Of a DNA stretch of 36,629 nt, positions 1 through 36,629 are shown in pieces. The notes under the pieces were generated by a model. The model had not been told where the DNA came from and did not search any database. It saw only the letters and a program-made list of their open reading frames with translations. The stretch spans positions 1 through 36,629 of the IMG/VR virus record IMGVR_UViG_3300009149_000120. One strand, given 5' to 3'. Made by a program: the position numbers and the translations under genes. How positions within the stretch are numbered: position 1 is the first letter of the stretch; each line of letters begins with the position of its first letter. This DNA is from a virus.

Positions 1-1
1 G

Positions 2-553
2 GGCATTCCGATTTGGATGAATCCTGGTGACATCGTTGTAGGTGAAGGCTTTAGAGCCTTCACTCGTATGGGGCTAGAAGAGGTGGGCCTAGACGCCCTC
101 CCTAAGCCCACAGCAGCCCCACTAGTGGTCGCACCTGTAATGAATGACCCAGAGCCTGCAAAGTCTCCTGTGACGGTCAGGAAGCTCCAAGTTGTCGATA
201 CAGTAATACCTACTGATGTCGTAAAACTAGCTCCCGCTCCCAAGCCAGAACCTGAGTTAGCTATTGAGTTAGTTACTGAGCCTGAGCTAGTTGAAGAAGA
301 GGAACCTGAGGTTGAAGAAGAGCCAGTGCTAACCAGCATGGGTGACGCCCTTAAAGCTGACATCATGGCAGACATCTTATCCGATATGGAAGAAGACGAT
401 ATCATCGTTATAGATGACAGTGACGAAGAAGAGGAAGACGTTGAGCTAGAGGAGCCTGACGACTACCCTTATAAGTGTGAGGAAGATGACTGCGATAAAG
501 TATTCGCGTCTGCTAGAGGTCTGAAGTCACACTCACGTATACACAGAGGCTAA
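2..553 (+). CDS. Acidic protein with C-terminal C2H2 zinc finger (5' partial)
   Basis: The frame is open to the left edge, and the first ATG (position 17) has no Shine-Dalgarno (SD) sequence, so the gene probably starts upstream; if ATG 17 is real the protein has 178 residues. Counting from that ATG, residues 1-60 are Pro/Val rich, and about 80-155 are extremely acidic (runs of E and D). The last 27 residues form a textbook classical zinc finger, C-x4-C-x12-H-x3-H, with the usual hydrophobic core (YKC..CDKVF..LKSH). It lies just upstream of neck genes, where the capsid or head-completion region of a myovirus normally ends, so a virion-associated or DNA/RNA-contacting role is possible. The function is not known. 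The acidic tract could be a protein-interaction or DNA-mimic segment; that is inference. Confidence 0.75.
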   Translation, partial: GIPIWMNPGDIVVGEGFRAFTRMGLEEVGLDALPKPTAAPLVVAPVMNDPEPAKSPVTVRKLQVVDTVIPTDVVKLAPAPKPEPELAIELVTEPELVEEEEPEVEEEPVLTSMGDALKADIMADILSDMEEDDIIVIDDSDEEEEDVELEEPDDYPYKCEEDDCDKVFASARGLKSHSRIHRG

Positions 554-561
554 GTTGACCT

Positions 562-1269
562 ATGGGACTATCTGTAGAAGATGTTCGTGACTATGTAAAA
601 ATGAGACTCGGTGCAGGAGTAATCCGCGTCGAGCTTAAGGATAACCACATAGACGCGGCAGGTCAGGAAGCCCTTAGAGTTTATTCACGATATAGACCAT
701 TAAGAAGGTTTATCCAACTTCAACTCATTGAAAACATCCACGAGTATCCTATAGATAAGGATGTGATTGGTGTTTACAAAATGGATTGGGTGCATAGACA
801 GGTATCCTTAGCAGCCGTTGAGGATATTTTCCATCGTCGTTACTACGAACCCATTCACGACATGGACAAGTATGTAAACTACCTACAGTACATTGATACT
901 CTGAAACGCGTGCTAAGTATTGAGCCAGAGTGGCACTTTGCGAGAGCCTTAAAGGATGGGGCTAACCCTATCCTCCACGTGCACGCTCCTAGCCAAGCTA
1001 ATACGATACTGGCTATGATTGTTGCTGTTGTTAAACGACCGTTACACCAGATACCTTACACACACGAGGACTGGATCCAACGATACGCCTTAGCCTTCTG
1101 TAAGGAGATCCTTGGACGTGTTAGAGGTAAGTGGCAGAACTTACCGTCACCTGGTGGTGGACAAGGTCTCGATTCACAGGCACTACTTTCAGAAGCACAA
1201 CAGGAGTTCCAAACACTAGATCAAGAGATTAGAGGATGGCAAACGGATCAGCCGCCCATCTGGGGCTAA
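562..1269 (+). CDS. Putative neck protein (T4 gp13-like)
   Basis: A 235-residue protein. The N-terminus follows the pattern I recall for gp13-type neck proteins: a 'VEDVRDYVKMRLGAGVI' segment, then a 'D..ID.A..EALRVYSRYRP' helix, then a strand leading to 'YPIDKDVIGVYKMDWV'. T4 gp13 begins with a similar 'ee.k.y...rLG.pvi....d.qi...i.eAl..y..y' pattern. In T4 this class seals the filled head and forms the neck with gp14. The position two genes before a gp15-like protein and just before a gp14-like protein supports the call. The ATG lies 9 nt after the previous stop without a strong SD. The C-terminal 40 residues are Gln/Gly rich. Other head-completion families remain possible. Confidence 0.6.
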   Translation: MGLSVEDVRDYVKMRLGAGVIRVELKDNHIDAAGQEALRVYSRYRPLRRFIQLQLIENIHEYPIDKDVIGVYKMDWVHRQVSLAAVEDIFHRRYYEPIHDMDKYVNYLQYIDTLKRVLSIEPEWHFARALKDGANPILHVHAPSQANTILAMIVAVVKRPLHQIPYTHEDWIQRYALAFCKEILGRVRGKWQNLPSPGGGQGLDSQALLSEAQQEFQTLDQEIRGWQTDQPPIWG

Positions 1270-1290
1270 GTTATTTAGTATCAATTACTT

Positions 1291-1845
1291 ATGACAACTA
1301 ATTACAACGAAAACGAACCACTATGGGAACCAGATCTTTGGACTGGTGAGGGTTTAGATGACCTTGACCTAGAGCAACAAAAGCTCTGGCAAAGGGAAAT
1401 GTTCGATCAAATGTTCCCGTTAGTTGAACTTAAACAACTAGATAGGTCGAAGACACAGTTAGACACTCTTAGAGGTGAGCCAGAGGTTACTTGGGGTAGA
1501 GGTGGTGTAAAACGCCCTGCTGATAAGGCTAGACGATTTATGGCTCCTGTAAAAGTTAGGGCTTATGTAGACCACAACCCAAGAACAACACTCCTACTTA
1601 GGTACGGTTTTGACAGACCACGTGATGTAGTATTTACGTTCCTAGACTTCGTCCTAGAGGAAGAAGGTATAGTTCTCACAACAGGAGACGTTGTATCGTT
1701 TGAAGGAGAAGACTTTGAGCTTACGTCTACTAGGCGTGCTACAGAGGCTTACTGGGTAAACACCACATTTAAATTCTACGTTGTATCTGCTGCTCAAAGG
1801 TACCGCACAGAAGGAAACAGAAGAGTCGATTACGGTGGCAAGTAG
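1291..1845 (+). CDS. Putative neck/head-closure protein (T4 gp14-like)
   Basis: A 184-residue protein. The second half ('LLRYGFDRPRDVVFTFLDF', then 'GIVLTTGDVVSFEGEDFEL', then a Trp/Phe-rich beta segment) resembles the beta-barrel of gp14-like and head-closure proteins: a rule such as 'fGf...rdvv...s...l...gi....GD.v...g..yev'. The first 85 residues are acidic and then basic and may be an extended arm. Its order after a gp13-like gene and before a tail-completion protein matches a myovirus neck module. The next gene's likely GTG start (1835) overlaps its end by 11 nt, suggesting coupled translation. The assignment rests on pattern recall and position; no catalytic residues are expected. Confidence 0.5.
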   Translation: MTTNYNENEPLWEPDLWTGEGLDDLDLEQQKLWQREMFDQMFPLVELKQLDRSKTQLDTLRGEPEVTWGRGGVKRPADKARRFMAPVKVRAYVDHNPRTTLLLRYGFDRPRDVVFTFLDFVLEEEGIVLTTGDVVSFEGEDFELTSTRRATEAYWVNTTFKFYVVSAAQRYRTEGNRRVDYGGK

Positions 1846-2341
1846 TTTCAAAAGCTGGAAGTCTATTAGCTCGTCCATTAAAGCGTGGGCAGAGTCTAGA
1901 ATTGAAGAGGCTAATAAGCAAGTAAAAGAGGATGCTGAAAAGTTACAGCAGCGTATTAAAGCAGAGATACGTGGTGCTGCAAACGCAGAAACGTCACGTA
2001 GCTCTGCTATAGACGCAAGAACAAATGTAAGTTCTGAAGCTAAACAACAGCAGTTAAGTCCAAGTTCCAACAAAAATCAAACAAACCCCTCCGCAGGTCT
2101 GGACACATACGTTGACGCCATCATAATAGAGTCTGAAGGTAGTGGTTCTGATGTGGTACAAGTCGTAAAAATCGACTCACCGCAAAAAAAGGATGAGACA
2201 ACTGGTATGTCTCTAGTTAACATAGCAAAGGCTATCGAGTTCGGAACTACGAAGTCTGCCCCACGTCCTGCTTGGCGACGGTCGCTAAAAGGAATTACGA
2301 CAACGGGAGTTTACAAGAAGTCTTTAAAGACTGACAGTTAG
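1835..2341 (+). CDS. Tail-completion protein, HK97 gp10-like
   Basis: The C-terminus carries the hallmark of the HK97-gp10 family of tail-completion and head-tail joining proteins: 'NIAKAIEFGTTKSAPRPAW', that is I/V-E-F-G-T..K.PARP..R..L. The N-terminal half is a charged, likely helical segment (residues 5-45), followed by a Ser/Asn-rich linker (about 55-85). I chose the GTG at 1835, giving 168 aa. A longer frame from 1781 would overlap the previous gene by 65 nt and add 18 residues of no recognisable character. The 11-nt overlap with the upstream stop fits translational coupling. The protein probably terminates or caps the tail tube or bridges it to the neck. The family is best known in siphophages but also occurs in myophages. 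Confidence 0.65.
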   Translation: MASSFKSWKSISSSIKAWAESRIEEANKQVKEDAEKLQQRIKAEIRGAANAETSRSSAIDARTNVSSEAKQQQLSPSSNKNQTNPSAGLDTYVDAIIIESEGSGSDVVQVVKIDSPQKKDETTGMSLVNIAKAIEFGTTKSAPRPAWRRSLKGITTTGVYKKSLKTDS

Positions 2342-2349
2342 GAAAAATT

Positions 2350-2748
2350 ATGAGCACACTACGCGCAAACCCGGCTGCAACGCCACAAGACTATGTTCGT
2401 CAACTACGAGTCGGTAACCACGATGTTATCGAGGATCAGTGGCGTGGTGAGTCCGATGCGGTCAACCAGGTCCTACTTAACAACACGGGTGCACTAACAG
2501 CCCTTAACCCAGGTTTGGTAGTGATGGAAGCTGTAGCTGTTACAGGCGATCCTGCAACCATTACAGTTAGTAAGGCTATTGGCACACTACACGGTGTCGT
2601 AGCATTCAGAGCTTCTGCAGTAGTTGATCCTGCTGTAGGAACTACTGCTGCTGCTGCTGATGGTGACCAGGTTGCTAACCCAGGCGTTATTGACCTAACA
2701 GGCACTACAGTAGACGGCACAATTGTAGTTTACTACACCGCTGCTTAA
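2350..2748 (+). CDS. Small Ala/Thr/Val-rich protein, putative virion component
   Basis: A 132-residue protein with a good SD (AGGA about 8 nt before the ATG). Residues 1-50 are mixed and charged; residues 55-132 are Ala/Val/Thr/Gly rich with predicted beta-strand character, no Cys, and a hydrophobic end (GTIVVYYTAA). This composition is typical of small decoration, tube-like or fibre-type virion proteins. It lies between a tail-completion gene and a gp15-like sheath-terminator gene. The gene is followed by the strongest hairpin in this part of the window (2783-2819), which could define a separate mRNA 3' end and so high expression. I do not recognise the family; a head-decoration or neck-decoration role is only a guess from position. 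Confidence 0.55.
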   Translation: MSTLRANPAATPQDYVRQLRVGNHDVIEDQWRGESDAVNQVLLNNTGALTALNPGLVVMEAVAVTGDPATITVSKAIGTLHGVVAFRASAVVDPAVGTTAAAADGDQVANPGVIDLTGTTVDGTIVVYYTAA

Positions 2749-2782
2749 TCACTAAGCAACAGAAACAACCAAAGGACTCTCC

Positions 2783-2819
2783 CGTAGGGTGCAGAGGTTC
2801 ATATCTCTGCACCCTTACG
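2783..2819 (+). promoter_or_regulatory. Strong RNA hairpin between structural genes
   Basis: A perfect 10-bp stem (2787-2796 with 2805-2814) encloses an 8-nt loop. One A-T pair and a further 3 bp across a one-base bulge extend it to about 14 bp. It lies in the 79-nt gap between the small virion gene and the gp15-like gene. No U-run follows, so it is not a standard intrinsic terminator. It could stabilise the 3' end of the upstream message, be an RNase site, or act as an attenuator. A GTG at 2789 that could extend the next gene sits inside the stem. Confidence 0.5.
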
Positions 2820-2827
2820 CTATAAGC

Positions 2828-3670
2828 ATGTCCGTTCAAACAAATAGAACATCTCCAAGCTACAACAACCAACGCAATTATTTGCCAGGTCTACCTGACC
2901 AACTCAGGGCCTACGACTTAGCACTGAGAGCTTGGCTTTGTCAGATGGAGTTCGACTATGGTGAGCGGGAGGATGCACCAGACATTCAGCCCCTACGTGT
3001 TGTTAAAGCATCACCGGAAAGGGCTTTTGCTGATTTAAGGAGAGACAAAGGCTTTAGTGATAACATTACAGAGTATGAAAGGACACAGGAACAGGTACCT
3101 CTTCCTATAGCATCTTTTACTAGGACTGACCTTACCGTTGATATGACTAGGTATAAGTCAGTGACAAATAAGAAGGTAGCCTACCTTCGAAAAGAAAAAG
3201 ATGAGGTATACCAGTGGAGGTTTCCACTACCATATAATTTCACGTATCAAGTAGACTTCTGGACTCGTTATGAGTCAACACTGGATTCGATGCGTGTGTG
3301 GACTGCCCTTAAATTCACTGGTGGGAACTACATGTACCTTCCAGTGGACTTCAGTGGCATATCAAGACACTACGGGCTACAAAATGTCTTTGTACAGTTT
3401 GGCGGGCTAAACGATACTTCTGATCTTGAACCTGGGTCAGAACAACGTGTAGAACGAGCTACAATGACATTAGATATCCAGGGTTGGATATTTTCACCTG
3501 TTGAGATCGCTAAGACAGTTCTTTGTGGGCAACTTGACGTTCTTGTTGTTCCTGATGATGTACCATTACAAGACCCGACTGACCCTGATAAGATAAACCC
3601 AGATGCTTGTGCCGATGAGTATAAGGTTCAAGAAATACAGTTCGACTTCACAGACGACACAACAACTTAG
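2828..3670 (+). CDS. Tail sheath stabiliser / tail terminator (T4 gp15-like)
   Basis: About 280 residues from the ATG at 2828. A GTG at 2789 would add 13 residues but lies within a strong hairpin. The central part matches what I recall of T4 gp15 (tail sheath stabiliser): 'PLPYNFTYQVDFWTRYESTLDSM', a hydrophobic strand, then 'ERATMTLDIQGWIFSPVE'. T4 gp15 has '.YELSIFTRYEDDM' and 'EWSLTFEVNGWMYPPV' at the same spacing. This family forms the hexameric ring that caps the contracted or extended sheath and joins it to the neck. Its place directly before the sheath gene fits. The C-terminal 45 residues are acidic and Pro/Asp rich, as in T4 gp15. Confidence 0.75.
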   Translation: MSVQTNRTSPSYNNQRNYLPGLPDQLRAYDLALRAWLCQMEFDYGEREDAPDIQPLRVVKASPERAFADLRRDKGFSDNITEYERTQEQVPLPIASFTRTDLTVDMTRYKSVTNKKVAYLRKEKDEVYQWRFPLPYNFTYQVDFWTRYESTLDSMRVWTALKFTGGNYMYLPVDFSGISRHYGLQNVFVQFGGLNDTSDLEPGSEQRVERATMTLDIQGWIFSPVEIAKTVLCGQLDVLVVPDDVPLQDPTDPDKINPDACADEYKVQEIQFDFTDDTTT

Positions 3671-3683
3671 GTAGGAAACAGCT

Positions 3684-6221
3684 ATGGCCGGAACATTTGT
3701 CAGCCCTGGCGTATACGTTCTAGAAAGGGATTTCAGCGATTACGCACCCGCTCTATCAACAGCCATTTTTGGAGTTGTTGGAGGTGCAAGCTGGGGACCT
3801 GTAAACGAACTAACGTTTATCACGAACGAAAACGCCCTTATTAACACATTCGGAGCACCAAAGGTAACAACTGGGTTACCTGTGATGTCCTCGACACCGA
3901 TGATTACTGCAGGTATTCACTACCTACGTCAGGGTAGCATCCTACAGGTGGTGCGAGTTGTAGACGGCTCTGAAGATACCGCTACAGTCAATGCCGTAGA
4001 CCCAGGAACACCTGCTACGTTTACATCAACACCAGACATTGTTGCTGGCGTTAACATGAGCACCAACAAGTTTGTCACTATTGACGTGAACAACGCTGGT
4101 CCAATCACAGTTGACTTGTCTACAGGGGCTTCGCTAGTATCCGCTGTTACCCGCGCAGAAATCATTACAAACCTACAGGCAGCGCTACCTGCTGCTAGTG
4201 TTACTGTCGCACCTGTCGATGGTGGCTCTGGTGAAGAGTGGATCAGCCTTACAACAGTAGCCGGTGGTGTTACTACGGAGATCGAGTTCCAACAGCCAGC
4301 CGGAAACGCAGCGTCCGCAGCTACAACTGACTCCTCCGCAGAGACCTTCAACCTACAGTTCCTAGTAGCTCCTCAGGTGCAAATTGACATTGACAACGGT
4401 GGCACGCAGAACTTCAGTTTCGCTTTCACCCCAGACGATGTAACTGGAATAACCTCTGAGCCTTACAACTTCTCTGCTGGTGGTGAGACACTGACGGTTG
4501 ACGTTGTTCTACCAGGACAGACAACTCCAACTGCTACACAGACAGTAACTTTCCAAGTTGGTGACTTTGCTGCGCCTGCTCTAGCTACGGCTGCAGAAGT
4601 TGCACTAGCAATCAGTAATCGTGCGATTGGTGTGTCTGCTACGGACTCTGGTGGTGTAGTTGTTATCACCTCTGACCTAGCTGGAACTAACGCATCAATC
4701 ACAGGTGTCTCTGGCTCAGCAGCCACACTCCTAGGTCTACCCGCAGCCAGTGCTGGTGGTGCAGGAGACGCTGCAGACGCTACAGCAGTTACCGCTGTTG
4801 AAGTTGCAGCAAAGCTAACAGCTACTATCACAGGAGCTACAGCAGTCGCCGCTACAGGCGTCGTAACAGTAACGTCCTCTACAACAGGATCAACTTCAGA
4901 AGTTGATGTTCAAACTGGTGGTGGTATCTTTGCAACGGGTGTAGTCAACGGACTCGACATAGCACCAGCACTAGACATTACACTTCCAGTATTCGGTCTC
5001 AACGTAACGTTCCCGAACCCTGCTGTAGCGTTCAACGGAACAGGCCCGTTCGCTACAGTCCAGGTTGACGCACTTTACCCAGGAACCCTTGGTAACCGTA
5101 TCTCAGTTCTAGTTGAGAACGGCTTCACTTCAGGGACTAAGAACTACTTTGTAGCCATTGATGGCTTTGAGGTAGAGCGATTCAACAATACCACACTAGC
5201 AGACCTAGCAGGTATTTCGTCTGAGTATGTCACCTTCGCGGACCTTGGAACCTCAACAGAGAACCCAGCAAACGGAACATACATACTAGTAGGTGGTCTA
5301 GACGGAACCTCTGGCCTAGTGGCAGGAGATTACATTGGAGCACAGCTTCCAGGTAACACGACAACTGGACTTCAGTTACTAGCTAATGCAGAGGTAACAG
5401 ACGTAAACATTATTGCTATCCCTGGTGTGTCTGATGGTGCTGTAATCGCGTCCATGGATACGCTCTGCCAGGCGCGTGGAGACTGCATGTTCATTGCAGA
5501 CCCTCCTGCTGGCCTAGACGTGTCTGGGGTTATTGATTGGCACAACGGAGTGGGTTACCCGCACGCTGCCTTCAACACGTCCTACGGAGCCACCTACTGG
5601 TCTTGGGTCTCCTGGTATGACAACTACAACCAGGTAAGCATCCTTGAGCCACCTAGTGGCTTCATGGCAGCTATCATGGCATTCACAGACTCTTCTTCTG
5701 AGCCTTGGTTCGCCCCTGCTGGTCTAACCCGTGGTCGTATCGTTGAGGCTCTTGATGTTGAGTGGTCTCCTGACCAGGGTCAGCGTGACCTCCTTTACGG
5801 AAACGGTAACGCAGTCAACCCAATCGTCAACAGCATTAGCTTCGGTGTCTTTGTCAGAGGACAGAGAACGCTTCAGAGGAGTCCAACGGCTCTTGACCGT
5901 GTAAACGTTAGACGACTCCTACTTGTCCTCCGTAAGGTAGTGGCAACAGCAATCGCCCGTCTAGAGTTTGAGCCTAACGACACAACTACTAGAACTAGAT
6001 TCGTAAATCTTGTTACACCGTTCCTTGAGAATGTTGTAGCTCGTAGGGGTATAGAAGACTTTAGTGTTATTGTAGACGAGTCAACAAATCCACCAATCGT
6101 TGTTAACAGAAATGAGCTTAGAGGAAAGATCCTACTTAAGCCAGTTAAGGTTGCTGAAATTATTGCGGTCGAGTTCACACTTCTCCCATCCGGTGCTACT
6201 TTCGCAGAAGCACTCCAGTAA
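3684..6221 (+). CDS. Tail sheath protein (enlarged, with inserted repeats)
   Basis: The contractile sheath subunit. The N-terminus 'GTFVSPGVYVLERDFS' followed by '..FGVVGGASWGPVNELTFI' and the C-terminus (RGQRTLQRS....VNVRR, LENVVARRGIEDFSVIVDES, GKILLKPVKVAEIIAVEFTL) are diagnostic of phage tail sheaths. At 845 residues it is much longer than the roughly 400-660 usual for the family. The extra length is mostly a Thr/Ala/Val/Gly-rich block at about residues 105-430, made of degenerate repeats with a 'GVVVITSDLAGTNASI' flavour, like bacterial Ig/hook-type surface repeats. A conserved sheath subdomain (YPGTLGNRISVLVENG) follows at about 460-520. The SD is AGGAAA, 8 nt before the ATG. The inserted domain probably decorates the outside of the sheath. 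Confidence 0.95.
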   Translation: MAGTFVSPGVYVLERDFSDYAPALSTAIFGVVGGASWGPVNELTFITNENALINTFGAPKVTTGLPVMSSTPMITAGIHYLRQGSILQVVRVVDGSEDTATVNAVDPGTPATFTSTPDIVAGVNMSTNKFVTIDVNNAGPITVDLSTGASLVSAVTRAEIITNLQAALPAASVTVAPVDGGSGEEWISLTTVAGGVTTEIEFQQPAGNAASAATTDSSAETFNLQFLVAPQVQIDIDNGGTQNFSFAFTPDDVTGITSEPYNFSAGGETLTVDVVLPGQTTPTATQTVTFQVGDFAAPALATAAEVALAISNRAIGVSATDSGGVVVITSDLAGTNASITGVSGSAATLLGLPAASAGGAGDAADATAVTAVEVAAKLTATITGATAVAATGVVTVTSSTTGSTSEVDVQTGGGIFATGVVNGLDIAPALDITLPVFGLNVTFPNPAVAFNGTGPFATVQVDALYPGTLGNRISVLVENGFTSGTKNYFVAIDGFEVERFNNTTLADLAGISSEYVTFADLGTSTENPANGTYILVGGLDGTSGLVAGDYIGAQLPGNTTTGLQLLANAEVTDVNIIAIPGVSDGAVIASMDTLCQARGDCMFIADPPAGLDVSGVIDWHNGVGYPHAAFNTSYGATYWSWVSWYDNYNQVSILEPPSGFMAAIMAFTDSSSEPWFAPAGLTRGRIVEALDVEWSPDQGQRDLLYGNGNAVNPIVNSISFGVFVRGQRTLQRSPTALDRVNVRRLLLVLRKVVATAIARLEFEPNDTTTRTRFVNLVTPFLENVVARRGIEDFSVIVDESTNPPIVVNRNELRGKILLKPVKVAEIIAVEFTLLPSGATFAEALQ

Positions 6222-6238
6222 GCAAATAGGATAAACAA

Positions 6239-6805
6239 ATGGCATTAATAGGTAACACAAGCTTAAGTGCAGACGCCCTAGATAGTCTAGAGCCGCAGCG
6301 GACTAACAACTGGTCTCTAGATATCACAGGGCTAGATAGCGCTGATAACAATTCCATTACATTAGGTCTCCAAGCGTTTCAGCTTCCTACAGAGACATCT
6401 GATTTAATCGAAGTCTACTACATGAACGAGCGTAGGCAGTACGCTGGGCGCACCATGTACGACGGTGGCACCCTGTCACTAACAGATTGGATTGACCAAG
6501 GAACAGCAGAGGCTATTCGAAAATGGAGACTTAGTGTTTACGACCCGCGCACAGGTAAGATAGGCATTAAGTCCCAGTATGCTAAACGAGGTACTATAAA
6601 TTTGTATGCACCCGGTGGGGAGTCTGCAAGTGATCCAACACTAACTAAGGCGTGGTCATTGAGAAATTTGTGGCCAGTTTCTGTAACTTGGGGTAACCTA
6701 GATATGCAGTCATCTGATAAAATTCAGATCGAAGTTCAAATGGTGTATGATAAAGCTGTGCCAACCGGTGGGGTACCTTGGGGATCGACAGCACTACCTA
6801 ATTAG
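6239..6805 (+). CDS. Tail tube protein (T4 gp19-like)
   Basis: A 188-residue protein directly after the sheath gene, the standard place for the tube subunit. The sequence fits the gp19 family: 'NNWSLDITGL' at the start of the first strand, 'LQAFQLPTETSDLIEVYYMNERRQYAGR' and 'GGTLSLTDWIDQGTAEAIRKW', the last being the family's typical 'f.D......l..W' segment. The ending 'NLWPVSVTWGNLDMQSSDKIQIEVQMVYDKA' is the final tube beta-sheet. The protein stacks as hexameric rings inside the sheath. The SD is AGGA about 8 nt upstream. It is followed by a T-rich 35-nt gap without a convincing hairpin. Confidence 0.92.
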   Translation: MALIGNTSLSADALDSLEPQRTNNWSLDITGLDSADNNSITLGLQAFQLPTETSDLIEVYYMNERRQYAGRTMYDGGTLSLTDWIDQGTAEAIRKWRLSVYDPRTGKIGIKSQYAKRGTINLYAPGGESASDPTLTKAWSLRNLWPVSVTWGNLDMQSSDKIQIEVQMVYDKAVPTGGVPWGSTALPN

Positions 6806-6839
6806 TACCTAATTTTTCTGTTTTGATTTGAGAGATATA

Positions 6840-7643
6840 ATGACTGAACAAACTGTAGTTAGCACGGCTGACATTCTATTCCCGTCCAAAGGAATGTTTT
6901 ACGAAGGCAAGATGCCTGAAGGTAAAGCAGAAATCCGAGCTTGGACCACTGCTGAAATCAAGCTGCTAGTTAGCGCTAAGAACAGAGGCAACCAGTTAGA
7001 GAAAGCTCTAGATAGAGTAATTGATAACTGCCTTCGTCTACCTGCTGGATTAAAGCACGAGGATCTCTTGTATACTGATGGGTTTTACGCATTGATAGCC
7101 CAACGTATCTTCACATACGATCCTAAGTTCAAATCAGAGTTCAAATGTGGTGACTGCGATACTAAGAATGAGGTGTGGATAGACCTCCTTCAGGACCTAA
7201 GCCCAATCACACCAGACGAAGGAACTGTAGAGCCTATTGAGGTAATGCTGCCTGTGTCCGCTGTCCCGGTAACGCTTAGATTACTTCGTCGTAAAGACAC
7301 AACCATTATAAACAAGTACTCTAAGCAGAAGCTAGACAAGTCTCCTATGGCGGCTGAGTTTGGCGATCCTGGCTTCTCTTACCGACTAGCTCTTCAAACC
7401 GTCACTGTTGATGGGGAGAAAGTAGGAATGGGGGAGAAAGTAGTCTGGGTAGACCAACTACATGCTAGAGACTTGATGGCTCTTGAAGGTGCGTTGGAAG
7501 ACGTAACTTCAGGTGTTGACCCCGTAATCACGAAGCAGTGCTGTCGCTGCGGGGAAGAGAGTAAGTTCGTCCTCCCGATGAACATCGAATTTTTTCGTCC
7601 AAGGTCTCCCTGGCCTGGAGACGATACTGAAGATGCAAGCTGA
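6840..7643 (+). CDS. T4-baseplate-family protein (gp26-like), probable tail-assembly chaperone
   Basis: 267 residues from the ATG at 6840; an in-frame TTG at 6828 would add four residues. The start 'ILFPSKGMFYEGKMPEGKAEIRAWTTAEIKLLVS' and two CxxC pairs (C103/C106 and C235/C238, the latter followed by 'FVLPMNIEFFRP') match what I recall of the T4_baseplate (gp26-type) family. The Cys pairs suggest a zinc ribbon. Location between tube and tape measure is where tail-assembly chaperones are encoded, often with a frameshifted extension. The end overlaps a small ORF by 11 nt in the +1 frame. The two roles, hub assembly factor and tape-measure chaperone, cannot be separated from sequence alone. Confidence 0.75.
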   Translation: MTEQTVVSTADILFPSKGMFYEGKMPEGKAEIRAWTTAEIKLLVSAKNRGNQLEKALDRVIDNCLRLPAGLKHEDLLYTDGFYALIAQRIFTYDPKFKSEFKCGDCDTKNEVWIDLLQDLSPITPDEGTVEPIEVMLPVSAVPVTLRLLRRKDTTIINKYSKQKLDKSPMAAEFGDPGFSYRLALQTVTVDGEKVGMGEKVVWVDQLHARDLMALEGALEDVTSGVDPVITKQCCRCGEESKFVLPMNIEFFRPRSPWPGDDTEDAS

Positions 7644-7830
7644 GCTTGCGTACTACGGTAAAATAGGGGACTTCTCCTACTTGGATAGGATTCCCTGGAG
7701 TCACTTTGTTTATCTTTATCGTTGGCTGTGTGATGTTAAGAAGGCAGAAAAAGAAGCACAAGAGCGTGCGAATAAAGCACAAGAAGCCGCGATGGCCTCC
7801 TCTAAATCTAGAGGTGGTAGGAGACGATAA
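7633..7830 (+). CDS. Small tail-assembly protein overlapping the gp26-like gene
   Basis: A 65-residue ORF. Residues 1-35 (AYYGKIGDFSYLDRIPW..FVYLYRWL) form a compact aromatic domain, and residues 38-65 are Lys/Ala/Glu/Arg rich and likely helical. It begins with ATG 7633, 11 nt inside the preceding gene and in its +1 frame. A GGAG lies 12 nt upstream, so independent or coupled initiation is possible. The +1 frame is also open upstream to 7582, across a run of six T's (7590-7595), so it could instead be expressed as a C-terminal extension through a +1 frameshift. It lies immediately before the tape-measure ATG (7831). Role: probable second part of a tail-assembly chaperone. Confidence 0.7.
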   Translation: MQAELAYYGKIGDFSYLDRIPWSHFVYLYRWLCDVKKAEKEAQERANKAQEAAMASSKSRGGRRR

Positions 7831-10464
7831 ATGGCCAACAAAACAGGAGAGATGTTTCAGGCCACTCTTGGTATAGAGGACAAAGCCTCAAAGCCTATCG
7901 GAAACATCAACGACAACATTGAGAAAGCCGTTGGTGGCTCTGGTAAGCTAGTCAAAGGCTTTAAGAGTCTAGAGACTCGTCTTGACCGAATGTCTAAGCA
8001 GGCCAAGAAGATAGACAAGCAGACCAACAAGATTGGTGTAGTCGGCGCAGCCCTGTTTGGAACATCAGGTAAGGGTGGCCTAGTCGATCAATTCAAATCA
8101 ACAACAGGTATGTTAAGTAAGCTAACAGGGTTTATGAAGAACACTGTTGTGTCAACTATGTTCAGCATAGGAGACGCTGCCCTGTGGGCTGCTGAGAAGG
8201 CGGCTCTGCTTGCGTCCGTAATGAGTGGCTACTACTTCTTAAGCTACTTCCCCAAGGCTGCAGCAGGGGCCACTGTAGAAGTCATAAAGCTAGTTGGTGT
8301 CATAGAGGAGCTACAGGTAGTCCAAGAGATGACGACCAAACAAGCTATCTCAATGGGCTCAAAAATATCTAGTACAATGCTCGACACAGCAGCCAACATT
8401 GAAAAGGTTGAGTCGGCCTACATAGCACTAGCAAAGCAAGGGCAGTTGAACGTAGAAGGCGCTCAAGACATTGCTACCGCAGCAGTTTACATGAGTGACG
8501 CTTGGCACATGGGTGTTGACGGTCTTGTGGAGTTCAACTACCAGCTTAACCAGCTATTCCAGATTGGAAGCAAGAGCTTAGTAGGCGTAGCTTCAGCGAT
8601 GGATAAGGTAGCGCGTAACACTAGTATTACTAGAGAGGAGTTGATGGGGCTCATAAGTAGCCTAGAGAACGATCTACTCTATAGGATTCCTAGAGACCTT
8701 AGGTCTAAGGTGATGCCAAAGCTCATTGCTGACATCAGCGCTATAGCAGGCGCTTGGAAGGACATGTTTGGTGACCCAGCCTCTTTGTTCAGAGGTGTTA
8801 AACAGATCCTAGACCCATTCAACGAAGAGGGCATGAAGCTACAGGCCACAATCATTGGGTTTGGGGGTGCGACAGCAGCATCTATGCAAAAGATGCGCAA
8901 AGAGGGCGACATCTCAGGAATGGTAATAGCCCAAACCAAAGCTGTTCAAAACCTTAAAGCAGAGATGGGAGACCAAGCATTCATAGACACAGCTAGTATC
9001 TATGCTGGTCTATTAGGTATGGAGACTGACGCGTATCTAAAGATGTCAGAGGCTAGCATAGATAAAATGGAAGCTAGTAAAAAGGCGGCACAAGAGGAGC
9101 TTAAGAATACCAAGTCCATCCGAGCCGCTTGGGAGAAAGCACAAGGTGTCTTCAACAACGTATGGACAAGTCTGGAGAACATTGGCAAAGCTATCCTAAT
9201 AGCCATAGGTGAGCCTCTACTTGAAATCTTGATCCCAGCGTTCAACTGGTTGGGCAAGGTCCTTCAGAAGATCGTTGGGTTCTTTAAAGGAATCAGCGAG
9301 GGCACTAAGAGGGTGATGGGCATCATTACCGCTGTCGGCACACTCGCGGCTATCCTGATGGTAATAGTTCCAATAGTCACTACCTTTGGCACAATTATGT
9401 TAGCTGCGGCTGGCGCTATAGGAGGGGCACTTGTGTGGGCACTTGGTGCTCTGGTTAGTGCGCTTACTCCAGTCATTGGTCCCATTATAGGTATAGGCGC
9501 GGCACTGGTTCTTGGTGCTATGGCTCTGTATGACTTTGGAACAGCCTTCTATGAAGGTGTAGCGCCTGCGTTGAGCGCAATGTGGAGTATGTTTAAAGTC
9601 ATCAGCATTGTAATAGCAGCAATTTTCCTCCCTGCTTTTGTAGCAATTGTAGCAGTTATCGCTGCCGTCATTCTATACTGGGATGAATTCATAGAAGCAC
9701 TGAAGCCAGGAATAGACGCTATTAAGTTTGTATGGAACGAATTTAGAGAATCTTTTAAAGATATAGGCACCGCTATCTCAGAGGCTTTTGGTGGGGCTGG
9801 AGAGGCTTCTGAGGGTTTCTTGGGTGTTATAAGTAGTGTGTTGAAGTACGTAGCTATAGCATTTGGTAAAGTGGTAAAATACCTTGCTTATGCTCTAGCT
9901 GGAATAATGGCAATAGGTCTTCCTGTAGTTAAACTGTTTCTAATGATTTGGAAGATAATCGCTTTTGGCGCAAAAATGATGCGAACTGTATTCTCTCTTG
10001 TAGCAGATGCTATTAGTGCAGTAATAGATAGTGTAAAATTCTTGTGGGAAATGTTTAAAGTAGACGCCACAAGTGGTTTGCTGGACAAATTTAAATCACT
10101 CGGAACCGCTATATTGAACTTCCTAAGTTTGCCTATGGATTACATATACGACGCTATAAGTAAGTTAATTGTTAAACTTAGCTCTATACCTGGTTTAGGA
10201 TGGTTAGCTGCAAGCGCTGCTCCGTTTGCAGTACAAGAAGGTGTAGTTCCTGCGCAGTTAGCGTCCGGTGGTATCACAACAGAAGATAACATTCCTGCAA
10301 ATCTACACGCCAACGAAGCCATCATCCCACTTGACCAGTTACCAGAAGTTATAGGCTCTGTTGTAAATATAGATATGGGCTCCGTAATAACAGAACTGAA
10401 AACTCACCGCAGGCTACTTGAGCGTATCGCGAGGCATGACGGAATGCTTGGAGGAGGTGGATAA
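7831..10464 (+). CDS. Tape measure protein
   Basis: An 877-residue protein following the chaperone genes. The N-terminal 70 residues are charged and helical (KLVKGFKSLETRLDRMSKQAKK). Hydrophobic, membrane-like stretches lie at about 105-155, 495-570, 584-620 and 673-716. A C-terminal segment 'ASGGITTEDNIPANLHANE' plus 'AIIPLDQLPEV' (about 808-838) is the Gly-rich processing or anchor motif seen at the end of many tape measures. The protein sets tail length inside the tube and probably helps DNA cross the cytoplasmic membrane. With roughly 0.15 nm of tail per residue, as in other phages, a tail of about 130 nm would be expected (inference). The SD is GTAGGAG, 8 nt before the ATG. No peptidase or lysozyme domain is visible. 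Confidence 0.93.
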   Translation: MANKTGEMFQATLGIEDKASKPIGNINDNIEKAVGGSGKLVKGFKSLETRLDRMSKQAKKIDKQTNKIGVVGAALFGTSGKGGLVDQFKSTTGMLSKLTGFMKNTVVSTMFSIGDAALWAAEKAALLASVMSGYYFLSYFPKAAAGATVEVIKLVGVIEELQVVQEMTTKQAISMGSKISSTMLDTAANIEKVESAYIALAKQGQLNVEGAQDIATAAVYMSDAWHMGVDGLVEFNYQLNQLFQIGSKSLVGVASAMDKVARNTSITREELMGLISSLENDLLYRIPRDLRSKVMPKLIADISAIAGAWKDMFGDPASLFRGVKQILDPFNEEGMKLQATIIGFGGATAASMQKMRKEGDISGMVIAQTKAVQNLKAEMGDQAFIDTASIYAGLLGMETDAYLKMSEASIDKMEASKKAAQEELKNTKSIRAAWEKAQGVFNNVWTSLENIGKAILIAIGEPLLEILIPAFNWLGKVLQKIVGFFKGISEGTKRVMGIITAVGTLAAILMVIVPIVTTFGTIMLAAAGAIGGALVWALGALVSALTPVIGPIIGIGAALVLGAMALYDFGTAFYEGVAPALSAMWSMFKVISIVIAAIFLPAFVAIVAVIAAVILYWDEFIEALKPGIDAIKFVWNEFRESFKDIGTAISEAFGGAGEASEGFLGVISSVLKYVAIAFGKVVKYLAYALAGIMAIGLPVVKLFLMIWKIIAFGAKMMRTVFSLVADAISAVIDSVKFLWEMFKVDATSGLLDKFKSLGTAILNFLSLPMDYIYDAISKLIVKLSSIPGLGWLAASAAPFAVQEGVVPAQLASGGITTEDNIPANLHANEAIIPLDQLPEVIGSVVNIDMGSVITELKTHRRLLERIARHDGMLGGGG

Positions 10465-10466
10465 CA

Positions 10467-11093
10467 ATGACTGTTGAACAAGAGTACATAGAGAACTGTT
10501 TTTTAATGGTTGGTGTTGGTGGCCAGAGTTTAGGTGATGGTGCAGCAAGATCAAGTACATTAAGATTTCAGAATACACCATCTGAACTGGGCACCTCAAA
10601 GTTAGCTAATTACCAGCCAGTTACTATACTAGGTAGAGCAAACCCTTTGTGGATTTACAGTAGTTCTGGTCCAAGATCTTGGAACCTGGAACTTAAGTTT
10701 GTCGCTACAGGCCCCGCAGTCTTTGAAGATGACTACGTCCTTGGAGACAAGATAGTCGAAGGGGCCACTGTAAAAGCCATAAATAAAAGCATAAAGAATC
10801 AAGTTGCTGACAAGGTAAATTGGTGTGAAGCATTAGTTTATCCAATTTACAGAAATAACATATCTCAAGGTACAGCTAAAATTAACTTCGTTTTTGGGGA
10901 CATGATTAATACTACGTGTATCTGCACAGACGTTCAAAGTAGCTATCCAGGTCCGTGGTATGTAACTAGCGGAAGTAATCTAGGGTGGCCTATTCAAGCT
11001 GTAGTTAATCTAACACTAACACAAATAGGTGGAGCTAGTTTGTCTTACGACGATGTTGTAAATAACCGGCACAACAATCCGAAAGCTATCTAA
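10467..11093 (+). CDS. Tail tube initiator / baseplate-tube junction protein (gp48/gp54-like)
   Basis: A 208-residue protein just after the tape measure, with a strong SD (GGAGGAGGTGG). The pattern 'LRFQNTPSELGTSKLANYQ', then 'ILGRANPLWIYSSSGPRSW', 'LELKFVA', then 'WCEALVYPIYR....GTAKINFVFGDMI' and a final 'QAVVNLTLTQIGG' is characteristic of proteins that start the tail tube on the baseplate (T4 gp48/gp54 and the related contractile-injection tube-adaptor fold). Such proteins sit between the hub and the first tube ring. I cannot say which of the two T4 counterparts it matches. Neighbours downstream are the gp53-like, hub and spike genes. The stop overlaps the next start (TAATG). Confidence 0.65.
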   Translation: MTVEQEYIENCFLMVGVGGQSLGDGAARSSTLRFQNTPSELGTSKLANYQPVTILGRANPLWIYSSSGPRSWNLELKFVATGPAVFEDDYVLGDKIVEGATVKAINKSIKNQVADKVNWCEALVYPIYRNNISQGTAKINFVFGDMINTTCICTDVQSSYPGPWYVTSGSNLGWPIQAVVNLTLTQIGGASLSYDDVVNNRHNNPKAI

Positions 11094-11425
11094 TGCGTAG
11101 CGTAGACCTGCAACTCACATCCAGGCTTAGAGCAACACCACTGTTGCAACTTCCATTTAACAATATCTATTTCTACGGAGTGTGGGGACGCATCACCTTT
11201 CCGTCCAGAAATGACGACCGTATTAGAACTATTACACTAAGAGACATTATTAACTGGCCTGCTCTATCTAAAGATTACTTCAACAACCCTACGCAAGCAT
11301 GGGTAATCTGGGTAGCTAACAATATACTAGATCCGTGGGCTGTTACTGTTGGAACTCGTGTTAGGATACCATCAAGAAGCCACGTTGACGAAGTTATGGC
11401 TGCCATTGTTAAGGATGCTGAGTAA
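11093..11425 (+). CDS. Baseplate wedge protein with LysM-like fold (gp53-like)
   Basis: A 110-residue protein. The central part, 'RTITLRDIINWPALSKDYFNN' followed by 'WVIWVANNILDPWAVTVGTRVRIPS', follows the LysM-like wedge pattern (..D....A...Y.....W..I...N.I.dP.....G..L.IP) of T4 gp53 and its phage relatives. gp53 links neighbouring wedges around the hub. It starts in a TAATG overlap with the upstream gene and ends one codon boundary before the next ATG (TAAATG), so it should be co-translated. The first 45 residues form a separate strand-rich part with 'FYGVWGRITFPSR'. Small LysM-like adaptors of this kind are common next to hub genes. Confidence 0.65.
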   Translation: MRSVDLQLTSRLRATPLLQLPFNNIYFYGVWGRITFPSRNDDRIRTITLRDIINWPALSKDYFNNPTQAWVIWVANNILDPWAVTVGTRVRIPSRSHVDEVMAAIVKDAE

Positions 11426-11794
11426 ATGCTATTTGGAACCTGTCCACCCGCATACGGATTTGAGATAGGTGTAGTCTACAAGAGCAAACAGAACAGGTTG
11501 TTCCTAGCTGTGGACAAAACACTTCTTGTCACGTTTGTTAATGACGTAATAGTTGAGTGCACTCCTAGTGTAAAGCCATCCGTAGCTAGGAGCATTAACG
11601 TAGAGGAACTGTGTGACGTATGGCGTATAAGCATGGACCAACTTGACGAGATCTCTGAAGATTACTTCTCACCTATCAAGAGCAACAAAGTTAAAAGACG
11701 CCTTCCAGACAAGTTCAAGGACTCTGAACCCATTAGTCAAGATTCTCTAAATAAGATCTGGGCAATGCACAGAACGCACAAGGTTGGGAACTAG
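11426..11794 (+). CDS. Unknown baseplate-region protein
   Basis: A 122-residue protein directly abutting the gp53-like gene (TAAATG) and overlapping the hub gene start by one base (TAGTG). The first half is beta-like and hydrophobic (FEIGVVYKSKQNRLFLAVDKTLLVTFVNDVIVECTP); the second is charged and helical with a basic 'KVKRRLPDKF' segment. I do not recognise it. The position between two baseplate components suggests a small wedge or hub accessory protein or an assembly factor. No membrane segment, signal or metal-binding motif is visible. Confidence 0.6.
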   Translation: MLFGTCPPAYGFEIGVVYKSKQNRLFLAVDKTLLVTFVNDVIVECTPSVKPSVARSINVEELCDVWRISMDQLDEISEDYFSPIKSNKVKRRLPDKFKDSEPISQDSLNKIWAMHRTHKVGN

Positions 11795-13215
11795 TGCCTG
11801 AAAACTTCTTCGTAGACGGAACGCAAGCATTCGTAAAGATGTTCATTAAACCAAAGGGCAAGAACGCCCTTATTGATACTAATGTAATGCCGCACCATAT
11901 TGTAAGCCTAAACCTAACTCAATTTAGTGGTAGTGCTGTAACTGCTACCATTAACCTATTTGACGAAACTTACGACGCCTTAGAGCGCGTGATACTAAGT
12001 AGTGGCCTACTTGATTTTGACCCTAAAAATGTAGGTAGTGAAGGTGGGCCAGCCGTTCACATACAATTCGGGTGGACGGGTGAGAAAACAGTAAATAGTC
12101 GAATGTTCAGACTGGCTGTAACAAACTACACAACCAAATTTGACCACAGTTCTGGCACCGCACTAGAACTTCAATGTGTTGGATCCGGTTCTAGTATTGG
12201 ACTTACTAGAGGTAACTTCTCTTTTAAAGAAGGAAGTACTGTAAAGTCTGTTGTATCTAAATTAGCAGCAGCGGATAATCTTAATGTTAGTGTAGCTGAA
12301 GGCACCTTAAATACAGACGCAAGACAAAATGGTCAAACTTCCTTTAAATTCTTACAAAAACTTATAAGTAACGGGTCTTTTGTTGCTAAGGATAAAACTA
12401 AAAAATGGACTGTTCGTATAAACCCAACAGAGCCTCGTAACACACTAGTCGTAAGACCAGACGCAACAGGTACTCTTGATTCTGTTGAATGGTCGTATAT
12501 TTACGGTAGAGACAGAGACGGACAAGTTAAAAGCTGGGAGGTAGAGTTAAAAGCAGCAGCACTTATGAGTCTAGGGTCAGGTGGTATGAAAGCCGCAATC
12601 GTCAATAAAGGAGATAAGAAAGCAAGTTATGTAACTACAAATGAGCGCACCGTTTCAGGGGCTGCTGTAGCCGGAAATATAGTTCCAGACATATCAAATA
12701 CACCTATGCCGTTAAGATTGGTATTTGAAAATGCAAAAGACGCTGAGTCTTATGCAGCAAATAAATGGCTGCGACTAAATATGACAAATGTTATTGGTCG
12801 TTTAGCTGTAATTGGAAATCCAACCATAAGTGTTGACGATTTTATAAATGTCATAGTTGTTAAAGGTAAGGCTGGAATAGCAAGTTTCGATGACTTGCAT
12901 GAGACAAGTGGAAGATATGGAATTAAAAGCATAGAGCACTCCATTACAGATGGGGATTTTACTACAAGTATAGAGTGTATACGTAGAGGCAGCCTGAAAG
13001 CTGGTGCTGGGGGTACTGTAAAAACAGAAGGAAGTTCAGCAGCGAAAAATGTAGTTAAACAAGCAGGCGCCCTAATCAATAAACCTAGCCCTAGAAATCT
13101 AGATGCCTTGATTAGAAAAGTGGTTGGGGAAGAAAAAATATCCTACGGAGCCGCTACAGGTAAAGTCTTGAGTAAAATGTCTGCAGCGGTACAGAAAAAG
13201 TACTTAGGTAACTAA
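11794..13215 (+). CDS. Baseplate hub protein (gp27/gpD-like)
   Basis: A 473-residue protein started by GTG 11794, which overlaps the preceding stop. The layout agrees with hub proteins of the gp27/gpD/VgrG-N type. It has a first tube-like barrel (FVKMFIKPKG....IVSLNLTQFSGSAVTATINLFD), a second with 'VHIQFGWTG' and 'FRLAVTNYTTKFDHSSGTALELQCVG', and the helical 'GSTVKSVVSKLAAADNL' plus 'TSFKFLQKLISNGSFVA' region that is typical where the protein processes a peptidoglycan-side or spike contact. Near the end 'GRYGIKSIEHSITDGDFTTSIECIR' (about residues 375-400) is the family's 'Y.V..v.H.I..G.f.T.l...R' signature. It forms the trimeric hub that holds the spike encoded next. Confidence 0.82.
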   Translation: MPENFFVDGTQAFVKMFIKPKGKNALIDTNVMPHHIVSLNLTQFSGSAVTATINLFDETYDALERVILSSGLLDFDPKNVGSEGGPAVHIQFGWTGEKTVNSRMFRLAVTNYTTKFDHSSGTALELQCVGSGSSIGLTRGNFSFKEGSTVKSVVSKLAAADNLNVSVAEGTLNTDARQNGQTSFKFLQKLISNGSFVAKDKTKKWTVRINPTEPRNTLVVRPDATGTLDSVEWSYIYGRDRDGQVKSWEVELKAAALMSLGSGGMKAAIVNKGDKKASYVTTNERTVSGAAVAGNIVPDISNTPMPLRLVFENAKDAESYAANKWLRLNMTNVIGRLAVIGNPTISVDDFINVIVVKGKAGIASFDDLHETSGRYGIKSIEHSITDGDFTTSIECIRRGSLKAGAGGTVKTEGSSAAKNVVKQAGALINKPSPRNLDALIRKVVGEEKISYGAATGKVLSKMSAAVQKKYLGN

Positions 13216-14186
13216 TGGGAACAGGGCTACCTAACATATTTGAGTTAATATCACACCCAGAGCTATACATAGGTGACTACCCGCTACACACGTACTACCG
13301 GGGACGTGTGTGTGACGTAAAAGACCCTGATTACCGTGGAAGGGTAAAAGTTCGTGTAGAGGAGATTTGGACATCTGAAGGTAAGAGTGAATTTGACCAG
13401 ACTGTGAAGGTCCACGTTAAAGACATTCCATGGGCAGACGTGATGATACAAGGACAGGGCGACAAGTCTGGGTTCTTCTTCGTTCCTCAGGTTGGAACAT
13501 ATGTCATCGTAGCCTTTGAAAAGGGGCACGAGAACTACCCTATCGTAATAGGAGGTTGGTTCGGCAACGGAGAGATCCCTCTAGCGGCTAAGGGAGGCTC
13601 TGAGGGCCTCACGGACACAGGAGGTGCTCTGAAGGGCAAAGATCTAAACGTCGCCACAGCGGGCGGCGGAACGATCAGTGAGCCTGCTAACCCTTATGCA
13701 GCAACCTACCCAAACAACAGCGTATTTAGAACTACATCAGGTCACCTAATAGAGGTAGATGAGACTCCCTCAGGTGAGCGAATCAATATCACCCATAAAA
13801 GTGGTACTTGGATGGAATTCCACCCAGATGGTAAACTAGTATTCGGTGTACAAGATGATAGGTATACTGTAGTAAGTGGGGACGACGGGGAGCACATTAA
13901 AGGCTCCCAAGACGTTGTGGTAGACGGAAATGGAACGCACTCAGTAGCTGGAGATATGAAGCAAGAAGTTCAGGGAAGGCGAGTAGTAGAGGTTTTAAAC
14001 AGGTCTACTCATACGGCTGCTGCGATTACTGTGGAATCAAACTCAACCCTAGACCTCATTGCTCCTGGTGTGACAAGCATTGGCCCAGGAGTAGCCGCAG
14101 GGGATGTTGTAACTACGCTCACACACCCTATAGACTACATTACAGGAATACCTATCTTAGGTAATCCTCTGATTAAGATTGGTTAA
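13215..14186 (+). CDS. Baseplate central spike with OB-fold (gp5/gpV-like)
   Basis: A 323-residue protein in a TAATG overlap with the hub gene. Residues about 23-115 are the OB-fold of the gp5/gpV/VgrG family: 'YYRGRVCDVKDPDYRGRVKVRVEEIW', 'IPWADVMIQGQGDKSGFFFVP', 'GTYVIVAFEKGHENYPIVIGGW'. After a Gly-rich linker the C-terminal half carries repeat-like strands ('SGHLIEVDETPSGERINITH', 'GTWMEFHPDGKLVFGV', 'HIKGSQDVVVDGNGTHSVAG') that build the trimeric spike. No lysozyme domain is inserted, unlike T4 gp5. Binding of the hub and membrane piercing are inferred from the family. A PAAR tip is not obvious next to it. Confidence 0.9.
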   Translation: MGTGLPNIFELISHPELYIGDYPLHTYYRGRVCDVKDPDYRGRVKVRVEEIWTSEGKSEFDQTVKVHVKDIPWADVMIQGQGDKSGFFFVPQVGTYVIVAFEKGHENYPIVIGGWFGNGEIPLAAKGGSEGLTDTGGALKGKDLNVATAGGGTISEPANPYAATYPNNSVFRTTSGHLIEVDETPSGERINITHKSGTWMEFHPDGKLVFGVQDDRYTVVSGDDGEHIKGSQDVVVDGNGTHSVAGDMKQEVQGRRVVEVLNRSTHTAAAITVESNSTLDLIAPGVTSIGPGVAAGDVVTTLTHPIDYITGIPILGNPLIKIG

Positions 14187-14188
14187 CT

Positions 14189-14587
14189 ATGCCCGTTGAC
14201 TTTATACCAGACGCATGCGCTGGAGCTAGTATTTTTGACTGTTTCGCTCTAAAAGAATGTAACCTCTCAGAAATAATAAATGATTTAGAGAATCCTCTTA
14301 GTGACTTAGCTGCTGGGTTTGACGCGTCTTTTGGGGTAGTTGTTGAGATACAAGCTACCTTGGACTTGTTGGACGCCTGCATCGTAGCTGCTGTTACAGA
14401 AGCATTCATAATAGCAGGAGAGCCGTTTCCAACGCTTCCACCACCTGATATACCTGCAGATTTTTCTAGTGTTAGTGACGAACTAACAGACATGGCTGAC
14501 GAGATAACTACACCATTAGGCTACTTGGACTCAATTTTCACACTAGAGGATGACGGTACAAAGATTACAAGGATTCAATCAGCCTAA
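14189..14587 (+). CDS. Unknown baseplate-region protein, paralogue of the next gene
   Basis: A 132-residue acidic protein two bases after the spike stop. The N-terminus has spaced Cys residues (DACAGASIFDCFALKECNL), the middle is helical, then comes 'EAFIIAGEPFPTLPPPDIP', and it ends in 'YLDSIFTLEDDGTKITRI'. The following gene repeats this plan: 'KVCILLKECKL', 'KAYEIAGETFPFIAPPP', 'FLNSVMTIEFDENGTPTFI', so the two arose by tandem duplication. I know no function. The location between spike and gp25 suggests baseplate or spike-tip assembly. The stop overlaps the next ATG (TAATG). Confidence 0.65.
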   Translation: MPVDFIPDACAGASIFDCFALKECNLSEIINDLENPLSDLAAGFDASFGVVVEIQATLDLLDACIVAAVTEAFIIAGEPFPTLPPPDIPADFSSVSDELTDMADEITTPLGYLDSIFTLEDDGTKITRIQSA

Positions 14588-14991
14588 TGTCTGCGTTCAA
14601 TGATTTCCCAGTTGACCCGTGTGTGGCCCTTCAAATTAAGGTTTGTATTCTGTTGAAAGAGTGCAAGCTAAAAGTACTAAGAGCAAAGTCTCTACAAACA
14701 GCAAAACAGTTTGGGCCTGGCTCGTCTACAGGGCTAAACGCGGAGCTTAGACTGTCCCTCAACAACAGCTACTTGTGCTTGATAGAGGGCCTTCAAAAAG
14801 CTTATGAGATTGCTGGTGAGACCTTCCCATTCATAGCACCACCTCCAACTGCTATAGACTTCAGTGTGGCTGAGACTTTAGCCACACCAACACAAACTAG
14901 AGTAGCTGCTGACGCTTTAGACTTCTTAAACTCTGTTATGACGATTGAATTTGATGAAAATGGTACCCCTACCTTCATCAGGTGTCCGTGA
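14587..14991 (+). CDS. Unknown baseplate-region protein, paralogue of the previous gene
   Basis: A 134-residue protein sharing its whole layout with its upstream neighbour: an early Cys pattern (C12, C19, C25), a helical middle, the 'AGETFPFIAPPP' turn and a final acidic beta-hairpin (MTIEFDENGTPTFIRC). Unlike the neighbour it is basic in residues 20-45 (ECKLKVLRAKSLQTAKQ), so the two copies differ in charge and could pair. It starts in a TAATG overlap and ends 6 nt before the next ATG. The function is unknown. A heteromeric role in the baseplate is inferred from context only. Confidence 0.65.
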   Translation: MSAFNDFPVDPCVALQIKVCILLKECKLKVLRAKSLQTAKQFGPGSSTGLNAELRLSLNNSYLCLIEGLQKAYEIAGETFPFIAPPPTAIDFSVAETLATPTQTRVAADALDFLNSVMTIEFDENGTPTFIRCP

Positions 14992-14997
14992 TGTATC

Positions 14998-15714
14998 ATG
15001 GCTATAGATCCTGTTACTATGACTGCGTCGATGCTAGCCCGAGCCCTAGGACAAGGGATGTTCGACAAACCTCCGAATTTTGCGCTGTCTCGTGTTTATT
15101 TAGTTATAGCTAAAGGAGTAGTTACAACATTACTAGATCCAGCATCGACCATCATAACAGTAAGCTATACTGGTCAACCTTGTGTGGTTCCACCTTGTGT
15201 AGCGGGACCAGTAATAGGGTTGGGGAACTTGGACCCAGAGAGATATTGGCCTCTAGTCCAAGCGACTGCCCTTCACTTTGGGCCATTCTCGACGGGGTTC
15301 TTTTTCGGCCTGGGAGGGATCATCGAATATCTTGCCCCCACTGTGGGGCTGACGGACCAATTTGCTCCCACTGGAACGGGAGGAATTGGGGTGATGGGCG
15401 GGGGCATAGCATTAAACCCAGTGGACCTATTCGACAACATAAAGAGCGAAGCGGCAAGCGAAGACATAATGGTAGTAAATCTAGCACACTTAAACGGAGA
15501 CCCATTCGGAACAATAAACGATCCAACAACGGGCGCTCCTCTTAATCTGGGTGACCTATTCGTACAAGCTGGTATACTACTTAATGCAATATCAGCAAAT
15601 CTTGCTATCGAACTAGTGTTCGGTAACAAAGCAGGAATCCCAACAACGGGTATTGTTAATCCAACAGATCCTATTATAGGCCCCGTGCCTACAATAACAT
15701 CATTTCTCTTTTAG
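14998..15714 (+). CDS. Unknown glycine-rich hydrophobic protein in baseplate cluster
   Basis: A 238-residue protein rich in Gly, Pro, Ile and Leu. It has an Ala-rich start (SMLARALGQGMF), a Cys-Pro turn (GQPCVVPPCVAGPVIG), and hydrophobic stretches near residues 97-112 (FSTGFFFGLGGIIEYLAP) and 180-205 (LFVQAGILLNAISANLAIELVFG). The composition recalls phage tail-tip or membrane-contact proteins, but I cannot name a family. It lies between the duplicated small genes and gp25, so a structural role in the baseplate is likely. The ATG at 14998 follows the previous stop by 6 nt. An alternative frame inside it (about 15180-15545) is a shadow. Confidence 0.65.
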   Translation: MAIDPVTMTASMLARALGQGMFDKPPNFALSRVYLVIAKGVVTTLLDPASTIITVSYTGQPCVVPPCVAGPVIGLGNLDPERYWPLVQATALHFGPFSTGFFFGLGGIIEYLAPTVGLTDQFAPTGTGGIGVMGGGIALNPVDLFDNIKSEAASEDIMVVNLAHLNGDPFGTINDPTTGAPLNLGDLFVQAGILLNAISANLAIELVFGNKAGIPTTGIVNPTDPIIGPVPTITSFLF

Positions 15715-15721
15715 GAACACT

Positions 15722-16102
15722 ATGGGCGAAAACTGGCACGGTTTACGGTTTCCCTTCAAAACCACTACTCAGAATTTATTTGATGAGCCTAGTGATATAG
15801 ACCTCATCAACTCGTCTATTAAGTTCATTCTGAATACACAGATAGGAGAATACATAACGCTACCTGACTTTGGGAGTGAACTTCCTGGCGACCTATTTGA
15901 GCCTAACGACTTCATTCTAGAGTCTTTAATAGCGCGACACGCTTCAGACGCCTTAACTAGATGGGAACCTAGACTTAATCTAGTTGGCATTCGTTCAACT
16001 TCAACAGACAATGAGGTAAGGATATTCATAGAGTATAGGCTGACCTCACAGCCTGGTGAAATACGTTTCTTCGAAGATACCTTCCAGAGGTCTGGAACCT
16101 AA
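15722..16102 (+). CDS. Baseplate wedge protein gp25/gpW-like
   Basis: A 126-residue protein of the GPW/gp25 family. It shows the sequence 'LRFPFKT', the helix 'DLINSSIKFILNTQIGEYITLPDFGSELPGDLFEP', then 'ARHASDALTRWEPRLNLVGI' with the conserved E-P-R motif, and a final 'VRIFIEYRLTSQPGEIRFFE' strand. Length and motif order match the family (about 110-135 aa). It sits at the base of the sheath and starts sheath polymerisation on the wedge, next to gp6/gpJ. The gpJ gene follows with a TAATG overlap, as in P2-like and many other phages. The SD is AGGAA, 6 nt before the ATG. Confidence 0.9.
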   Translation: MGENWHGLRFPFKTTTQNLFDEPSDIDLINSSIKFILNTQIGEYITLPDFGSELPGDLFEPNDFILESLIARHASDALTRWEPRLNLVGIRSTSTDNEVRIFIEYRLTSQPGEIRFFEDTFQRSGT

Positions 16103-17535
16103 TGGCAACAACACTACCTAGAATTGACTACGCCTCTGGTGATTTTCAATCCTTCCTAGATAACCTTCTAAACTTTCTACAGTCAGACTTACCACCTGAT
16201 ATATTCAACGATTACGTAGCCTCTCAGCTAATGATGTTTATGCTACGTATGAACGCATACGTATCTGAGATACAGTCGTTCAAGTTGGACATGGTAGCCA
16301 ACGAGAACTTCCTACCAACTGCGTTCCAGCAGCGATCAATCATTAGGTTCTCAAAGGCAGTTGGCTACCAGATTCCAGCGGCTACAGCAGCTAGTATAAC
16401 TGTCATAGCAACGTTAACAGCACCACTTACTAGCCCAATAACGTTTAGAGAGGGTAGTGCTTTTGAGGCTGGAGAGGTAGCCTTTGAGTTAGACCAGGAC
16501 TACGTTCTACCCGCAAACTCCATCACTATATCTATGGGAGCCTTACAGGGAGAAACCTATACACAGGACTTTGTTAGTAGTGGTGACTCAAACCAAGTCA
16601 AAGAGCTAAACCAGGCTCCTGTTATCCAGAACTCGGTTCAGGTGTTCGTTGACGACATTCTGTGGGAAGAAATTGACTTCTTCGCCTTTGCTGCCTCCTC
16701 TGACCAAATCTACGTCCTCGTATTTGATGAGAACAACAAGGGGATAGTGGAGTTTGGTGACAACACATTCGGATTCGTTCCGCCCGTTGGGTCCACCATT
16801 CGAGTCATTTACAGAGTTGGTGGAGGAACAGACGGTAACGTATCAGCAGGGACTGTTAACTCATCCCTTACGGGCTACATTGATAACATCAATCCAATAG
16901 ACGTTCCTGTAACTAACGCTGCTGCCGCCAGCGGTGGTTCGGATACACAGTCAGTTGAGCTATCTAAGCTATTCATTCCACAGCACTTAAAGACAATTGA
17001 CCACGCTGTAACTGACGACGACTATGACACACTATCGTCAGGCTTCTCAGATCCGTCTGCTGGAACTGTGGCTAAAGCAAACGCAACACTACGTGGTGGT
17101 GAGCTTAACAAAATAGACATTTTCGTTTGGACCCGCCTACCTGACAACACGCTAACAGGTGCGTCACTGGCTCTTAGGAATGCTTTGAAGGCATTCATTG
17201 TAGCTAGGAACGTTATCAGTCACGATGTTGCAGTGTTCTCTGGTGTCACAGAGCCAGTCAACATAACAGCTAACATCATCTATCCAGCTAGTAGGACGGA
17301 GCCTGAAGTGATAGCGGCTGTGACCACAGCTTTGCAAGACTTCTTTAATTCTGATACGTTAAATCCTGGCAACTCTATATTCTTGTCAGAGCTTTACACA
17401 CTTCTGTTCAGTCTTACAGAAGTTCAATCTTTGATCTTCACAGCCCCAGTAGCAGACGTTGCCATACAAGCGTCCCGCATAGCCGTTCTTGGCAATGTAA
17501 CTCTGAGTCTAACTGCAGCCGAACTTGGTTCCTAA
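16102..17535 (+). CDS. Baseplate J-like wedge protein (gpJ/gp6-like)
   Basis: A 477-residue Baseplate_J family protein. The N-terminus 'RIDYASGDFQSFLDNLLNFLQ' and 'YVASQLMMFMLRMNAYVSEIQSFKLDMVANENFLPTA' match the helical arm. The core has 'IEFGDNTFGFVPPVGSTIRVIYRVGGG' (written here as the family's 'v.FGDg..G..Pp.G..i...Y..ggG'; the first residues read GIVEFGDN) at about 210-245, and 'FIPQHLKTIDHAVTDDDYDTL' at about 290-312. It ends with 'VTEPVNITANIIYP' and a terminal 'VQSLIF..PVADVAI'. This protein forms the backbone of the wedge. It lies between gp25-like and gpI-like genes with TAATG overlaps on both sides, the standard gene order. Confidence 0.92.
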   Translation: MATTLPRIDYASGDFQSFLDNLLNFLQSDLPPDIFNDYVASQLMMFMLRMNAYVSEIQSFKLDMVANENFLPTAFQQRSIIRFSKAVGYQIPAATAASITVIATLTAPLTSPITFREGSAFEAGEVAFELDQDYVLPANSITISMGALQGETYTQDFVSSGDSNQVKELNQAPVIQNSVQVFVDDILWEEIDFFAFAASSDQIYVLVFDENNKGIVEFGDNTFGFVPPVGSTIRVIYRVGGGTDGNVSAGTVNSSLTGYIDNINPIDVPVTNAAAASGGSDTQSVELSKLFIPQHLKTIDHAVTDDDYDTLSSGFSDPSAGTVAKANATLRGGELNKIDIFVWTRLPDNTLTGASLALRNALKAFIVARNVISHDVAVFSGVTEPVNITANIIYPASRTEPEVIAAVTTALQDFFNSDTLNPGNSIFLSELYTLLFSLTEVQSLIFTAPVADVAIQASRIAVLGNVTLSLTAAELGS

Positions 17536-19535
17536 TGGCTTCAAACCTATCCATTAACTTTAGAGATTTCCTACCGGAAGCGGCAATCGTTAACCGGGAC
17601 AGGAAAGAGATCATCCGTAAGGTGATGGATGCCTACCAAGAGAACTACTGCGGCATTGACGAACAAATTGACGGGCTCCTTCAGATCACAGATGTTGATG
17701 TAGCTGACGAAAAATATCTAGACTACATTGCTGCACTACTTGGACTTGAGCTATTAGGACTCGACACCGCAGCCCAAAAACGGTCATTGATAAAGAACGC
17801 TGTAGCCATTTACAAGATCAAAGGAACTAATAAGTCCTGGGAGATCATATTCAAGACGCTTGGTTTCGAAACTGACATCATTGAACTGTGGTATGACCAA
17901 GCAGGTGCCTTAACACCCATTGACCCAATGTTGGGGCACCTATCACCTAGCACAGGTCCAATCATTGGGTCCATTACTGTAGCGAATATCAACGTCCTAC
18001 CAACCCCTACTGTTGGTGACTCCTACATTATGCTTGACGCAGGCACGTTGCTCTTAGGAGCCGTCGCTGTGACTGCTGGTGACTCTGTTGAGTTCATTGG
18101 TGGTGTCTGGGTAAACCAAGGTGTCCCCCTAGACCCTATTAACCCAGATGTAACTCTATTGGGGCGCTATACCGTAGTTGAGATAAACAACCCTGCCTTG
18201 AACCCTTTAGGAAGGCTTACACCAGCACAGATAGCGGCACTCCTAAGTCCTACGGTTGGTGACACCTATCAATTGGAAAACGGAGGAACCATAACACTAG
18301 GTTCGGTTCTTGTATTTGTAGACGATCTCATTAAGTGGGACGGGGCTCAATGGACAGCCTTGAAGCACTACAAGACCCTTGACGAGCTAACTGCGGATGT
18401 TAGTAGACCTCAGCCATCTGATGGTGTATTTGCGTTTACTACGATCAACGATATTACAAGCCCAGGCACCTTGCCCACACTAACGGTAAAAGCTGGGTCT
18501 ACTGGTCTCTGGGGTAATGACATAACTGTGGAGATTGAGGACGGCACAGCCCCGTTAACTCAATTTAATTTAGTTGTCTTCTATCAGGCACTAGAGGTAG
18601 CTAGATTTGATGACCTGTCTAAAGACCTAAACGTAAATCTAGACAACATAGAGATTAACATAAATACGGAGACGTTCTATATTGATGTAATTTCCATTAA
18701 CACATTCGGAGTAGAGCTAAGGCCACTTAATGGAACTTATCCGTTGTCCCTTGGCGCAAACCCAAGAAACACTAAAAGCGCCTATATTGACATCATACTA
18801 AGTATCGAATTCCTTGACTGCCTTGTAGACGCTGCGTTCCTAAACAAGGTGGGGTTCTTCGACGGCAGGGTCAGGGAAGTAAAGCCAGCACACATACGAA
18901 TTCGCTTTAAACGAGTAGACGTATACATTGAGGAACCTGCGGATCTTTTACTAGATGATGATGATCTAACTGCTTTAATAGACGCAGAGCTTGTAGACGT
19001 TCTACAACCTACGTGTGACCCTCCCCTAGGGGCTGTGGTTGTCTACTTCGAAAACGGCTTCATTAGGAGCCGCTCAGGGGACTTTAATAGATTTTACTCA
19101 GTGGAGTTCCCTGCTGGCCTTCCAAACGAACCAGGGGCTATATCTGGCGTTGGTGGATATGTGTATGACTACAGTGGTGCCAGCACATTGACCTATGGGG
19201 ATACACTGGATTCTTTAGGTAACCCGTTTATTTACGGATTTACATTTGACCCTGAAGTGTGTGCGACAGACGAATTAATCCTAGATAGCGTTACTACAAC
19301 TCCTTTTGTAGATGACGATTTTTATGGCGTTACATTACCGCAACAGATAACTTACAATGGAACGTTCAGTTTCAATGGGTACATGCCTTTCAACTCTTCA
19401 CCTATTGATCCTGTAACTGTAGATGGTGATCTAGCTGATAATCCCGACCCACAGGGTGGAGTTACTGTAGTAAGATGTGACCCAGTGACTGAGAAGTGTA
19501 TACTAGTCCTAGACTGGAAATACAGCGACACTTAA
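17535..19535 (+). CDS. Tail protein I (gpI)-like wedge protein with large insertion
   Basis: A 666-residue protein in the gpI position after gpJ. Residues 1-125 are gpI-like (FRDFLPEAAIVNRDRKEI, DEKYLDYIAALLGLELL, KRSLIKNAVAIYKIKGTNK, SWEIIFKTLGF). Near residues 440-460 'DGRVREVKPAHIRIRFK' looks like the end of the gpI fold. Between them is an insertion of about 300 residues. It contains two copies of a 'PTVGD.Y......G...LG.V.V...D.....G..W' repeat (about 157-195 and 239-275) and a segment at about 313-365 resembling a sheath subdomain (VKAGSTGLWGNDITVEIEDG). The C-terminal 200 residues are beta-rich and acidic. The insertion probably presents a fibre-docking or surface domain. Confidence 0.75.
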   Translation: MASNLSINFRDFLPEAAIVNRDRKEIIRKVMDAYQENYCGIDEQIDGLLQITDVDVADEKYLDYIAALLGLELLGLDTAAQKRSLIKNAVAIYKIKGTNKSWEIIFKTLGFETDIIELWYDQAGALTPIDPMLGHLSPSTGPIIGSITVANINVLPTPTVGDSYIMLDAGTLLLGAVAVTAGDSVEFIGGVWVNQGVPLDPINPDVTLLGRYTVVEINNPALNPLGRLTPAQIAALLSPTVGDTYQLENGGTITLGSVLVFVDDLIKWDGAQWTALKHYKTLDELTADVSRPQPSDGVFAFTTINDITSPGTLPTLTVKAGSTGLWGNDITVEIEDGTAPLTQFNLVVFYQALEVARFDDLSKDLNVNLDNIEININTETFYIDVISINTFGVELRPLNGTYPLSLGANPRNTKSAYIDIILSIEFLDCLVDAAFLNKVGFFDGRVREVKPAHIRIRFKRVDVYIEEPADLLLDDDDLTALIDAELVDVLQPTCDPPLGAVVVYFENGFIRSRSGDFNRFYSVEFPAGLPNEPGAISGVGGYVYDYSGASTLTYGDTLDSLGNPFIYGFTFDPEVCATDELILDSVTTTPFVDDDFYGVTLPQQITYNGTFSFNGYMPFNSSPIDPVTVDGDLADNPDPQGGVTVVRCDPVTEKCILVLDWKYSDT

Positions 19536-19553
19536 TTGTAGGTAGAGGGACAA

Positions 19554-20156
19554 ATGGCTGACACAAAAGACTTCCTGAAAGACTTTCCTAAAGAATGGGA
19601 AAGCTGCCTATTGGAGAAAGGACCGGAGCCAAAGGGCTTTGTGCGGTGCCGTGCCTACAATCCAAAGTTAAAGGCTTGGAAGACAGTCCTACCTTGGGAC
19701 AGGAACTTAGTTGTAAACTCTGGAAGAGACGTGCTGTCCGACCAGCTTTCCGGTGCTATCAACACAATTCCTTGGACTACGCTAGCCGAAGCACAAACGT
19801 ATACTGTAACCAGAGCCCTAGTTGGTGACGGTGGGCACGGTAATCCAGGTCCAGCAGACCCATTCCCCCCTGGCCTTACAGACCAGGATCTTGGTAACTT
19901 CTTGTATGAGCGGGCTTTCGATGCCATCATAAGACCAACACCAGTCTCCGTTGGGTTCCAGTTCACAATCCCAGCCGCTGGACCAAACAACCCATTCTCA
20001 GAGTTTGGCCTAGGAACGCTCGGGGACGGCACTAACCCAACGTGGACCCCAGCGCCCACAGATGCCACACATAAACTAGTGGCTAGAAAAACCTTTGGGT
20101 TCATCACTAAGATCGCAGGATGGGAATATCAAATCTCGTGGATTGTTGTCTTTTAG
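19554..20156 (+). CDS. Putative tail/fibre-associated structural protein
   Basis: A 200-residue protein. It has a charged N-terminus (DTKDFLKDFPKEWESCLLEKG), then 'VVNSGRDVLSDQLSG', a Gly/Pro-rich middle (GDGGHGNPGPADPFPPG) and a C-terminus 'LVARKTFGFITKIAGWEYQI' followed by 'SWIVVF'. An ending of the type 'R..f..i.K.....i.W.i.F' is common in phage fibre or baseplate-appended proteins, but I cannot assign a family. It is the last gene before the endonuclease insertion and the fibre cluster, so it may link wedge and fibres. A purine-rich SD (GAGGGA) precedes the ATG. Confidence 0.6.
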   Translation: MADTKDFLKDFPKEWESCLLEKGPEPKGFVRCRAYNPKLKAWKTVLPWDRNLVVNSGRDVLSDQLSGAINTIPWTTLAEAQTYTVTRALVGDGGHGNPGPADPFPPGLTDQDLGNFLYERAFDAIIRPTPVSVGFQFTIPAAGPNNPFSEFGLGTLGDGTNPTWTPAPTDATHKLVARKTFGFITKIAGWEYQISWIVVF

Positions 20157-20208
20157 CTAAGTCCTTTGTTTTCAATGGGTTACGAAGCAAAAATCTCCCA
20201 CCCCGCTA

Positions 20209-20237
20209 TTGCTATCTAGGGACATCTCGTGTATAGT
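20209..20237 (+). promoter_or_regulatory. Sigma70-like promoter for the homing endonuclease
   Basis: A -35 box TTGCTA (20209-20214) and a -10 box TATAGT (20232-20237) are separated by exactly 17 bp. They match the TTGACA/TATAAT consensus at 4 and 5 of 6 positions. The site lies in the 108-nt gap before the endonuclease, the largest gene-free gap in the window. Transcription would begin near 20244, just ahead of the SD AAGGAG (20251-20256). Confidence 0.65.
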
Positions 20238-20264
20238 GTTTAGTAGCACTAAGGAGTGTCTGTA

Positions 20265-21344
20265 ATGAAAACCGATGACCGTATTACCTGCCGTATCTGT
20301 AACAAACTCTACAAGTCCCTTTCAAGGCACGTAGGGACACACAAGCTAAAACTAGATGAATACAAAGAGAAATTCCCTGGTGCTCCTGTGATGTCAAAAT
20401 CTCTTAGTGAGTCCGTATCCAAACAGGTCTCTAAAAGGAACAAAGAGGCTTGGAAGGGTGCTGCCTACAAAGAGAAGATGCGGAAAATGCGCTCTGAGGC
20501 AAACAAGAAGAACTGGAAGGATAAGGGCTACAGGGAAGCTAGGACAGCAGAAGCTACTAAAAGGTTCACTTCAGACGAATTCATTGACTCTGTCCGGGAG
20601 GTAAGGAGAGAGACAGGAAGGAAAACCCTAATTGAAGCGTGGGCTAAAGATGATGGGACTATGAAAGAACGTTCCTCTAAGGCTCTGAAGAACTGGTGGG
20701 AGGAACACAGAGAAGATGCTATAGCTACCGTTAAGAAGACTTGGGAGTCCTCTGAGTTTAGAGAGAAGATTAACAAGGCTGTCTCTCTTCAGAACAAAGA
20801 ACGCTGGAAGGATCCTGAGTTTAGGAAGAAGTTAGTTACATCAGTTAAGAAGTTGTGGGAAGACGTTCAGTTTAAGAGTAAAGTCTCAGAAGCTATGAAA
20901 GCTAAATGGCAGAATGAAGACTACAGAAAAAAGATGGTGGATAATATCCGTAAGCGGTCTCTAAACTTGTGGGCTAATGAGACAGAAAAGATGTTAAAGG
21001 CTACTAAACACAACCACTACGGAACTAACGTAAACCACACCTCGCCAAAAGCAGGCACATTCACAACCCGTTCCAAATTAGAAGCCGCTTTTGCTCAACA
21101 ACTAGACGAAGATGACAACGTCGTCTACTATGAATACGAGACACACAAGGTTCCTTACACATACAAAGGTAAGGAGCACACATACATACTCGACTTCTAC
21201 GTTGTCACCATTGATGGTAATGAGAGAAACGTCGAGCTAAAGCCAAACAAATACGCCCCTTGTCAACAAACGTTAACCAAGTGGGCAACTGCAGAAGAAA
21301 CACTTCCTAACTTCGAAGTGCTGGAATTCAAAAGAGACGAATAA
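20265..21344 (+). CDS. Free-standing putative homing endonuclease, PD-(D/E)XK type with zinc finger
   Basis: 359 residues from ATG 20265, chosen because AAGGAG lies 8 nt upstream; a GTG at 20256 overlaps that SD. The N-terminus is a Ros/MucR-like finger (C9-x2-C12-x9-H22-x3-H26 followed by 'KLDEYKEKFPG'). Residues about 50-245 are roughly 20-residue helical repeats of the type 'W.d.efR.K...a....' (SEAMKAKWQNEDYRKKM), as in DNA-binding modules of phage homing endonucleases. The C-terminus is a nuclease-like domain: E273 in 'RSKLEAAFAQQL', then 'YILDFYVV' with D310 and E324-L-K326, the D...ExK arrangement of PD-(D/E)XK enzymes. It is inserted between tail genes with its own promoter. The neighbouring fibre ATG directly abuts its stop. 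Confidence 0.78.
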   Translation: MKTDDRITCRICNKLYKSLSRHVGTHKLKLDEYKEKFPGAPVMSKSLSESVSKQVSKRNKEAWKGAAYKEKMRKMRSEANKKNWKDKGYREARTAEATKRFTSDEFIDSVREVRRETGRKTLIEAWAKDDGTMKERSSKALKNWWEEHREDAIATVKKTWESSEFREKINKAVSLQNKERWKDPEFRKKLVTSVKKLWEDVQFKSKVSEAMKAKWQNEDYRKKMVDNIRKRSLNLWANETEKMLKATKHNHYGTNVNHTSPKAGTFTTRSKLEAAFAQQLDEDDNVVYYEYETHKVPYTYKGKEHTYILDFYVVTIDGNERNVELKPNKYAPCQQTLTKWATAEETLPNFEVLEFKRDE

Positions 21345-21737
21345 ATGCCTCAAGGTATTAACAACGACCTAGCAGACATCACGGTGTACACAACGACCAC
21401 ACCTGTGCACTACACGTCATCTAACATCCCACTAGCGGAATTGGATGCTAACGTAGTCCTTCTAGATCAGAAGCTGGAGGGGTGGATCCAATCTGGCCTT
21501 GAGGCTTACTCAGAGGCTGGTGACGGCGCGTTCTCACAGGCAGTGGTGTTCAGCCCTGCATTGAATAGCGTTCCTCAGATTAGCCTTACGTTGGACACAC
21601 CAGCAGGCACAGGATCTGAAACGCTGTTCCTCTCGACAGCTAACAGAACAGTTAACGGATTCGACGTTGTAGTTGAAGGCGTGGCTACAGCAGGAGCTTG
21701 GACAGCTAACGTGATGTGGATGGCAGACGGTAGGTAA
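21345..21737 (+). CDS. Short fibre-like protein (paralogue 1 of 4)
   Basis: A 130-residue protein. Residues 1-46 (MPQGINNDLADITVYTTTTP, then 'VHYTSSNIPLAELDANVVLLDQKL') are the shared N-terminal module found in four genes of this cluster, presumably the attachment domain to the baseplate or to another fibre. Residues 65-130 form a small beta domain (ISLTLDTPAGTGSE..FLSTANRTVNGFDVVVEGV..AGAWTANVMWMADG), the pattern of a compact C-terminal head in phage short fibres. The ATG abuts the endonuclease stop (TAAATG), so its original ribosome-binding region may have been replaced. The stop overlaps the next gene (TAATG). Confidence 0.7.
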   Translation: MPQGINNDLADITVYTTTTPVHYTSSNIPLAELDANVVLLDQKLEGWIQSGLEAYSEAGDGAFSQAVVFSPALNSVPQISLTLDTPAGTGSETLFLSTANRTVNGFDVVVEGVATAGAWTANVMWMADGR

Positions 21738-22267
21738 TGAAGCACACCATCGTAGAATGCAGAATACTTCTTGAGGCTGAAAGGGTCCGAGACTTAGAGC
21801 GTAAAGCTAAGAGTAGCTTAGCGGAACCTCTAGATTTCGCACGTTATGTAGCAGCTTTAGAAAGAGCTAGCGGGTCTTTTGACAGGCACACAGAGATGCT
21901 CTGGAGAGATGATTACGCTGCGATCAAACGAGCATTCAATGACCTTGAAATAGAAAGGTTACGTAGAAAGCCAATTGTAACCGACAGCTACCATACGATG
22001 CACTTCTCTGTTAACCCTCCATCAGAGTTAGGAGGCCCTTATTCGTACCTCAAGGATGTTGCTTTTAGTCTCTACTACCCGACTAAAGCTTCAATGTTAC
22101 GAGGAGAATTTTCTATAAAATTTAGCGTATCGGACAACTCGTATTTTAGAACACGTTATAGACCAAACAACAGCCCAGATGAAGCTGCACTAATTCAACT
22201 ATCCGTAGAAACTGGCGAGAGGATAAGAAACTTTTTACTAAACACAGGTAAGGTAGCGAAAAGATAA
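21737..22267 (+). CDS. Unknown protein inside the fibre cluster
   Basis: A 176-residue protein overlapping its neighbours on both sides (TAATG at 21735-21739 and 22265-22269), so it belongs to the same translational block. Residues 1-90 are highly charged and helical (RVRDLERKAKSSLAEPLDFARYV.., ALERASG, IKRAFNDLEIERLRRK). Residues 95-175 are more beta-like (HFSVNPPSELGGPYSYLKD, REFS-type strand 'GEFSIKFSVSDNSYF', 'RYRPNNSPDEAALIQLS'). It does not share the fibre N-module. It could be a fibre chaperone or connector, as such genes often sit among fibres, but no family is recognised. Confidence 0.6.
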   Translation: MKHTIVECRILLEAERVRDLERKAKSSLAEPLDFARYVAALERASGSFDRHTEMLWRDDYAAIKRAFNDLEIERLRRKPIVTDSYHTMHFSVNPPSELGGPYSYLKDVAFSLYYPTKASMLRGEFSIKFSVSDNSYFRTRYRPNNSPDEAALIQLSVETGERIRNFLLNTGKVAKR

Positions 22268-23175
22268 TGGCACAAGGAGCAGAGAACGATCTAAAGAACA
22301 TCACGTTCTTCACGAATACCTCAACAGTTGATTTTGTTGAGGACAACGCACCTATTGACGACCTAAACTTCAACATACTCGCAGTAGACAACAAAGCTAT
22401 AGCAGGTAGTGTTAACGCCAACACCTCACAAGCATCCCTAGCCACACACATTGGCGGTAGTGGACTTTCAGCCCACCCAGCCGTTACAGACACTGTTGCT
22501 AGCTTTATGAGTGCAGCAGACAAGGTAAAGCTGGACGGTATCCAATACGAAGCGCAGATCAACATACTGTCTGCCACTGATGCTCTTGAACTTGTCGGAG
22601 GGGGCCTAACAAGACTCCACGAGCACATTACAGCAACAACCACTAATGACGGTATGATAGCTTCCGCTGACAAAACCAAACTCGACGGTATCCAAGCAGG
22701 CGCACAGGTAAACAACCTAACTTTGACACAGGCCGCTGCACTTACAAATGGTAATCCAGACGCCAACGCTTACCACACACATGTCACAGTGCCATTTACA
22801 GAAGTATTCACAGCAGGACTTCACTCTAACACTGACCACTTTGGGTTGGAAGGTGTTGTAAGTGTGTTTCCTGGGTTTGCAAAACAGTCATTTAGAAATG
22901 GTCCTGAGCAGATTGGTCCAGGCGCTACTCATTTTTCCTTTCCATACACACCTTTTATGACTACATTAGAATGTGTTATGGGGGGTCTTTCATACATTTC
23001 AGATCAAGGCGGGGGTGCTTCTTGGGGAAACCAAGAAGCTTTTGTAGTCACGGGTGTAGAAAGACTAAATACACCAGGTAACTTATGGGGTACTATACAC
23101 TACGAAGTTAAACCAGGTTACGGTGCAGGAGATATGAAAATGCGGTGTTGGCAAGGAGGTTATGGAATAGCATGA
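22267..23175 (+). CDS. Tail fibre protein (paralogue 2 of 4)
   Basis: A 302-residue protein. Residues 1-48 are the shared N-module (MAQGAENDLKNITFF, NAPIDDLNFNILAVDNKA). Residues about 58-175 hold two copies of a common phage fibre repeat: 'SAADKVKLDGIQYEAQINIL' and 'SADKTKLDGIQAGAQVNNL', each ending in a His motif (LHEH, YHTH). The last 115 residues are an aromatic/Gly-rich head ending 'GDMKMRCWQGGYGIA'. The next gene has the same architecture and a related ending, so these are full-length paralogues with diverged heads, probably with different receptor specificity. The start is a TAATG overlap; the stop overlaps the next ATG (ATGA). Confidence 0.8.
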   Translation: MAQGAENDLKNITFFTNTSTVDFVEDNAPIDDLNFNILAVDNKAIAGSVNANTSQASLATHIGGSGLSAHPAVTDTVASFMSAADKVKLDGIQYEAQINILSATDALELVGGGLTRLHEHITATTTNDGMIASADKTKLDGIQAGAQVNNLTLTQAAALTNGNPDANAYHTHVTVPFTEVFTAGLHSNTDHFGLEGVVSVFPGFAKQSFRNGPEQIGPGATHFSFPYTPFMTTLECVMGGLSYISDQGGGASWGNQEAFVVTGVERLNTPGNLWGTIHYEVKPGYGAGDMKMRCWQGGYGIA

Positions 23176-24044
23176 CACAAGGTGCAGAGAACGATCTCAT
23201 TGATATTCGGGTGTACCAGGAATCTACACCAGTCCTATTCTCTAGGAGTAACGAACCATTTGAAGATCTAAATACAAACATCCTAATTGTGGACAACAAG
23301 GCCATATTGGCTAGGGATACTGCACTGACTGTCCAGACAGACCTTGGAAACCACATTGGTCAAGCAGGTATTGTTGAGCATGCGTTAGCAACAACCGCTG
23401 TAGCTGGATTCATGTCGGCTCTGGATAAGGCTAAACTAGACCTGATACAAGAGCAAGCACAGTTAAACATCCTCTCACCTACAGACGCTATTGAGTTAAT
23501 TTCTAGAAAAGCTACAACACTCCACTCACACAATCTAGCTACGACTACATTAAATGGATTTTTCGCAGCAACAGATAAAGTAAAACTGGATGGTATACAA
23601 GCAGGCGCGCAGGTAAACAACATTACCAATGGAAATGCTGTTACGCTAACATCTGGTGGTAACGCAGACACACTACACAACCACTTCTTCTCAGCAGGCT
23701 CTGAAAACTTTACTGAACTAGTGCACTTTAATACAAACCACACCGGCATTCAGGGCGTTGCTGCATTTCCTGGTTTTGTTGATAGCGCGTTCGATGTAGG
23801 ACCTCCACTAGGTCCTGGTGTTGGGGTGCTATTACATACTGCTAATTTCACTTCTTTTTCATCCTTGGAGGTTGTTGCAGCAGGTTTTCAAGATATACGT
23901 GATTTTGGTTACTGGGGAGGTAGTGAATTTTTTGCAATTACGAATATTGTAATAACTGGGACAACCTCCGTACTTACTTTTGAAATTGGAGGCTACGGAG
24001 ATATGCAGATGAGAACATGGCAGAAAGGGTATGGTGTTCTATGA
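23172..24044 (+). CDS. Tail fibre protein (paralogue 3 of 4)
   Basis: 290 residues from ATG 23172, which overlaps the previous stop (ATGA); a start at 23145 would lie inside the previous gene. It has the shared N-module (MTQGAENDLIDIRVYQESTP, NEPFEDLNTNILIVDNKA) and two fibre repeats ('SALDKAKLDLIQEQAQLNIL' and 'ATDKVKLDGIQAGAQVNNI', followed by LHSH and LHNH). The diverged head ends 'GDMQMRTWQKGYGVL'. It differs from paralogue 2 mainly in the C-terminal 110 residues, the expected receptor-binding tip. The two genes are near-identical at DNA level over about 20 nt (22696 and 23601), a possible recombination seam. Confidence 0.8.
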   Translation: MTQGAENDLIDIRVYQESTPVLFSRSNEPFEDLNTNILIVDNKAILARDTALTVQTDLGNHIGQAGIVEHALATTAVAGFMSALDKAKLDLIQEQAQLNILSPTDAIELISRKATTLHSHNLATTTLNGFFAATDKVKLDGIQAGAQVNNITNGNAVTLTSGGNADTLHNHFFSAGSENFTELVHFNTNHTGIQGVAAFPGFVDSAFDVGPPLGPGVGVLLHTANFTSFSSLEVVAAGFQDIRDFGYWGGSEFFAITNIVITGTTSVLTFEIGGYGDMQMRTWQKGYGVL

Positions 24045-24637
24045 AGCACTATTACGGAGCTACTCCAGACGGGCGTTTGTATTGGACATTTACTACCACA
24101 GGTGGTTATGAAGGAACTTCATGTGATCTTGAATCTGACAATCCTCAGTGCCCACATGCACAATTTTTATTAAACAACCACAATAAAAATATGCATGCTA
24201 ATGAGACACTTGACTGTATAGTTGTTTATGAGTGTCCCTGCCCGCCTGAAACCGGTGTTTGTGACTGTCCGTCAACTAAGAGACTATCATCTTACTGCAA
24301 GGACGGTATACTCACAGACAAACCGACAGTTAATATTCTACTTGATGGTGTTCCAACAACATTTGGTGACACGTTATCAAGAGAACCTAATTCTCTATTC
24401 ACAATTAAATTAGCTGCGCAGGACCCATTAGCAATTGACGATGGTGAAACTGCAGAGCTAGCAAGCCAAATACTCCTAGAAGCTGGTAGCGCAACCTTCA
24501 CATTTACTAATGGAGTGTCTAACGAAATTACACTAAGAGCACCTGCGCAAGGACTAACAGGACACCTTTCAGTTACGGGCAAAATGGTCTGTCACTACCG
24601 CTTATTCGTTAAGGGCTTTTCAGCCACACCAGCATAG
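24041..24637 (+). CDS. Cysteine-rich protein of the fibre cluster, unknown
   Basis: 198 residues from ATG 24041, overlapping the upstream stop (ATGA); an upstream in-frame start at 24017 is inside the previous gene. Residues 1-95 hold eight of nine cysteines, several in pairs or CxC units (YECPCPP, GVCDCPS), plus 'YYGATPDGRLYWTF'. Residues 100-198 look like one beta-sandwich domain (VNILLDGVPTTFGDTLS....GETAELASQILLEAGSATFTFTNGV....GHLSVTGKMVCHYRLFVKG). It may be a small adhesin or fibre-tip protein, with cysteines binding metal. No family is recognised. It has a different architecture from the fibre paralogues on both sides. Confidence 0.6.
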   Translation: MKHYYGATPDGRLYWTFTTTGGYEGTSCDLESDNPQCPHAQFLLNNHNKNMHANETLDCIVVYECPCPPETGVCDCPSTKRLSSYCKDGILTDKPTVNILLDGVPTTFGDTLSREPNSLFTIKLAAQDPLAIDDGETAELASQILLEAGSATFTFTNGVSNEITLRAPAQGLTGHLSVTGKMVCHYRLFVKGFSATPA

Positions 24638-24654
24638 TCTTAGGATGATAACGC

Positions 24655-25290
24655 ATGGGTAATGGAGCACACGGAGATTTATTTCCAGTTCGCTACTTAA
24701 AAGTAGATACGCCAGTCAACTGGATTGAGTCTAACGAACCTCTACAGGATCTAGAGGCTAACGTACTTGTACTAGACGGTAAGCTAGCTACTACTATGTC
24801 TGATGTATCTGACTTAGGAGACATTGTTGGTGTAAATGCTGCCTACCTGTCGCATTACACATTTGGAAATGATTCTCCTGTTGGGGCTATTACAGCCGAC
24901 GTAGATTACCCAGCCTTTGGTGGGGATTTTGAGATCCTTTACAGTATGGCCTCTACCGCAGCGTCTGGTAGGGTTGATCTTGCGTTTCAGGGAAAGATAC
25001 CTGCAGGGTTCACAACAATATCAAATGTTTCCTTTGGTATCAAAGGAACTGGTGCGTCCCCAGAGTACCTAGCACTTGTTTATGTTGAAGGTTCTGGTGC
25101 TTCGCCAGTTTATGATCCTACTTCTGGTACTCCTATTGCTGCACCAGGACCACTTGGTACAGTATCTATTGGAAGTGGTTCTCTTTCGGCCCAACCAAAC
25201 GGGGATCTAAGATTCTTTGTTGTAGTTGAGGCTTATGTAGATGCCAGTGAAGCTGTATTAATCAGCAACCCTTACGTCACGTTTGTTTAG
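24655..25290 (+). CDS. Short fibre-like protein (paralogue 4 of 4)
   Basis: A 211-residue protein. Residues 1-47 are a diverged copy of the shared N-module (MGNGAHGDLFPVRYLKVDTP, NEPLQDLEANVLVLDGKL). It lacks the 'DK.KLDGIQ' repeats. Residues 60-211 form one beta-rich head (VDYPAFGGDFEILYSMAS, GRVDLAFQGKIPAGFTTIS, LAL..VEGSGASPVYDPTSG, FFVVVEAYVD). Such an all-beta C-terminus of about 150 residues is typical of a fibre or adhesin head. It ends 8 nt before the lipoprotein gene. There is a GGATG-rich but weak ribosome site before the ATG. Confidence 0.7.
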   Translation: MGNGAHGDLFPVRYLKVDTPVNWIESNEPLQDLEANVLVLDGKLATTMSDVSDLGDIVGVNAAYLSHYTFGNDSPVGAITADVDYPAFGGDFEILYSMASTAASGRVDLAFQGKIPAGFTTISNVSFGIKGTGASPEYLALVYVEGSGASPVYDPTSGTPIAAPGPLGTVSIGSGSLSAQPNGDLRFFVVVEAYVDASEAVLISNPYVTFV

Positions 25291-25298
25291 GAGTTATT

Positions 25299-25547
25299 AT
25301 GAAAGTTATGAAACAACACGCAGTTTTTGGAATTATACTTACCGTATCCATGATGGTCACAGGGTGCTGTAGTAACTACAAAACTTATGCCAACTCAATG
25401 GCACTGGACCTAGAAGCACTCGACTCAACGTACCGTGGTTATGTAGAGCGTGACACCCGACTTAGTGCAGCAGACCGTATGGCGAGACTATCCGTCATTG
25501 CAGAAATGCAGTCCAAGACGAGGGTCGCTATCTCAGATACAGAGTAG
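25299..25547 (+). CDS. Small lipoprotein
   Basis: An 82-residue protein with a strong SD (AGGAG, 6 nt upstream of the ATG). Residues 1-22 are a type II signal: basic start (MKVMKQH), hydrophobic core (AVFGIILTVSMM) and lipobox V20-T21-G22-C23. The mature 60 residues are charged and helical (ALDLEALDSTYRGYVERD.., LSAADRMARLSVIAEMQSK). It would be lipidated and held at the outer membrane in a diderm host. Phage lipoproteins of this size serve in superinfection exclusion or as outer-membrane spanin components. It lacks the Pro-rich look of Rz1-type spanins and no Rz-like gene overlaps it, so the role is open. Confidence 0.7.
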   Translation: MKVMKQHAVFGIILTVSMMVTGCCSNYKTYANSMALDLEALDSTYRGYVERDTRLSAADRMARLSVIAEMQSKTRVAISDTE

Positions 25548-25555
25548 GAACTCTT

Positions 25556-26107
25556 ATGCCTATATTCATATCCCCAGCGGCTGGTGCCGCACAGTACGAA
25601 GAATTTGGAGTCAGTGGTCCTTTCACTCGGCCTAAGCTTAACTTTGTACAGGGTGGCGCTACAGCTATCACTGTTGCTGACGATGTTGGTAATGATAAGG
25701 TAACTGTAACTATCACGTCTACAGACACTAACACAGGTGCTGGTCTATTCGGTGGTGTGGCTAATACCGTTCAAACAGCTCACGGGTTAATGACAGCAGG
25801 AAGTGGAACTTATGTTGTCGCCAACCAAGGAAACGTTAGATGGGGTATCGCATTCGCAGTGCAAAGTAATGGAGCAGGCGCTTGGAACGCTTGGAGTGCT
25901 GGATTCACTAAAGGTACTGGCTCTAATCAAACATCAATAGGTATAACAGCCGCAGGCGCCTTTCAGGGAGGAAATGGCGGTATCTGGTCGTGCGGCACTA
26001 ATAGTGGGGGTACTAGTTCGTTTGGTGGAAACACATTTAATATTAGTTGGAATCAGGGCGCGGGTGCTGAGGTAACTAACGCCCTAGCTAGCGCTGTGGG
26101 CTGGTAG
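25556..26107 (+). CDS. Glycine-rich putative fibre/adhesin protein
   Basis: A 183-residue protein. The N-terminus 'GPFTRPKLNFVQGG' followed by 'ITVADDVGNDKVTVTITS' (about residues 21-55) is a segment often seen at the start of phage tail appendage proteins ('RpklNF..g.g....dd..n..v.v.i.s'). Residues 65-183 are Gly/Asn/Trp rich (AGAWNAWSAGFTKGTGSN, GAFQGGNGGIWSCGTNSGG, FGGNTFNISWNQGAGAEV), like sugar-contacting or beta-helical tip domains. It does not share the N-module of the four paralogues. It lies in the adhesion cluster between the lipoprotein and Ig-like genes. An exposed virion role is likely; the exact family is unknown. Confidence 0.65.
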   Translation: MPIFISPAAGAAQYEEFGVSGPFTRPKLNFVQGGATAITVADDVGNDKVTVTITSTDTNTGAGLFGGVANTVQTAHGLMTAGSGTYVVANQGNVRWGIAFAVQSNGAGAWNAWSAGFTKGTGSNQTSIGITAAGAFQGGNGGIWSCGTNSGGTSSFGGNTFNISWNQGAGAEVTNALASAVGW

Positions 26108-26140
26108 TAAAATACTACAATAGTAAAACAGGATAATAAT

Positions 26141-26665
26141 ATGCCGACACATAATTGCACAACTACAGATTTAGCCGCTTTTGGATTCATTCCTTTTGCA
26201 GAAGACCTTCAACGCCTTTGTGAACTACACGGTTACACAAACGTGACAGTAGCTTGGGTAGCACCATTTGACGAGAATCCTCATACGTACGACATTACGT
26301 TAGACGAAGCTGACTCTAAAGCAACTATCATTACTAATATGGAAGCAGCTACTGTTCCTACACTGTCTGTGAACACAGCAGCCCTTCAGGTTGCTGGAGA
26401 TAACGTTGCTACTGGATCTATCACTGTGTCTGACTCTCGTGGTGCTAGCGCCTCTGGGAAGACTGTAGTCCTTACTGTAGTGACACACGGTGGTATGGTT
26501 CTTGGATCAGGCACGTCTCAAGTTCTTGATGGTAGTGGTGACGCTTCATTCTCCTTTGGACCAAGCCCAAGCACAAACTGGCACTGCTGCCCAATGATAG
26601 TACAGTTTAGCTATGCAAACAATGAAGCACCAGCCGTAACAGCTACTGTAGAGTTCACAGGGTAA
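26141..26665 (+). CDS. Ig-like domain protein, putative virion surface protein
   Basis: A 174-residue protein with an AGGA SD about 9 nt before the ATG. Residues 1-70 form a small unknown domain with a Cys near each end (HNCTTTDL, RLCELHGY). Residues about 73-174 resemble an invasin/Big-1-type Ig-like domain: 'TGSITVSDSRGASASGKTVV', 'GGMVLGSGTSQVLDGSGDAS', then 'CCPMIVQFSY' and 'APAVTATVEF'. Ig-like domains are common on phage tails and heads, where they bind carbohydrates weakly. The gene is the last with a clear surface-type fold before the small unknown genes. The next gene starts in a TAATG overlap. Confidence 0.65.
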   Translation: MPTHNCTTTDLAAFGFIPFAEDLQRLCELHGYTNVTVAWVAPFDENPHTYDITLDEADSKATIITNMEAATVPTLSVNTAALQVAGDNVATGSITVSDSRGASASGKTVVLTVVTHGGMVLGSGTSQVLDGSGDASFSFGPSPSTNWHCCPMIVQFSYANNEAPAVTATVEFTG

Positions 26666-27219
26666 TGCACGACAGACGTATCAAAATTGGAAAGGATCCT
26701 AAAGGTAGATTCTCTGTGCAGCTATCTATCGCTAAGGACGACCCACTTAAGCCTTACATACTTGCGTTAGCAAAAAAGGCAGCGCATACGGTACAAGATC
26801 CTACTACTGGATTTAGCTATGAGCAGGAACCTAAAGATGGTAGTCAAGTAGAGCTTGAAGAAATCTTAATGAAGCTTTTACCAGATGAGTTAAGCCACAA
26901 GTTTGCTACAGAGAGCGCAGAACTTAAAGATGAAGCCATGCAGTCTATGATGGGTGGTGACCTTGGCGGCCTATTAGGGCTAATGACGGGTGGCTTCTTT
27001 CAGCAGCAAGCGGCGCTTAAGAGTAACCCAAACCTTACAGGACTCCAAAAGCTCGCTGGAAACATGACGGACCCATTCAACAAGCTACTTGGGGGAAGTG
27101 TGTTTGCCAATCACGCTAGAGACCAAATACACGCGGGAGCCTTCGACAGCATTTTGAAGCCGTCTGCTGCCACACCAGAACCTACTGAGGCTCCGTTTAA
27201 GGACCGTGAAGAGGACTAA
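26665..27219 (+). CDS. Unknown protein
   Basis: A 184-residue protein in a TAATG overlap with the Ig-like gene. Residues 1-75 are a basic and then acidic domain (KIGKDPKGRFSVQLSIAKDDP, ILALAKKAAHTVQDPTTGFSY). The middle is Gly/Met rich (QSMMGGDLGGLLGLMTGGFF at about 92-112), and the end is Pro/Glu rich and probably disordered. The Met/Gly stretch is somewhat hydrophobic but short for a membrane helix and contains charged neighbours. I do not recognise it. The gene is followed 3 nt later by a coiled-coil gene, suggesting a shared function. Confidence 0.6.
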   Translation: MHDRRIKIGKDPKGRFSVQLSIAKDDPLKPYILALAKKAAHTVQDPTTGFSYEQEPKDGSQVELEEILMKLLPDELSHKFATESAELKDEAMQSMMGGDLGGLLGLMTGGFFQQQAALKSNPNLTGLQKLAGNMTDPFNKLLGGSVFANHARDQIHAGAFDSILKPSAATPEPTEAPFKDREED

Positions 27220-27222
27220 CTA

Positions 27223-27579
27223 ATGGCACTGAACATTGACCTAGATGTACTGAAAGACGGGCTCTACGCAGCCTCTGAGGAGGCGTCACGTAACTACTTC
27301 GATACCGGAGCAGAACAGTACAAGAACTACAAGAATGAGCTAAGGGCTTACACCGATAACCTAGCTGTCCTTAAGAAGGAAATAGCTGAGGCTCCTCAAG
27401 ATCTGAAAGAGGTAAAGCTTGAAAGCATGGTGCTCCAACAACGCTCCATTAACTCTCTGGTAGACAAGTACCAGATGATTATGGTCCATGAGGCTGCTGA
27501 GCAGCTAAAGGAGGTGCTTAAGCTGGTGGCTACGACTGCGGGAAAGATTGCTCTTTCCCTCGTTATAGCTGCCGTTTGA
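27223..27579 (+). CDS. Unknown helical protein with C-terminal hydrophobic segment
   Basis: A 118-residue protein. Residues 25-95 are heptad-like and charged (YKNYKNELRAYTDNLAVLKKEIAEA, KLESMVLQQRSINSLVDKYQ), probably a coiled coil. Residues about 97-118 (LKLVATTAGKIALSLVIAAV) are hydrophobic and could insert in a membrane. The gene ends with TGA at 27577. The same frame then stays open through 28020 with no SD or ATG near the TGA. The next ORF therefore may be the second half of this protein (about 265 residues in total), separated by a nonsense codon. Function is unknown; a membrane-active or lysis-related role is speculative. Confidence 0.65.
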   Translation: MALNIDLDVLKDGLYAASEEASRNYFDTGAEQYKNYKNELRAYTDNLAVLKKEIAEAPQDLKEVKLESMVLQQRSINSLVDKYQMIMVHEAAEQLKEVLKLVATTAGKIALSLVIAAV

Positions 27580-27618
27580 GTAGAGCTAGTAACCCCAATA
27601 GATGTCCCTGACGGTTTC

Positions 27619-28020
27619 GTGGACACAGTAATTGATAAAGCTTCGGAAGATGATGGGCCAGTTCGTGTGGCCGAGATAGGTGCAGCAATGGTTGATACAC
27701 AGATGATTGAAGATGCAGCAGACAAGACCATGGAGCTATTCAAGGATGGCTTTCAGGTAGCTGACATATTTCCCGCCCTTACTAATCTCCTGCAGATGGC
27801 AGAGGTTGCACAAGGTGCCACAGGGGAAGAGAAGAAAGAGCTAGTCGTTAAAGGTGCTAAGCGCATTTACGAAAAGCTAGACCCAGATATCTCAAAATGG
27901 ATCCCGCAGTGGGTTGAGAAGAAAGCTGTAAACTGGGCTCTTGAGGCATTGCTCCCCCACGCAGTAGATTGGGCTGTAGGGCTCGCTAAAGGTAAGCTGT
28001 CTATCTCTAAGGAAGCTTAA
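27619..28020 (+). CDS. Unknown protein, possible continuation of the preceding ORF
   Basis: A 133-residue ORF if started at GTG 27619. There is no SD, and the first ATG in frame is 27687, so the start is uncertain. The frame is the same as that of the preceding gene and is open right from its TGA (27577-27579). Residues 1-40 are acidic (VIDKASEDDGPVRVAEIGAA). The C-terminal half is helical with tryptophans spaced amphipathically (ISKWIPQWVEKKAVNWALEA, HAVDWAVGLAKGKL). It ends in a TAATG overlap with the next gene. It could be an independent gene, or the downstream half of a protein interrupted by a point mutation, a sequence error or a readthrough stop. Confidence 0.55.
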   Translation: MDTVIDKASEDDGPVRVAEIGAAMVDTQMIEDAADKTMELFKDGFQVADIFPALTNLLQMAEVAQGATGEEKKELVVKGAKRIYEKLDPDISKWIPQWVEKKAVNWALEALLPHAVDWAVGLAKGKLSISKEA

Positions 28021-28361
28021 TGATTCCTGCGAGTGAGAAGCCTGTAGCCGGAACCATAATACGCCCAACGCTTATTGAGTCGTTTGACCCCGAAACTAAG
28101 ACCATGAAGCCTTCATATGAAGACTTGGCCGTTACGGTACATGGTAAGAGCCCAAAAGGTGATTGGGTTTTCCGCGTCCGTAAGTCCGAAGGTGTGTGGC
28201 GCAGCATTAGACCATCCGATAGGGAAGGTGGCTTGATTGTATTTGTTAACGAAGATCCTCCTCCTGTGTACGAGTACGTATCACAGCAGAAGAAATTGTT
28301 AATTAGGATCGTTAAGGTAATACAGAATGCAGCAGTTGGTGTATTCTTCTTGAGCAGTTAG
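28020..28361 (+). CDS. Unknown small protein ending the structural block
   Basis: A 113-residue protein overlapping the previous gene (TAATG). Residues 8-80 are beta-like (VAGTIIRPTLIESFDP, EDLAVTVHGKSPKGDWVFRV, GLIVFVNEDPPPVYEYV), and the last 25 residues are basic then hydrophobic (KLLIRIVKVIQNAAVGVFFL), possibly an amphipathic membrane-associated helix. No family is recognised. It is the last gene before the palindrome-rich region that begins the replication genes. Confidence 0.6.
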   Translation: MIPASEKPVAGTIIRPTLIESFDPETKTMKPSYEDLAVTVHGKSPKGDWVFRVRKSEGVWRSIRPSDREGGLIVFVNEDPPPVYEYVSQQKKLLIRIVKVIQNAAVGVFFLSS

Positions 28362-28365
28362 CCAA

Positions 28366-28646
28366 GTACCTAGTACTACTTATTTCTGAAGAAGAGTAGG
28401 TATGTGTGGTACACTGATGCACTAGTATGCATATAGGTGCACCTTGCTCTACATCCGTGAAATTTCAAATCATTGTGAGATAGAAGGAGATCCTCAAGAA
28501 CTTGAGGATGTTCTTGCTCAAGTACTTGTACAACAGAGAGATAAAGAAAAGAAAGTACTAGTACTCTATAAAGAAGATGTACAGTACAATAGTACAAGTA
28601 CATCAAGTACTCATAGATGTAATTCTGAGTGTACCCTTAAATGTAC
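28366..28646. repeat. Cluster of 14 GTAC sites with nested palindromes
   Basis: GTAC occurs at 28366, 28373, 28409, 28522, 28528, 28555, 28561, 28579, 28584, 28592, 28598, 28607, 28631 and 28643: 14 copies in 281 bp where about one is expected. Many come in pairs 6 bp apart (GTACTTGTAC at 28522, GTACTAGTAC at 28555, GTACAAGTAC at 28592); the first and third are inverted copies of each other, and 28554-28565 is a perfect 12-bp palindrome. The copies fall in more than one codon frame, so codon preference does not explain them. The region spans the 82-nt gap and the helicase's first 70 codons. It could be an origin or operator array. Confidence 0.75.
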
Positions 28647-29994
28647 TAGAAGAATCATCACGTTCCCCTCTGGTCTCCTCAATTTTCTTATAAGAGAGAT
28701 TGAGTTAAGAGACATTGATGTTGAAGTCACTAGGTTACCTAGGCTTGTTATTTTACCTATACCCATAAACCTGTTATCCACAGACGAGTTCCCCATCGAA
28801 CTACGTGACTATCAAGTTACATCTATTAGAAAGGGAGTTACCCACCGAAGGGGTATCTTTAACATCGCGACAGGAGGTGGAAAAACGGAGGTGATTATAG
28901 GGATGGCCAAGATCATTGGTAACAGCCTTACTATCGTACCTTCTAAGAGTTCCTTGAAGCAGACATACGCGCGTTTCAAGAAGCGTGGTATTACAGATGT
29001 AGGGAGACTTGGTGGTGGCTTTGGAGTAACAACAGCCAAGCACACAGTAGCAACAGCATCTGTAATCAGTTCTCGTCTGAAGTCAGGCAATAAAGCCGTA
29101 AAGAGTTTGTTGAACCGTGTGGAATTGTTGATGTTTGACGAGGTACACCACTTAGGAACTGCAGCCTCATGGCAGCGTGTAGCATCTGCGTGCCCTGCTC
29201 CGCGTAGGTTCGGGTTCTCAGGATCCCCTTGGGCTACAGGGATGCCTTGTATTGATTTAGGAAACGAATCAGAGTCGAGTTACGCGGACTTTAAAGTAGT
29301 CAGGGAGGTTGGGGAGTCGTTGGTTTACATCCCATCAAAGATGCTTCGCGAAATGGGCGTAATCGTTGATCCAAGCATTTATGTCGTGCCGGTCAACGAG
29401 CCCAAAGGACTAATGAGAAACCCATTCCCTCAGTGGCGAAGCATTTACAAGAGTGGTATAATCGAGAATGAACACCGGAACAACCTAGTCATCGAAGCGG
29501 CAGCTAGACTCACTGAGAGGAAGCACAGGACAGCCATCCTTGTTGTCTCTATTCCGCACGGGACTGAGTTACTAAAACGGCTCTACGCCAAAAACCTCAC
29601 AGCGGCTTTTACAAAAGGCGATGATGAGGTCTTGGTTTATACGGGTAAGAAGATAAAGAAGATTAGTGAAGCTGGTGAGAAGTATAGAGACGCTTTCCTT
29701 GATGGTGAGATAGACGTGTTGATAGGATCTGTTGTTATCGACGAGGCAGTTGACCTACCTGGGATGTCTGCGCTAATACTCGCGGGTGGTGGTAAGTCCC
29801 CTATACGCGCGGTGCAGAGGATAGGTAGAGCCATCAGAACATCTGAAGGTAAGAACGAAGCAATCGTAATTGACTTTAGAGACCGTCAACATTTCTTCTT
29901 AAACAATCATACAAATAAACGACTAGGCATTTATACGGCCCACGCGTATGACTATGAGGAGACCGAGTGGGACGAGCTTTGGAAGCGCATATGA
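28444..29994 (+). CDS. SF2 DNA helicase (UvsW/DEAD-like)
   Basis: 516 residues from TTG 28444. An in-frame stop at 28423 and the N-terminal domain content make this the only sensible start, with AGGTG 7 nt upstream. The N-terminal about 120 residues are a variable domain ending 'FPSGLLNFLIREIELRDIDVEV', as in UvsW-like helicases. Then motif Q/I 'LRDYQVTSI' and Walker A 'ATGGGKTE' (142-149), motif II D-E-V-H (232-235), motif III-like 'FGFSGSPWATG' (near 258), and motif VI 'QRIGRAIR' (458-465). Such enzymes unwind branched DNA or R-loops during phage recombination-dependent replication. The stop overlaps nothing; the next ATG is 8 nt later. The first 70 codons contain the GTAC cluster. Confidence 0.9.
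   Translation: MLYIREISNHCEIEGDPQELEDVLAQVLVQQRDKEKKVLVLYKEDVQYNSTSTSSTHRCNSECTLKCTRRIITFPSGLLNFLIREIELRDIDVEVTRLPRLVILPIPINLLSTDEFPIELRDYQVTSIRKGVTHRRGIFNIATGGGKTEVIIGMAKIIGNSLTIVPSKSSLKQTYARFKKRGITDVGRLGGGFGVTTAKHTVATASVISSRLKSGNKAVKSLLNRVELLMFDEVHHLGTAASWQRVASACPAPRRFGFSGSPWATGMPCIDLGNESESSYADFKVVREVGESLVYIPSKMLREMGVIVDPSIYVVPVNEPKGLMRNPFPQWRSIYKSGIIENEHRNNLVIEAAARLTERKHRTAILVVSIPHGTELLKRLYAKNLTAAFTKGDDEVLVYTGKKIKKISEAGEKYRDAFLDGEIDVLIGSVVIDEAVDLPGMSALILAGGGKSPIRAVQRIGRAIRTSEGKNEAIVIDFRDRQHFFLNNHTNKRLGIYTAHAYDYEETEWDELWKRI
28490..28509. repeat. Near-perfect palindrome within helicase start
   Basis: Two 9-bp arms (ATCCTCAAG at 28490-28498 and CTTGAGGAT at 28501-28509) surround two bases. 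Overlapping alternatives exist: CAAGAAC (28495-28501) with GTTCTTG (28510-28516), and CTTGAG (28501-28506) with CTCAAG (28517-28522). Together with the GTAC array this gives several mutually exclusive hairpins in under 45 nt. Confidence 0.6.
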
Positions 29995-30001
29995 GCTACA
30001 G

Positions 30002-30340
30002 ATGACAATAACTGTCGAAAAAGAGTCACTAGATCTGTCTACACTACTCGGTTGGACCACTCTGGTTTATTTTAGTTACAACGATGACAAATTACCTCGT
30101 GAGCACGGCAACTGCTGTGGTGTGGCGAACATATATGCAGAGAACTTAAAGGACCTAATCAAAAGGTGGCCTGAAGTAGCAGCTACTTGTGAAGTAGCTG
30201 TAGTAACTGCACCGGATGCTCGCCTAAGTGGGCCTTACTACATCATTACAGACAGCCGAGTCCCTAAGTCTTGGCTGAACAATAAATGCGATTGCAGCCC
30301 TGTGTGGGGACTACTGCAACAACTAGGAGCGAAGAGTTGA
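30002..30340 (+). CDS. Unknown small protein between helicases
   Basis: 112 residues from ATG 30002, 8 nt after the SF2 helicase stop; an earlier start at 29948 would lie within the helicase gene and add 18 unrelated residues. Features: 'GWTTLVYFSYNDDKLPREHG' then 'NCCGVANIYAENLKDLIKRW', a hydrophobic 'CEVAVVTAPDA' strand, and a C-terminal 'NNKCDCSPVWGLLQQLG'. Four cysteines in a CC plus CxC arrangement may bind metal. The gene ends in a TTGA overlap with the DnaB-like gene, and the AGGAG for that gene lies within its last codons. The position suggests a replication accessory role, but no family is recognised. Confidence 0.55.
   Translation: MTITVEKESLDLSTLLGWTTLVYFSYNDDKLPREHGNCCGVANIYAENLKDLIKRWPEVAATCEVAVVTAPDARLSGPYYIITDSRVPKSWLNNKCDCSPVWGLLQQLGAKS
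30325..30339 (+). promoter_or_regulatory. Ribosome-binding site selecting a TTG start for the DnaB-like helicase
   Basis: AGGAG at 30325-30329 is followed by a 7-nt spacer and TTG at 30337, which overlaps the upstream TGA. The other in-frame start upstream (ATG 30286) would place 51 nt inside the previous gene and has no SD. Confidence 0.65.
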
Positions 30341-31764
30341 ATTCAAGCGTATATCCATATGGAACAGAGTTCCAATTAGGGGTCGTAGCCCTTTACTGTC
30401 AAGATCCTGGGTTCCGTCGTCAGTATAACGATGTGGTGTCCCCAGACTACTTCGATGATGATGCCCTTATCCATATCATTAGGACAGCTAAGAAGATCAA
30501 TGGTAAGGGTCGCTTGGTAACCAAGCCTGCTATTGAGGCAGACTTTGTAGACGCTAAGAACGCTGGTGACTTTCAAGCACCTAGGAACAAGCGATTTGAA
30601 AAACAATTCAAGGAGACCCTAAACGAGGCATTCGCGGAAGACCTTGAGGCGCTGGAACACATTCCAGACCTCGTAGTCAGCTTTGCTAGGTCACAGTCTG
30701 TAGCTGACGCCCGCCACAAGATTGTTGGTCTCCTAGACAAAGGAGGGAACATCGACAGTGTTAAGTCCATTATGGACAAGGCGCTACAGGTCGGGGCGTC
30801 TCGGGACTTGGGTCACAGCTTTCTAGAGTCTGCCTGTGATGTCGGTATGCTAAAGAAGGGGCTAATGCATGAGCAGACGAACAAGATACCTACTGGTATT
30901 AAGACACTAGATGATAACATGCGTGGAGGGTTTAGCGTCGGTGAGCTAGGAATGATTATCGGGCCTACAGGGCGTGGTAAGTCCATTGTGTTGGTAAACC
31001 TAGCTGCCGAGGCACTGAAGCACGGTAAGAATGTTGTCTACGTATCATTCGAATTATTCGAACATGAGGTGCTTCTCAGGTTCTTCCAAAACCTAACGGG
31101 GTGTACAGACGACGAAGTTATAGAAGAAGAGGACGATTTCAGAGTTGGTATTAACACAATGCTTAAGCAGATGAAGAACCATCTTCAGATTAAGTATTTC
31201 CCTCCTGGTACTCTGTCCTCTGTTCAGCTTCGTGCTTACCTGTCCCGCCTCCAGTCCACTGAGGGATGGAGTCCTGACCTACTCATTCTGGACGACGCGG
31301 ACTCCATGAGAGTTCCAAGACCGGGGCAGGGCGACAGTGCCTCCGCAGCGACTTACCAGGCTTTGGGAGTTCTGTACTCTGAGATCATTGCGCTGCTGGT
31401 AGACTTCAGTTGCGCTGCATGGGTGGCGTGCCAAGCAACGAGGAGTGCGTTTGATGCTGAAGTAGTTGACTTGAGTCACACAGCAGACTCCTTTAAGAAG
31501 GCTCACAAAGCCAATATGGCTATAGCCGTGTGCCAGACTAACGAGGAGTCTGAACGTGACGAGGCTAGGTTGTTTGTTGCTAAGGCGCGAGCCTACAAGA
31601 GTGGCTACTTCGTTCCTATCAAGTTCACTAAGGCTATCATGCGCATTGAAGAGCGTATCAGTAAGGTTAAGGCAAGGATACTTGGAGTTGGTTCGACTCC
31701 AGACGGTCCACTGAAGAAGAAGAAGAGGCCCGATGTTAGAAAGCCTCAAGCATCATCTAGGTAG
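30337..31764 (+). CDS. Replicative DNA helicase, DnaB/gp41-like
   Basis: 475 residues from TTG 30337, selected because of a perfect AGGAG at 7 nt spacing. The N-terminus ('GTEFQLGVVALYCQDPGFRR', then 'VVSPDYFDDDALIHII') matches the small N-terminal domain of phage DnaB-type helicases. The RecA-like domain follows: 'GFSVGELGMIIGPTGRGKS' with Walker A G209-S216, 'VVYVSFELFEHEVLLRFF' (motif 1a), Walker B 'LLILDDAD' (about 315-322), 'AAWVACQATRSAFDAEVV' (motif H3-like) and a final 'LFVAKARAYKSGYFVPIKF' (motif 4, nucleotide sensing). It unwinds the fork and works with the primase encoded next, whose start overlaps its last 32 nt in another frame. Confidence 0.9.
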   Translation: MNSSVYPYGTEFQLGVVALYCQDPGFRRQYNDVVSPDYFDDDALIHIIRTAKKINGKGRLVTKPAIEADFVDAKNAGDFQAPRNKRFEKQFKETLNEAFAEDLEALEHIPDLVVSFARSQSVADARHKIVGLLDKGGNIDSVKSIMDKALQVGASRDLGHSFLESACDVGMLKKGLMHEQTNKIPTGIKTLDDNMRGGFSVGELGMIIGPTGRGKSIVLVNLAAEALKHGKNVVYVSFELFEHEVLLRFFQNLTGCTDDEVIEEEDDFRVGINTMLKQMKNHLQIKYFPPGTLSSVQLRAYLSRLQSTEGWSPDLLILDDADSMRVPRPGQGDSASAATYQALGVLYSEIIALLVDFSCAAWVACQATRSAFDAEVVDLSHTADSFKKAHKANMAIAVCQTNEESERDEARLFVAKARAYKSGYFVPIKFTKAIMRIEERISKVKARILGVGSTPDGPLKKKKRPDVRKPQASSR

Positions 31765-32716
31765 AGAGTACCCTTACGCCTCTGGTAAGGAACTAAGGTT
31801 TTGCTGCCCTTACTGCTACAAGAAAGGTAGGGGGGAAGATACCAAGTTCCACCTATACGTGAACAGGAATAGTGGCCTTTACTTCTGCCAACGGTGTGAA
31901 GCTAAAGGCCACGTCTCTTTCTTTGATAAAGGTCTAAAAGACTCTGCGTATGGAACTGAGGATAACGGAACTCGCATATCTAGGATTGACGCTCTCAAGA
32001 ATTACTTCAGTCCGAGTGCGCCAGAACCAATTAACCACACAGCCCAGCGAGCCGGATTACCAGAAGACTACATCAGTGTAATGGACTACCCTCTTTCAGA
32101 AGCAGTTCAATACCTAGAAGGTAGAGGGATATCTCACGAATTAGCAATGCAAAGAGGGATAGGCTTCGGTGCCACAAAGAATAGGGGTCGTGTCATATTC
32201 CCTGTGTTCGATCCTGAGGATAGAAGTAAGTGTGTGTTCTGGGTAGCTAGGAGCTACACGAATGTGGATCACCCAAAGACTTGCGACTGTTACTTGTGTA
32301 AATACAAGTACACAAACGCTCCTGATGTGCAGAGGCGCTACTTTATCTACGGGTTGGAGTTCTGTAGCGACAGAACTGTATGTTTAGCAGAGGGAGCTAT
32401 CTCAGCACTATGCAGTGGCCCTAATGCTGTTGCTGCGTTTGGAAAATATGTAACAGACGAACAGCTAGATATGTTGTCAGACCGCTTTGATACCATACAG
32501 TTAGCGTTAGACCCTGACGCGTATAAAAGGTCATTCAAATTGATGAAACAACTGCTAGGTAGGGGCCTTAAGGTTCAATGGGTTCCTCTACCATCTGGCA
32601 TGGACCCGGCTGACATAGGTGTTGACTATATGATTGAGCTTAGGGAGATGGCTGTTGACATCACAAGAGTCACCATGACCGCAGTCTTGCTTCAAGGCTT
32701 GTCTGAGGTAGACTGA
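31733..32716 (+). CDS. DNA primase, DnaG-type (zinc ribbon plus TOPRIM)
   Basis: A 327-residue protein starting inside the helicase gene (32-nt overlap) with AAGAGG 6 nt upstream. The N-terminus is a zinc ribbon: C25-x2-C28 and C52-x2-C55 (RFCCPYCYKKG, LYFCQRCEAKG). Next come primase core segments 'YLEGRGISHELAMQRGIGFG' and 'GRVIFPVFDPEDRSKCVFWV', an extra Cys cluster (TCDCYLCKY), and the TOPRIM domain with E220 in 'VCLAEGAISALCSGPNAVAAFG' and 'LALDPDA' (about 259-265). At 327 residues it matches compact phage DnaG-like primases without a helicase-binding tail. It makes RNA primers at the fork with the adjacent DnaB-like helicase. Confidence 0.9.
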   Translation: MLESLKHHLGREYPYASGKELRFCCPYCYKKGRGEDTKFHLYVNRNSGLYFCQRCEAKGHVSFFDKGLKDSAYGTEDNGTRISRIDALKNYFSPSAPEPINHTAQRAGLPEDYISVMDYPLSEAVQYLEGRGISHELAMQRGIGFGATKNRGRVIFPVFDPEDRSKCVFWVARSYTNVDHPKTCDCYLCKYKYTNAPDVQRRYFIYGLEFCSDRTVCLAEGAISALCSGPNAVAAFGKYVTDEQLDMLSDRFDTIQLALDPDAYKRSFKLMKQLLGRGLKVQWVPLPSGMDPADIGVDYMIELREMAVDITRVTMTAVLLQGLSEVD

Positions 32717-32725
32717 CCGGACCAA

Positions 32726-33175
32726 ATGAAACAACTCCCAATATGCACGAAGTGCTCCCTCCACAAAGGGGCACAAACTATCATGGTCCCTGGAAAGGGA
32801 TCCGACGAACCTACCATCATGTTTGTTGGGTTAGCTCCAAGTTGGGCTGATGATAAAGATGGTGAGTGTTTTGTCGGCAAACCTGGCAAAAAACTCATGG
32901 AGTTGCTTACAGAAGCGGAGATTGACCTAGATACTTGCCGCTTCACGAACATGGTAAGATGTATACCGTGGAAAGTTAAGGACAAGAAGACCCGAGATCC
33001 TACTGCGGAGGAGGTCATTACATGCGGTGACTATCTAATGAAGGAGATAGCACTTTACGATCCTGACATCATTGTCCCTCTAGGTAAGCTACCAACAGTC
33101 TATTTCCTCCCTCACCTTACCGATAAAGTGAAGATAACTAAGATTAGTGGGATTAGGTATAACTGGGTAAGGTGA
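32726..33175 (+). CDS. Uracil-DNA glycosylase-like protein, truncated at the C-terminus
   Basis: A 149-residue family 4-type uracil-DNA glycosylase (UDG). The N-terminus has the Cys pair C7/C10 (PICTKCSLHKG). The core has 'IMFVGLAPSWADDKDGECFV' (family 'vGeaPG..ED..G.pFvG'), 'GKPGKKLMELLTEAEID', 'FTNMVRCIPWK' (family 'TN.v.CrPp'), 'TCGDYLMKEI' and 'PDIIVPLGKLP'. Known enzymes continue with a C-terminal 'v.pT.HPa.ll' segment. That segment is missing here but appears, as 'VIPTLSPAALVNS', at the start of the next gene in another frame. Relatives in SPO1-like phages, as I recall, are fused to DNA polymerase, so this is probably the split front half of such a fusion. Frame 2 ends in TGA within the right arm of a 25-bp inverted repeat. 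Confidence 0.8.
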   Translation: MKQLPICTKCSLHKGAQTIMVPGKGSDEPTIMFVGLAPSWADDKDGECFVGKPGKKLMELLTEAEIDLDTCRFTNMVRCIPWKVKDKKTRDPTAEEVITCGDYLMKEIALYDPDIIVPLGKLPTVYFLPHLTDKVKITKISGIRYNWVR

Positions 33176-33190
33176 GGGAGGAAATAGACT
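33097..33190. repeat. Perfect 25-bp inverted repeat, 44-nt spacer
   Basis: The left arm (33097-33121) begins AGTCTATTTCC and ends CACCTTACC. The right arm (33166-33190) is its exact reverse complement, beginning GGTAAGGTGAGG and ending AATAGACT. The match stops on both sides. The right arm holds the UDG-like stop (33173-33175) and the polymerase SD GGGAGGA (33176-33182). RNA folding would bury that SD. The left arm lies in the UDG-like coding frame. It is the longest perfect inverted repeat I found. Confidence 0.9.
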
Positions 33191-33192
33191 AC

Positions 33193-36100
33193 ATGGTTAT
33201 CCCAACGCTAAGCCCTGCAGCGTTGGTGAACAGCGACCACTGGCTCGGAAAAGTAAACGAGTGCTTCAGACTAATTAAGAGTATCTCATCTGGGAAGTCG
33301 CTTGACGATATCTTCGATGCGTGCAGCTATGTAAACCTGGATACCTTGGATAAGGTTAAAGAATACGTAGACAATGCTATAGCTAATTACGACCCAACGG
33401 ATTGGAAGCAGTGCGTTTCGTTGGACGTAGAAACTGGATTCAAAGATCCACTTCCAGAAGACTACCACATCGGTATAAAGGAAATCTGTCTTAGTCCCTA
33501 CAACCCTTACCACACTATAGTGTCCGTTCAGATTAGCTGCGGTCCTGAAGAGGGTGCCATAATTCTGTTCTGGCATAAGGACTCTAATTTCACAGACTAC
33601 GCCAGTATAGCTGCTATATCCGGTCACCTACAACGCCTTGTTGATGTCATGCCAGTCATTGGCCAGAACTTTAAGTTTGACTGGCAGGAGTTCTATGTCT
33701 GTTTAGGTGTAGAGATTAAGAACTTCCTCTACGACTCAATGCTCGCACACTATCTGCTCTACCAAAAGAGTAGACCTATGGGCCTTGAGAACATGGCGGG
33801 CACCTACGTTGAAATGCCTTTCTTCAAGCAGGAGATGCATAAAGCCCTAGAGATGCTCCCTCCTGAAATAGCCCATATGGGTAATGTCGATTTAGACAAA
33901 TTAGTCCGGTATGGTTGTGGAGACTCCGACGCAGTTTACAGGCTCTACTTATACTGGAGGCCAATCTTAGAGGAGAACGGTTTGTGGGAAGTCTACGTAG
34001 ACATACTACAAGACGCAACAATATCTTACGCGCGTATTGAGTCCAACGGGATGATGATTGACCACGAGCGTCTGGCTAAGCTCGCAGTCGATTACGTAAA
34101 AGAGCTAAACGTGCTACTTAAAAACATACGTAAGAGTTCTTACGTTAAGGCTCTAGAGGAGATTACCTTAGACAACCATTACGATAAGGTTGAGAACGAA
34201 TACGCTAAGGAGAACCTGAAACGGGACCTGGCTGGGCGTCCGCACGTTAAGCGTAAGAAGTTCAGTCCAGAAGAAGAGCTTGTAAGGGAGAACAAAACTA
34301 GAGCTAAACTTCGGTTCAAGCCTAGCTCCTCAGACCAACTAAGACTTCTCTTCTACGATGACAGACTTATGGAGTTTGACTCAGCAGGAAAAGGACAGAC
34401 TAAGGCTGGGAGAGTATCTGCAGATAAGAACGCAAGAGAGCTAATCCTACAAGATGCTGCTGCAGAGCTAGCTACGCTTAAAGCTACTGGGCATGACGAT
34501 ATAGACGAAGCTGTAGGGGCTTTGGAGGAATGTGTACAACTAGTTGAGGAAATAAATGAGTGGGTTGGAAAGAACAAGCTCCATTCTGCATACATTAAGA
34601 GTGCTCCAGAGTTAATACACGACAAAGGTGAGGGGGGTAGAGCCTGGCCTATACCGTTTCCTGCTGAGGTTTGTCCTTGGTGCTTCCACGCTAACTTTAA
34701 GATCAACGGAACTGAAACAGGAAGACTTTCTTGTGAGCACCCTAACCTACAGCAGATGCCCTTCAAGTCCCTCATTAAGTGGATGTTTATATCTAGGTGG
34801 AAGGCACGTGGTGGGGTGCTCCTACAAGGTGACTATTCTCAAGCTGAACTTCGTGTTCTAGCCAGGCTCTGTAACGAGCAGGCTATGCTTGACGCCTTCA
34901 ACCGTGGGGAGGACATTCACATGTTCGTAGCCACACTTGTCTTCGGAGCTTTAGGAGTTCCTGCTGACAAGATTGATAAGAAGATGCGGCGTATCGCCAA
35001 GAGGGCTTCTTTCGGTATCGTCTATGGTCAGGGAGCTAAAGCGCTGGCCAAGGGATTCGGAACAACTGTAGACGAGGCTAAAGAAATCATCAAAACTCTG
35101 TTTAGGGTGTTCCCTAATCTTAGAGGTTGGATGGACGAGAAGATCCAGCAGTGTAAGGACGAGGGACTCGTCACGTCGCCTATGGGGCGTATCCGGTGGA
35201 TTAAGGACGCAACTAGCCGTGACGAGTTTAAAGCTGCTGAGGCGTCCCGCAGGGCTGTTAACACACCTATACAATGCTTACTTGCGGGGACTCTCGTGAC
35301 AACAAGCAATGGAATGGTCCCTATAGAGGAGCTTGTCGGTAAAAAGTTTGATGTGGTGCTGCACGGCGAAACTTACAAGTGTGGAGGTGTTGTAAAGACG
35401 GGCCGTAAGAAAATCTCTAGGATTCACTTAGCAGATGGGCGTATTGTATCGTGTAGCCCTAACCACAAATGGGGTATCTTCTCGTATCCTGATTACGTGT
35501 GGAAAGACACTGTCGATATAGTGCCAGGGGATTGTATGATGACAGCCCTAGATGTTGTAGAGGGTAACAATGCTATAACTGTAGTCGTAGACAGGGGTAA
35601 AAATAGGTGGGGAGGTAAGCACACATCTGGGGCGGTTAGAAGTATTAAACTACCGGGTGATATGACTTGGAAACTAGCAGAGGTTATTGGAAAGCTTGTA
35701 GCTGATGGTAATTATTCCAGGCGAGGTAGGATAGCTTTTGTAGATGCCTGTCCATCCGCTACAGCCCACTTTAGTAAAGTGTTAGAGAAGTTGGGTTTAA
35801 ATGTTCGCATAGACGATGCATCAAAGTATTCTAAAAAGGCTACTAAACCTTTATGGAGGGCATCTTTTGATTCTGTGCAGTTGTGGACTTATTTTAAAGA
35901 GTCTTGGGGCCTTGATATGATTTCAGGTGCCGCTAACAAAACTTCTCCGAGAGAGATTTTCAGAGCAACTCCTGCGGTTAGGGCAGCGTATCTTAGGGGT
36001 TTGTTCCACGGTGACGGAACAATGACTCCTGACGGGTTTCCTTTGTATGTTTCAATGTCTCTAAAACTCTGCCAGGAGATTCATACGCTTTTAAACTCTC

Positions 36101-36629
36101 TTGGTATTAAGGCAAGTATCTCATCTTACGAAGGAGGGGTTCAAAAGGTTACTGTGTGTAAAATACACGCTAATCGTTTCATGGAAGTTGTTGGGTTTGT
36201 TGCAGCAAAACATACTGACGCTCTTACCAGGTTAACAGAAAGTAGAAATAGAGATGGGCAATGTTTGGTATTGAACGAGGAATGCTTAGTAGCTTGGGCC
36301 ACTTATTTAAAACCACATAGTCACAAAATGTCTAAAAACGCTAGGTCTCACCTACATAGAATGCTAAATGGATCTGGTAGTTGGTGGGGATTGCAGAGGT
36401 GTGCAAGAGAGGCAAGTATCTCTTTACCGAACTGGTTATGCTCCAGCGCCCCTGTTAAGGTCGTTAAAGTTGTTCACACAAATACAGAAGATGACATGTA
36501 TGATGTTGTAAACAGCCACCACCCTAAAAGAGGTTTTGCAGTGCAAGGTGGTTTGGTTTGCCATAATTCGGCAGCTAGTGACTGGACACTATGTGCGCTT
36601 AACAACATACAGAAACGCTTCATAGAAGA
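33193..36629 (+). CDS. Family A DNA polymerase with intein (3' partial)
   Basis: Open to the right edge (1145 codons). Start: ATG 33193, 10 nt after GGAGGA; GTG 33172 is an alternative. Residues 1-30 (MVIPTLSPAALVNS) look like the end of a glycosylase fold. The 3'-5' exonuclease follows: Exo I 'SLDVETG' (D78-E80), Exo II 'VIGQNFKFDW', Exo III 'YGCGDSDAVY'. Polymerase motif A is 'GDYSQAELR' (D547), and motif B 'RRIAKRASFGIVYG' has R599, K603, F607 and Y611. Precursor residues 695-1125 are an intein inserted after 'VNTPIQ', and the extein resumes 'SAASDWTLCALNNIQ'. The catalytic HDE motif C lies beyond the window. The organisation matches SPO1-like phage polymerases. Confidence 0.93.
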   Translation, partial: MVIPTLSPAALVNSDHWLGKVNECFRLIKSISSGKSLDDIFDACSYVNLDTLDKVKEYVDNAIANYDPTDWKQCVSLDVETGFKDPLPEDYHIGIKEICLSPYNPYHTIVSVQISCGPEEGAIILFWHKDSNFTDYASIAAISGHLQRLVDVMPVIGQNFKFDWQEFYVCLGVEIKNFLYDSMLAHYLLYQKSRPMGLENMAGTYVEMPFFKQEMHKALEMLPPEIAHMGNVDLDKLVRYGCGDSDAVYRLYLYWRPILEENGLWEVYVDILQDATISYARIESNGMMIDHERLAKLAVDYVKELNVLLKNIRKSSYVKALEEITLDNHYDKVENEYAKENLKRDLAGRPHVKRKKFSPEEELVRENKTRAKLRFKPSSSDQLRLLFYDDRLMEFDSAGKGQTKAGRVSADKNARELILQDAAAELATLKATGHDDIDEAVGALEECVQLVEEINEWVGKNKLHSAYIKSAPELIHDKGEGGRAWPIPFPAEVCPWCFHANFKINGTETGRLSCEHPNLQQMPFKSLIKWMFISRWKARGGVLLQGDYSQAELRVLARLCNEQAMLDAFNRGEDIHMFVATLVFGALGVPADKIDKKMRRIAKRASFGIVYGQGAKALAKGFGTTVDEAKEIIKTLFRVFPNLRGWMDEKIQQCKDEGLVTSPMGRIRWIKDATSRDEFKAAEASRRAVNTPIQCLLAGTLVTTSNGMVPIEELVGKKFDVVLHGETYKCGGVVKTGRKKISRIHLADGRIVSCSPNHKWGIFSYPDYVWKDTVDIVPGDCMMTALDVVEGNNAITVVVDRGKNRWGGKHTSGAVRSIKLPGDMTWKLAEVIGKLVADGNYSRRGRIAFVDACPSATAHFSKVLEKLGLNVRIDDASKYSKKATKPLWRASFDSVQLWTYFKESWGLDMISGAANKTSPREIFRATPAVRAAYLRGLFHGDGTMTPDGFPLYVSMSLKLCQEIHTLLNSLGIKASISSYEGGVQKVTVCKIHANRFMEVVGFVAAKHTDALTRLTESRNRDGQCLVLNEECLVAWATYLKPHSHKMSKNARSHLHRMLNGSGSWWGLQRCAREASISLPNWLCSSAPVKVVKVVHTNTEDDMYDVVNSHHPKRGFAVQGGLVCHNSAASDWTLCALNNIQKRFIE
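35275..36567 (+). mobile_element. LAGLIDADG intein in the DNA polymerase
   Basis: 431 codons between 'NTPIQ' and 'SAASDW', a sequence conserved and continuous in family A polymerases. The first residue is Cys, with block A 'CLLAGTLVTTSNGMVPIEEL'. Block B is 'DGRIVSCSPNHKWGIF' (S..H instead of T..H). Two DOD-type endonuclease motifs are 'LAEVIGKLVADGNY' and 'AAYLRGLFHGDGTM'. Block F/G reads 'YDVVNSHHPKRGFAVQ' then 'GGLVCHN' with Ser as the +1 residue. All splicing residues (C1, terminal His-Asn, Ser+1) are present, so splicing and homing are likely active. The insertion lies between motifs B and C. Confidence 0.93.

Follow-up and report, generated by a model that had tools for sequence, protein, structure and literature searches.

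Organization of the locus

The window, by which is meant the whole stretch of 36,629 nucleotides analysed here (IMG/VR record IMGVR_UViG_3300009149_000120), encodes tail sheath and tube, baseplate and tape measure proteins, and the contig is thus assigned to a myovirus. The tail sheath protein (3684-6221) is 845 aa long, with its main family match starting only at residue 318. Two adjacent genes at 22267-23175 and 23145-24044 match the same tail-fibre-type families (phrog_28171, phrog_6907 and phrog_7389), a sequence pattern that suggests a duplicated tail fibre gene. Towards the end of the window lie UDG, exonuclease and PolA domains in the order found in phage UDG-PolA fusions, here distributed over two reading frames. 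The features of this region are as follows.

32726-33175, + strand: ORF1, the N-terminal part of a family-4-type UDG domain, 149 aa (ORF translation, Pfam, alignments)
32828-32842, + strand: motif A, GLAPS (GEAPG in family 4), with Leu at the position of the catalytic Glu (alignments)
33097-33121, + strand: arm 1 of a perfect inverted repeat, the putative template copy, coding for the conserved YFLPHL and collinear with relatives
33122-33165, + strand: spacer of 44 nt (DKVKITKISGIRYNW), with orientation and codons as in relatives
33166-33190, + strand: arm 2, the derived copy, found where the relatives have the loop HPxTxDxY and causing a frame shift of -1
33173-33175, + strand: TGA stop of ORF1, apparently arisen within arm 2 (sequence, ORF list)
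33174-33182, + strand: Shine-Dalgarno sequence GAGGGAGGA in arm 2, 10 nt before ATG 33193 (-11.4 kcal/mol with the anti-Shine-Dalgarno sequence)
33193-36627, + strand: ORF2, counted from ATG 33193 and still open where the contig ends, with the last part of the UDG fold, a 3'-5' exonuclease and a family A polymerase interrupted by an intein
33211-33213, + strand: first residue of motif B, Ser (AGC) where relatives have His (alignments)
35275-36567, + strand: intein with a LAGLIDADG domain in PolA (NTPIQ^CLLAG...VCHN^SAAS; ORF translation, Pfam)

ORF1 ends in GIRYNWVR and is truncated directly ahead of motif B. The Pfam UDG profile matches it with an E value of 6.6e-22, but over profile positions 1-102 of 141 only. 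The four Fe-S cysteine positions are kept (CTKC, VRC and ITC align with the family 4 cysteines), as is the TN motif. The remaining UDG segment (VIPTLSPAAL...) is found in another frame, at the start of the exonuclease-PolA ORF: YMVIPTLSPAALVNSDHW is one frame off ORF1 at the N-terminal start of this long ORF, and MVIPTLSPAALVNSDHW sits in the frame of 33193/33172 and continues into the exonuclease and PolA domains. In phrog_17, a family of phage DNA polymerases with UDG, the ORF1 match runs up to profile position 582 and the ORF2 match resumes at 604, so that the two halves nearly abut within one family profile. A first-pass annotation of this DNA had placed the end of the UDG-like frame after GIRYNWVR and the remainder of the fold in the frame of 33193, reading into the exonuclease domain of the polymerase; the translations and the Pfam and phrog_17 matches bear out both placements.

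ORF2 has an alternative start, GTG at 33172-33174, which overlaps the ORF1 stop as GTGA. A stop at 33160-33162 closes the downstream frame, which is open from 33163 onwards, and the frames of ORF1 and ORF2 therefore overlap by 13 nt only (33163-33175, CTGGGTAAGGTGA).

Relatives and the ancestral gene

The nearest relative found is an IMG/VR contig (3300010430_002587, here L002), in which UDG, exonuclease and polymerase form a single ORF of 989 aa. Its polymerase is 72% and its UDG part 64% identical to that of the window, DNA identity averages 68% over the gene, and the segment of the conserved UDG C-terminus that is mostly kept in ORF2 is 60% identical over 35 residues. L002 has no intein, and the PolA intein site of the window is empty in it. 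A second relative (3300037264_001053, here L064), about 52% identical, has the DnaB-primase-UDGpol order of the window and a single open frame up to its contig end; the gene order is common to all three. The more distant contigs L054-L062, with 29-43% identity in the polymerase palm, likewise have an open frame across the junction.

Among annotated phages, a match to the UDG end of L002 was found in 53 records, always in one piece and in a single frame, and in all but one of them (52/53) this match extends past the break point. UDG and polymerase are fused in SPO1 gp31, LysYB1, PMBT14, phiLo and others, and the polymerase I of phage PaBG has likewise been described with a UDG domain (PMC7412058). 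A search of genome contigs returned distant polymerases only, with best segments 24-38% identical. In one phage (MW202554.1), neighbouring ORFs at 1727-2986 and 3138-4364 are both annotated as DNA polymerase; its UDG part lies in the first ORF, and this gene is thus split elsewhere than in the window.

The single continuous UDG-PolA reading frame of the relatives is broken in the window, and since both near and distant relatives are fused in one frame, the split is best read as the derived state. Judged from these comparisons of sequence, the UDG-polymerase fusion is ancestral, the break is specific to the lineage of the window and arm 2 is the derived copy. The proposal that prompted the comparison, that an ancestral glycosylase-polymerase fusion had been split over two frames, is upheld by L002, L064, SPO1 and the distant phages. 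Both close relatives hold the two halves together with the loop that the window lacks. Homologues whose halves are always separate genes were not found, nor were the residues after 33193 unlike a glycosylase C-terminus.

Glycosylase motifs

In family 4 enzymes and UdgX, the Glu of motif A activates the nucleophile, and the His of motif B together with the Asn of the TN motif holds the uracil (PMC10359453). Motif B reads SPAA at 33211-33222 in the window vs HPAA in both L002 and L064; the Ser for His exchange noticed in the first-pass annotation (LSPAA) is thereby confirmed by alignment, and the motif A Glu is missing as well. The latter is lacking throughout the clade (GIAPG in L002, GISPS in L064), whereas the change from His to Ser is confined to the window. 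The glycosylase is therefore probably inactive. Because L002 and L064 lack the Glu yet keep the His, activity was probably weakened across the clade before the split, and this earlier weakening may have made the split tolerable. Given that the four Fe-S cysteine positions are kept, the domain may have a structural role.

The lineage of L058 and L059 retains the Glu of motif A as well as the His of motif B, unlike the clade of the window. In these contigs (L058 2241-5960, also L059) the UDG-polymerase fusion is interrupted within UDG motif A by an intein that bears an HNH endonuclease (GEAPG^CVSGDT...IIIHN^STEDKQGKPF), recognized in L058 by Pfam Intein_splicing (E 2.3e-12) and HNH_3.

The inverted repeat and the origin of the break

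The first-pass annotation had located the break in one arm of a perfect 25-bp inverted repeat, and the TGA at 33173-33175 does lie inside the second arm. The repeat (33097-33121 and 33166-33190) is exact at 25 of 25 bp, with arms 44 nt apart; the second-best inverted repeat in the window is 18 nt long at 83% identity. Chance is ruled out as its source: 200 sequences simulated from a first-order Markov model of the window gave no perfect repeat longer than 14 bp with arms up to 300 nt apart. Neither L002 nor L064 has the repeat, an exact search for the repeat arm in IMG/VR gave no match, and blastn against phages gave none either. Searches for a known RNA family returned only models of microRNA precursors, far below their gathering scores, as can happen with any long stem.

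The two arms differ in how they relate to the other genomes. Arm 1 aligns with L002 at 16 of 25 positions, ungapped, as ordinary coding DNA would, and arm 2 matches L002 at 11 of 25 positions with one gap vs 25 of 25 to its own arm 1. At the position of arm 2, L002 and L064 have the loop HPxTxDxYT in common (NWVHPTTEDEYTVIPT and TWQHPATGDDYTVVPT, respectively); the window has NWVR followed by a stop, or REEIDYMVIPT when the second frame is read. The three-way DNA alignment is collinear before GGT (33166-33168) and after GACT (33187-33190). Between these lie 18 nt in the window vs 19 in L002, unlike either relative and exactly complementary to part of 33097-33121. The clustered multi-base change is thus limited to arm 2, arm 1 being collinear with the relatives. 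GGT is common to the window and L002 and GACT to the window and L064, and both are candidate switch-point stretches. A rough log10 likelihood ratio in favour of copying, with hand-set priors, is 8-11.

An inserted element or intron is rejected because the spacer and both flanks are collinear with both relatives, and an invertible segment because the spacer has the same orientation in all three. The mechanism that we infer from the alignments is one of replication. The ancestral myovirus gene would have coded for one protein, a family-4-type UDG followed by a 3'-5' exonuclease and a family A polymerase. A single intramolecular template switch of the quasipalindrome type may then have written the reverse complement of 33097-33121 over the loop 44 nt downstream, the switches probably being steered by short complementarity that was already present (AGTC/GACT and ACC/GGT). 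Such an event would have rewritten about 18-19 nt and lost one base, with a shift of frame, and the new arm would have brought with it a stop codon, TGA, as well as a strong Shine-Dalgarno sequence. At ATG 33193, which is not part of the copied arm, L002 has ACG (Thr) and L064 has ACT (Thr), and this start codon probably arose by a separate substitution. Synonymous sites between the genomes are near saturation (pS 0.71-0.87 in the genes compared in the correct frame) and the arms are still identical, which points to an event that is recent relative to the divergence, unless the stem has been maintained.

Translation of the split gene

The Shine-Dalgarno match of GAGGGAGGA is the second strongest of 41 starts scanned, and its spacing of 10 nt to ATG 33193 is slightly long. 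The predicted RNA structure with the 25-bp stem has a free energy of -54.5 kcal/mol (z -6.3), and the predicted probability that the Shine-Dalgarno site is unpaired is 0.0 in the free RNA and 0.69 when arm 1 is unavailable. Arm 2 would be covered by a ribosome that terminates ORF1 at 33175, so that translation of the polymerase should depend on translation of ORF1. With the Shine-Dalgarno site hidden in the stem unless ORF1 is translated, the folding models point to two coupled ORFs rather than to frameshifting, and translational coupling with re-initiation at ORF2 is what we infer. The stem in the mRNA would keep the site shut until it is melted by a ribosome passing through ORF1, which then halts at the TGA, and re-initiation at ATG 33193, or at GTG 33172, would then yield the polymerase. 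The resulting N-terminus would retain just the last part of the UDG fold, and ORF1 may persist as a translated leader or as a structural remnant.

Taken as a whole, the best explanation of the locus, to which a probability of about 0.65 is given on a single metagenomic contig, is that one templated copying event split the gene, which now consists of two coupled ORFs with a glycosylase that is most likely inactive. It is a more tentative proposition, held at a little under even odds, that the one slip both split the fused polymerase and supplied stop, ribosome-binding site and coupling stem, the arrangement being tuned later by the new ATG.

Alternative readings of the junction

The inverted copy could have been produced during library preparation, amplification or assembly, the real gene being fused. 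Fold-back and template-switched molecules do produce inverted copies, the sole evidence for the split is one metagenomic contig (searches that may lack near-identical records found no second isolate that carries it), and the mutation disrupts a gene that is fused elsewhere. Against this, both flanks of arm 2 are collinear with the relatives, so that such molecules must have switched twice and come to dominate the consensus. The helicase, DnaB and primase genes and the polymerase up to its intein, all of which L002 has too, contain no further frame break, which speaks against generally poor sequence and is no proof for this junction. The substitution that gave the ATG close by, like the missing motif B His, also fits a lineage with a genuinely decayed domain. 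An artefact is accordingly considered unlikely, at roughly one chance in five.

It is similarly improbable that the two halves, made separately, come together again on the polymerase as a split but complete UDG domain. The Fe-S cysteine positions are indeed kept in ORF1, and ORF2 retains most of the conserved C-terminal segment; however, the loop ahead of motif B is removed by the break, and with neither the Glu of motif A nor the His of motif B in place, activity would not return.

It is very unlikely that the contig stems from a defective genome, a dead-end mutant that produces no polymerase. A closed stem across the start region could silence ORF2, but the variant is an assembled consensus, ORF2 with its intein and the other shared genes are all open, and there is an ATG with a strong Shine-Dalgarno site.

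Least probable of all is a programmed -1 ribosomal frameshift that joins the frames into a full-length UDG-polymerase: the frames do overlap and a strong stem is close by, but the 13-nt overlap has no X XXY YYZ heptamer when read by eye, and the site itself lies in the 3' arm of the stem, which would already be open when the ribosome arrives, with no stem downstream. Transcriptional slippage is rejected as well, the overlap having no run of A or T. The first-pass annotation had left a choice between a real mutation, a frameshift and a sequence error; a real mutation, by templated copying, is the best supported, and the frameshift is disfavoured.

Comparison with known systems

The usual explanation of gene fission is that point mutations or insertions break the gene and that new start signals then evolve slowly. 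In the window, a single templated copy could account for the stop codon, the change of frame, the Shine-Dalgarno site and the coupling stem together, and since the fused ancestral form is preserved in relatives, the origin of the split gene is open to test. The locus also indicates that the UDG domain of such polymerases can decay in some lineages with the polymerase staying conserved.

Termination followed by re-initiation is an established form of translational coupling. As in systems with a sequestered Shine-Dalgarno site, the window has overlapping stop and start codons (GTGA) and a start region in a stem that is predicted to be opened by upstream translation; unlike in those, the stem was apparently made by the same mutation that made the second gene.

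UDG-PolA fusions such as SPO1 gp31, the PaBG DNA polymerase I (PMC7412058), that of Thermus phage phiLo and the members of phrog_17 have the same domain order and orientation as the window, which differs from them in its two frames, in the missing loop before motif B, in the absence of the motif A Glu and motif B His, and in its polymerase intein. A polymerase from two neighbouring ORFs is likewise found in OM43 phages of the MEP401 kind (PMC10580990) and in the MIJ3 PolB with its split intein (PMC6892783). There the split is by an inserted ORF or a split intein, whereas in the window nothing is inserted and the break falls in the N-terminal UDG domain.

Quasipalindrome and template-switch mutations are known from phage T4 rIIB, E. 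coli thyA and yeast genes (PMC7202029, PMC8604942), and template switches have been described as a source of RNA hairpins (PMC8794818). The window resembles these in having one arm that appears ancestral and another rewritten as the exact reverse complement of the first, with candidate stretches of short complementarity at its ends, so that several bases have changed at once and the stem is perfect. It differs in its long arm (25 bp), its 44-nt spacer and a product that splits a gene and carries a stop and a Shine-Dalgarno sequence; no description of gene fission by such a template switch was found in the literature searched. The UDG-polymerase fusion and the type of mutation are thus both already known, and it is their combination that is new.
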